A stretch of DNA of 43,658 nucleotides from Bacteroidetes bacterium CG18_big_fil_WC_8_21_14_2_50_41_14 (GTDB lineage: Bacteria; Bacteroidota; Bacteroidia; Bacteroidales; F082): positions 1,127 through 44,784 of the forward strand of contig PCUL01000366.1 in assembly GCA_002771745.1 (NCBI GenBank), read 5' to 3'. The notes below the pieces were generated by a model that searched no databases, was not told where the DNA came from, and worked only from the letters and a program-made list of their open reading frames with translations. A program made the translations under genes and the position numbers. Of this stretch, positions 1-43,658 are shown piece after piece. The first letter of the stretch is position 1, and each line of letters starts with the position of its first letter.

Positions 1-1
1 A

Positions 2-505
2 CTAGCCAACCTAACTACTTTTGAGGCGGGCAACAATCCTGAATTACATGAAATCACCCCGCTCAATATGCTTATCTGGCTCGAAAAGCTGAATATAAGC
101 AATGCGGGTATCAGCAATTTAAGTCCCATCAGCAACCTGAAAATGCTTACCGAGCTTGAGGTTCCTCAAAATCCCATCACGGATATCAGCATGCTTTCCA
201 AATTACATACTCTTGAGAAGCTGAACCTTGAAAATACTCCGGTGGACGACCTGGAAGCCATCAGCAAACTAACGAGTTTGAAGCAGTTGAATATTTCGGG
301 AACACGCGTTAAAAATCTTAAGTACCTGAGCCAGATGAATACGCTGGAGGATTTAAGCATCAACAATACCAGAATTAAAAATATCAAACCATTGGCAGGA
401 TTGAGCAACATCAAAATATTCAAATGCTACAATACTTCAATAAAAAAATCAAAAGTTGATGAATTCAGGGAACAACACCCCGGGGCAGAGGTTGTTTATT
501 ACTAA
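2..505 (+). CDS. Leucine-rich repeat protein, C-terminal part (5' end outside window)
   Basis: The reading frame is open from base 2, so the true start lies upstream of the window. The visible ~167 residues consist of SDS22-like leucine-rich repeats of about 22-23 residues, with a recurring pattern of L..L.ISN..I.NLSPI (for example LEKLNLENTPVDDLEAISKL and LKQLNISGTRVKNLKYLSQM). They end in a short cap, VDEFREQHPGAEVVYY, of the kind that closes such repeat proteins in Bacteroidota. Repeats of this type form a curved binding scaffold, usually for protein partners. Substrate and location cannot be judged because the N-terminus is missing. The 3' end overlaps the start of the acetyltransferase gene. 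Confidence 0.85.
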   Translation, partial: LANLTTFEAGNNPELHEITPLNMLIWLEKLNISNAGISNLSPISNLKMLTELEVPQNPITDISMLSKLHTLEKLNLENTPVDDLEAISKLTSLKQLNISGTRVKNLKYLSQMNTLEDLSINNTRIKNIKPLAGLSNIKIFKCYNTSIKKSKVDEFREQHPGAEVVYY

Positions 506-941
506 TAAGCCTCTTACCATCAGGGAAGCAACTATTGCCGATTATGTCTTGCTCACCGATCTATGGAAAAAAGCCGGGTTACCTTATAAACCAAATGGCA
601 GGGATAGCCTGGAAAGTATTGCAAGAGAAATGCAGGCTGGAACCGGAGTGTTTTTTATTGGATTATTAGAAGAAATGCCCGTTGCAACGGTACTTGTAAC
701 GCATGATGGCCGGAAGGGCTGGATTAACAGGCTGGCCGTTCTTCCTGAATTCCAGAAGCAAGGCATTGGCAAACAATTGGTTTCAGCAAGCGAAAAATGG
801 CTAATTCAACATAACATTGGGATTTTTGCCTGTATGATTGAAGACTACAATACCAATTCGTTCATTGCATTTCAAAAGATGGGTTACATTCCTTTCGATG
901 GAATTCATTATCTCACCAAACGCCTGGATCCTGAAATATAA
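492..941 (+). CDS. GNAT-family N-acetyltransferase
   Basis: A single GNAT domain fills the protein. It starts at LTIREATIADY (strand beta1). The acetyl-CoA pyrophosphate loop is visible as LPEFQKQGIGKQLV, and the C-terminal part reads NSFIAFQKMGYIPF. The domain begins within a few residues of TTG at 492, which overlaps the upstream stop by 14 bases and follows a purine-rich stretch, so I chose it. ATG at 459 is the alternative, but it would add residues encoded inside the upstream gene. The family transfers acetyl from acetyl-CoA to an amine; the substrate is unknown. The gene ends 2 bases from the convergent glmS stop, and no terminator is visible between them. Confidence 0.8.
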   Translation: MFITNKPLTIREATIADYVLLTDLWKKAGLPYKPNGRDSLESIAREMQAGTGVFFIGLLEEMPVATVLVTHDGRKGWINRLAVLPEFQKQGIGKQLVSASEKWLIQHNIGIFACMIEDYNTNSFIAFQKMGYIPFDGIHYLTKRLDPEI

Positions 942-943
942 CC

Positions 944-2782
944 TTACTCAACAGTAACCGATTTAGCCAGGTTGCGAGGCATGTCAACATTGCAACCGCG
1001 CATAACAGCCATGTAATAGGCTAGTTTCTGTAACGGTATGGTTGCCAACAAGGGAATCAGCATTTCTTCTGTTTCGGGGATTTCAATAACATAATCAGCC
1101 AATTCCTTTACTGCTGTATCACCTTCGGTAACAATAGCTATAATTTTTCCGCCCCGTGCTTTCACTTCTTGGATATTGCTTACTACTTTTTCGTAAATCC
1201 CCCTGCTGGTAGCGATAAATACCACCGGCATATTTTCATCGATGAGTGCAATGGGTCCATGTTTCATCTCGGCAGCAGGATAGCCTTCAGCATGTATATA
1301 ACTGATTTCCTTCAATTTAAGTGCTCCTTCAAGAGCCACCGGGAAATTATACCCTCTACCCAGGTAAAGAAAATTGTGCACCTTATTAAACTGACCAGCG
1401 ATAAATTCAGCCGCACCTTTATCATCGAGTACTTTTTCAACTTTTTCGGGGATACTTTCCAATTCGTGTAAGATCCGGATAAACTTTGAACGGGGCAAGG
1501 TTCCTTTTAGTTCGGCTAAACGCAATGCCAGCAGGGTAAGTACTGTTACCTGTGCGGTAAAAGCTTTGGTGGAAGCCACGCCAATTTCAGGCCCGGCATG
1601 CGTGTATGAACCTGCATGTGTGGCACGCGCGATGGAAGACCCGACCACGTTGCATATTCCCAAAATAATGGCACCTTTTGATTTCGCCAACTCGATGGCA
1701 GCCAGCGTGTCGGCTGTTTCGCCCGATTGGGAAATGGCTATTACCACATCTCCTTCACTAATAATGGGGTTTCTATATCGAAATTCAGAAGCATACTCTA
1801 CTTCAACCGGAATTCGTGCCAGGTCTTCTATTAAATATTCGCCAACCAGGCCGGCGTGCCAGGATGTACCACAGGCGATGATGACGATGCGGTTGGCAGC
1901 CAGTATTTTTTGCTCGTAATCAACAATACCACCCAATGAAACCAGTGCTTTAGAAGCATTAATCCTTCCACGCATGCTGTCTTTAATCGAACGGGCCTGT
2001 TCATTAATTTCCTTTAGCATAAAATGATTGTAACCCCCTTTTTCCAATTCGCTCAGGTTCATCTCCAGTTGTTGGACATAGGGTGTTTTTTCGTGGTTCT
2101 TGATGTCACGGAGTTTTAATTTTTCACCTCGTGTGAGTACCGCCACTTCCTCATCTTCCAGATAGACTACGTTTCTGGTGTATTCCACGATGGGAGTAGC
2201 ATCTGACGCCACGTAAAAATCATCATCTCCTATACCAATTACCAGCGGACTTCCTTTGCGTGCAGCGATCAAGGTATTGGGATGGTCGGCTGATAGTATG
2301 ACGATGGCATAAGCTCCCACCACCTGGTTCAACGCGATGCGCACAGCTGCATCCAAAACCACTTGTTCGTTCATCTGTATATCCTCAATCAGGTTCACAA
2401 GTACTTCAGTATCCGTGTCGGAATTAAAAGTGTAACCACGCTTGATTAATTCCTCCTTCAGCAAGGAATAGTTCTCAATAATTCCGTTGTGAATAATGGA
2501 CAACGACTTGGTTTGAGAGTAATGGGGATGGGCATTTATCAGGTTGGGTTCACCATGAGTGGCCCAACGGGTATGGGCAATTCCCAAGTTACCATCCAGG
2601 TCTTTATCTTCCAGAAAAGCCTTTAAGTCAGCCACTTTCCCAGGGGTTTTATAGGTTTTCATCCCATGGTTCAACAAGGCGACACCGGCACTGTCGTATC
2701 CACGATATTCAAGTCGTTCAAGCCCTCTTATAAGTATAGGATATGCTTGCTTGTATCCAACATAAGCTACAATTCCGCACAT
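944..2782 (-). CDS. glmS: Glutamine--fructose-6-phosphate aminotransferase (isomerizing)
   Basis: This enzyme makes glucosamine-6-phosphate from fructose-6-phosphate and glutamine, the first step towards UDP-GlcNAc for peptidoglycan and LPS. The 612 residues match the family length. The N-terminal class II glutaminase starts MCGIVAYVGY, with the nucleophile Cys2 exposed once Met is removed. HTRWATHG and HNGIIENY belong to the same domain. Two SIS domains follow: CGTSWHAG and ISQSGETADT in the first, LGRGYNFPVALEGALKLKEI in the second. The C-terminus is the typical NLAKSVTVE. It is the last gene of a leftward group glgA-like/DUF4270/glmS, an order common in Bacteroidota. No glmS ribozyme is visible upstream. 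Confidence 0.98.
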   Translation of the reverse strand: MCGIVAYVGYKQAYPILIRGLERLEYRGYDSAGVALLNHGMKTYKTPGKVADLKAFLEDKDLDGNLGIAHTRWATHGEPNLINAHPHYSQTKSLSIIHNGIIENYSLLKEELIKRGYTFNSDTDTEVLVNLIEDIQMNEQVVLDAAVRIALNQVVGAYAIVILSADHPNTLIAARKGSPLVIGIGDDDFYVASDATPIVEYTRNVVYLEDEEVAVLTRGEKLKLRDIKNHEKTPYVQQLEMNLSELEKGGYNHFMLKEINEQARSIKDSMRGRINASKALVSLGGIVDYEQKILAANRIVIIACGTSWHAGLVGEYLIEDLARIPVEVEYASEFRYRNPIISEGDVVIAISQSGETADTLAAIELAKSKGAIILGICNVVGSSIARATHAGSYTHAGPEIGVASTKAFTAQVTVLTLLALRLAELKGTLPRSKFIRILHELESIPEKVEKVLDDKGAAEFIAGQFNKVHNFLYLGRGYNFPVALEGALKLKEISYIHAEGYPAAEMKHGPIALIDENMPVVFIATSRGIYEKVVSNIQEVKARGGKIIAIVTEGDTAVKELADYVIEIPETEEMLIPLLATIPLQKLAYYMAVMRGCNVDMPRNLAKSVTVE

Positions 2783-2808
2783 AATTTGGTGTTTTTAAGT
2801 AAAGAATG

Positions 2809-2824
2809 CAAATTTACAAAAGTA
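2809..2824 (-). promoter_or_regulatory. Two adjacent -7 boxes upstream of glmS
   Basis: On the minus strand TACTTTTG (2824-2817) is directly followed by TAAATTTG (2816-2809). Both fit the Bacteroidota -7 consensus TAnnTTTG. The start codon is about 27-35 bases further on. No clear -33 TTG is seen, so which box works is inference. Confidence 0.45.
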
Positions 2825-2866
2825 ATTATTCAGATAATAAAATAAGCTGTAAACGAATTGTTAATA

Positions 2867-4222
2867 TTAATCCAGGTCGGTATAAAGAATTTCAAGTTTC
2901 ATTCGATCAGCCGTATCAACGCTTGGTTTAAAACCTTCAAATATAAAACTCTCAGGATTAATTGAACCTGCATTTACCAACAAATACAATCCGTAATTTA
3001 CTGTGGTGCTGTCGCTTATAACTGACTGGATGTACTTTGTAATGCGAAAAACATATCTATTTGATTCGGCTTCATAGGTTCCTCCAAAATATGAAACTCC
3101 GTCATTATAGTCGGGCAGCAATTCATAACTTCCATCTTGCAACCGTTGAACCAACACCAATTGCGCGGGGGCTTCATAAAACTGCGCAAAATTTCCTCCC
3201 GGAAGGGTCAATTTGGCTTCGTTTACAGCTACATTTACTAAATTTCTCCAGCTTTTGGGATAAGGTAATTTAATCACGGTTTTTACACCGGCATATCCCT
3301 GAATATAGAAATTTTGCTCTCCAAGTGCCGAGTCACCATTGACCACTTGTTGACGCAAATCAGCATTGGCGTTGGTAAAATCATGTTCGTATTTATTAAA
3401 ACGTGCTGCTGAGGAGCTGATAATAAAATCGTATCGCAACGAATCATCTTCCTGGTTACTGTAATAGATCGACAACTTTGTCCCGCCAGAAATCAAATTG
3501 AAATAAGCCAAAGCCCCTGTGGAGGATACAGCTGATGGCGTGAGATAAAGCCCCTTAAAGAATTCGAGAAAAGCCTCATTATCGACCATATTAGTGGCAG
3601 AGTCGGCAGACAACAACCTCTCTCCCAGTTCGGTGGAAAGATTTGAGAGATTGATCCGAATTAAGGCAGGAAGTGTGTCGCCCAAAAAATAGACACTATC
3701 GTGTGGCCGTGGCACAAAGGAATAGTCGCTAAAATCAGTATTCCCCACCCCGAAACTGCGCAGACTATAATAAGCACTATCTTTATAGATGCCTTTCAGC
3801 ATTTCGTATGTGTGTACCGTTATGGTTGTATTGGTGTCCGCGTAGGCACCTGAATAAACCAATTGCAGTATTAAAGAGTCCAGGTGTGGTTCTTCACCAA
3901 AATTATGCCCATTGGTGGAGAGGACAAATTGTGTGTAAAAAGATGCCTTTGTTGCGCCAAACACCGGATCATTCACGTAACCGATTGCGTTTCGGGTAAG
4001 TTCATCCGTACGGATCGAATCATCGATAACGGAATAAGCAGCAATAGAAGTGGTATCGGTAAATCTAACTTTAAGCCAGCTGTCGCCGGGCTGAATAATG
4101 GTTCCAATTTTTCCGGGATCCTTTGTACAGGATGGTAAAATCAATGTGAGGGCTGCCAAAAACAGGATGGAAGCAACATAAAACAACAACCCGGTTTGAC
4201 TAACCTTCGATAATTTGGTCAT
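2867..4222 (-). CDS. DUF4270 family lipoprotein
   Basis: This is a probable outer-membrane or periplasmic lipoprotein of unknown function, restricted to Bacteroidota. From ATG at 4222 it has 451 residues: a short basic N-terminus (MTKLSKV), a hydrophobic segment, and the lipobox-like LILPSC with Cys around residue 31, followed by TKDPGKIG. The rest is beta-rich and has the DUF4270 style (IQPGDSWLKVRFTDTT near the start, GLYLLVNAGSINPESFIFEG near the end). The start at 4222 fits the signal peptide; a longer start at 4297 would lie well inside the upstream gene. It overlaps the end of the glycosyltransferase-like gene by 23 bases, which suggests translational coupling. Confidence 0.82.
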   Translation of the reverse strand: MTKLSKVSQTGLLFYVASILFLAALTLILPSCTKDPGKIGTIIQPGDSWLKVRFTDTTSIAAYSVIDDSIRTDELTRNAIGYVNDPVFGATKASFYTQFVLSTNGHNFGEEPHLDSLILQLVYSGAYADTNTTITVHTYEMLKGIYKDSAYYSLRSFGVGNTDFSDYSFVPRPHDSVYFLGDTLPALIRINLSNLSTELGERLLSADSATNMVDNEAFLEFFKGLYLTPSAVSSTGALAYFNLISGGTKLSIYYSNQEDDSLRYDFIISSSAARFNKYEHDFTNANADLRQQVVNGDSALGEQNFYIQGYAGVKTVIKLPYPKSWRNLVNVAVNEAKLTLPGGNFAQFYEAPAQLVLVQRLQDGSYELLPDYNDGVSYFGGTYEAESNRYVFRITKYIQSVISDSTTVNYGLYLLVNAGSINPESFIFEGFKPSVDTADRMKLEILYTDLD

Positions 4223-5009
4223 AAAAATCGTTATAAGCATTAAAATAATCTTCTTCTCCCTGATAGTCAAGCATTGGTTTTCCTGAAGCTTTTGCATATT
4301 CCATCACTTCTGCATTAATCACAGGGCTGGCTACCAGCAGTGCATCGGAATGATCGATGGCACCTTTCATCAGTGAAACGTAAGAAGCGTGTTTATAGTG
4401 TTCAAGCTGGTTGTCTTCAATACCGTTCATTTTAATCTTATCTACAAATCCCGTTTTGAAAGTTTCACTAAACTCATCATTATACAGGCTGCAAATAATT
4501 TTTAAATCGCCAAATATGGGATTGTCTTTGTAGGCAGTACGTACATAAAACGGGAGCAGGCTGGCAAACCATCCATGGGTATGGATCAAATCGGGTGCCC
4601 AGCCCAGTTTTTTAACGGTTTCGAGCACCCCTTTGGCAAAAAAGACAGTGCGTTCATCATTGTCATCAAAAAAATTCCTGCTCTTATCGCGAAACAAAAA
4701 CTTTCGGTGAAAGAAATCTTCATTATCAATAAAATACACCTGCATTCGGGCCTGCTGAATTGAAGCCACTTTGATAATCAATGGGTGGTCGATATCATCG
4801 ATGATCAGGTTCATACCTGAAAGACGGATGACTTCGTGGAGTTGATTCCTTCTTTCGTTAACAAGGCCAAATCTTGGCATAAAAGTGCGTATTTCTTTCC
4901 CTTTTTCCTGGGTCTTTTGGGGTAGAAACCGACCAATCCTGCTTAGAGGAGTCTCAGGCAGATATGGCATGATCTCTTGATTAACAAAGAGCACCCTTTT
5001 CTTTTCCAT
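4200..5009 (-). CDS. Single-domain starch/glycogen synthase-like protein (GT5 N-terminal domain only)
   Basis: The 269 residues match only the N-terminal Rossmann half of GT5 glycogen synthases: VLFVNQEIMPYLPETPL at the start, RTFMPRFG, and the WAPDLIHTHGWFASLLPFY segment. Full GlgA is about 480 residues and has a second domain that supplies much of the ADP-glucose site, which is absent here. The N-terminal KxGGL nucleotide-sugar motif is also missing; the equivalent stretch reads LSRIGRFLP. In Bacteroidota such short proteins are routinely labelled glycogen synthase and lie upstream of DUF4270 and glmS. I doubt that it polymerises glucan; a regulatory or binding role is possible. It is the first gene of the glmS group. 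Confidence 0.75.
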   Translation of the reverse strand: MEKKRVLFVNQEIMPYLPETPLSRIGRFLPQKTQEKGKEIRTFMPRFGLVNERRNQLHEVIRLSGMNLIIDDIDHPLIIKVASIQQARMQVYFIDNEDFFHRKFLFRDKSRNFFDDNDERTVFFAKGVLETVKKLGWAPDLIHTHGWFASLLPFYVRTAYKDNPIFGDLKIICSLYNDEFSETFKTGFVDKIKMNGIEDNQLEHYKHASYVSLMKGAIDHSDALLVASPVINAEVMEYAKASGKPMLDYQGEEDYFNAYNDFYDQIIEG

Positions 5010-5038
5010 AAATAAGTTTGTTATACTATTCTGATTTG

Positions 5039-5046
5039 CAAAGGTA
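5039..5046 (-). promoter_or_regulatory. -7 promoter box of the glgA-like/DUF4270/glmS group
   Basis: TACCTTTG on the minus strand fits TAnnTTTG, about 30 bases before the start codon at 5009. No good -33 element is visible, only a T-rich tract. Confidence 0.5.
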
Positions 5047-5114
5047 GTAAAAAAAACTGGAGTTAATTGAATATTCCTAAGTATCAGGTTCCCATGTCAA
5101 GAGTTTAGGTTTTT

Positions 5115-5744
5115 TTAACGATTGGATGACCTCAAAACATACCTTACGCCCAACACCAAAGCATCATTGTATTGACCATAATCCCAAAAGCGAAAAATAC
5201 CCGGGTAATCTTTGTCACGGATACTCATCATCGAATTGTTGGTGCGCAACATCACCTGCCAATGCTGGTCGACCAAAAATACCATGCCAAGATTTATTTG
5301 TAATGTCATGCGAAGAGGTTTAGAGTAACCCGCATAATCGCTTGTTATTTCCTGATTAAATTCCTCATAATGGCTCGTCAATACCCCGGTTGATGGTCCT
5401 GCTTCCACAATAAACCGACCCATCTGATATTGATACAGCAAGGCCATCTCCACGTAATTCAATCGCAACAGGAACGACTGATAGAGGTTTTCTTCGGTGG
5501 GGTTTTCACGGCTTCCTTTTTGAAAATAAGCAAGTTCCAATTGCATAGCCGACCTGCCCCCCATACCAAGGGTAACAAATCCCCCGGCAAAAATCCCGCC
5601 TTTGTTATATCCCGAAAAGGTATCGCCTGCCACCTGCGATCCTACCACACCCGCAGTTAAACCTCCGCCAAATTGCTGAGAAAACCCGGTACATCCAACT
5701 ATTAAAAAGAGATTGAGAAAAATTATTTTCACCGGAATCCACAT
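5115..5744 (-). CDS. Outer-membrane beta-barrel protein (PorT-like)
   Basis: The protein has 209 residues. A cleavable signal peptide ends near GCTGFSQQ. Alternating amphipathic strands with many Gly and aromatic residues follow (GGGLTAGVVGSQVAGD, GGIFAGGFVTLGMGG, YQYQMGRFIVEAGPSTGVL), and it ends in a barrel-type closing strand, ALVLGVRYVL. This pattern is typical of the small PorT-like barrels found widely in Bacteroidota. Its substrate or partner is unknown. It stands alone, with its own -7 box 15 bases upstream. Confidence 0.75.
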   Translation of the reverse strand: MWIPVKIIFLNLFLIVGCTGFSQQFGGGLTAGVVGSQVAGDTFSGYNKGGIFAGGFVTLGMGGRSAMQLELAYFQKGSRENPTEENLYQSFLLRLNYVEMALLYQYQMGRFIVEAGPSTGVLTSHYEEFNQEITSDYAGYSKPLRMTLQINLGMVFLVDQHWQVMLRTNNSMMSIRDKDYPGIFRFWDYGQYNDALVLGVRYVLRSSNR

Positions 5745-5758
5745 GCTGCTTTTTTAAT

Positions 5759-5766
5759 CAAAGGTA
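5759..5766 (-). promoter_or_regulatory. -7 promoter box of the PorT-like gene
   Basis: TACCTTTG on the minus strand lies 15 bases before the start codon at 5744, which implies a very short leader. Confidence 0.5.
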
Positions 5767-5922
5767 AAAAAATGTTGGATAGAGGCGCTACTTAAATAGA
5801 CTTTACATCCATTGATCACAATATTAAGCTGTTGTATTAATTAATTAACTTAATAATAACAATCGTTTTGCAACCATCACCAAATTTGTAGTACTTTGGT
5901 CACCTGGAAAAATAGAAGCAGA

Positions 5923-6606
5923 ATGGATCAGAGTAAATATAAAATCCTCCTGGTTGACGATGAAGAGGACATTGTCGAGTTTTTATCTTACAACCTCGAA
6001 AAAGAAGGCTTTAACGTGGTTACTGCCATCAACGGACAGGAAGCCATTCACAAAGCAAAGAAAGAACTCCCCGACCTGATTATCATGGATGTGATGATGC
6101 CTGTAATGGATGGTATGACGGCTGTTCAGGAGATTAGAAAAATTAAGGCCTTGGAAGAGACCATCATCGTATTTTTAACTGCCCGGTCGGAAGATTACTC
6201 GCAAATAGCCGGATTTGAAGCTGGGGCCGATGATTATGTGTCGAAACCTATAAAACCAAAGGTACTGATGAGTCGGATAAACGCGCTACTGCGTCGGTCA
6301 TCAAAAAAAGAAAAAAACACTACGGTGATTGAGTTGAATAACCTGATCATCGATCCTGAGCGGTTTATCGTGATCAAGGAAGGTGAGAAAATAATCCTGC
6401 CCAACAAAGAATTTAAAATACTTGCATTGCTTGCAGCCTCACCGAACAAGGTGTTTTCGCGTGAAGATATTTTTGCCAAGGTCTGGGGAAATGACGTGAT
6501 TGTAGGCGACCGCACCATCGATGTGCATGTGCGTAAAATCCGTGAAAAAATAGGTATTGACAATATCCGAACAATTAAAGGGGTCGGTTACACGTTCAGC
6601 ATCTAA
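5923..6606 (+). CDS. Response regulator, OmpR/PhoB type
   Basis: This is a DNA-binding response regulator of 227 residues. The receiver domain occupies about residues 6-120: acidic pair D12/D13 in LLVDDEED, phospho-acceptor D56 in LIIMDVMMP, T86 in VFLTARS, K108 in YVSKPIKP. The C-terminal winged helix covers about 130-225 and carries RTIDVHVRKIREKIG and IRTIKGVGYTF. ATG at 5923 starts directly before the receiver fold. An earlier in-frame start at 5896 would overlap the probable promoter (GTACTTTG about 30 bases upstream, TTTTG spaced behind it). It forms an operon with the histidine kinase that follows after 28 bases. A PhoB-like role in phosphate or envelope response is possible but not shown. 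Confidence 0.93.
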   Translation: MDQSKYKILLVDDEEDIVEFLSYNLEKEGFNVVTAINGQEAIHKAKKELPDLIIMDVMMPVMDGMTAVQEIRKIKALEETIIVFLTARSEDYSQIAGFEAGADDYVSKPIKPKVLMSRINALLRRSSKKEKNTTVIELNNLIIDPERFIVIKEGEKIILPNKEFKILALLAASPNKVFSREDIFAKVWGNDVIVGDRTIDVHVRKIREKIGIDNIRTIKGVGYTFSI

Positions 6607-6634
6607 TCAAGATACATCCCCTTGGGTTTGTCAC

Positions 6635-7678
6635 ATGCCACTGTCAGCTTCAAAACATATCGCCCTCATCAATGCAGTACTTACAACGCTTCTGTTTAGC
6701 ATTGTTTACATCATTCTCTTTTTAAGTTTTTTTACATTCAAACCTTTACCACTGCTCGTTTTTATTCCATTGATATTTGTATTTGCCTATTTTATAAGCA
6801 ACCTCCTTTTCGATCAATATATCAAGGAAAAACTGAAGGTGATCTACAAAACAATTGGATTACTGAAACCTGAAAATGCACCCCCTCTTTTAAAAAAAAG
6901 AAAAACCGATGAATTGGAAATTGTCAACAGTGTAGTACTAAAATGGAGCGAAGAAAAAAAGAAAGAAATTGAAGAATTAAAGGAACTGGCAGCTTACAGA
7001 CGCGAATTTCTTGGAAATATTTCTCATGAACTCAAGACCCCCATTTTTAATATCCAGGGCTATGTGTTAACATTGCTCGATGGAGGCCTGGATGACAAAT
7101 TGGTGAATGAGAAGTTTTTACAAAAAACGGAAAAAAGCATTAACCGGATGATCGCGCTGGTGGAAGAACTGGAAGAAATCGCCAAACTTGAATCGGGGGA
7201 GCTGGTTTTGAAAGAAGAGGTTTTTAACCTGCACGACCTTACGCGGGAGGTTATTGATTTTATGGAAATGAAAGCCGCTAACCACAATACAATCATTGTG
7301 TTGCATTCGTCCATGAACCGTTCAATGAAAGCACGTGCCGACAAAAAAAGAATCAGACAGGTCATTATCAACCTGATTGACAATGCCATTAAGTACGGCA
7401 ATCAAAAGGGAGGCGTTATCAGGATCTCCTGTTACAATTTTCACGACAATTATCTGGTCGAAGTGCAAGACAATGGAATTGGCATTCCGGAAGAAAATAT
7501 CCACCGGGTCTTCGAGCGATTTTACCGGACCGAGTTAAGTCGTTCGCGTGATACCGGCGGATCGGGACTGGGATTGGCCATCGTCAAACATATCATCGAA
7601 GCACACCGGCAAACCATTAGTGTCCGCAGTAAAGAGGGTGAAGGAACCACTTTTTCGTTTACCTTAAAGATGGCATAA
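6635..7678 (+). CDS. Sensor histidine kinase, PhoR-like
   Basis: This is a membrane-bound kinase of 347 residues, the partner of the response regulator just upstream. Two hydrophobic helices occupy about residues 10-58 with almost no periplasmic loop between them. A basic linker leads to HisKA (FLGNISHELKTPIFN, phospho-His about residue 131). The HATPase domain shows the N box QVIINLIDNAIKYG, the G1 box VQDNGIGIPEENI, the F box ERFYR and the G2 box GGSGLGLAIVKHIIEAH. ATG at 6635 was chosen because it precedes the first membrane helix; a longer frame would start inside the regulator gene. The near absence of a periplasmic domain suggests sensing within the membrane or through a partner. It ends 2 bases before the convergent prenyltransferase stop. 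Confidence 0.92.
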   Translation: MPLSASKHIALINAVLTTLLFSIVYIILFLSFFTFKPLPLLVFIPLIFVFAYFISNLLFDQYIKEKLKVIYKTIGLLKPENAPPLLKKRKTDELEIVNSVVLKWSEEKKKEIEELKELAAYRREFLGNISHELKTPIFNIQGYVLTLLDGGLDDKLVNEKFLQKTEKSINRMIALVEELEEIAKLESGELVLKEEVFNLHDLTREVIDFMEMKAANHNTIIVLHSSMNRSMKARADKKRIRQVIINLIDNAIKYGNQKGGVIRISCYNFHDNYLVEVQDNGIGIPEENIHRVFERFYRTELSRSRDTGGSGLGLAIVKHIIEAHRQTISVRSKEGEGTTFSFTLKMA

Positions 7679-7680
7679 AG

Positions 7681-8655
7681 TTATTTACTTCTTTCGATTG
7701 AGAAAACCACCAACTGTTCTAAAGCCTTTCGGGCCTGGTTTTCAGGGAAAGTATATAATAAATCGAGGGATTGTTTTTTCAACTCGTTCATCTTGTTTTC
7801 GGCATAAGCAAGTCCACCGCTTTCCTTAACAAAATCCATTAACCAGCTCACGCGGTTTTCATCCGTGTTGTGGTTTTTTACTATGTTGATGATTTTTCGC
7901 TTCTCTAAAAAAGCGGCCTTGCTTAATGCGTAAATCAAGGGCAGGGTCATCTTTTTTTCTTTGATGTCGATGCCACTGGGTTTGCCTGTCAGGTTATTTT
8001 TTTGAAAATCGAACAGATCATCTTTAATCTGAAAAGCCATGCCGGCTAACTCTCCGATTTGCCACATCCGCCGAATTAATTCAGGATCGTTACTGGTAGA
8101 TGCGGCTCCTGCGGCAAAACAGGAAGCCAGCAAAGAAGCCGTTTTTTTTCGGATGACATCGTAATATACTGCCTCATCAATATCCAATTTACGGGCCTTT
8201 TCCATCTGCAACAACTCGCCTTCGCTCATTTCTTTTACCGCTTCCGACACTATTTCCAGGATGGAATAATCTTTTGATTTTAAAGCCAGCAACATACCCC
8301 GCGAAAGCAGATAATCTCCGGCGAGCACGGCAATTTTGTTCCGCCACAAAGCATTGATGGAAAATCTACCACGGCGGTGGCTGGCATCGTCTACCACATC
8401 ATCATGCACCAGCGTGGCGGTGTGCAAAAGTTCGATCAGTGAGGCCGCTCTGTAAGTTACCTCGTTGGGTTTGGCAAACAAAGCTGCGCTGTAAACCACA
8501 ATCACCGGACGCAACTGCTTGCCCTTTGCCTTCAGCAAATAACGCATGATAATGTCCAGCAAAGGCACTTTCGACTTAACAGAATTTTTAAAAACCTCCT
8601 GAAACAATTCAAGGTCGGCTTCAATTGGTTTTTTTAACTGACTAAGCGTGTTCAT
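7681..8655 (-). CDS. Trans-polyprenyl diphosphate synthase
   Basis: This enzyme condenses isopentenyl diphosphate units onto an allylic primer, probably to make the side chain of menaquinone. The protein has 324 residues. The first aspartate-rich motif is HDDVVDD (about 84-90) and the second is KDDLFDF (about 211-217). RRGRFSINALW and GKQLRP are further family signatures. The motif spacing fits long-chain (octaprenyl/solanesyl type) synthases, but chain length cannot be read with certainty. ATG at 8655 gives the usual N-terminus; a longer frame to 8721 would run through the divergent promoter region. Confidence 0.92.
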   Translation of the reverse strand: MNTLSQLKKPIEADLELFQEVFKNSVKSKVPLLDIIMRYLLKAKGKQLRPVIVVYSAALFAKPNEVTYRAASLIELLHTATLVHDDVVDDASHRRGRFSINALWRNKIAVLAGDYLLSRGMLLALKSKDYSILEIVSEAVKEMSEGELLQMEKARKLDIDEAVYYDVIRKKTASLLASCFAAGAASTSNDPELIRRMWQIGELAGMAFQIKDDLFDFQKNNLTGKPSGIDIKEKKMTLPLIYALSKAAFLEKRKIINIVKNHNTDENRVSWLMDFVKESGGLAYAENKMNELKKQSLDLLYTFPENQARKALEQLVVFSIERSK

Positions 8656-8688
8656 CGGTTTTGGTAGATGCAACTTCGGTAAAAAGTT

Positions 8689-8708
8689 CAAAATTAAGGC
8701 TATTTTTG
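8689..8708. promoter_or_regulatory. Divergent promoter pair between polyprenyl synthase and radical SAM gene
   Basis: A minus-strand -7 box TAATTTTG (8696-8689) and a plus-strand -7 box TATTTTTG (8701-8708) sit four bases apart, back to back. Each fits TAnnTTTG and lies 17-34 bases from the start codon it would serve. Confidence 0.5.
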
Positions 8709-8724
8709 CACAAACTTCCATTTT

Positions 8725-9501
8725 ATGGCTGGCATTTTATTCGATGAGTTAATTTTTGGTCCTGTTCACAGCAGGAGATTGGGTATCTCTTTGGGAATCA
8801 ATTTACTCCCAGTACACAACAAGTTCTGTAACTTTAATTGTGTTTACTGCGAATGCGGGTGGACCGACAACAGTGCCACAAAGATTGTGCTTCCAAAACG
8901 CACAGATTTTAAACGGTTGCTATCTGAAAAGCTGCAATCGCTTCACAACACCACATTAGAACCCGATGCCATTACTTTCGCCGGAAACGGGGAACCTACC
9001 ACCCATCCAGAGTTTGCCGGAATTATTGAAGACACGCTGGAAGCTCGCGATCTGTATGCCCCCAAAGCGGCAGTCACGGTGCTGTCGAATGCCAGCATGT
9101 TGCACAAAAAAAAGGTACGTGATGCCCTGGTAAAAGTGGATAAAAACATTCAGAAACTGGATGCCGGAACCGAAATCATGTTTCAACGAATCAACCAACC
9201 GCTCGGCAACCTGACATTGGAAAAGATAGTAGAAAATCTGCTACTCATCAAGGAAAACCTGACCATCCAAACCCTGTTTTTACGTGGCGAAAACGATGGA
9301 CAAAACTTTGATAACACTACACCGGAGGAAATTTCAGCATGGCTGAAACTGATCAACATAATCCAACCTGCTGAAGTGATGCTCTACAGCATCGAACGCG
9401 AAACCCCGGCCGCCGGAGTGGAAAAAATAGCGAGAAAAGAGTTGGAACTTATTGCCCGGCAGGTGCAGGCGCTGGGCGTAAAGGCTGTTGTATTTGATTA
9501 A
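8725..9501 (+). CDS. Radical SAM protein
   Basis: This is a radical S-adenosylmethionine enzyme of 258 residues. The 4Fe-4S cluster motif is CNFNCVYC (C35, C39, C42). It is preceded by FGPVHSRRLGISLGINLLP, a stretch typical of a stand-alone group often annotated only as radical SAM protein or as related to the wybutosine enzymes. TFAGNGEPTTHPEF is the conserved glycine-rich SAM-contact strand, and VTVLSNAS follows it. The reaction is unknown. It is a monocistronic gene with a -7 box 17 bases upstream, and it ends near a strong hairpin. Confidence 0.85.
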   Translation: MAGILFDELIFGPVHSRRLGISLGINLLPVHNKFCNFNCVYCECGWTDNSATKIVLPKRTDFKRLLSEKLQSLHNTTLEPDAITFAGNGEPTTHPEFAGIIEDTLEARDLYAPKAAVTVLSNASMLHKKKVRDALVKVDKNIQKLDAGTEIMFQRINQPLGNLTLEKIVENLLLIKENLTIQTLFLRGENDGQNFDNTTPEEISAWLKLINIIQPAEVMLYSIERETPAAGVEKIARKELELIARQVQALGVKAVVFD

Positions 9502-9517
9502 TTGAGTAAACTATTTC

Positions 9518-9549
9518 GACCTTCCGGGTTGGAAAAAACCCGGAAGGTC
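9518..9549. terminator. Perfect 13-bp hairpin between convergent genes
   Basis: GACCTTCCGGGTT (9518-9530) pairs perfectly with its reverse complement at 9537-9549 across a 6-base loop. It lies between the radical SAM stop and the asparaginase stop, so it could end transcription from both sides. It has no long U tract. A related hairpin occurs at 42867-42900. Confidence 0.6.
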
Positions 9550-9567
9550 ATTTCAAATCCGCATGGA

Positions 9568-9583
9568 CCCGATGGTCATCGGG
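9568..9583. repeat. Short inverted repeat, CCCGATG-type
   Basis: CCCGATG (9568-9574) and CATCGGG (9577-9583) form a 7-bp inverted repeat with a 2-base loop, followed by more G and the word GGGTTC. The same core words recur at 42773-42803, so it looks like a copy of an intergenic repeat. Confidence 0.5.
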
Positions 9584-9608
9584 GGGTTCTTACGGGGTTC
9601 TATTTCCC

Positions 9609-10637
9609 CTACACCGTCATTTCGCCTCTTAGGGAAACCGACAGCAGCTCTATTACTTTCTGCTTTTCCAATCCGCTGGCCAACAAGTACATCAGTTTGG
9701 TAAGGGCCGCTTCTGTGGTGAGGTCTTTACCGCTGATCACCCCCATCTCGCGTAATTTCAGGCTGGTTTCATATTTGCCCTGATTGACCGAACCGGCCAG
9801 GCATTGGGTCACATTCAACACGATCAATCCCTTGTCGATGGCCTTTTGGAGGGCTTCGATAAACCAGGTTTCAGAAGGTGCATTTCCCGAGCCGAAGGTT
9901 TCCAAAACCACTGCTTTCAATCCTTCGATGGACAAAAAAGCTTCCACAAATGCCTTGCTGATTCCGGGGAAAAGTTTGAGCACCGCCACGTTGGTATCGA
10001 GTTGATGGTGCGCTTTGAGTTTCTTAAAATTCGGTTTCAGGATGATGTTCTTGTTGTACCGGATGTAAATGCCTACGTTGGCCAATGCAGGTAAGTTGGC
10101 GGACACAAAAGCATTGAAGTGCTCGGCGTTGTATTTCACCGTGCGGTTGGCTCGCATGAGGCTGTTCTCAAAATAGATACAAACTTCAGGAACAACAGGG
10201 GTATGTTCTTCAATAGCAGCGGCGATTTCGATGGCAGTAATAAAATTTTCCCTTCCATCTGTTCGCAATACGCCCAGGGGCAATTGCGATCCGGTAAAAA
10301 TAACAGGTTTGTTCAGGTTTTCGAGCAGGAACGAAACCGCCGAAGCGGTATAGGCCATGGTATCGGACCCATGCAGCACCACGAATCCATCATACTGTTC
10401 ATAATTTTTTTCGATGATGGACGCCAGCTCGATCCAAACTTCCGGCTTCATGTTGGATGAATCCAATATGGGATCAAAACAATGAAAACCCAGGTGGAAA
10501 TTCATGTTCTTCAGCTCGGGTATCTGGTCGTTGATTTGCTGAAAATCAAAAGGAACCAAGGCCCCCGTTTGTGGATCGGCCATCATGCCGATGGTTCCTC
10601 CGGTGTATATGATCAGGATAGAGGTTTCCGTGTTCAT
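9609..10637 (-). CDS. ansA: L-asparaginase, type I (cytoplasmic)
   Basis: This enzyme hydrolyses L-asparagine to aspartate and ammonia. The 342 residues match cytoplasmic AnsA and no signal peptide is present. The first catalytic Thr is T12 in IIYTGGTIGMM. The second active-site motif is LHGSDTMAYTASA (HGSDT about 89-93). Further family signatures are VIFTGSQLPLG and LETFGSGNAP. The start ATG overlaps the tatD stop by 4 bases (ATGA), so the two genes are probably translationally coupled and transcribed from the promoter before tatD. Confidence 0.95.
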   Translation of the reverse strand: MNTETSILIIYTGGTIGMMADPQTGALVPFDFQQINDQIPELKNMNFHLGFHCFDPILDSSNMKPEVWIELASIIEKNYEQYDGFVVLHGSDTMAYTASAVSFLLENLNKPVIFTGSQLPLGVLRTDGRENFITAIEIAAAIEEHTPVVPEVCIYFENSLMRANRTVKYNAEHFNAFVSANLPALANVGIYIRYNKNIILKPNFKKLKAHHQLDTNVAVLKLFPGISKAFVEAFLSIEGLKAVVLETFGSGNAPSETWFIEALQKAIDKGLIVLNVTQCLAGSVNQGKYETSLKLREMGVISGKDLTTEAALTKLMYLLASGLEKQKVIELLSVSLRGEMTV

Positions 10638-11413
10638 TGGGATGAAGTCAGTTTAAACAATTGCATGGCATTTTGAGTGGTAATTTCAGCAATTTCTTCC
10701 AAACTTTTATTGGTTACTTCTGCTACTTTTTGTGCAATGTAGGGGACATAACTGCTTTCGTTCCGTTTTCCCCGAAAGGGCACAGGGGTTAGATAGGGTG
10801 AATCGGTTTCCAAAATCAAATATTCCATCGGCAGATTGGCTACCACCTTCTCAAGACCTGAATTCTTAAAAGTAATAACACCCCCGATTCCCAAATAAAA
10901 TCCCAAATCTATTATTTTCCTGCCCTCTTCTTCATTTCCGGTAAAGCAATGAAAAACACCTTGCAGATCTTCAGTTGCTTCTTCTTTCACTATTTGATAT
11001 ACTTCATTAAACGAATTGCGCATGTGAATGACTACGGGCAGTTGGTATTTTTTTGTTAACCTCAACTGTCGTCTAAAAGCGTCCTTTTGCTGGTCAGCAT
11101 AGGTGCTATCCCAATACAGGTCGATACCAACTTCGCCAACGGCGATATACTTTCCTGTGCTTAGCTCCGATTCCACGAAAGTCAACTCCTTTTCAACCAA
11201 TTCGTTTACCGAGGTAGGATGCAATCCCATCATGGGCAAACAATGTTTTGGAAAGGCACCAGCCAAGGCTGTCATCGCATCAAAAGTACTCATGTCGATG
11301 GCAGGTAGTAGCATGGTGGATACCCCCTGACCGATGGCACGTTGGATAACCGCGGATCGGTCTTCGTCAAAATGTTGCAGGTAGAGGTGCGTATGGCTAT
11401 CGATAAACTTCAT
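10634..11413 (-). CDS. TatD-family metal-dependent hydrolase
   Basis: This is an amidohydrolase-fold TIM barrel of 259 residues. Family members act as 3'-5' DNases/RNases or D-aminoacyl-tRNA deacylases. Metal ligands are visible: HTH in IDSHTHLY (H7, H9), the Glu in AVGEVGIDLYW, His in VIHMRN, His in FHCFTG, and Asp in LETDSPYLTPVPFRGKRNE, which is the diagnostic TatD signature. It is first in a two-gene operon with ansA. Its start codon lies only 4 bases from the palindromic bidirectional promoter, so the leader is probably extremely short or absent. Confidence 0.93.
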   Translation of the reverse strand: MKFIDSHTHLYLQHFDEDRSAVIQRAIGQGVSTMLLPAIDMSTFDAMTALAGAFPKHCLPMMGLHPTSVNELVEKELTFVESELSTGKYIAVGEVGIDLYWDSTYADQQKDAFRRQLRLTKKYQLPVVIHMRNSFNEVYQIVKEEATEDLQGVFHCFTGNEEEGRKIIDLGFYLGIGGVITFKNSGLEKVVANLPMEYLILETDSPYLTPVPFRGKRNESSYVPYIAQKVAEVTNKSLEEIAEITTQNAMQLFKLTSSQ

Positions 11414-11416
11414 GTG

Positions 11417-11437
11417 GCAAAATTAAGTTAATTTTGC
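11417..11437. promoter_or_regulatory. Palindromic bidirectional promoter (tatD / LOG gene)
   Basis: A perfect inverted repeat: GCAAAATTAA (11417-11426), one central G (11427), TTAATTTTGC (11428-11437). Each arm contains a -7 box TAATTTTG, reading rightwards at 11429-11436 and leftwards at 11425-11418. Start codons are at 11452 (+) and 11413 (-). The palindrome could also be an operator. Confidence 0.55.
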
Positions 11438-11451
11438 GACCTATAATTAAA

Positions 11452-12054
11452 ATGAGTATGAGGCGAATTTGTGTTTTCTGTGGATCGAGTATGGGGAATA
11501 GCCCCGCCTACCGCGAAGCTGCGGAAGCTCTGGGGTTGTTTATTGCTGCCAATGAAATTGGACTTGTTTACGGAGGGGCGAGGGTAGGATTGATGAAAGT
11601 GCTGGCAGATACGGTATTGAATCAGCAGGGCGAAGTCATCGGTGTGATGCCTCAACTATTGATAAACAAGGAGGTGGCACATGATGGATTGTCGCGTTTT
11701 GTGATTGTGGAGAGCATGGCCGAGCGGAAAGCGCACATGCTGAAGTTATCGGATGCCTTTATCGCCTTGCCGGGTGGCTTTGGCACATTGGATGAATTGT
11801 CGGAAATACTCACCTACAACCAGCTCCACATCACCGATAAACCGTTGGGACTCCTTAATATCAATGGCTATTTCGATCGTTTGCTTGCATTCATCGATCA
11901 TGGTGTAGAGGAGGGTTTTGTACGTGAAGAACATCGACTTAACCTAATTGTTTCCAACGACATAGCGATGTTGGTATCTCAAATGGAAGCCTACCAACCC
12001 GTTGGCATGGGCAAATGGATTAGCGATATTCACACCGAAAGCAACAACCGATAA
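11452..12054 (+). CDS. LOG-family protein (Rossmann fold, TIGR00730-like)
   Basis: The protein has about 200 residues and the lysine decarboxylase-like/LOG fold. Family members hydrolyse nucleoside 5'-monophosphates, such as cytokinin ribotides, to base and ribose-5-phosphate. The signature PGGFGTLDEL is present, preceded by GGARVGLMK, and the N-terminus is MRRICVFCGSSMGNSPAYREAA. ATG at 11452 is used; 11458 is an equal alternative. The P-loop kinase gene follows after 8 bases, so the two probably form an operon for nucleotide handling. Confidence 0.9.
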   Translation: MSMRRICVFCGSSMGNSPAYREAAEALGLFIAANEIGLVYGGARVGLMKVLADTVLNQQGEVIGVMPQLLINKEVAHDGLSRFVIVESMAERKAHMLKLSDAFIALPGGFGTLDELSEILTYNQLHITDKPLGLLNINGYFDRLLAFIDHGVEEGFVREEHRLNLIVSNDIAMLVSQMEAYQPVGMGKWISDIHTESNNR

Positions 12055-12062
12055 CCGAAAAG

Positions 12063-12626
12063 ATGGTCATTATTGGCATTACCGGAACACTTGGAGCTGG
12101 AAAAGGCACGTTGGTTGATTATCTCATAAACAAACGCGGGTTTGCGCATTATTCGGCACGTGAATTTCTGATCAGGGAAATCACCCGGCAGGGATTGGAA
12201 GTCAATCGCGATACAATGACCAGCGTGGCCAATAAATTGCGTGCATTGCACTCTCCGGCTTATGTAATTGAAGAACTTTACAGTCAGGCAGCCAAATCGG
12301 GTAAAAACGCGGTTATCGAAAGCATCCGCACTCCCGGTGAGATTGAGTTCCTGAAAAAACAAGGAAATTTCATTCTGGTGGCGATTGATGCCGATCCACG
12401 TATCAGGTATAACCGAATTTCGTTGCGGGCCTCCGAAACCGATCATGTGAGTTTTGCAACCTTTAACAACAGCGAGCAGCGTGAATTTACCACTACTGAC
12501 CCAAACAAACAAAACCTGGGTAAGTGCATCTCCATGGCCGACCTGGTATTAAACAACAATGGAACCGTTGAAGATTTATACACTTCGTTTATCAGACAAA
12601 TCAAACAAAAAGGGTGGTCTATTTAG
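12063..12626 (+). CDS. P-loop nucleoside monophosphate/dephospho-CoA kinase-like protein
   Basis: The protein has 187 residues. A Walker A motif lies at the very N-terminus (GITGTLGAGKGT, about residues 5-16). The lid-like segment RIRYNRISLRASETD and the tail NKQNLGKCISMADLVLNNNGT resemble (deoxy)nucleoside monophosphate kinases and dephospho-CoA kinases. The substrate cannot be assigned from sequence alone. It follows the LOG gene in the same orientation after 8 bases and ends 7 bases before the convergent pth stop. Confidence 0.75.
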   Translation: MVIIGITGTLGAGKGTLVDYLINKRGFAHYSAREFLIREITRQGLEVNRDTMTSVANKLRALHSPAYVIEELYSQAAKSGKNAVIESIRTPGEIEFLKKQGNFILVAIDADPRIRYNRISLRASETDHVSFATFNNSEQREFTTTDPNKQNLGKCISMADLVLNNNGTVEDLYTSFIRQIKQKGWSI

Positions 12627-12633
12627 GCTGGTG

Positions 12634-13197
12634 CTATTTATTGTTAAAGGCCGTCATGGTAAGTTCAATGCCAATGGTGGCGTAACTTTTTACCATCTCA
12701 ACAGCCACTTCCACCCTTGGAATCATTAGTTTTTCTTCGTCTTTGGTCCATTGTCCAAGCACGTAATCCACCTGAAATCCACGATGGAAATGATCGCCAA
12801 TTCCTACGCGAAGACGAGAAAACTCATGGGTATTCAGTTTTAAAATAATATCCGAAAGTCCGTTATGACCCGCGGCGCTTCCCTGTCGTTTCATCCGGAG
12901 TACGCCAGGATCCAGAGCGATATCATCCACTATCACCAGCAGGTTCTCGATGGGAATATTTTCTTTATCGAGCCAAAATCTGATGGCTTTACCACTCAGG
13001 TTCATATAGGTGGTGGGCTTAATCATGACCAGGGTACGGCCTTTGAACCTGGCCTCGGCCCTGGAGGCATATCGTTCGATGGAAAATGAAGCCCCAAGGT
13101 CAAGGGCAAGCGCATCGCACACCACAAACCCTATGTTGTGGCGTGTGTTGGCGTATTCGGCACCGATATTTCCCAATCCTACAATTAAATACTTCAA
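12634..13197 (-). CDS. pth: Peptidyl-tRNA hydrolase
   Basis: This enzyme releases peptides from peptidyl-tRNA that has dropped off ribosomes. Conserved parts: YLIVGLGNIGAEYANTRHNIGF with Asn10 and catalytic His20, KPTTYMNLSGKA, VDDIALDPG, and AGHNGLSDI. Homology begins exactly at a TTG codon at 13197 (reads (M)KYLIVGLGN), which gives 187 residues, the family length. An upstream ATG at 13260 would add 21 unlike residues, so TTG is the better start. It lies downstream of rplY and prs in the usual Bacteroidota order. Confidence 0.95.
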   Translation of the reverse strand: MKYLIVGLGNIGAEYANTRHNIGFVVCDALALDLGASFSIERYASRAEARFKGRTLVMIKPTTYMNLSGKAIRFWLDKENIPIENLLVIVDDIALDPGVLRMKRQGSAAGHNGLSDIILKLNTHEFSRLRVGIGDHFHRGFQVDYVLGQWTKDEEKLMIPRVEVAVEMVKSYATIGIELTMTAFNNK

Positions 13198-13304
13198 AAC
13201 GATTTGATTATTAGTAAAAAGCAAAGGGACAAAGTTAAGCACTTTATCCCTTTTTCTCATTCAATTAAAATTTCTGTTTGGGAAGTTAATCCTCCGGATG
13301 ATCC

Positions 13305-13898
13305 TTATTCAGCAGCTTCAGCAACAGCCTCATCTTCAGCTGCAACAACGGCAGCGCCACGACCGGCTTTAACCATTACGACCACGGAATTGGGGGTATC
13401 CAACAATTGGATATTTTCAGGTTGAACGGCTTTTACTTTTATTGAATCGCCAATTTTCAGTGTGGAAATATCCACTTTGATTTCTTCAGGCAGGTTTTCA
13501 ATCAGACCCTTAACTTTCAGTTTACGGATTTTTTGCTGTAATTTACCGCCGGCAATAACACCGGGTGAGTTACCAACAACTTTAACGGGAAGTGCAGAAA
13601 CAATGGTTTTGCCTTCAACCACTTCTAAAAAATCGGCGTGTAAAGCACTGTCAGAAACCGGATGATATTGCACATCCTGGAGTAGTGCCTGATGGACTTT
13701 TCCATCAATATTTAACTCCACTAAAAATGTTTCAGGGGTGAAAACGATTTTACCAAAATCGAAGGCTACCACTGAAAAATGAACCTGTTCTTTACCACCG
13801 TAAAGCACACAGGGTACATTCCCGTTTCGGCGTTCCTTTTTAGCATCTTTTTTCCCTACGTTCTCTCTCAGAGAACCGCTCAATGATACTTTTTTCAT
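13305..13898 (-). CDS. rplY: 50S ribosomal protein L25/general stress protein Ctc
   Basis: bL25 binds 5S rRNA in the large subunit. The 197 residues show the long CTC form: the N-terminal L25 domain (SLSGSLRENVGKKDAKKERRNGNVPCVLYGG, in which the RxxGxVPxVLYG stretch contacts RNA), followed by the C-terminal beta domain (LPVKVVGNSPGVIAGGKLQQ), and an Ala/Glu-rich tail. It starts 14 bases after the prs stop; the two are probably cotranscribed with pth. Confidence 0.96.
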   Translation of the reverse strand: MKKVSLSGSLRENVGKKDAKKERRNGNVPCVLYGGKEQVHFSVVAFDFGKIVFTPETFLVELNIDGKVHQALLQDVQYHPVSDSALHADFLEVVEGKTIVSALPVKVVGNSPGVIAGGKLQQKIRKLKVKGLIENLPEEIKVDISTLKIGDSIKVKAVQPENIQLLDTPNSVVVMVKAGRGAAVVAAEDEAVAEAAE

Positions 13899-13912
13899 GA
13901 TTTAAAATTTAA

Positions 13913-14860
13913 TTATAATTTTTTCAGATCGAATAACGAGCTGATGGATTCAAAATTCTGTACACGTTTTATTACTTCTGCCAGTAAATCGGCCGTAGAA
14001 AGCACCGTAATTTTATCGTTAAATTGTCCCAAAGGAACCGTGTCGGTGACCACCACCTCGGTAAATGCAGATTTACTGATACGGCTATAAGCATCGCCGG
14101 AGAGGATGGCATGGGTACAAAAAGCCCTCACGCTATGAGCTCCCTTGCTCATAATCAGCGATCCTGCTTTGCTAATGGTTCCGGCAGTATCAATAATATC
14201 GTCTACAATCACCACATCCTTGCCTTCCACATCGCCAATCAACTCCATTTGTTCGATTACGTTTGGTTTGGTACGTTGTTTATAGCAAATAACAAAACCC
14301 GTTCCCAATGCTTTCGCGTAATTTGCTGCCCTGCGCGTACCCCCTGTATCAGGCGAAGCCATGACCAAATTGGGCAGGTTTAATTGTTTGAGATAGGGAA
14401 TAAAGATGTTGGAGGAAAATAAATGATCTACCGGGACATCAAAGAAACCCTGAATTTGATCGGCATGCAAATCGATCGTAATCAGGCGGGTAACTCCTGA
14501 AGCAGTCAACAAATTGGCCACCAGCTTACTGGCGATACTGACCCGGGGTTTGTCCTTACGGTCTTGACGGGCATATCCGAAATAAGGGATTACAGCTATA
14601 ATTTTACGTGCCGATGCCCTGCGGGCCGCGTCAACCATCATCAGAAGTTCCAATATATTGTCGGCAGGCGGGCAAGTGGATTGAATGATAAATACATCCC
14701 GGCCACGGATATTTTCCTCGTAGGAGGTTTGAAACTCGCCGTCTGCAAAATCCAGGACAATCGATTTTCCCAGGGTGGTTCCAAAACTTGTGGCAATTTT
14801 TTCTGCCAAATAGCGGCTTTTACGTCCCGAGAAAATACTGACCATTGGATCTACTGACAT
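13913..14860 (-). CDS. prs: Ribose-phosphate pyrophosphokinase
   Basis: This enzyme makes PRPP from ribose-5-phosphate and ATP for purine, pyrimidine, histidine and NAD synthesis. The 315 residues match class I Prs. Motifs: FSGRKSRYLAEKIA at the N-terminus, the flexible catalytic loop YARQDRKDKPR, ITIDLHADQIQGFFDVPVDHL, and the PRPP-binding loop DVVIVDDIIDTAGT. ATG at 14860 is chosen because the -7 box lies at 14891-14898; a start at 14893 would fall inside the promoter. Confidence 0.96.
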   Translation of the reverse strand: MSVDPMVSIFSGRKSRYLAEKIATSFGTTLGKSIVLDFADGEFQTSYEENIRGRDVFIIQSTCPPADNILELLMMVDAARRASARKIIAVIPYFGYARQDRKDKPRVSIASKLVANLLTASGVTRLITIDLHADQIQGFFDVPVDHLFSSNIFIPYLKQLNLPNLVMASPDTGGTRRAANYAKALGTGFVICYKQRTKPNVIEQMELIGDVEGKDVVIVDDIIDTAGTISKAGSLIMSKGAHSVRAFCTHAILSGDAYSRISKSAFTEVVVTDTVPLGQFNDKITVLSTADLLAEVIKRVQNFESISSLFDLKKL

Positions 14861-14890
14861 CGTATTGATTTTTGGTTCAAGTTTGGGGTG

Positions 14891-14898
14891 CAAAAGTA
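14891..14898 (-). promoter_or_regulatory. -7 promoter box of prs-rplY-pth
   Basis: TACTTTTG on the minus strand fits TAnnTTTG and lies 30 bases before the prs start at 14860. Confidence 0.5.
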
Positions 14899-15048
14899 TG
14901 ATTTATTTCAAAACGGGCAACTTTGTTTTCAAAAAAGAAAAAATATCCAAAACCCAACCCCTTACAGGACATTACTGCAACTTGTACCAGAAAGTGGCTC
15001 TATCAAGAAAAAAGAAAGCGGCTATAACAATACCTTAGCTATTCACTT

Positions 15049-16578
15049 TTAAAAAAGGCTGTAGGTAAAACGGGCATCGAAATTTGACTCAAAGTAATTT
15101 GTTTTTATAGTACTACTTTCATTGAGGGAATTCCCTTTATTATTATCAGAAGAATACAGATAACTTTCTTGTATATTGACCGATAACCGCAACTGTGGTG
15201 AAAAATAATAGTAAAGAGCCAATTTCAAATTGCCGTAGAAATCGATTGTATTTATTTTTAAGTTTGGATCGTCATCAATTTTTCTGTCGTTCCAGTATTG
15301 CCTGATACCAGCGTCTGCACCAAAAGTGATGCTGGTACGGCTATTTGGGAAATACCCATATCCATGGCTTATCCCCAATCCTAAGTTGGGGGAATGTAAA
15401 ATTTCTTTATAGTCGCTAACCAGAACCTCATCGGTATATTGTTTTGAAAGTATTTTACTTTCAAAAAGTGAATATCCCAGATTCACCAGGGTTGACTGTT
15501 GCCAATATAGATTGAGAGGTTTTTCACATACATAATATGCAACGGCATCCAAACCAAAGGAATTATCCTGGATATTGTACTTATAGGTTATTTCATTTGA
15601 TGACCCGCTCATGAAATCACGATAATAGGTTATCGATTCATAAAATGATGCAGACAGTCCGGGAACCAGACCGATAGAAAAACGGTTGCCGGCAGAACGT
15701 GAAGGCCCAGCCGAATTATCCCAGTTGTCGTAGAGTAGTGTATAATAGCTGGCATTCGATTTGGCTTTCAATCCATTTACTATCAAAAAGGAATCAATGG
15801 CTGTTATTTCATCAATCTTGCGGATGCGGCTGTCGAAAAACCGCTGATTTTTGATTTGGGTGATAGCACGTGCAAAAGCCAATACCTCCTCATTGTTATA
15901 TGGTTTTGATAAATCTCCAGCTTTCTGCAGATCGTCGAGAATATAAACAGCCAGTCGGGCATTTGCCACCTCTTCTATTCTTCCTGTCCCAACTAACAAT
16001 GGCATTGATACCGATGCATGATAATCTTTGTTTTTTTCTTTGAATAGAAACGGAAAAAACTCTTCATCAGTCTCGTTTTTCCTCACTTCATTTCCAAAGA
16101 CGCCATTAAAATCTAAATCTACCTCAAAAAATCGTTTGTTGTTGTTATAAAACCGATTAATTGAATGGGCAGCAAGCTCCAAACCCTGGCTATTCGATTT
16201 ATTAGATGAGCTCAGGGCAGTGTTGTTTTCATAATCTGTATCTGTCTTGCTATTGGAGCCATTTGCTCTATACCTGAGCGAATACGATTTTACTCCCTGG
16301 TAATGTGCCGAATTTTTTAATGAATAGTATCTGGAGTATAAGTCGCTGTTAAATAAATTATTGTAATTTTTATTGATTCCATTATTTTCATTAGCAAGCT
16401 TACTAAATGCATTCGAACCGTTCAGCCCCAACTGGAAATCGAGAGCGCGCCATTGATAATCCGGATTTTTATAATCCGCCAGATTAAAGTTTGTTTGTGC
16501 CTGCGAACTGTTTGTCAATAAGCCTGTAAGGAAAAAAGACAACAGGAAAAAGCCAATGGATTTTTGGGATTTTTTCAT
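15049..16578 (-). CDS. Outer-membrane beta-barrel protein, unknown function
   Basis: The protein has 509 residues. The signal peptide MKKSQKSIGFFLLSFFLTGLL is cut near SSQAQT. The mature part has many alternating strands rich in Tyr, Asn and Ser, such as YKNPDYQWRALDFQLGLNGS, LSASFYESITYYRDF and LKLALYYYFSPQLRLSVNIQ. It ends in FDARFTYSLF, with the C-terminal aromatic residue usual for barrels inserted by BAM. I do not recognise the family. Base composition is more AT-rich than the housekeeping genes to its right. It appears to be monocistronic. Confidence 0.7.
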   Translation of the reverse strand: MKKSQKSIGFFLLSFFLTGLLTNSSQAQTNFNLADYKNPDYQWRALDFQLGLNGSNAFSKLANENNGINKNYNNLFNSDLYSRYYSLKNSAHYQGVKSYSLRYRANGSNSKTDTDYENNTALSSSNKSNSQGLELAAHSINRFYNNNKRFFEVDLDFNGVFGNEVRKNETDEEFFPFLFKEKNKDYHASVSMPLLVGTGRIEEVANARLAVYILDDLQKAGDLSKPYNNEEVLAFARAITQIKNQRFFDSRIRKIDEITAIDSFLIVNGLKAKSNASYYTLLYDNWDNSAGPSRSAGNRFSIGLVPGLSASFYESITYYRDFMSGSSNEITYKYNIQDNSFGLDAVAYYVCEKPLNLYWQQSTLVNLGYSLFESKILSKQYTDEVLVSDYKEILHSPNLGLGISHGYGYFPNSRTSITFGADAGIRQYWNDRKIDDDPNLKINTIDFYGNLKLALYYYFSPQLRLSVNIQESYLYSSDNNKGNSLNESSTIKTNYFESNFDARFTYSLF

Positions 16579-17137
16579 GAGATTAAGATTTTTGAGTGTT
16601 GTTTAATTGAATTTGTATGTTTAAAGGTTGTTGTAAAACATCAGAAAATACAATTATCTTGCCAAATCAGGCCATTTGAGAAAACAATTGCAAAAACCAA
16701 ATCAAAGATCATTTATTCTACTCGCAAACAAGTTCCTTTATTTCATCTATAGTCGGATTTACCTTATTATATGTAATGCATACCCCTGAAAACTACCAAA
16801 AACAACCAGATACTTTAAAAAACATAAGGAGTTTAGTTGTTAATTAAAATCAATGGAAATTTGACCACCAACAAATTGTAGTTTATTGGTAATTGTTCAG
16901 TCTATTATTCACAATGCCGGATGAGAAATCACATCTTCTCTTAATCAAAAGTTAAATGTAAGGAAACAAATTAAGTCTTAGCTTTTCTTTGATTCATTGG
17001 ACGGAATTATTTTCTTAACAATTTTTAAAAACAAATCAAACGCCTTTCTTTTAATCTATTTTTGAAAATCGTCAACGTTGTTTGAGATTTTCAAATTTTT
17101 ACTGTAACAAAATCATGGTTTAATGAGTCATAGCAAC
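16579..17137. other. AT-rich intergenic region between divergent envelope genes
   Basis: About 560 bases hold no credible gene. Towards the right end a -7 box TATTTTTG (17057-17064) and a hairpin are visible (listed separately). I found nothing else clear; no TAnnTTTG box for the leftward gene is evident. Confidence 0.5.
17057..17095 (+). promoter_or_regulatory. -7 box overlapping a hairpin and T run before the carboxypeptidase-regulatory-domain gene
   Basis: TATTTTTG (17057-17064) fits TAnnTTTG. TTTGAAAATC (17061-17070) and GATTTTCAAA (17086-17095) form a perfect 10-bp inverted repeat with a 15-base loop, directly followed by five T. The hairpin would sit at the very start of the transcript, so an operator or early terminator is possible. 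Confidence 0.4.
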
Positions 17138-18634
17138 ATGAAAAAATCTACCCTACTACTTTTACTAACCCTGTTGGCCATGTTCACCGCCATGGGCCAA
17201 AATCACGCAACCTTGCGTGGTGTGATTTACGATGAAAAAACCAACGAACCTCTGCCATACGCCAATATTATCGTTTTGCACAAATATATAGGATCGGTGA
17301 GCAACGAAAGTGGAGATTTCTATCTGAAGAGATCCGATCTGTATGATACTGACACCATTAGTTTTCAGTACATTGGTTACGAGACCAAAAAATATCTTGT
17401 TGGTGATTTGGATAGTGTATTTACGGTTTATTTAAAGGAGGCTTTAATCAATCTGAATGAGACCTTTGTTTATGGGAATCCTCCCGATGCAAAGACCATA
17501 ATTAAGAAAGTGGTGGAGAATAAAGCGGCCAATTACAAAATAATTGGATCTAAAAATCAGGTTTTTATACGAAAAAGAGATGTCAGCGACATCGAAGAAT
17601 TGTCCACCGATCTTAAAAAGAATTCCATTTCTCAATTGGATGAGCAAATGATTCAAAACACCCTGGTTAAGATTCCCCGACACCTCACTTCATACACCGA
17701 CATGCTCGGCGATCTGTATTTTCTTTCTGATCACACCGATAGCCTTAAGGTAAATCCATTAAGAACGGTTTCGTTGAAGGAAATTGAAATTGCAGAACTG
17801 GATCAGTTTGGTAAGATATTTGAAAATCTATTTAATGAAACGCAGGACGAAGAATACTGGAAGGTAAAAACGGGCATTCTGAGTCAAAAGCTTGATATTG
17901 AAAAAGACCCGGATGGTGATACGCTGGCAGAAACAAAACCCGGGAAAGACAGTACCAATGTAAAATATTATGCTTCCAACATCAGGTACTGGCTTAAGTA
18001 TGCTTCCATCAACGACACCAGGGAATGGGAATTCCTGTATGATACCCGTAAATATCAATACGATCTGTTGGGAGGAAGTCATGTGAATGGTGAAGATGTG
18101 TACATCATCGATTTTGTTCCGAAAAGCGGGGGTGAGTATATCGGAAGGGTGTATGTTTCAACCACCACTTACGCATTGATCAGGGCCGATTATGAATATG
18201 CTGAAGGAAAAACGGGTCGTGACTTCCAACTTTTTGGAATCGGCTATACCGAAGATTATTTTAAGGCTTCCATTTATTTCGAAAAACAGGATGATTCTTA
18301 CCAGCTAAAATATTTTTCAAAAATATCGGGTGCATACTTTAGCCTTGACAGGAATATTGCCCTTATCAAGAAGAAAAAACGGTGGTTGGCTGATAAAACC
18401 CTCAACGAAATTAAGGTGAATATGAATCTGGCTGTAAAAACCCAGGCATCAGTCGAAGCTTTATTTTTGGAACATCAGGCGATTTCAGAATCTCAATTTA
18501 ATCAATACCGGCAACCCCGATTTATGAAGGTAGTTTATGTGGATCAGTTTACTGATCAGCTGTGGGACGGCTATCCCATTATCGAGCCCACCAAACGAAT
18601 GCGCGAATACAAGAAACAGGATGTGGATTGGTAG
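17138..18634 (+). CDS. Secreted protein with carboxypeptidase-like regulatory domain
   Basis: The protein has 498 residues. The signal peptide MKKSTLLLLLTLLAMFTAMGQ is followed by a CarboxypepD_reg-like beta-sandwich at about residues 25-105 (LRGVIYDEKTNEPLPYANIIV, SNESGDFYL, FQYIGYETKKYLV). The remaining ~390 residues contain VFIRKRDVSDIEEL, DVYIIDFVPKSGGEYIGRVYV and TTYALIRADYEYAEG, which resemble the middle part of DUF5686-type proteins but without an evident C-terminal barrel. A periplasmic or outer-membrane location is likely; the role is unknown. ATG at 17138 fits the signal peptide better than ATG at 17123. Confidence 0.75.
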   Translation: MKKSTLLLLLTLLAMFTAMGQNHATLRGVIYDEKTNEPLPYANIIVLHKYIGSVSNESGDFYLKRSDLYDTDTISFQYIGYETKKYLVGDLDSVFTVYLKEALINLNETFVYGNPPDAKTIIKKVVENKAANYKIIGSKNQVFIRKRDVSDIEELSTDLKKNSISQLDEQMIQNTLVKIPRHLTSYTDMLGDLYFLSDHTDSLKVNPLRTVSLKEIEIAELDQFGKIFENLFNETQDEEYWKVKTGILSQKLDIEKDPDGDTLAETKPGKDSTNVKYYASNIRYWLKYASINDTREWEFLYDTRKYQYDLLGGSHVNGEDVYIIDFVPKSGGEYIGRVYVSTTTYALIRADYEYAEGKTGRDFQLFGIGYTEDYFKASIYFEKQDDSYQLKYFSKISGAYFSLDRNIALIKKKKRWLADKTLNEIKVNMNLAVKTQASVEALFLEHQAISESQFNQYRQPRFMKVVYVDQFTDQLWDGYPIIEPTKRMREYKKQDVDW

Positions 18635-18677
18635 CAATGCTTCTTGGGTATAATAATATACACCTGTTTTGCATTTA

Positions 18678-18706
18678 TACTTTAAACGGGGTAAATAAAC
18701 GCATTT
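18678..18706 (+). repeat. Left terminal inverted repeat of the IS630 element
   Basis: It starts TACTTTAAACGGGGTAAAT and continues to CGCATTT. It matches the reverse complement of 19850-19878 at 23 of 29 positions. The transposase stop codon lies inside it. Confidence 0.85.
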
Positions 18707-19728
18707 TGATGTTTAAAGGGCTGAAATTTCAAGGTCAATAGATTTTTCAAATCATCATTATGTTTTTGGCTAATTGTTTGAAGAAAATCTGTTATAGCAT
18801 CATGAAATTTAGCAGGCGTTTCATAGTATTTAGCATATAGTATTTTTTTCTTGGTAAACTTCCATAAGCGTTCTATAATGTTTAGATTCGGAGAATAAGA
18901 AGGTAAAAATAAAAGGGTAATATCTAATGATTTTGCCGCAGTTTCAACGAGTGCGCAATGTTGGTAACGTGCGTTGTCCAAAACGATTTTCAAAGGTGAG
19001 TTCCCATAATGTACTCTAAGTTTTTTAAAAAAGATTATGATAGTTTCTGCGGTGATATAGGAGGTGTTATTGAGGGTAAGTATTTCTTTTGTAATAGCGT
19101 TTACAACTCCCAAAACATTGATTCTGTTGCGCCCAGCAGATGCTTTGATAAACAATCGTGTGACGCACCACAAGGCACAAATAAAAGGCTCTAAAATGAA
19201 ATGTGCAGCATCAAATAACAACTGACATTCTCCTTTTTGTGCTTCTTCAATAGCTGGTTCTAATGTATCCCTTACCCATTGCTGTTGCTTTGCAGTATCT
19301 GCTTTTGCCGATATATGTCATGTTTTGATGTAACGAAATCCATGATATTTCATAAATGAGCGCATCTGTGTTGGACTACGGCTAATTACCGTTAGGGCTT
19401 CAATACGTGCTTTTGCTTCTTTGGCATTGATGGGTGGTCGTTCTGTAAAGCCAGATAATATGCTCTCTGCTTGATTTTCCAATGCGCTTTTATTGGTCCC
19501 GTAATTAAATTGACAAAGTGATTCAAATCCACCCGCGAGATAGATACATAACCAGTCCCCTACTATTTCCCTGTTTAGACCAGTTAATTTTTCTATTTCC
19601 TTGTTGGACATACCAAAGGTTTTATAATAAACTGCATGAATTCTTTTTTGAACAACTGGGCATGGATAATAATATCTTTCATAATTTAGTCGTTGAATTT
19701 CGGCATCGCTGATTTTTAATTGAAGCAT
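18682..19728 (-). pseudogene. IS630 transposase with in-frame premature TGA
   Basis: The first part (19728-19318) encodes a helix-turn-helix domain (FGMSNKEIEKLTGLNREIVGDW) and ends RYIKT followed by TGA (19320-19318). The same frame then continues without a break as HISAKADTAKQQQWVRDTLE and on through the DDE catalytic domain: Asp in LLFDAAHFILEPF, Asp in IVLDNARYQHCA, Glu in YSPNLNIIERLWKF. Intact relatives read straight through at this point, so a single nonsense change has split one gene. An internal TTG at 19221 could in principle start a catalytic fragment. Transposition in cis is probably dead unless the stop is read through. Confidence 0.85.
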
Positions 19729-19849
19729 ATCTTTTTGATTTTTGGACGAACCAAAATTGATATGCTTCTTTTTTCTTCTAACTCTTATAACATTAATGTT
19801 TTAACAACGAATTGTGAATAAAGCCCACATGATATTTCTGGTGTGTGAG

Positions 19850-19878
19850 AAATGCGACAATTTATCCCGTTTTTAGTA
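19850..19878 (-). repeat. Right terminal inverted repeat of the IS630 element
   Basis: On the minus strand it starts TACTAAAAACGGGATAAAT and continues to CGCATTT, mirroring 18678-18706. Confidence 0.85.
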
Positions 19879-20065
19879 TAGTTTTGGGGTTTTATTGGAG
19901 TTCGAGTTAAAAGAAATAATAACAGAAAGAATGTCGGTTTCTTCATCCTTCCATCCTGAATTTATTTATTATGAAAAATTTGGAATGACAGGAGGACATT
20001 CTCCGACTTTTATCAGATGGTTGAATTTTAATCTCGGAATTAAATACAAATTGAAAAAAGATTAA
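19879..20065 (+). pseudogene. C-terminal remnant of a probable outer-membrane protein cut by the IS
   Basis: An open frame starts directly at the IS boundary and ends with TAA at 20063-20065. It reads SFGVLLEFELKEIITERMSV, then a Phe/Tyr-rich stretch, FGMTGGHSPTFIRW and finally LNFNLGIKYKLKKD. The alternating final strand looks like the end of a beta-barrel protein. The upstream in-frame stop lies inside the IS terminal repeat. The missing 5' part is not found on the other side of the element. The parent family is not identified. Confidence 0.5.
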
Positions 20066-20419
20066 ACTGAAAAATACACGGGTAGCCAACACGTGTTATG
20101 CACAAGGCTAAGTACAACCGTAAAATGATAGACCAACCATGATGCATCAATATAAAGCCACATTGGATATAATAGGAATAAACCCTTATAAAGAATCCGC
20201 TACTTTTGCAAAAATTATCCGTGAATGCGTATTTAGCTCGCCTGCCTGAAAGTCAGGTTCATTATCATGTTTATAACATTGGAGAGTAGTTGGTTTTGCA
20301 ATAATCTGTTCGCGTCAGCGTTTGCGTCATCTAATGGTGACAAAACCCGTCTCCCCATAGTATCATTCATATAACGACCATGCTTTTTTAAAAACCGACA
20401 CAATGGATCAAATAGTTTG
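20066..20419. other. Intergenic region before the small Cys/His protein gene
   Basis: About 350 bases without a gene. A -7-like box TACTTTTG occurs at 20201-20208 but without a clear -33, and it lies more than 200 bases from the next start. AACACGTGTT near 20089 is a short palindrome. Nothing else is convincing. Confidence 0.35.
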
Positions 20420-20734
20420 ATGATTGGAAACTTGAAACATAATGCCTCCTTATTACTCTTGTTGGTATTTCTTTTACCATCACTGGTTAAGCTTATGCAT
20501 CATCATAAACGCTTTGAATACAAGTCAGAGAACGGGATGCATTACCAAGCATTTCAGGAAAAATGTGCTGTTTGTAATTTTGAATTCTCTGTTTTTTCTT
20601 CAGACTTAGAAAATATCATTATACAGAAAAAACAACCCCTGGCCAAATATTGCAATCATTACAAGTCTGTTAATTATTCTACACTCTCCAAATATTCATT
20701 TTTATTACGTGCACCACCATCTGGTCAAATTTAA
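20420..20734 (+). CDS. Small secreted or membrane-anchored Cys/His protein
   Basis: The protein has 104 residues. An N-terminal hydrophobic segment (ASLLLLLVFLLPSLVKL) is followed by MHHHKRFEY and a CAVCNFEFSVFSS motif, with a further Cys-His pair in AKYCNHYKS. It ends SKYSFLLRAPPSGQI. Small proteins with an early His cluster, a CxxC-like pair and a C-terminal LRAPP often stand directly before TonB-dependent receptors in Bacteroidota. That context and the His/Cys content suggest metal binding, which is inference. The receptor gene starts 59 bases downstream. Confidence 0.7.
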   Translation: MIGNLKHNASLLLLLVFLLPSLVKLMHHHKRFEYKSENGMHYQAFQEKCAVCNFEFSVFSSDLENIIIQKKQPLAKYCNHYKSVNYSTLSKYSFLLRAPPSGQI

Positions 20735-20793
20735 TTACACACACCTTTTTTGGTGTTGAATAAAATTTTGCCTACCAATTAAAACGTAATAAA

Positions 20794-23043
20794 ATGAAAG
20801 AAATATTGACCATTTGCATGGTGGTAATGTCATATCATACATCCAATGCGCAAAATAAAATAACAGGAAAAATTACCGACCAGGACAAACTACCGTTGAT
20901 CGGAGCAAGCATTTTTATTCATGACATGAATAAGGGTACCGTTTCAAATACCAATGGAACTTATGCTTTATCAAATTTGCCGAGTGGCAAAATTAAAATT
21001 CAATTCTCGACCCTTGGATACACCAATCATATTGAAACCGTTGTGCTAAATGGAGAAAGTTTGGAATTGAATATCTCATTACGACAAATAGCAATAGAAA
21101 TGGAAGAAATAGTTGTTTCCGGTGGATACAACTCAACACAACATGAAAATATTGTAAAGATTGAAATACTCAAACTCGATCCGCTAAAAATTACGAATAC
21201 CCCAAATTTTACTGAAATGCTTACAAAGGTGCCTGGTGTTGACATGATTTCGAAAGGAAGTGGCGTTTCGAAGCCTGTAATTCGTGGGCTGTCGATGAAT
21301 GACATTTTAGTATTAAATAATGGAGTACGTTTTGAGAATTACCAGTATTCGAGTCATCATCCTCTCGGGATTGACGAATTTGGTATTGATCATGTCGAAA
21401 TCATCAAAGGGCCAGCATCATTGCTTTATGGTTCGGATGCCATTGGTGGCGTAATTAATTTTATAAAGGAAAAACCTGCTCCGATTGGCAGTATTATTGG
21501 CGATTACAATTTGCATCTTTATTCAAACACGCTGGGTATGACCAATAATTTAGGCATAAAAGGAGCCTCAGGAAAGTTCTTCGGAGGATTAAGAGTTGGT
21601 CAAAAAACAAATTCCGATTTTCTTCTGGGAGGAGGCGCTTTTGTTCCAAACTCACGTTTCAACGAAAAGTCAATGAAGGTAAATGCCGGATTTACAGATA
21701 AAGTTGGCACTTTCAAATTGTTTTATGACTTCAACAATCAAAAACTTGGATTGGTTGAAGACGAAGCAATTGAAGCCATCACAAAAAGGGGAAGAGAAAA
21801 TAAGATGTGGTATCAGGAATTGAATACTCATTTATTTTCCTCTCAAAACAAGTTGTATTTAGGTCCATTTAAACTTGACATTAATTCAGCATTTCAGAAT
21901 ACGGAATTAGTTCATTTTGGCGATGTTGGTGTATATGAATTACAAATGGAACTTGCAACATTAACTTATGAAGCCAAACTACTTTTGTCATCGAAGGAAA
22001 ACTCAGAATACATCATTGGTTTTCAGGGTTATAATCAAACAAATACAAATCTGAACAACAGAGAAACTAAATTATTACCTGATGCTACGACAAATAATTA
22101 TTCTGCTTTTGGTTTGTTACAATACACTTTCTTCAAAAAATTAAAACTCCAAACGGGCATTCGTTATGATTATAAATCGATTTACACCCGGGCAGTTGGA
22201 TCAGCAACAGATTCAATGACTTATCGTGCGCCACTCGACAAGTCCTTTGGTAGCTTTAGTGGGTCGTTTGGAGCTACTTATCACTTATCAGAAAAACTGT
22301 TGATTAGAACAAACTTTGCCGCAGCATACCGAACTCCTAACCTGGCTGAACTTACATCAAACGGTCAACACGAATTGCGTTACGAAATCGGCGACAAAAA
22401 TCTTGTTCCCGAAAATGCCTATGAAACGGATCTGAGCCTTCATTACCATATAGATAATATCACTTTTGACATTGCGGGGTACTACAACATTGTCAATAAT
22501 TACATCTATATTTCACCAACCGGCGACACTACGGCTTCGGGGATTGATATATTCAAATATAAACAGGCGAATTCTACTTTATTTGGAGGCGAAGCAGGTT
22601 TACATGTTCATCCCAAATCATTAAAATGGTTGCATTTTGAAACCACCTATTCATCCGTAGTTGGTAAACAACAGAATGGCGACTACCTGCCGTTTGTGCC
22701 GGCTCATAAATTGCGTTTCGAATTAAGGAGTGAAAAAGAACAGTTGCTGTTTTTTAAAAAGGCATTCGTTTCAGTAAACTCCCTCACTGCATTTGATCAA
22801 AACAACGCTGCACCTGATGAAACAACAACGGCGGGTTACACACTGATTGATTTAAGCATTGGAGGAAATATCCAAATTAAAGATCAATTTATTTCATTAA
22901 GCATTAGTGCAAATAATCTATTCGACAAAAAATACATTGACCATTTATCGACATTAAAAGAAGTAAACTTATACAATCCGGGTAGAAATATTTCATTTAA
23001 TTTGAGAATTCCTTTTGGAGTCACAAGAAATGACAAATACTAA
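20794..23043 (+). CDS. TonB-dependent receptor
   Basis: This outer-membrane active transporter has 749 residues. The signal peptide ends near SNAQN. A CarboxypepD_reg-like domain (about 22-105: ITGKITDQDKLPLIGASIFI, VSNTNGTYALSNLPSGKI) precedes the plug (about 115-225: LTKVPGVDMISKGSGVSKPVIRG-type TonB plug, then HVEIIKGPASLLYGSDAIGGV). The rest is the 22-strand barrel, ending in YNPGRNISFNLRIPFG. SusC-type receptors are larger and paired with SusD; no SusD is present here, so it belongs to the siderophore/metal/vitamin-type group. The adjacent Cys/His protein suggests a metal ligand. A strong terminator follows. Confidence 0.93.
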   Translation: MKEILTICMVVMSYHTSNAQNKITGKITDQDKLPLIGASIFIHDMNKGTVSNTNGTYALSNLPSGKIKIQFSTLGYTNHIETVVLNGESLELNISLRQIAIEMEEIVVSGGYNSTQHENIVKIEILKLDPLKITNTPNFTEMLTKVPGVDMISKGSGVSKPVIRGLSMNDILVLNNGVRFENYQYSSHHPLGIDEFGIDHVEIIKGPASLLYGSDAIGGVINFIKEKPAPIGSIIGDYNLHLYSNTLGMTNNLGIKGASGKFFGGLRVGQKTNSDFLLGGGAFVPNSRFNEKSMKVNAGFTDKVGTFKLFYDFNNQKLGLVEDEAIEAITKRGRENKMWYQELNTHLFSSQNKLYLGPFKLDINSAFQNTELVHFGDVGVYELQMELATLTYEAKLLLSSKENSEYIIGFQGYNQTNTNLNNRETKLLPDATTNNYSAFGLLQYTFFKKLKLQTGIRYDYKSIYTRAVGSATDSMTYRAPLDKSFGSFSGSFGATYHLSEKLLIRTNFAAAYRTPNLAELTSNGQHELRYEIGDKNLVPENAYETDLSLHYHIDNITFDIAGYYNIVNNYIYISPTGDTTASGIDIFKYKQANSTLFGGEAGLHVHPKSLKWLHFETTYSSVVGKQQNGDYLPFVPAHKLRFELRSEKEQLLFFKKAFVSVNSLTAFDQNNAAPDETTTAGYTLIDLSIGGNIQIKDQFISLSISANNLFDKKYIDHLSTLKEVNLYNPGRNISFNLRIPFGVTRNDKY

Positions 23044-23109
23044 CGAATCAAAATATATTGGACTCTCTGAGTTGCGCAGCACCGCGATGTGTTGAGGTTG
23101 AATCTAACA

Positions 23110-23142
23110 AAAAGAGCGGCCAGATAAACCGGTCGCTCTTTT
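23110..23142. terminator. Bidirectional terminator between convergent genes
   Basis: AAAAGAGCGGCC (23110-23121) pairs with GGTCGCTCTTTT (23131-23142), 12 bp with one G-U pair and a 9-base loop. It has A and T runs on both sides, so it can serve both the receptor and the leftward secreted-protein gene. Confidence 0.85.
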
Positions 23143-23163
23143 CAGTAGGATTGATGTAAGTGT

Positions 23164-26064
23164 CTAATAAGCTATCAGTTTCACGGTACTCATACCCTGT
23201 GCACCCCTGGCTACTACAAAATACATTCCGGTGCTTAATCCCAGATCAGGAATAATGACGGTAGCAGATTTTTTATCCACCCGGGTTTGATAAACCACTT
23301 GCCCATACTGATTCAGAAGTTGAATTTGTGTGTATGGAGAATCTCCTATCATGACCTGAAGCGATCCGTTGGTGGGATTGGGGTATACCTTGATGGCATT
23401 GCTGTTGATTTCATCAACACTGAGGTATTGGCTAACGGCAATGTTATCAATAAACAAAGGGTTTCCCAGATCACTGAACGATTCAAAAGCCAGTTTTACA
23501 TCTGAGTTGCCGGCCCAGGCAGTTAAATCCACGTTGACACATTGCGCACCCCAACCAGAAATACACCAGTCGTCAGCCGTTTCAGGCCAAAAACCAGAAG
23601 TTAGTTCATGAGTTGCAAAATTCCCTGTACCATCTTCTCCGCCTGCAAATATTCTGGTCCACGAGTTGCCGCAATCTGGCGAAATATAAACGATCAAAGA
23701 ATCGTATAATCGGTTGTTGCGTTGTGCGTAAGCATATTGAAACTCGAGTGAGGCACTCGACAATCCCGATAGATTGAACGCGGGTGAAATCAGCCGGTCA
23801 CGTTCACCTTCCGGTTTGTCGCGCAACAAAATACCCGCTGCCCTGTTTCCTGGTGTCGTTCCACCGATTTGCTTAATTTCCCAGGTAAACTCACTGGTCG
23901 ACTTTTCAACAGTCCAGTTGTTTTGAGCAAGTCCGTCTTCAAATGTTTCAATAAAATAGGGTGCCATTCCCCCGGCAGTAAACAATTCGGGCTTTTCGAG
24001 TGAAGAAGAACCATTCAGGTTGGTGGCAGTCAGGGTAATAGAGTAAGCTCCGGGCTGATCGAATACTACCTCAGGATTTTGACTTGAGGATCCGGTACCA
24101 TTTACAAAAGTAACCGTTGAAGGATTAAACTCCCAATTCCACTGCCGTGGGAGATATTGTGTTAAATCGGTGATTGAAATGGTATCTGAAGTACAGCCAT
24201 CTATTGCACTGATTTCAAAGTCTACTTCAGGTAAAATGGTTGAGCTGGTGGTGATGTAGGCTTCCTTAACCACGGTATTACTTCCAATATCATTGGTTGC
24301 AGTCAATTCAACGGTAAAACTCCCTTCAGTAGCGTAAAGTATGTTTTCCGGGTTTCTTTCGGTGGAGGCGTCAGGCTGACCACCACTAAAAGTCCATGCC
24401 CATTCGGTTGGAAGGTTCAGGCTTTGATCGAAAAAGTTAACTGTTTCCCCTACCGGGATCAATACATTGTCGGCAATAAAATCAGGGGCAGGAGCCTGAG
24501 CGAAATTAACAGCTGTAATTTGAGTCCGCCAGTTCCAACCACCATTGGAATACTGTTGAGTATACCAAAATGTCAACCCGTCTGCCGGGTCAACGGTCAT
24601 AGCTGAATAGTCGCCCCAGCGATTTATACCGGTCTGCGATTTGGTTCCTTCTTTAATGCTGATTTCATCAATGTCCAGCACACCAAGTCCCATGGGTGCT
24701 CCGGCAGATTGGCCCGCAATGCGGATAGAGGGAAACAGAGTGGAAGACGAAACAGAATATCCAATGGCAATGTCGCCCAGGTCGTTCATGGCTATACTCC
24801 CCATCCACCTCGAGGCACCATCTGTAGGAGCAAAAGTTCCTTGCTGATAGAGTTCCCAATCGGCATCATATTTTCTTAATTCATACCAGCGAACACCAGC
24901 TTGACCACTTCCGGTGGCATTAACAGTATGATTGGTCAGCATAACTTCATAATCGCCGAAATTGCGGTATTGCAAACGGTACATCAATCTGTCGGCCAGG
25001 TCATCCAGTTTTTGGGAGGTTCCTGGTTGCGAAATATTGATGTTATTGCTCGAATAGGGATCAACAGGAATATAGCCAAGATAATCAACAGTGGTGGTGT
25101 TCACATTGTTCCAGTCAACGGTTGCCGACCACATCTTTAGCGAAGCGCCTGCAATCGACACAAAGTAACAAGGAGCTCCTGTGGGAGGTTGCATTGATCC
25201 ATCTGCGTCAGAAGGAAGCAGGCTTCCGTTGCTAGTGCCCATTTCAAAAAATAACATTTGAGCATCAGGATCCCCTATCAACATTGCATCCCGATCGAGG
25301 ATGCTAATGCCTGCTCCGGCCCAGTTACCACTATCAAACTGGTTGCTGGTAAAATAATAACCATCAGGCCAAATGCCAAACTTGGGATAGTCGGGCATGT
25401 TGTCAAATTGAAACGCGTAACGATACCAGGCACCCAGCGGGTCGCCGGTTTCAGAAACAGCTACCAATTCATAGAAAGGACCATTTGGGTAATTGGGAAG
25501 TGAAAATTGAGTGGCAATCCACCTGTCGGAATATTCATCGTATAACACCACCGGGTCGCCATCATTGGTGTTCGACCACGGACCCGGGAAACCACTCCAA
25601 AGGGTAATATTATCCGCCGGGCCATAAGTCTTAACCCCGGATTTGTTGTAAATGGCGAAGCCGTTGTTAACCATTTGGAAAAATTCGTTTGGTCCAACAT
25701 CCCCATCAGTATCAGGAGGAGCAACACCATAAATATTGGTAATGCCGGCGACATTGACATCAATTACTGCATTTGCACTCATTGGGTTTCCTTGTTGTTT
25801 CTGCAAGGCAGGGTCTTCTCCTTTTACCCAGGAAGCCTTCTGGTTGAATTTGCCGAAATCGAATATGTTGGGGATTTTTTTGTCCTTCCAAGTGCGCTCA
25901 ATTTGGCCGAGTGGAATTGGTTGAACATCGCGCAAAGCCGGTGACTTATCGAAATAAGCGGCTTTAGCAATTTTTGTTGGATGAATGCTTTGACCAAACA
26001 TACCCGTCATCGGAATGAAAAGAAGCAAGGTGCAAATTAAAAATGTGGTAATAACTTTTTTCAT
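23164..26064 (-). CDS. Large secreted protein with PKD repeats and T9SS type A sorting domain (paralogue 1)
   Basis: The protein has 966 residues. The signal peptide MKKVITTFLICTLLLFIPMTG is followed by a ~450-residue domain of unknown function (GVAPPDTDGDVGPNEFFQMV, DGDPVVLYDEYSDRWIATQF, DYPKFGIWPDGYYF), which may be a propeller. Two PKD domains come next (about 515-695, with FFDQSLNLPTEWAWTFSGG and LTQYLPRQWNWEF), then a choice-of-anchor-J-like domain (about 700-865, with TPGNRAAGILL and NPLFIDNIAV). The C-terminal ~75 residues are a Por/T9SS type A signal (VYPNPTNGSLQV, TGMYFVVARG). Secretion to the cell surface by the type IX system is expected. ATG at 26064 was chosen to match the signal peptide. 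Confidence 0.9.
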   Translation of the reverse strand: MKKVITTFLICTLLLFIPMTGMFGQSIHPTKIAKAAYFDKSPALRDVQPIPLGQIERTWKDKKIPNIFDFGKFNQKASWVKGEDPALQKQQGNPMSANAVIDVNVAGITNIYGVAPPDTDGDVGPNEFFQMVNNGFAIYNKSGVKTYGPADNITLWSGFPGPWSNTNDGDPVVLYDEYSDRWIATQFSLPNYPNGPFYELVAVSETGDPLGAWYRYAFQFDNMPDYPKFGIWPDGYYFTSNQFDSGNWAGAGISILDRDAMLIGDPDAQMLFFEMGTSNGSLLPSDADGSMQPPTGAPCYFVSIAGASLKMWSATVDWNNVNTTTVDYLGYIPVDPYSSNNINISQPGTSQKLDDLADRLMYRLQYRNFGDYEVMLTNHTVNATGSGQAGVRWYELRKYDADWELYQQGTFAPTDGASRWMGSIAMNDLGDIAIGYSVSSSTLFPSIRIAGQSAGAPMGLGVLDIDEISIKEGTKSQTGINRWGDYSAMTVDPADGLTFWYTQQYSNGGWNWRTQITAVNFAQAPAPDFIADNVLIPVGETVNFFDQSLNLPTEWAWTFSGGQPDASTERNPENILYATEGSFTVELTATNDIGSNTVVKEAYITTSSTILPEVDFEISAIDGCTSDTISITDLTQYLPRQWNWEFNPSTVTFVNGTGSSSQNPEVVFDQPGAYSITLTATNLNGSSSLEKPELFTAGGMAPYFIETFEDGLAQNNWTVEKSTSEFTWEIKQIGGTTPGNRAAGILLRDKPEGERDRLISPAFNLSGLSSASLEFQYAYAQRNNRLYDSLIVYISPDCGNSWTRIFAGGEDGTGNFATHELTSGFWPETADDWCISGWGAQCVNVDLTAWAGNSDVKLAFESFSDLGNPLFIDNIAVSQYLSVDEINSNAIKVYPNPTNGSLQVMIGDSPYTQIQLLNQYGQVVYQTRVDKKSATVIIPDLGLSTGMYFVVARGAQGMSTVKLIAY

Positions 26065-26120
26065 GATTTTGATCCTGTTAATAATATAAGACACATTTAT
26101 TCAATTGGATAAATGAGGTG

Positions 26121-26128
26121 CAAAGGTA
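26121..26128 (-). promoter_or_regulatory. Promoter of secreted-protein paralogue 1
   Basis: -7 box TACCTTTG on the minus strand, with TTTTTG about 22 bases upstream (26151-26156) as a -33 element. The start codon is 57 bases downstream. Confidence 0.55.
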
Positions 26129-26240
26129 AATAATCTGCTTATTCAGCATACAAAAAGTGGATATAATTCATCCGGTTTGTAAACAATTTCCAACTACCAA
26201 ATGAATAATATCCACTTTCGGATTATTGCAATAAACACAT

Positions 26241-29165
26241 TTAGTAAATAATCAACTTAAGTGTTTCACTGTTGGCCTGTCCAATTCCTTTTAAAAAGTA
26301 AATTCCTGGTTGCCAGGTAATTTCACGGTTCACCACCCATGTTTCAGTGTTTGCAGGTACCGGTATTTCTTTTACAATTTGCCCCAGGTTGTTCATCACC
26401 TGAATTTTATCGAATTGATGACCTTCCGGCAGAGAAACATGGAAATTTCCATCGGACGGATTGGGGTAAACCCTCATTTTGCTTAATCCCAACGAGTTTC
26501 CGGGTATTCCAACCAGGCTGCTTACAGCAATATTGTCGATAAATATAGGATGACCTGCAAAACTAAAGGTTTCGAATCGAATACGTACCTGGTCGTTTCC
26601 GGCAAATGCCGACAAATCAAGGGTAATACAACTTGCTCCCCATCCTTCCAGACACCAGTCAGAAGCCACCGCCGGCCACCAATCATCGGTGGTTAATTCG
26701 TGCGTGGCAAAATTTCCGGTTCCATTTTCGGCATTGGCATAAATGCGGTTCCATGTAGTGCCACAATCGGCAGAAACCGAAACGATCAATGAGTCGCCTG
26801 CCTCGGCATAGTATTGAGCATAGGCATATTGAAACTCTAGTGAAGGAGTAGAGGTATTGGCTAAATTAAAAGGTGGCGAGATTAAAAAGTCGCGCTGCCC
26901 AATGGCGAAATATTCTCTGAAATTAATGCCCACAGAATGATTTCCCGGTGTAGTGCCTTCGGTTTCAAACACTTCCCAGGTAACGCCATCGTCTGGGTTT
27001 TCGATGGCCCATTCGTTGGCTTTCACACCATCTGTCTCAAAATCTTCCAGAAAATAAGGAGTGTTCCCTCCCGCTTTAATCATGTCGTCCTTTGTAGTGG
27101 TTGAGCTGCCATTGAGGTTGTTAGCGGTAAGCGTTACCTGATAATCGCCGGATAAATTAAATACGACTTCCGGATTTTGACTGTTGGCGCTGGTTCCATT
27201 CACATAGGTAATATCTGTAGGGACAAATTCCCAACTCCACTGATTGGGACTGTATTGCGTTAAGTCAGTAAATTGTACCGACTCGCCTAAACAAATGGCC
27301 TTTTTATCGGCAACAAAGTCTACCAGTGGCAATATGGTTGCGCTCACCGTTATGAATGATTCTTTGGTAATGCTATCGATACCGATGGCATTGTAAGCCA
27401 CGAGCTTAACGGGATAAACACCTTCGGTATTGTATTGAATGTTTTGGGGGGTTTCTTCAGTAGAGTTTGAAGGAATACCCCCATCAAAGGTCCAGTTCCA
27501 ATGGGTTGGGATACCTTCGGTGAGGTCGGTAAAGTTAACCGTTTCTCCAACGGGAATCAGGGTTTCATCCGACTCGAAATCACATACGGGTTGAGCTGCA
27601 AACGAAACACTTGCAATTTGGGTCTTCCATCCCCAGCCACCGTTTGAATATTCAGTGGTGTACCAAAATGAATTTCCATCCGTAGGATCAATCGACATCA
27701 TGGAATAATCGCCCCACCTGTCTACACCTGATTGAGATTTGGTACCGTCAAAAATAGACACCTCGTCAATATCCAGTATACCCAATCCGGCAGGAGCGCC
27801 GGAAGATTGGCCCGCGATGCGAATGGAGGGATAAGTAGTAGCACTCGACACGGAATATCCAACGGCGATATCGCCACCCTGGTTCATGGCCACCGATGCC
27901 ATCCACCGATTTTCACCATCGGCAGGGGCAAAGGTTCCTTGTTGGTAAATTGACCAGCCACTGCCATAGTTGCGTAATTCGTACCATCTTACTCCGGCCT
28001 TCCCATTTCCGGCATTCACGGTGTGATTGGTCACCATCACCTGATAATCGCCAAAATTGCGGTACTGCAACCGATACATCAGTCTTCCGGCCAAAGTGCT
28101 CAACGACTGGCTCGTACCTGGTTGCTGTATATTAAGTCCATTGGTCGAAAACGGCTGTGTTGGTAATGTATTCACCTGTAGAATAAAAGAATTGGTGGTG
28201 TTAACCCAATCAACATCTACCTCGTAAACACGTAGTACATTGTTTCCCATGTTAACCATGTAGGAGGGTGATCCTTCGGGAGGAAGCATCTCACCATCGG
28301 CATCAGCCGGTAAAAAACTGCTGTGGCTCGACCAGTTAGTGCCGATTACAAAAAAGATCATTTGTGCATCAGGATCGCCTGCCAGCATGGCATCGCGATC
28401 TAAGATGCTGATACCACCTCCTGAAAACCCGCCATTGCTAAATAAATTGGTGGTAAAATAGTAACCATCGGGCCAAACACCAAATTTTGGATAGTCGGGC
28501 ATGGCATCAAACTCAAAAGCATAACGATACCAGGCACCCAATGGATCACCTGTTTCGGAAACAGCCACCAGTTCATAAAACGGTCCGGATGGATAATTTG
28601 GAAGTGAAAATTGCGTGGCAATCCATCGGTCGCTGTATTCATCATACAATACAATCGGGTCTCCATCATTTGTACTCGACCAGGGTCCGGGAAAACCATC
28701 CCACAACGTGATGTTATCGGCAGGGCCATACATGAGATTTCCCTGTTTGTCCCAAATGGCGAATCCGCTGTTTACCATCTGGAAATAATGGTCAGTTCCT
28801 ACATCGCCATCGGTGTCGGGGGGAGCCACCCCGTAAGTGTTGGTAATTCCGCTAAAGTTTTGATTTACCTGTGGTGTTCCCGAAAACCAACGTGTTTCAT
28901 CCTGTAAAACAGGGTCTGGTCCGGTAGGAAGTGGTGTGTTCTCCAGTTCATTTGTCAGGTGAAGCTTATTGGGAACCACTTTCTCTTTCCAAGCTCTTTT
29001 GCGAACACCCATGGGGATGGGATCCACTTGTCCCAAAGGTCTTGACATATCAAAATGTACTGCCTTAGTTACTTTTTCAGGATGAATTTCCTGACCGGGC
29101 AGATTTAAGGTAAAACCACCCAATGCCAGTAGCATCAGCATCATGGTTGTAAATTGTATTTTCAT
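26241..29165 (-). CDS. Large secreted protein with PKD repeats and T9SS type A sorting domain (paralogue 2)
   Basis: The protein has 974 residues and the same architecture as its neighbour at 23164-26064: signal peptide (MKIQFTTMMLMLLALGGFTL), the unknown N-terminal domain (GVAPPDTDGDVGTDHYFQMV, DGDPIVLYDEYSDRWIATQF, DYPKFGVWPDGYYFTTNLF), two PKD domains (VNFTDLTEGIPTHWNWTFDG, LTQYSPNQWSWEF), an anchor-J-like domain (TPGNHSVGINF, HPIFIDNIAVSS) and a T9SS type A tail (MRVYPNPSDGNFHVSLPEGH). Long identical stretches alternate with diverged ones, so the two arose by tandem duplication. Separate promoter boxes suggest independent expression. Confidence 0.9.
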   Translation of the reverse strand: MKIQFTTMMLMLLALGGFTLNLPGQEIHPEKVTKAVHFDMSRPLGQVDPIPMGVRKRAWKEKVVPNKLHLTNELENTPLPTGPDPVLQDETRWFSGTPQVNQNFSGITNTYGVAPPDTDGDVGTDHYFQMVNSGFAIWDKQGNLMYGPADNITLWDGFPGPWSSTNDGDPIVLYDEYSDRWIATQFSLPNYPSGPFYELVAVSETGDPLGAWYRYAFEFDAMPDYPKFGVWPDGYYFTTNLFSNGGFSGGGISILDRDAMLAGDPDAQMIFFVIGTNWSSHSSFLPADADGEMLPPEGSPSYMVNMGNNVLRVYEVDVDWVNTTNSFILQVNTLPTQPFSTNGLNIQQPGTSQSLSTLAGRLMYRLQYRNFGDYQVMVTNHTVNAGNGKAGVRWYELRNYGSGWSIYQQGTFAPADGENRWMASVAMNQGGDIAVGYSVSSATTYPSIRIAGQSSGAPAGLGILDIDEVSIFDGTKSQSGVDRWGDYSMMSIDPTDGNSFWYTTEYSNGGWGWKTQIASVSFAAQPVCDFESDETLIPVGETVNFTDLTEGIPTHWNWTFDGGIPSNSTEETPQNIQYNTEGVYPVKLVAYNAIGIDSITKESFITVSATILPLVDFVADKKAICLGESVQFTDLTQYSPNQWSWEFVPTDITYVNGTSANSQNPEVVFNLSGDYQVTLTANNLNGSSTTTKDDMIKAGGNTPYFLEDFETDGVKANEWAIENPDDGVTWEVFETEGTTPGNHSVGINFREYFAIGQRDFLISPPFNLANTSTPSLEFQYAYAQYYAEAGDSLIVSVSADCGTTWNRIYANAENGTGNFATHELTTDDWWPAVASDWCLEGWGASCITLDLSAFAGNDQVRIRFETFSFAGHPIFIDNIAVSSLVGIPGNSLGLSKMRVYPNPSDGNFHVSLPEGHQFDKIQVMNNLGQIVKEIPVPANTETWVVNREITWQPGIYFLKGIGQANSETLKLIIY

Positions 29166-29330
29166 GTTTAATAGTTAAGTTATTTAGTTAATCTTGACTA
29201 ACAGGCAAAAGGCGACTTCTTGCTTTCATTAGCTAGCTGGTGGAGTGCCTATTACTCAACTTAGTAATAAGAGATTTTGCGAAGGAACACCATAATTCAT
29301 TCTACCTCTGTTAATGAAATGTTAAAGTGG

Positions 29331-29338
29331 CAAAGATA
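29331..29338 (-). promoter_or_regulatory. -7 promoter box of secreted-protein paralogue 2
   Basis: TATCTTTG on the minus strand fits TAnnTTTG. The leader to the start at 29165 would be about 160 bases. The rest of the 29166-29509 gap shows no gene. Confidence 0.45.
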
Positions 29339-29509
29339 CAATATTCAATCTTACTACTTATACCGTTCTGAGCCTCATGCCCCTGCATGACAAGAAAAAA
29401 GGGAAAAAGGGTGCATGGGGTATTAACTATCATGTTTTCATCCATCAGGGGTCATCACGATCTCTTTCTATCCAATCCGGAAATCATCAATAAAAAAACA
29501 CCAACTTTG

Positions 29510-29517
29510 TAACTTTG
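29510..29517 (+). promoter_or_regulatory. -7 promoter box of the sigma-factor cluster
   Basis: TAACTTTG fits TAnnTTTG and lies 28 bases before ATG at 29545. This argues against any earlier start for the sigma factor. No -33 TTG is clear. Confidence 0.5.
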
Positions 29518-29544
29518 TTCTATTCCTGTCGTCTCCTTGCAAAT

Positions 29545-30054
29545 ATGTCAAAAGAACTTTTCGATACACACATCATTCCGGTACAAAATAAAATGTACCG
29601 ATACGCGCTGTCGATACTTAAAACGCCCGACAATGCACACGATGTGGTACAGGAATGTTTAATGAAAATCTGGAAAAAAAGACACATGATTGCAACCATC
29701 GACAATCCCGAATCCTGGGCCATGCGCATCACCCGTAACCAATGCTACGACTGGGTGAAGGTAAACCGATTCAGTTTACTCAATGTGCCTCCGATGGAAC
29801 AGGCCGACACCCAACAAACCGATGAAGGTCTGCTGACAAGCGATCGCCAGAGGTGGTTAAGCCGGATTATCAATGATCTTCCGCCAAAACACCGCGAAGT
29901 GTTTCACTTGCGTGAAGTGGAAGAACTGTCATACCAGGAAATCGCCGACATTCTTTCGTTAACTCTCTCGGAGGTAAAGATTTCACTCTTCAGAACCAGG
30001 GTAAAAATCAAAGACCAAATCACTAAAATAGATGCATATGGACTCGCGAACTAA
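29545..30054 (+). CDS. ECF-type RNA polymerase sigma factor
   Basis: The protein has 169 residues with sigma-70 region 2 at about residues 10-75 (MYRYALSILKTPDNAHDVVQ, LMKIWKKRHMI, NPESWAMRITRNQCYDWVK) and region 4 at about 110-160 (INDLPPKHREVFHLREVEEL, SYQEIADILSLTLSEVKISL). No region 3 separates them, as is typical for extracytoplasmic-function sigma factors. It is the first gene of a compact rightward cluster. The next gene overlaps it by 23 bases and encodes the probable anti-sigma factor. It should direct transcription of this cluster and perhaps other loci; the signal is unknown. Confidence 0.93.
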   Translation: MSKELFDTHIIPVQNKMYRYALSILKTPDNAHDVVQECLMKIWKKRHMIATIDNPESWAMRITRNQCYDWVKVNRFSLLNVPPMEQADTQQTDEGLLTSDRQRWLSRIINDLPPKHREVFHLREVEELSYQEIADILSLTLSEVKISLFRTRVKIKDQITKIDAYGLAN

Positions 30055-30475
30055 TCAATTACTCGAAAAGTACTGGCGGGCCGAAACCACCCCGGAAGAA
30101 GAAAAACTCTTGAAAGAACTCATGTCTTCGGACCCTGATTCATCAGATCAAACACATTACTTTGAAGCTATTTCGAATTTAAAACATCAAAAACCCGAAT
30201 TTGCGTTTCAACACCCCGGCAAACAGATTCGCAGGATGTGGTACACAGTTGCAGCATCGCTAATCATTGGTATTGTGGTTGTGAGTGGGCTTTTTCGCTA
30301 TAACTATACCCAAGCGGCCTACAATGTTAACGATCCGGATAAAGCGTTCGAAATAACACGCCAGGCCCTGATGATGGTCTCCGATGGATTAAACGAAGGA
30401 AAAAATTATTCAACCATCCAACTACAACAGCTAAACAAACCAAAGGAGATTTTAAGCGGAGACAACAATAAATAA
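30032..30475 (+). CDS. Probable anti-sigma factor (single membrane helix)
   Basis: The protein has 147 residues. The cytoplasmic N-terminus includes LLEKYWRAETTPEEEKLLKE, a zinc-free anti-sigma-like helix often seen at the start of Bacteroidota regulators. One membrane helix (MWYTVAASLIIGIVVVSGLF, about 70-90) leads to a short outer part without a recognised domain. Position directly behind, and overlapping, the sigma gene is the main evidence for function. The outer part is much shorter than in FecR-type anti-sigma factors. ATG at 30038 is a possible alternative start. Confidence 0.7.
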   Translation: MHMDSRTNQLLEKYWRAETTPEEEKLLKELMSSDPDSSDQTHYFEAISNLKHQKPEFAFQHPGKQIRRMWYTVAASLIIGIVVVSGLFRYNYTQAAYNVNDPDKAFEITRQALMMVSDGLNEGKNYSTIQLQQLNKPKEILSGDNNK

Positions 30476-30505
30476 CATACTTAAACTATTAATAAAACTA
30501 AAAAC

Positions 30506-31024
30506 ATGAAAAAATCAATCTTAATCATCACGTTCGCGTTTCTTGCAGTCGGAGTTTTTGCACAGGGAAACGTAATTACTTCTTACTTTAATCAATATGC
30601 CGACAACGACAACTTCACCAAAGTTTCTGTCAGCAGTAAAATGTTCTCGATGTTTACCGAGATGGAAGCCGGCAGTGAATCTGAAAAGGAATTTATGACG
30701 GCTGTAAGCAAATTGAAAGGGTTGAAAATTGTGATGGCCGACAGCCTTCCTGATGCGATGCAACTTTACAAAAAAGCGATTGCGGATGTCGGGAAAGCGG
30801 GTTATGATGAACTTATGACCGTAAGCGATCCGGATCAAAGTATGTTGTTCTCGATAAAAGAAAACAAAGGCATTATCGAAGAACTGATCATGGTAGTTGG
30901 TGGTGGAAATAAATTTGTACTTTTAAGCCTGTATGGCGAAATTGATTTAAAGAACATTTCAAAGATCGCACAACAAATGAAAGTAGAAGGACTTGAGAAC
31001 CTTGGCAGAATGCACCATGAGTAG
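30506..31024 (+). CDS. DUF4252 domain protein, copy 1
   Basis: The protein has 172 residues. The signal peptide MKKSILIITFAFLAVGVFAQ is followed by a DUF4252 domain: YFNQYADNDNFTKVSVSSKMF, KLKGLKIVMAD, YDELMTVSDPDQSMLFSIKENKG, IEELIMVVGGGNKFVLLSLYGEIDL. No Cys is present at the cleavage site, so it is probably soluble in the periplasm. DUF4252 proteins commonly stand next to ECF sigma/anti-sigma pairs in Bacteroidota, and their function is not known. The following gene is a paralogue. Confidence 0.88.
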   Translation: MKKSILIITFAFLAVGVFAQGNVITSYFNQYADNDNFTKVSVSSKMFSMFTEMEAGSESEKEFMTAVSKLKGLKIVMADSLPDAMQLYKKAIADVGKAGYDELMTVSDPDQSMLFSIKENKGIIEELIMVVGGGNKFVLLSLYGEIDLKNISKIAQQMKVEGLENLGRMHHE

Positions 31025-31535
31025 TTACAAAATCATATTTCTGTTGTTCCTGACGGGGTTGATTCAACCCCTTTGGGCGCAACAAGAATCCATTAAGGAA
31101 TATGCCGATTCGACCAAAACACGCACTTATTGCCTTTATCCCAGCACACTTCGTATGCTCGATCCCACCCGAAACCCCAACTTCTATCAGGTGGTGAACA
31201 ACATCGAAAAACTGGTGATTTACACACTCGACTCCACCGCTGTCGCGGATAAATCATACCTGAAAATGTTGCAAGGTTACCAGGCATCAGGGTATGAGGA
31301 ATTTGCTGCTATGTATGGCGGGAAGAACCAGTTTTTTCTTTATGGTCGCGAAAAAAACCAGGGAGGAAACTATGTAGGCATCTTTCAGCAGGAAGATCAA
31401 ATGCAAGCCTTTTACCTGAGCGGGCAAGTAGAATGGAGCAAAATTCCAACGTTGATCCAAAATCTGCAAAAAGGCGACCTGATTAATATCTTTCAAATAA
31501 AATCCCAACAAAGTGGCCACAACCCTCACGATTAA
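31017..31535 (+). CDS. DUF4252-like protein, copy 2
   Basis: The protein has 172 residues. A signal peptide (MSSYKIIFLLFLTGLIQPLWA) is followed by a region parallel to copy 1 (LRMLDPTRNPNFYQVVNNIEKL, YEEFAAMYGGKNQFFLYGRE, MQAFYLSGQVEWSKIPTLIQ). It is more diverged than copy 1, so the DUF4252 call is weaker. ATG at 31017 overlaps the previous stop by 8 bases and sits at the signal peptide; an earlier start at 30993 is unlikely. The end overlaps the ABC ATPase gene by 23 bases. Confidence 0.75.
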   Translation: MSSYKIIFLLFLTGLIQPLWAQQESIKEYADSTKTRTYCLYPSTLRMLDPTRNPNFYQVVNNIEKLVIYTLDSTAVADKSYLKMLQGYQASGYEEFAAMYGGKNQFFLYGREKNQGGNYVGIFQQEDQMQAFYLSGQVEWSKIPTLIQNLQKGDLINIFQIKSQQSGHNPHD

Positions 31536-32415
31536 CAACCTGACCAAGAAATTTGGTCGTTTAACTGCCGTTAATAAACTGTCGCTGACCATCGAAAGCG
31601 GACAGATTTTTGGGATACTTGGCCCCAACGGAAGTGGAAAAACCACCACTTTGGGCATGATTCTCGATGTCGTGGCCCCAACCGATGGTCATTATAGTTG
31701 GTTTAACAACACACCCAACGAAGAGGCCAGAAAAAAAATAGGCTCCATCCTCGAATCGCCCTGTTTCTATCCCTACCTCACCGCAGTTCAAAACCTGAAA
31801 ATCACGGCACACATCAAACAATGCGGAACCTCAAATATTGAGGAGGTACTGAAACAGGTGAACCTGTACGAACGTAGAAACGACAAATTTAAGACCTACA
31901 GCCTGGGAATGAAACAACGACTCAGCATTGCATCCGCGTTACTCAGCAATCCACCGGTGCTCATCCTGGATGAACCCACCAACGGACTTGACCCTGAAGG
32001 AATTGCCGAAGTCAGGGACCTCATTACCCGGGTAGCCCAACAGGGTAAAACCATCATCATGGCCAGCCATTTGCTCGATGAAGTACAAAAAGTATGCACT
32101 CATTTCTGTGTGCTGCGCAAAGGGGTGAAAATACATGAAGGTCTGGTAAAAGAAACCCTGGAAGAACTGAACAAAGTAGAAATATCAGCAGATTTCGACC
32201 AGGATCAGCTCACGAATATCCTGTATGATTTTGCAGGCACCGAAGAAATAAAAGCCAATGGCAACGGTGCCTTGCTGGTAACCCTTAAACCCGGATTTAC
32301 TTCCCACGAAATCAACAGCCATTGTTTTGCCAACCATGTCACCCTTAAAAGACTGCTCACCCAGACCAATACGCTGGAAAAAGAATTTCTTAAAATCCTC
32401 AAAGAACATGATTGA
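31513..32415 (+). CDS. ABC transporter ATP-binding protein
   Basis: The ATPase subunit has 300 residues. Walker A LGPNGSGKTTT (about 36-46), signature YSLGMKQRLSIASAL, Walker B VLILDEPTNGLDPEG, and the switch His in IIMASHLLDEV are all intact. A C-terminal ~85-residue extension follows, as in gliding/antibiotic/peptide-type exporters. The start is GTG at 31513 (MATTLTINNLTKKFG). It overlaps both neighbours: the DUF4252 copy upstream, and the permease start by 8 bases. ATPase and permease form one ABC-2-type complex in the inner membrane. Confidence 0.95.
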   Translation: MATTLTINNLTKKFGRLTAVNKLSLTIESGQIFGILGPNGSGKTTTLGMILDVVAPTDGHYSWFNNTPNEEARKKIGSILESPCFYPYLTAVQNLKITAHIKQCGTSNIEEVLKQVNLYERRNDKFKTYSLGMKQRLSIASALLSNPPVLILDEPTNGLDPEGIAEVRDLITRVAQQGKTIIMASHLLDEVQKVCTHFCVLRKGVKIHEGLVKETLEELNKVEISADFDQDQLTNILYDFAGTEEIKANGNGALLVTLKPGFTSHEINSHCFANHVTLKRLLTQTNTLEKEFLKILKEHD

Positions 32416-33235
32416 TGCAATTAAACTTGAATGGTTAAAAATCAGAAACTACCGTGTATTCTGGATTTTATTGGGCATGTACTTGTTGGCACTGACTATT
32501 ATTGCCGCAGGCGGGGTGTTTTTTCTTGAATGGCTTAAAAGCCTGGGTGCTGATTTTAATGGCATCGATCCCACCATCGTACCCATTTATGATTTCCCCG
32601 ACATCTGGCAAAACATGACCTACCTGGGTAGTTTTGTTAAAATCCTGCTGGCTTTTGTGGTCATTATCTCCGTGAACAACGATATCACATACAACACGTT
32701 GCGACAGAATATTGTGGATGGTATCAGTAAAAAAAAATACCTCCTCAGTAAACTCATTTTTATTATTGTTCTGGCGGGTATCAGTACCTTATTTTTATTT
32801 TTCACGGGAATGATTACCGGCACAATATACTCGCATGTATGGGAAGCACGCTTTATTTTTGACGAACTGGAATTTTTAGGCGCTTACTTTTTCGATATCA
32901 TTGTTTATTGTTCGCTGGCCTTTTTGTTATCGCTTATCATCAAAAAAGCAGGTTTTGTTATCGTGGTGTTATTTCTGTATACCATGATGTTTGAGCCGGT
33001 GGCCAGTGCCATTTTAACCAACGCCCCCTATTTTAGAGACAGCTTTTGGTCAGGGCTGGTAGCTTTCTTTCCGATTCAATCGCTCAACAACCTGATTACC
33101 GTTCCTTTTGGCAGGTATGTTTTTATGGAAATCCAGGACAATATTCCGCTTAAAACCATAGCCATTGCAAGTGGTTGGTTGGTTTTTTATCTCACGATGA
33201 TTATCACCATTCTTTCTAAGCGAGACCTGAAATAA
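32408..33235 (+). CDS. ABC-2-type transporter permease
   Basis: The protein has 275 residues and about six membrane helices: an N-terminal one after MIDAIKLEWLKIRNYRVFW, a pair around ILLAFVVIISVNND and LIFIIVLAGISTLFLFF, two more in IIVYCSLAFLLSLI and AGFVIVVLFLYTMMF, and a last one in IAIASGWLVFYLTMIITIL. ITYNTLRQNIVDGISKKKYL is the cytoplasmic segment typical of this class. ATG at 32408 overlaps the ATPase stop by 8 bases. An export role is likely; the substrate is unknown. The end runs directly into a GNAT remnant. Confidence 0.88.
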   Translation: MIDAIKLEWLKIRNYRVFWILLGMYLLALTIIAAGGVFFLEWLKSLGADFNGIDPTIVPIYDFPDIWQNMTYLGSFVKILLAFVVIISVNNDITYNTLRQNIVDGISKKKYLLSKLIFIIVLAGISTLFLFFTGMITGTIYSHVWEARFIFDELEFLGAYFFDIIVYCSLAFLLSLIIKKAGFVIVVLFLYTMMFEPVASAILTNAPYFRDSFWSGLVAFFPIQSLNNLITVPFGRYVFMEIQDNIPLKTIAIASGWLVFYLTMIITILSKRDLK

Positions 33236-33435
33236 TTGAGTATGGTTTTGCCACCTGGGACATTGACCGGATATTTGCCCGTCCTTTTGGATCGAACGTG
33301 GCATCACAGCTGGTGCTAAAAAGAAACGGAATGAAGCTGGAAGCCAAACTTGAGCACACAATTTGGAAAAATAACCGGTACGAGGATGAACTGATTTTCG
33401 CCATTCGACGTCACGATAAAAATGATCGTTCATGA
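33235..33435 (+). pseudogene. C-terminal fragment of a RimJ/RimL-type GNAT acetyltransferase
   Basis: The frame reads IEYGFATWDIDRIFARPFGS, then NVASQLVLKRNGMKLEAKLE, then HTIWKNNRYEDELIFAIRR and stops with TGA at 33433-33435. This is the distinctive last third of GNAT proteins: the NxASQ acetyl-CoA contact and the DELIFAIRR ending. The N-terminal two thirds are missing: the frame starts at the last base of the permease stop codon and a stop occurs just upstream. The remnant suggests a deletion between the permease and an old acetyltransferase gene. The DUF418 start ATG overlaps its stop by 4 bases. Confidence 0.8.
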
Positions 33436-34631
33436 TAAGCCCGACCATTGAAATAACAGCCGTAAAGCCTCAAAACAGGATTGCCTCTCTTGATATTCTT
33501 CGTGGTTTTGCCTTGTTGGGGATTGCAATGGTCAATATCCTGGGATTTAACGCTTCTTTTTTTGATTTTGGTGGGTTCTATAGCCAGCTACCCGACCCTT
33601 CACAAGTACACTTTTACGAAGTATTCATTGGTCTTTTCGCTGATAAATTCATTTTTTTGTTCAGCTTTTTATTTGGATATGGTATCTGGATTCAATACCA
33701 CCGCTTTACTGTCAAACAGGGTCACTTTTACGCATTCTTTATCAGGAGAATGGGTTTTCTGTTGTTGTTTGGAATGGCTCATGTTCTGTTTTTATGGGCA
33801 GGTGATATCCTTATACCCTATGCCATTGCCGGGATGATTGTGTTGGCGCTTCGCAAATTTTCAAATACCATGTTGCTCACCCTGGCCGCTTTCTTTTATT
33901 TCTTCGTTATTTTCTGGTTAACTATTTCGGTATGGATTCCACTTCCCAATGCTCTTTCATCCACTTGTCCGGAATGCATGGGTCAGGCAATGGATGTTTA
34001 TGCCCATGGCAACTATCTGTCTGTTCTCAATCTCCGGTTAATAGAGTACTCCGCCTTCATTCCGGTGAACCTGATTTACTATTTTCCAAAAATCATGGGC
34101 ATCACACTTTTTGGATTTGTTGCTTCAAGACTGCAATTGCACCTGAAATTCGAACAACAAAGAAGGGTGTGGTTATGGATAACCTGTGTAATTCTTGCAG
34201 TAGGTTGTTTGGCTTACCTGTATTATGAAAACCTGGTGATGACCATTATTTCACCTGAAAGTGAATTTCTTACTGCTGCGTATATGCTTGGATATGAAAT
34301 AATGAATCTTTTTTTAGCCTCAGGTTACATCCTTGCGATCTTACTCATGTGTTCATTCAAAGCGTCCCGATTAATCCTTAAACCTCTTAGCTATCCCGGC
34401 AGGATGTCGCTTACCAATTATTTAATGCAATCGATTCTCTTTGGATTTCTATTTTATGGATGGGGTCTGGGATTCTTTGGTTGGCAGAACCCGGCACAAA
34501 TTGAGATCTTCGCCATTTTAATATTTCTATTGGAAGTTTTAACGAGCTATTTTTGGTTGCAAAAATTTGAACAGGGGCCACTGGAACATCTTTGGAAAAA
34601 ACTTAGCTATCGCAATTTAAGCCGGAGGTAA
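33432..34631 (+). CDS. DUF418 family membrane protein
   Basis: The inner-membrane protein has 399 residues and about ten hydrophobic segments. It opens with RIASLDILRGFALLGIAMVN, the usual start of DUF418/YeiB-like proteins, and the C-terminal DUF418 domain contains LSYPGRMSLTNYLMQSILFG and GPLEHLWKKLSY. Function is unknown; some relatives resemble acyltransferases. The start at 33432 overlaps the GNAT fragment stop, so it was probably once translated together with it. It may be the last gene of the sigma-factor cluster. Confidence 0.92.
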   Translation: MISPTIEITAVKPQNRIASLDILRGFALLGIAMVNILGFNASFFDFGGFYSQLPDPSQVHFYEVFIGLFADKFIFLFSFLFGYGIWIQYHRFTVKQGHFYAFFIRRMGFLLLFGMAHVLFLWAGDILIPYAIAGMIVLALRKFSNTMLLTLAAFFYFFVIFWLTISVWIPLPNALSSTCPECMGQAMDVYAHGNYLSVLNLRLIEYSAFIPVNLIYYFPKIMGITLFGFVASRLQLHLKFEQQRRVWLWITCVILAVGCLAYLYYENLVMTIISPESEFLTAAYMLGYEIMNLFLASGYILAILLMCSFKASRLILKPLSYPGRMSLTNYLMQSILFGFLFYGWGLGFFGWQNPAQIEIFAILIFLLEVLTSYFWLQKFEQGPLEHLWKKLSYRNLSRR

Positions 34632-34978
34632 TCCAATCAATAATTAAATCTTCCTGAATATACGGCGATGTTATTGCTCCGGGGTTTCGTCTTTAGTGAA
34701 GCGCTCACATTTAAACGATCCTACCTATAATTGTCTACTCTGTGCAATAAAATTTAAGGTAGCTAGTTTATCAGTTTGGTTGCAAGCAGAATAAAAAATT
34801 AAAAAAAAATATTAAACAGGGTACCACGTATAAAAAAATAAATAATTTAGCCCGCTTGGAACCAGCATTTGAATTGGCTTTTATAATGGTTAAAATACAC
34901 TATTAAATTGATTTTTTTCTACCAATCAATGCGCTCAACACGAAAATTAAGAATTGAAAAGTAATAATCTATATCAAA
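34632..34978. other. AT-rich intergenic region
   Basis: About 350 bases with A runs (a nine-A tract near 34801) and no credible gene or clear promoter box. Nothing further is seen. Confidence 0.4.
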
Positions 34979-35314
34979 ATGAAAGATCATAAAACCAGGG
35001 TAATTAAAGATTTTGAGAAACTGACCCCGGAAATTCAGGAGCAGATCAAACTCGTTTATCCCTACGGATTTAGCCAACATCTGATTCGATTTACCAACAA
35101 AGAAGGCAAATTTGTCAGTGCGTTGCCTTTCGAAACAGATGAAATATATTACCTCGTTCGGATGACTTCCGAAAAAGCCGAAGAAATTATTAGCGAAGAC
35201 GATGACTATGACGACAATGGTCATTTAAAAGACGATGCAAGGGACGATTATGAAGATAAATATTCCGATCTGGACTATTTAGCCGATAATTTTACTGAGG
35301 AAGAAGAGTTTTAA
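34979..35314 (+). CDS. Small acidic protein, unknown function
   Basis: The protein has 111 residues with no signal peptide. The first half is a compact alpha/beta-like region (VIKDFEKLTPEIQEQIKLVY, FSQHLIRFTNKEGKFVSALP, FETDEIYYLVRMTSEKAEEI). The second half is a strongly acidic tail rich in Asp and Glu (EDDDYDDNGHLKDDARDDYE). Such tails often mimic nucleic acids or bind basic proteins, but no function is known. Similar short acidic proteins are widespread in Bacteroidota as conserved hypotheticals. Confidence 0.75.
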   Translation: MKDHKTRVIKDFEKLTPEIQEQIKLVYPYGFSQHLIRFTNKEGKFVSALPFETDEIYYLVRMTSEKAEEIISEDDDYDDNGHLKDDARDDYEDKYSDLDYLADNFTEEEEF

Positions 35315-35789
35315 CCTCCATCGCGTTCGCTGCAACGGACCTGTCTGCCGACAAGACATTTGATACCTCTATGGCTCTGTCTTTGGGCAGTTCAATGTTT
35401 GAAATCGGTAGCTTTCTTGAGAACTGGAAATAAAGTTAAGCCAGATAACCAGAAAGCTGAATACTGTTCGAACTACTAAAGAGCAAGAAAAATAACGATC
35501 CCGACATTTAAGAGTCTGTCTTTGAGGTTAAAGCTTTTAGATAGGTAAATTGTCTTGATTGTGCCAATGGATGCAAAATCCTCTGCCTCATATCACCGAC
35601 AATAATGTTCAGAATAACCATCGAAAACGGTATAGACTATTCAAGGGGGAAATAAATTGTTTCTCAACTGTTAGCCAGCACAAATGAATTTTTTAATTGA
35701 ATTTTAGGTTCAATGTTAATAAATATTCCCATCTGAAAGCAGCTGTTTTGATGATTTTAAGTATCTTTATTTTTTAGACAAAAAGCTTA
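35315..35789. other. Intergenic region left of the restriction-modification island
   Basis: About 475 bases without a convincing gene. Short open frames ending near 35439 and 35655 (the latter rich in Cys) look like debris and match no family I know. TGTCTGCCGACAAGACA near 35343 resembles parts of common intergenic repeats. Confidence 0.35.
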
Positions 35790-36870
35790 ATGGCTACAAA
35801 AGAACAAATAAAAAATACCGGGGCGACATTCACTCCAACTGAGCTATCATTCTTTTTAGCTAATCGGCTTGCTTTTTATGTTCAAGCTTCTAATCAAAAT
35901 ATACTTGAGGTATTAGATCCAGCTTGTGGTGAAGGCGAATTACTTGTATCAATGGGAAATAAATTGACTGAAAATGGTTTTAACTTTTCGCTTTCAGGTT
36001 ATGATGCAAATGCTCAATATTTAAAATATGCCAAAGAAAGGATGCTTGAGCTTGGAGTAGGCAAATCAGACTTTGTTCATGCCGATTTTTTGCAAGCAAT
36101 AGATATAACACCTTCACAAGGGACTTTGGATTTTTTTCAAGAAGAAAAATCAGCCGTAAATGGACGTTATGATATTGTAATTGCTAACCCACCTTATGTC
36201 AGAACGCAAATACTTGGAACAGAGCAGGCACAAGCACTTGCAAAAAAATTTAATTTGAAAGGAAGAGTTGACTTATATTATCCGTTCTTGATTACAATGA
36301 CAGAAAGCCTTAAAATTGGCGGCTTACTTGGAGTCATAACATCCAATCGTTATTTATCAACAAAAAGTGGGGCAAGCGTAAGGAAATTTCTATCTGAAAA
36401 TTATGAGATATTGGAATTGATAGATTTGGGAGATACTAAAATATTTGATGCTGCAGTTTTGCCGGCTATTTTTATTGGGAGAAAAAACAAACAAAAAATT
36501 CCATCACCTGCTAAATTTATCAAAATCTATGAAGAGCTAAATGGTTACAAGGGAGATCTAACTCCGGCCAGTAGCATATATGATATTCTTGATAATAAAA
36601 AAATGGGTTATTTCACAACTGGATCAAAACGATATAAAAAATCCGCAGGGGCATAAGATATTCAATTTCATCTTCAGCATCATGGGAAATGCTGTCAGCT
36701 ATTGAATCAGACTGGGTTTCTAAAATTGATACCTCTTCAAAAAACAGGGTTGGAGATTTTTTTAATGTAAGAGTAGGTATAAAATCTACTGCGGACAAGA
36801 TTTTTATTAGTGATAAATGGGAAGATTTAGGAGATGAAAAACCTGAAAACGAGTTATTAAAACCTTCAAT
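35790..36870 (+). pseudogene. Type II N6-adenine DNA methyltransferase, frameshifted and C-terminally truncated
   Basis: The first 288 residues (to the stop at 36654-36656) hold the SAM motif I LDPACGEGELL (about 42-52) and the catalytic motif IV IANPPYVRTQ (NPPY 133-136), in the order of N6-adenine enzymes with a C-terminal target-recognition domain. Homology then continues in another frame from about 36650: ESDWVSKIDTSSKNRVGDFF, NVRVGIKSTADKIFISDKWE, PENELLKPSI. One base missing at the GGGG run 36648-36651 explains the shift. After about 36870 the sequence becomes the antisense of the endonuclease, so the last ~150 residues expected of the family are gone. The protein is probably inactive or has lost sequence recognition. 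Confidence 0.8.
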
Positions 36871-37806
36871 TATCTCTGTTTTGGGATTAGTTAGTGCTAT
36901 TAGGTATCTTACATCAAAAGTTGTCAGATTCAAAGATTCAATTACAATTTCTTCTCTTTCCGGTGAGAATCTGCCTAAATCAACAGTTTGTGTATCCTGA
37001 ACTTTGACTTCTAAAAGTTGATTTTTAATATCTGGGAACGCCCCATATAATAAATCCTTTTCTTTTACATCGTATCCCAGCAGTTCAAGAACTTTCTTTT
37101 CTAATGCCTGTCCTCGATTTTTTGTCGCCGCGGCATCAAGCCGTAAGCCTATTAACTCATTTGCAACCAATTTTCTTATTAAAGCAATAGAAAATAAATT
37201 CTTAATATCCGGCTCTGTAACCATCCCTGTGTTTGGAGGTAAATAATCATGCCGAATGTAATAGGATAACTTTTTTGAATCAGGGAATGAAAGTATTTTT
37301 TCTTCACTTTCCAGAATGCCCTTTCTGGCCTTGTTAGAAATTAGCAATTGTTGTTTTACCGTTGGTTTTCCAAATCTACCAAATTTTTGTTCAATATATT
37401 CAGGCGTTAGAATAATTATCGAAGCAACGACATTTTTTTGAATATCTATCCTAACAAAAACGAAACGTACATCCGTGCATTTAAGGCTCTCTCCTGATTC
37501 GTATTTAACTAAAAGTATTTGACTTGCAGGAAGCCTGTTCCAAACTTTAAGATTATATGAATCTCCACTTGTAACCATATAAGTGTCGATAAATTCTCTT
37601 GCTATTTTTGGCACTCCTTTAGCTTTTGGAGGTACAATTTCGAACTGTCCGACTACAGCTAACTCAGGAAGTGGATGCTTTTCTAAAACAGAAGCAATTA
37701 ACTTTCGCACTTTTGATCCGTCAGTCCGTGTCTTGCCAGTAAGTACAAAAGGCTTACCGATGATTTCCGAGAAATAATCGGCTAGTTTTTCAGGATGAGT
37801 CAGCAT
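36613..37806 (-). CDS. Type II restriction endonuclease, PD-(D/E)XK fold, with foreign C-terminal tail
   Basis: The frame has 397 residues. The nuclease core is at about 225-285: KKVLELLGYDVKEKDLLYGA, then FPDIKNQLLEVKVQD, giving PD (258-259) and ExK (E266, K268). RYLIALTNPKTEIIEG (about 300-315) looks like the start of the normal C-terminal part. From about residue 316 on, the protein is the reverse reading of methyltransferase DNA, so the native end is lost and about 80 foreign residues are attached. The controller gene precedes it by 22 bases in the same direction. Which site it cut is unknown. With the methyltransferase broken, an active enzyme would be toxic, so it is presumably inactive or silent. 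Confidence 0.72.
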   Translation of the reverse strand: MLTHPEKLADYFSEIIGKPFVLTGKTRTDGSKVRKLIASVLEKHPLPELAVVGQFEIVPPKAKGVPKIAREFIDTYMVTSGDSYNLKVWNRLPASQILLVKYESGESLKCTDVRFVFVRIDIQKNVVASIIILTPEYIEQKFGRFGKPTVKQQLLISNKARKGILESEEKILSFPDSKKLSYYIRHDYLPPNTGMVTEPDIKNLFSIALIRKLVANELIGLRLDAAATKNRGQALEKKVLELLGYDVKEKDLLYGAFPDIKNQLLEVKVQDTQTVDLGRFSPEREEIVIESLNLTTFDVRYLIALTNPKTEIIEGFNNSFSGFSSPKSSHLSLIKILSAVDFIPTLTLKKSPTLFFEEVSILETQSDSIADSISHDAEDEIEYLMPLRIFYIVLIQL

Positions 37807-37828
37807 ATTAACTGACTTTGGCGGGGTT

Positions 37829-38080
37829 CTAAATTCCTTGTTCCTTATTCATGTTTAGCAAATCAGATGTGCTAATATTTAATGCTTTAGCTATCTTCCT
37901 AAGATTAAGTGCAGAAATATTCCTCTCTCCTCTTTCAACCGAGCCAATATATGTTCTGTCAAGATTACAAGCAAAAGCAAATTTCTCTTGCGATAAATCT
38001 GCTTTTATACGAAGCTCTCGTATTCTGTTACCGATTCGCTCAAGAAAGTTTTTTTCTTCCTTTGTATAATCAACACCCAT
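37829..38080 (-). CDS. Restriction-modification controller (C) protein, XRE family
   Basis: The protein has 83 residues and one HTH_3 domain: IGNRIRELRIKADLSQEKFA, then CNLDRTYIGSVERGERNISA and LNLRKIAKALNISTSDLLNM. Length, sequence style and position directly before an endonuclease gene fit the C proteins of type II systems (such as those of PvuII and Esp1396I). They bind C-boxes before their own gene and delay endonuclease synthesis until the methyltransferase has acted. A matching C-box lies 43 bases upstream. The gene itself appears intact. Confidence 0.9.
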   Translation of the reverse strand: MGVDYTKEEKNFLERIGNRIRELRIKADLSQEKFAFACNLDRTYIGSVERGERNISALNLRKIAKALNISTSDLLNMNKEQGI

Positions 38081-38122
38081 GTTAAGAAATTTTGTACAAA
38101 GGTGTCGAATAGATGTAAATAC

Positions 38123-38140
38123 GTCTACGGACTATAAGTA
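38123..38140 (-). promoter_or_regulatory. C-box operator of the controller gene
   Basis: On the minus strand TACTTATAGTCCGTAGAC closely resembles the known C-box words ACTTATAGTC and GTCCGTxGAC. A weaker second half-site (GACGTATTTACATCT) follows towards the start codon. Dimers of the C protein would bind here to activate, then repress, the C-R transcript. Confidence 0.8.
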
Positions 38141-38251
38141 TCAAATATAATAGTTTAAGAAAGTGTTAATATGTCTTGTTAAACTTCTGTCAAGTTTTGG
38201 TTTTAACTGTAAGCCAAAACTGATAAAGTCCAAGAAAGAGGGAACATTTAA

Positions 38252-38482
38252 ATTAAAAACTTCCAATTCACTGTTCCAGGAAAATTTCAAAAGAAATTGA
38301 ATAAGACCCCGGCTCTGAAAACTGCTTTTGATGAATTGACATCAGGAAGGTAACTTGTATACCTTTTGTATTTTTATCAACCTAAACAACCAAAAACCAG
38401 GGAGTCGAGGGTTGAAAAATCCATACCGAAAATACTGAGCGAGAAGAATTATATGATTATTGAAAAACTTGTAAAACAATGA
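38252..38482 (+). pseudogene. Broken YdeI/OmpD-associated-family gene, C-terminal part
   Basis: The frame reads NFQFTVPGKFQKKLNKTPAL, KTAFDELTSGR, then TAA (38351-38353), then continues in the same frame LVYLLYFYQPKQPKTRESRV, EKSIPKILSEKNYM to TGA at 38480-38482. The core words (FTVP, AFxxLTxGRQ, YILYFxxPKQxKTRESRxEK) are those of the YdeI/OmpD-associated family. The stop replaces the usual Gln after GR, consistent with a CAA/CAG to TAA/TAG change. The N-terminal domain is missing, and a stop precedes the fragment at 38249. The gene was probably disrupted when the restriction-modification island arrived or decayed. Confidence 0.75.
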
Positions 38483-38620
38483 ATTCCTACCCCTTACAAC
38501 CAGGATAGGCAAAGTTGGCGTGCAATGGTTTACTAAAATTTAAACTATTTAATCATGTGTGTCCGGAATAAACAATACGGTAAAACTCCATCTTCTTCTA
38601 TGAATCTGATTCGCCCCTGT

Positions 38621-38995
38621 CTACCCCAAACCAGGCAATTTTCCTGAATGAGAAGCTCCCAAAGCAATCATGGCCTTCTCCTTGATTTCAGGAGTCAGAT
38701 AGCTCGAAACAGTGCTTACAGCAAAGCTTAAAAACGCGATGTCATCAGTAAAACCCAGTACGGGAATGATGTCTGCCAACAGATCGGCGGGCAGGATAAA
38801 ATAACCCAAAGCAGCTACCATTACCATCTTGTTTCTGGCGGGTACATTTTTATCCTTTAGCAAATAAAACAGAATGAGGGCATCATATACCAACCATGCG
38901 CCAGCCTTTCCTGCAACATACCTGATTTTACCCTTCAGGTCATGTTCATTAAAATAAGCTGAATACTTTTTAAACGTTGATGGTATCGGTATCAT
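38621..38995 (-). CDS. YkvA/DUF1232 family membrane protein
   Basis: The protein has 124 residues. The DUF1232 core is at about 55-95: VPARNKMVMVAALGYFILPA, DLLADIIPVLGFTDDIAFLS, with the conserved YxxxPxDxxPD-like spacing (here YFILPADLLADIIPV). Two hydrophobic stretches suggest a small membrane protein. Function is unknown. The region 38483-38620 just downstream shows no gene. Confidence 0.88.
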   Translation of the reverse strand: MIPIPSTFKKYSAYFNEHDLKGKIRYVAGKAGAWLVYDALILFYLLKDKNVPARNKMVMVAALGYFILPADLLADIIPVLGFTDDIAFLSFAVSTVSSYLTPEIKEKAMIALGASHSGKLPGLG

Positions 38996-39029
38996 GTTAT
39001 TATAACTTTTATTTACGCTTGCCGGAAGT

Positions 39030-39488
39030 TCATTTCTTCATTAATTGTTCCATCTCATGGTTTTCATTCGTATCCAATAGGGCATTCATGTCTTTAACAG
39101 ATTGCGGTTGAACTTCAAAAGCTGTCACCACATTGGTAATGGTCCTGATGTCACTCACAAGCTGCTTCACCCGATCAGGGTCGGTCATATTTTTTATAAG
39201 CAACAAATAATCAGCCTCTTTCACTGTAGCCAATAACGTACCTCCGGTGTGTTTATTGCTTATCAGGTAGTAATTTGTATGCAATTGGGCATCATGAAAA
39301 CAGAACCAGGAATAGGTGCACATTACATCACCTGTCCGGGCATAAGCGATGTCATCGTAATGAATCAAATCAATCCCCAAAACCTGATTTAGAAAAAAAG
39401 TAAACCGGTAGTCTTTGAGGCTACTTATAATCGCTATCACCCTGTACTCTTCCTGTGAAACGTAAGCAAGTGTATGTTTTCGGGGCAT
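39030..39488 (-). CDS. IPExxxVDY-like family protein
   Basis: The protein has 152 residues and no signal peptide. It lies directly after rnc, the position where Bacteroidota usually carry an IPExxxVDY protein. In that place the sequence has LLATVKEADYLLLIKNM, in which VKEADY aligns with the family motif but Ile-Pro-Glu is not conserved. The N-terminal part YRVIAIISSLKDYRFTFFLNQVL also fits. Function is unknown. ATG at 39488 (MPRKHTLAYV) is preferred to 39518. The pyruvate kinase gene that often follows is absent. Confidence 0.65.
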   Translation of the reverse strand: MPRKHTLAYVSQEEYRVIAIISSLKDYRFTFFLNQVLGIDLIHYDDIAYARTGDVMCTYSWFCFHDAQLHTNYYLISNKHTGGTLLATVKEADYLLLIKNMTDPDRVKQLVSDIRTITNVVTAFEVQPQSVKDMNALLDTNENHEMEQLMKK

Positions 39489-39582
39489 GGCATTGGCGTT
39501 TAACCCACAAAGGTACACAATTAGGCTTGTGAATATAATGGCTTAAAATAATTTAATGAAGTACCTGTTTTGAACAGAAAGG

Positions 39583-40317
39583 TTAAGCTTTAATCGTGTT
39601 ACCAATAATTGCATACCATGCTTTCTCGGCGGCCAGCTTTTCAGCGCCTTTTATCGTGTAATCATGGGCCCTGGCCTTGATTTCGCCATCGATTTCTACA
39701 GCTACCACGTATAGTTTATCGTTTCTTTGTCCCATTTCACTAAGCACCGGAAACGATAATTCATGCTTTTCTTTTTGGGCCCATTCCAGAAGGCTGCTTT
39801 TAAAGCTGATTTCTGTGTCGACGAGCTGGTCGATATCGAAATGTATTTTGATAATTCTCTTTACCAGGATTTTGTAGGTGAAATCATACCCTTTGTCAAT
39901 ATAAATTGCTCCCACAACTGCCTCAAAGGCATCACCCCCGCTTGATTTCCCTTTCTGCTGATGATCACCGCCAATACTGATTAATTTGGTCAATCCCAGT
40001 TTTTGAGCAAGCTTATTCAAGGAAACGCGGCTTACAATTTTTGAACGCATCTCGGTTAAAAAACCCTCGTCCTTATACGGAAACAGTCTGAAAAGGTAGT
40101 CGGCTACCACGGCGCTCAGAATGGCATCACCCAGGTATTCAAGCCGTTCGTTGTTAACCTTTAGGCCGTGTATTATTTTTTTTGAAGCTGATTTATGGCG
40201 CAGTGCCAGCTTAAACAAAGAAATGTTTCCGGGATAATACCCAAAAACATTTCTTATGGCCTGATGGAGTGCCCTGTCAGACGAAAAATACGATCTTAAT
40301 TTATTGCCTAATAGCAA
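39583..40317 (-). CDS. rnc: Ribonuclease III
   Basis: This double-strand-specific endoribonuclease matures rRNA precursors. It has 244 residues. The RNase III signature is NERLEYLGDAILSAVVADYL (E57, E60, D64), and the second catalytic acidic pair lies in GDAFEAVVGAIYIDKG. A double-stranded RNA-binding domain occupies about 165-240 (FKSSLLEWAQKEKHELSFPV and KGAEKLAAEKAWYAI). It stands 10 bases downstream of fabF in the group acpP-fabF-rnc, a conserved order. Confidence 0.95.
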   Translation of the reverse strand: MLLGNKLRSYFSSDRALHQAIRNVFGYYPGNISLFKLALRHKSASKKIIHGLKVNNERLEYLGDAILSAVVADYLFRLFPYKDEGFLTEMRSKIVSRVSLNKLAQKLGLTKLISIGGDHQQKGKSSGGDAFEAVVGAIYIDKGYDFTYKILVKRIIKIHFDIDQLVDTEISFKSSLLEWAQKEKHELSFPVLSEMGQRNDKLYVVAVEIDGEIKARAHDYTIKGAEKLAAEKAWYAIIGNTIKA

Positions 40318-40327
40318 ATCAGCCGCT

Positions 40328-41584
40328 TTATTTTACAAATTTCTTAAAGATAATCGAAGCATTGTGTCCACCAAATCCGAAAGTATTCGTTATAGCGGCA
40401 TGAACCACCCGGGGTTGTGCATTATGAAAAGTGAAATTCAACATATTATCAATCTCAGGATCATCGGTAAAATGGTTGATGGTAGGAGGAACCATATCGT
40501 GTTTCACTGAAAGCACGGTGGCAATAGCTTCTACAACGCCGGCCCCGCCGAGTAAATGACCTGTCATCGACTTGGTTGAGTTGATATTCAGTTTATAGGC
40601 GTGATCGCCAAAAAGTTTTACAATGGCCTTTGGTTCAACTATATCTCCAACGGGGGTTGAGGTTCCGTGGGTGTTCACATAATCAATATCAGTGGTTTGC
40701 ATTCCTGCATCTTCAAGCGCAGCTTTCATACACAGGTAGGCACCCAGACCTTCGGGATGGGGAGAGGTCATGTGATAGGCATCACCCGACAAACCTGCTC
40801 CGGCAACTTCTGCATAAATATGGGCGCCGCGTGCAAGGGCATGTTCCATTTCTTCGAAAACAATACCGCCACCACCTTCACCTATTACAAATCCATCACG
40901 GTCTTTATCAAAAGGACGTGAGGCTGTTTGGGGATCTTCATTTCGGGTTGAAATGGCATGCATGGCATTAAAACCACCCACACCAGTTTCGTTTACTGCC
41001 GCTTCAGAACCTCCGGCAACAAAAGCATTGGCCTTTCCAAGTCGGATATACATCAGGGCATCCGCCAAAGCATTGGCAGAAGAAGCGCAAGCAGAAACAG
41101 TGGCAAAATTTGGTCCTCTGAATCCATACTTAATACTGATATGACCGGCAGCAATGTCGGCAATCATCTTTGGGATAAAAAAGGGATTAAACCGGGGAGT
41201 TCCATCACCTTTGATAAAACCAGTCACCTCATCAAAAAAAGTGCCTAATCCCCCGATGCCTGAAGCCCAAATAACCCCAACCCGGTTTTTGTCAAGACTT
41301 TCGTCCTGAAGCAAACCGGAATCTTCGATGGCCTGATCAGCAGCAATTAATCCAAATTGCGCATACCGATCATGTTTTCGAACTTCCTTTCGGTCAAAAA
41401 ACTCCAGTGCATTAAAGTCCTTTACTTCGCAAGCAAACTTGGTTTTAAAGTTTGTTACATCGAAAAGGGTTATTGGGCCAGCTCCGCTCACACCAGCAAG
41501 CAATGCTGCCCAATAATCTCTTACATTATTGCCAATGGGAGTTATTGCACCAAGACCTGTTACTACAACTCGCTTTAACTCCAT
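40328..41584 (-). CDS. fabF: 3-oxoacyl-[acyl-carrier-protein] synthase II
   Basis: This condensing enzyme elongates fatty acids by adding malonyl-ACP to acyl-ACP. It has 418 residues. The Cys-His-His triad is visible: C166 in ATVSACASSANALADA, H306 in VNTHGTSTPVGD, H343 in STKSMTGHLLGGAG. The N-terminus RVVVTGLGAITPIGNN and the end FGFGGHNASIIFKK are typical. acpP lies 11 bases upstream and rnc 10 bases downstream, all leftward. Confidence 0.98.
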   Translation of the reverse strand: MELKRVVVTGLGAITPIGNNVRDYWAALLAGVSGAGPITLFDVTNFKTKFACEVKDFNALEFFDRKEVRKHDRYAQFGLIAADQAIEDSGLLQDESLDKNRVGVIWASGIGGLGTFFDEVTGFIKGDGTPRFNPFFIPKMIADIAAGHISIKYGFRGPNFATVSACASSANALADALMYIRLGKANAFVAGGSEAAVNETGVGGFNAMHAISTRNEDPQTASRPFDKDRDGFVIGEGGGGIVFEEMEHALARGAHIYAEVAGAGLSGDAYHMTSPHPEGLGAYLCMKAALEDAGMQTTDIDYVNTHGTSTPVGDIVEPKAIVKLFGDHAYKLNINSTKSMTGHLLGGAGVVEAIATVLSVKHDMVPPTINHFTDDPEIDNMLNFTFHNAQPRVVHAAITNTFGFGGHNASIIFKKFVK

Positions 41585-41595
41585 AACAACTTATT

Positions 41596-41829
41596 TTACT
41601 GATGAGCTTCGATGTAAGCAACAGCGTTACCTACAGTTTCAATCTTTTCAGCTTCTTCATCAGGAATTGACAAGTTAAATTCTTTTTCAAATTCCATGAT
41701 CAACTCTACAGTGTCAAGAGAATCTGCACCTAAATCATTGGTGAAGCTTGCCTCATTAGTTACTTCACTTTCTTCTACTCCAAGCTTGTCAACAATAATG
41801 CTTACAACTTTTGAACGTACGTCTGACAT
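41596..41829 (-). CDS. acpP: Acyl carrier protein
   Basis: This is the carrier of growing acyl chains in fatty acid synthesis. It has 77 residues and is strongly acidic. The phosphopantetheine attachment Ser37 is in [16 protein letters not shown]. It is first in acpP-fabF-rnc. The upstream gap to purN (41830-42029) contains the purN promoter; a TTCTTTG word at 41861-41867 on the minus strand is a weak -7 candidate for acpP. Confidence 0.98.
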
Positions 41830-41995
41830 ATGTGTATTTTTTGGTTAAACTCAGTGCAAAGAACGGTATTAATGCAATAAAAAACAATAGTCATGATAAC
41901 TTTTTAAGCGATTGGATAGTAAACACTTATTGGATAACCTGTTGGTAGAGCGAATAATTAACCTTTGTGTTCACTTTTCGACTTTCAATAAATCC

Positions 41996-42003
41996 TATTT
42001 TTG
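41996..42003 (+). promoter_or_regulatory. -7 promoter box of purN
   Basis: TATTTTTG fits TAnnTTTG and lies 27 bases before the purN start codon. Confidence 0.5.
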
Positions 42004-42029
42004 TCACAATTTAAAGCGGGAAGCAGCCA

Positions 42030-42593
42030 ATGAAGAAAAAAATAGTCGTCCTGGCCTCAGGAAATGGGTCCAATGCCGAACGAATCATCACTTTTTTCAG
42101 GGAAAACGGACTGGCCGAAGTTACTTTGGTAATTACAAACAACCCAAAGGCAGGCGTGTTGGAACGATGCCATCGGCTTGAAGTAAATACCATGGTGGCT
42201 TCACGGGATGATTTTTACAACAATCAATTGATTTTCAATAAGCTAAAAAACATACACCCGGATCTCATCGTGCTGGCAGGATTTTTATGGCTGATTCCTG
42301 CCGAAATTATCCGGGCTTTCCGTGACAGGATTATCAACATTCATCCCGCCTTATTACCTGCCTATGGTGGAAAAGGAATGTATGGGCACCATGTGCATGA
42401 GGCCGTGATTGCAGCAAAAGAAGAAAAATCTGGAATTACCATTCATTTTGTAAACGAAAAATACGACCAGGGAGATATCCTGTTTCAGGCCGATACCCTG
42501 ATCACACCAGATGATACGCCCGAAAGCCTGGCCGAAAAAATCCATCAACTGGAATACAGGTACTTCCCTGAAATTATTGAGTCGCTTCTTTAG
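42030..42593 (+). CDS. purN: Phosphoribosylglycinamide formyltransferase
   Basis: This enzyme transfers the formyl group of 10-formyl-THF to GAR in purine synthesis. It has 187 residues. Phosphate-binding N-terminus: VVLASGNGSNAERI. Catalytic residues: N103 and H105 in IINIHPALLPAYGG, D146 in EKYDQGDILFQ. The GAR-binding KGMYGHHVHEAVIAA is present. It is divergent from acpP, with its own promoter box. Confidence 0.96.
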   Translation: MKKKIVVLASGNGSNAERIITFFRENGLAEVTLVITNNPKAGVLERCHRLEVNTMVASRDDFYNNQLIFNKLKNIHPDLIVLAGFLWLIPAEIIRAFRDRIINIHPALLPAYGGKGMYGHHVHEAVIAAKEEKSGITIHFVNEKYDQGDILFQADTLITPDDTPESLAEKIHQLEYRYFPEIIESLL

Positions 42594-42685
42594 GCACAAT
42601 AAATGAATCACGCTTGCCTATGATAAATTACGTTAAAACACTTTATATTAGATTGATGTAGAAATGGAGATTATCCTATGCCTGG

Positions 42686-42760
42686 CGGATTCCTGCCTAC
42701 GGTAGGTAGGTCTCAGCGCAAGCGCTATCGAAATGACAGGTCGGTGCTTTTGGTTTTGTC
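42686..42760. repeat. Degenerate intergenic repeat with inverted arms
   Basis: CCTGCCTAC (42692-42700) faces GTAGGTAGG (42702-42710), and AGCGC (42715-42719) faces GCGCT (42722-42726). GAAATGACAGG follows. The sequence of words CGGATTCCTGCCTAC...GAAATGACAGG is like the short intergenic repeats common in this phylum. No coding capacity. The rest of the gap 42594-42903 holds the terminator and hairpin listed next. Confidence 0.45.
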
Positions 42761-42772
42761 ATCATACTAAGT

Positions 42773-42812
42773 GCCCCGATGGCCCCGATGACTATCGTGG
42801 GGGGCTTTTTTT
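42773..42812 (+). terminator. Terminator after purN, with duplicated GCCCCGATG
   Basis: GCCCCGATG occurs twice in tandem (42773-42781 and 42782-42790). The second copy pairs with ATCGTGGGGGGC (42793-42804 region, one bulge) and is followed by seven T. This fits a rho-independent terminator for purN or a repeat serving as one. Confidence 0.6.
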
Positions 42813-42866
42813 GGAGGTAATGATTTAACGCAAAACAATTAAATATCTGCGTTGCGAAACACGTTC

Positions 42867-42900
42867 GACCCCCGCCGGATTGGAAAGAACCCTGCGGGTC
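42867..42900. repeat. Imperfect hairpin related to the one at 9518-9549
   Basis: GACCC...GC..GG (42867-42878) pairs imperfectly with CC.GC.GGGTC (42890-42900) around the loop ATTGGAAAGAA. The flanking TTCG and the loop core TTGGAAA match the hairpin at 9518-9549, while the stem bases differ. It lies just after the stop of the leftward lipoprotein gene. Confidence 0.5.
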
Positions 42901-42903
42901 AGG

Positions 42904-43359
42904 CTAATTCCTCTTCATCTGAAACTCGATGGGTTTGTTACCCCGACTGTTCTCTTTCCTGAATACAAACAAAGAATCACCTTCCCATTCAAAAACAATC
43001 CGGTTGGGATAAGGCCGGTCCATGTTTTCAAACCGAAACAAATTCCCCCTGCTTTTATTTAACAAAAGCAATTGAGGGTGTAAATAGCCTTCACAATTCC
43101 CCAATTGTGCAAATACGGAATCATTGCGTTTAAAAATTACATATTGCTCAACGCAGGTGGTGTCGGCAACCAATAAGGTGTACAACCGCCCTTTCAAGGC
43201 AGAATCGCCAATGGATTTCCATTGCAGGTTTATAAGCACGTTACCGGCCGAAGACCATCTCCCTTCAAGGGTTTTCATCTGAAGAAAAGCCTCTTCCGAA
43301 TTGGGAACACACCCGAACAGGAGAAAAAAAATTAGAAGAATCAATAACCGCCGTACCAT
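42904..43359 (-). CDS. Small lipoprotein, unknown function
   Basis: The protein has 151 residues. MVRRLLILLIFFLLFGC is a lipoprotein signal with Cys17. The mature part (RWSSAGNVLINLQWKSIGD, SALKGRLYTLLVADTTCVEQ, NRIVFEWEGDSLFVFRKEN) is beta-rich and resembles small lipocalin-like or DUF6265-type lipoproteins, but I cannot name the family. ATG at 43359 matches the signal peptide; an earlier start at 43410 lies within the divergent promoter region. A -7-like TTACTTTG is at 43398-43391 on the minus strand. Confidence 0.72.
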   Translation of the reverse strand: MVRRLLILLIFFLLFGCVPNSEEAFLQMKTLEGRWSSAGNVLINLQWKSIGDSALKGRLYTLLVADTTCVEQYVIFKRNDSVFAQLGNCEGYLHPQLLLLNKSRGNLFRFENMDRPYPNRIVFEWEGDSLFVFRKENSRGNKPIEFQMKRN

Positions 43360-43434
43360 GCCAAATTTAAATAACCACAATTTACCGGACCAAAGTAACA
43401 AAAAACACACCCTCCTTAAACCATGATTTTAGCT

Positions 43435-43442
43435 TATTTTTG
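43435..43442 (+). promoter_or_regulatory. -7 promoter box of thiL
   Basis: TATTTTTG fits TAnnTTTG and lies 15 bases before the thiL start codon. Confidence 0.5.
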
Positions 43443-43457
43443 CGCAAAAATATCCCT

Positions 43458-43658
43458 ATGTCTGATTCAACAGAAAAACTCACCGACTTATCCGCACTAG
43501 GCGAATTTGGACTCATCGATGAACTTACAAAAGGTATCGTTACTATTCATGCTTCCACCAAAATGGGCGTGGGCGACGATGCCGCAGTTATTCAGCCGGA
43601 AACCGGAAAAGTGATGCTTGTTTCAAAGGATTTGCTTATCGAAGGCATTCACTTCGAT
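43458..43658 (+). CDS. thiL: Thiamine-phosphate kinase, N-terminal part (3' end outside window)
   Basis: The 67 visible residues read MSDSTEKLTDLSALGEFGLI, then DELTKGIV and MGVGDDAAVIQPETGK, LLIEGIHFD. The G-E-F-G-L-I-D start, GVGDDAA metal/ATP-binding motif and EGIHFD are typical of ThiL, which phosphorylates thiamine monophosphate to the active diphosphate. The gene is cut by the end of the window. Confidence 0.93.
   Translation, partial: MSDSTEKLTDLSALGEFGLIDELTKGIVTIHASTKMGVGDDAAVIQPETGKVMLVSKDLLIEGIHFD

Follow-up and report, generated by a model that had tools for sequence, protein, structure and literature searches.

A convergent BseCI-type restriction-modification island very probably inactivated recently by a deletion through both gene tails

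There is little doubt that the 43,658-nucleotide stretch of Bacteroidales DNA analysed here (the window) carries a recently inactivated, C-controlled restriction-modification (R-M) island of the convergent BseCI type, in which one deletion of ~767 bp took the tails of both the methyltransferase gene (M) and the endonuclease gene (R), and two small lesions damaged what was left. A sequence-only reading of this DNA had proposed the deletion and a resulting chimeric endonuclease; it had overlooked the two small lesions, a 1-nt deletion in M and the loss of the R start codon. The features are as follows.

35424–38668, no strand: R-M island, presumably acquired (blastn against four congener stretches)
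35790–36656, plus strand: 5' part of the M gene, an N6-adenine methyltransferase, open for 288 aa (Pfam, PADLOC)
36654–36655, plus strand: 1-nt deletion causing the M frameshift (alignment with seven relatives; the own-genome search splits M in two)
36657–36862, plus strand: residual M-homologous DNA in a shifted frame, to the equivalent of about residue 356 of 570
36862–36863, no strand: deletion junction (nucleotide alignment with seven relatives)
36613–37806, minus strand: mechanically called 397-aa open frame, with R homology to residue 315 and then 82 aa of antisense M
36863–37845, minus strand: R-homologous DNA, reaching native residue 328 of 372, with PD-(D/E)xK kept (PADLOC PDLC03565, E=4.9e-17)
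37829–38080, minus strand: controller (C) gene, HTH_3, 83 aa (Pfam HTH_3, E=6.4e-16; PADLOC Control_protein PDLC03665, E=8.3e-26)
38112–38142, minus strand: probable C-box operator, GATACTTATAGTCCGTAGACGTATTTACATC, upstream of C at a position conserved in relatives

The deletion and the smaller lesions

When the convergent unit was aligned with seven relatives, the window showed a single clean large gap, of 767 bp against L012–L015 and L038, 756 bp against L039 and 761 bp against L040. Plus-strand M homology and minus-strand R homology had been said to meet at about 36860–36875, and the alignment places the exact join at 36862|36863. Both native C-termini are indeed missing: M lacks ~214 of 570 residues (~1–356 are kept) and R lacks the C-terminal 44 of 372. 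The clean gap and the convergent arrangement of the pair in all 13 relatives examined bear out the proposal of one deletion in an originally convergent M-R pair. As read from the relatives' sequences, the ends of the deletion share at most ~1 nt; no N run lies at the junction, and the 24-mer spanning it is found a single time, on an assembled contig. A repeat-mediated deletion was rejected because the ends share so little and repeats inside the remaining island do not frame the junction. The deleted segment was also searched for ATCGAT, which could have caused a self-inflicted cut, and none was found in any of the seven relatives.

The first frame of M matches Pfam Eco57I (E=1.7e-22) and N6_Mtase (E=5.3e-16) as well as the PADLOC profile PDLC03226 (E=1.2e-86), and it contains DPACGEGE and NPPY, which we take to be motifs I and IV. 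The sequence-only reading had followed M homology to PENELLKPSI; plus-strand homology does reach the junction, but not in one frame, as the M frame comprises 288 aa and is closed by a TAA at 36656. A single nucleotide has been lost at about 36654/36655, a position uncertain by 1–2 nt within a short A/T run, and this puts the stretch that ends in PENELLKPSI into a different frame. When the full L012 M was searched against the source genome, close matches were found only for residues 1–288 and 278–359, both in the island locus, and the remaining matches were weak (at most 35% identity); this search thus found no close copy of the missing M segment elsewhere in the assembly. The match to TaqI_C, the specificity domain, spans residues 399–512 in L012 and falls entirely inside the deleted part, and the complete domain is absent from the window M, whose homology ends at about residue 356. 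Because the specificity domain is gone and the frame is broken, M should not recognise DNA, and its activity has presumably been lost. The source genome holds four further methyltransferase-like loci. Its assembly (4.49 Mb) is fragmented into 466 contigs and 92.87% complete, and might for that reason fail to include a further M or an intact copy.

R is damaged at both ends. Its conserved start is ATG in ten of the ten relatives viewed (six together with L053, L054, L056 and L058; the count omits L040, L041 and L057), whereas the window has AGG at 37845–37843. The codons just before it are ATA and TGA, and the reading frame of C continues there. The end of the C protein is altered as well (LLNMNKEQGI in the window versus LLNIEE in L012). 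This change at the C/R overlap could have arisen in two ways: one nucleotide may have been deleted and others substituted, or a small duplication may have been accompanied by a small deletion. The lost R tail is as conserved as the retained part, since 23 of its 44 columns are invariant among the seven relatives, compared with 162 of 328 in the part that was kept. In the window, neither M nor R runs in one open frame from its conserved start to its conserved end. R is not expected to be translated from its native start or to fold, and we infer that its activity is lost. No Pfam or NCBIfam match was found for the window R and no Pfam match for the L012 R, and the own-genome search found no second R.

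The decay looks recent. At columns otherwise invariant, private changes in the window number 0/109 for M and 6/161 for R. The same measure for R gave 1/156 for L014 and 3/158 for L038, which are near relatives, 20/175 for L015 and 26/181 for L039, which are more distant, and 0/155 for L012 and L013, which are near copies of each other. By these window counts, R may be slightly relaxed and M not at all. So few missense changes are compatible with a living locus too, though the R value of the window exceeds those of L014 and L038. Fourfold sites differ between the window and the relatives at 0.55–0.71, which is near saturation, and for this reason no dN/dS was computed.

An assembly or sequencing artefact, with a locus that is really intact and a deletion and small indels that are errors, seems improbable. 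Such errors would fit a fragmented assembly, lesions clustered in one locus and conserved residues that are otherwise retained, and at two further methyltransferase-like loci the genome sequence does contain stretches of N, which stand for gaps or for bases that were withheld. However, the junction lacks both an N run and a repeat, the three lesions are separate and of different kinds, and window frames elsewhere largely agree with two congeners. For this comparison, 34 ORFs of the window, all lying outside the island, were set against the fetched stretches of G004 and G002; 15 of these ORFs aligned and 19, all before 20190, did not. No net frame-changing indel was seen in 13 of the 15 aligned ORFs; two of these 13 (23164–26094 and 26241–29165) carry many indels summing to a multiple of three, some of them from paralogue cross-matches. 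In the other two (39030–39518 and 42904–43410), a frame-changing indel occurs only close to the start, which was chosen mechanically, and within ~25 bases of it.

The frame that runs through the join

Much of what had been noted about the endonuclease frame is correct. It runs on through antisense M for 82 aa of its 397, close to the ~80 residues first estimated, and the catalytic PD...ExK residues are all present in the window protein (P258, D259, E266 and K268). It starts at an internal ATG, 13 codons past the conserved R start. The view that it encodes a meaningful chimeric endonuclease is not supported, because the read-through is expected from the join, the start is lost, the lost tail is conserved and the junction lies inside a predicted strand.

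We made the same join in silico in the seven relatives, and 86, 86, 48, 73, 95, 50 and 112 aa were open in the same frame, whereas only 1–18 aa were open in the other two frames. The antisense frame of M is simply open around the junction region in the M family. Since the same join leaves 48–112 residues open in seven relatives, the 82-aa read-through needs no selection, and selection for a chimera was rejected in view of these joins.

Structure prediction was of modest quality. With nine sequences, AlphaFold2 gave the intact L012 R a mean pLDDT of 63 and a pTM of 0.48, and in this model the junction would fall within a predicted strand (E325–333). The window chimera, modelled with the same nine sequences, gave a mean pLDDT of 38, which means only that no fold was predictable. 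Foldseek returned no match at E<=0.001 for the intact L012 R model. The best fold likeness of this model was to HincII (Z 6.5, rmsd 4.4, 134 aligned residues), values in the range of chance matches.

A functional chimera is unlikely on these grounds, and the specific proposal that it works as an altered nuclease, tolerated through changed specificity or protection by another methyltransferase, is more improbable still than an artefact. The retained PD...ExK residues, the frame open through the join, and the retained C gene and C-box would suit a working nuclease. They are outweighed by the lost start, the strong conservation of the missing tail, the junction within the modelled strand, the failure to find another close M in the assembly and the equally open frames in the relatives; the lower pLDDT of the chimera points the same way, as weak evidence given that both models are modest. 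For annotators, the 397-aa 'endonuclease' and the 288-aa 'methyltransferase' frames are then to be taken as remnants, and a frame that stays open over a long run of antisense DNA is no evidence for a new chimeric gene.

Native layout, ancestry and recognition site

Relatives of R were collected by a related-locus search (4 loci) and by genome searches, in which 3/99, 1/394, 5/392 and 1/394 genomes besides the source had R matches (the samples overlap, and G085 occurs twice). The 13 distinct relatives examined are L012 (Sphingobacterium wenxiniae), L013 (Paenimyroides aquimaris), L014 (Halpernia humi), L015 (a Saprospiraceae MAG), L038, L039, L040, L041, L053, L054, L056, L057 and L058. The N-terminal part of R is off the contig in L040, and the M start lies beyond the fetched stretch in L053, L054, L056, L057 and L058. 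In all 13, R is complete at its C-terminal end and the R and M genes converge with overlapping tails. Counting the stop codons, the overlap measures 14 bp in nine of them; L039 and L054 have 4 bp, L041 has 27 bp and L057 has 40 bp. The pattern is more than chance: in the seven relatives found first, which are 62–81% identical, similarity to R breaks off at residue 315–317 of the window protein without exception, and in two of the seven the antisense-M part of the window frame matches separately, further downstream. Full-length homologues ending at the same positions as the window genes were sought and not found, and a native overlap of M and R in the source lineage, with no deletion, is hardly conceivable when both tails are present in every relative examined.

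L041 (from G475) is distant (R ~32–34% identical) and retains the convergent overlapping layout, which is therefore probably old in the R family. A stretch with the R-M unit and two neighbouring genes is 98.66% identical over 5597 bp between L012 (5586–11182) and L013 (5–5594); this suggests recent transfer, or else contamination, as the L013 contig is only 5856 bp long. Both of these neighbouring genes match PDC-M37A/PDC-M37B, a candidate defence pair. Plasmid records contained four distant matches (26.7–30.1% identity), and viral contigs contained eleven distant R relatives (27–38%), all outside the 13; phages gave no match, and the junction 24-mer was absent from viral contigs.

BseCI-type ancestry is seen in the pairing of an N6-adenine methyltransferase nearest M.BseCI with a convergent PD-(D/E)xK endonuclease of PDLC03565. 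The best solved relative of the intact L012 M is M.BseCI (PDB 7qw5–7qw8), matched over residues 6–565 with E=6.3e-158; unlike it, the window copy is frameshifted and lacks ~214 C-terminal residues. The window R matches the PADLOC type II endonuclease profile REase_II (PDLC03565) but lacks the start and the last 44 residues, and the first frame of M, as given above, matches PDLC03226. An HTH controller gene lies directly before R. The element at 38112–38142, taken here as a probable C-box from its conserved position, is found at the same place in L012, L013, L014 and L038, is weaker in L015 and does not occur in L039; we take it to resemble the Esp1396I operator.

The ancestral site of the window system would be expected to be ATCGAT, which is given as the site of M.BseCI (PMC5502580). 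We also counted this site in R plus M of six relatives, omitting L013 as a near copy of L012, and found 0 where a Markov estimate gives ~3.9. Site avoidance was rejected as proof of ATCGAT specificity, however, because 6 of 23 other palindromes of comparable composition likewise number 0 in the same six loci.

Inactive chromosomal type II systems have been reported, and loss of a type II system can kill unless its sites remain protected (PMC5608340, PMC3874152); post-segregational killing by type II R-M systems is described in PMC3874152. R-M decay is already known in kind. The window differs from those cases in that one junction removed both tails, and a non-exhaustive search of the open-access literature, judged by titles and the beginnings of abstracts, found no described tail-to-tail loss of M and R by one junction. 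The source genome contains 1719 ATCGAT sites and the search of its assembly turned up no second close M, so that an active R would be expected to be lethal. Since R acting without M ought to kill the cell, R would have been lost before M or together with it.

Gain of the island and a possible exit from addiction

The island is bordered by a DUF418 gene (33432–34631, plus strand) on one side and a DUF1232 gene (38621–38995, minus strand) on the other. Its identification as an R-M island agrees with an empty site in all four congeners (G001–G004), where both flanking genes are present and blastn found no match to island sequence in the four fetched stretches. Flanks of G002 and G004 are ~93–95% identical to the window by blastn up to 35423 and from 38669; 171 bp occupy the place of the island in G004, and the two flanking genes are ~0.7 kb apart in G001 and ~1.2 kb apart in G003. 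Absence from four congeners implies either arrival after the lineage split or loss from all four, and gain after the split would be the simpler reading.

The proposed course is that a C-controlled convergent system of the M.BseCI kind would have inserted between the DUF418 and DUF1232 genes after the congeners split, and that one deletion of ~767 bp, with essentially repeat-free ends, would have taken the R and M tails together. M would additionally have lost one nucleotide and R its conserved start codon. A single deletion through both tails would satisfy, in one step, the requirement that R go before or with M; the loss of the R start could equally have preceded the deletion, and either order of lesions would fit. 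It is conceivable, though we hold it only tentatively, that tails which converge and overlap allow a single small deletion to disarm toxin (R) and antidote (M) of an addictive system alike, and that the locus records a recent one-step escape with the other lesions coming later. The locus is a concrete candidate for the exit of a lineage from R-M addiction without death, and it offers a clean case of a defence island gained and then lost between closely related species.

The island arms (35424–35789 and 38081–38668) look non-coding except for the DUF1232 end, and the own-genome search found no second copy of the right arm (38081–38668) in the source genome. The 3' end of the DUF1232 gene (38621–38668) is replaced by the island, and its last codons mismatch those of the congeners. 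Further away, positions 1–20189 lack any long match in the fetched G004 and G002 stretches, to which similarity begins only at 20190; this suggests that gene order is broken at about 20190 of the window. The ORFs at 23164–26094 and 26241–29165 cross-match each other's congener counterparts at 63–76% and are tandem paralogues.
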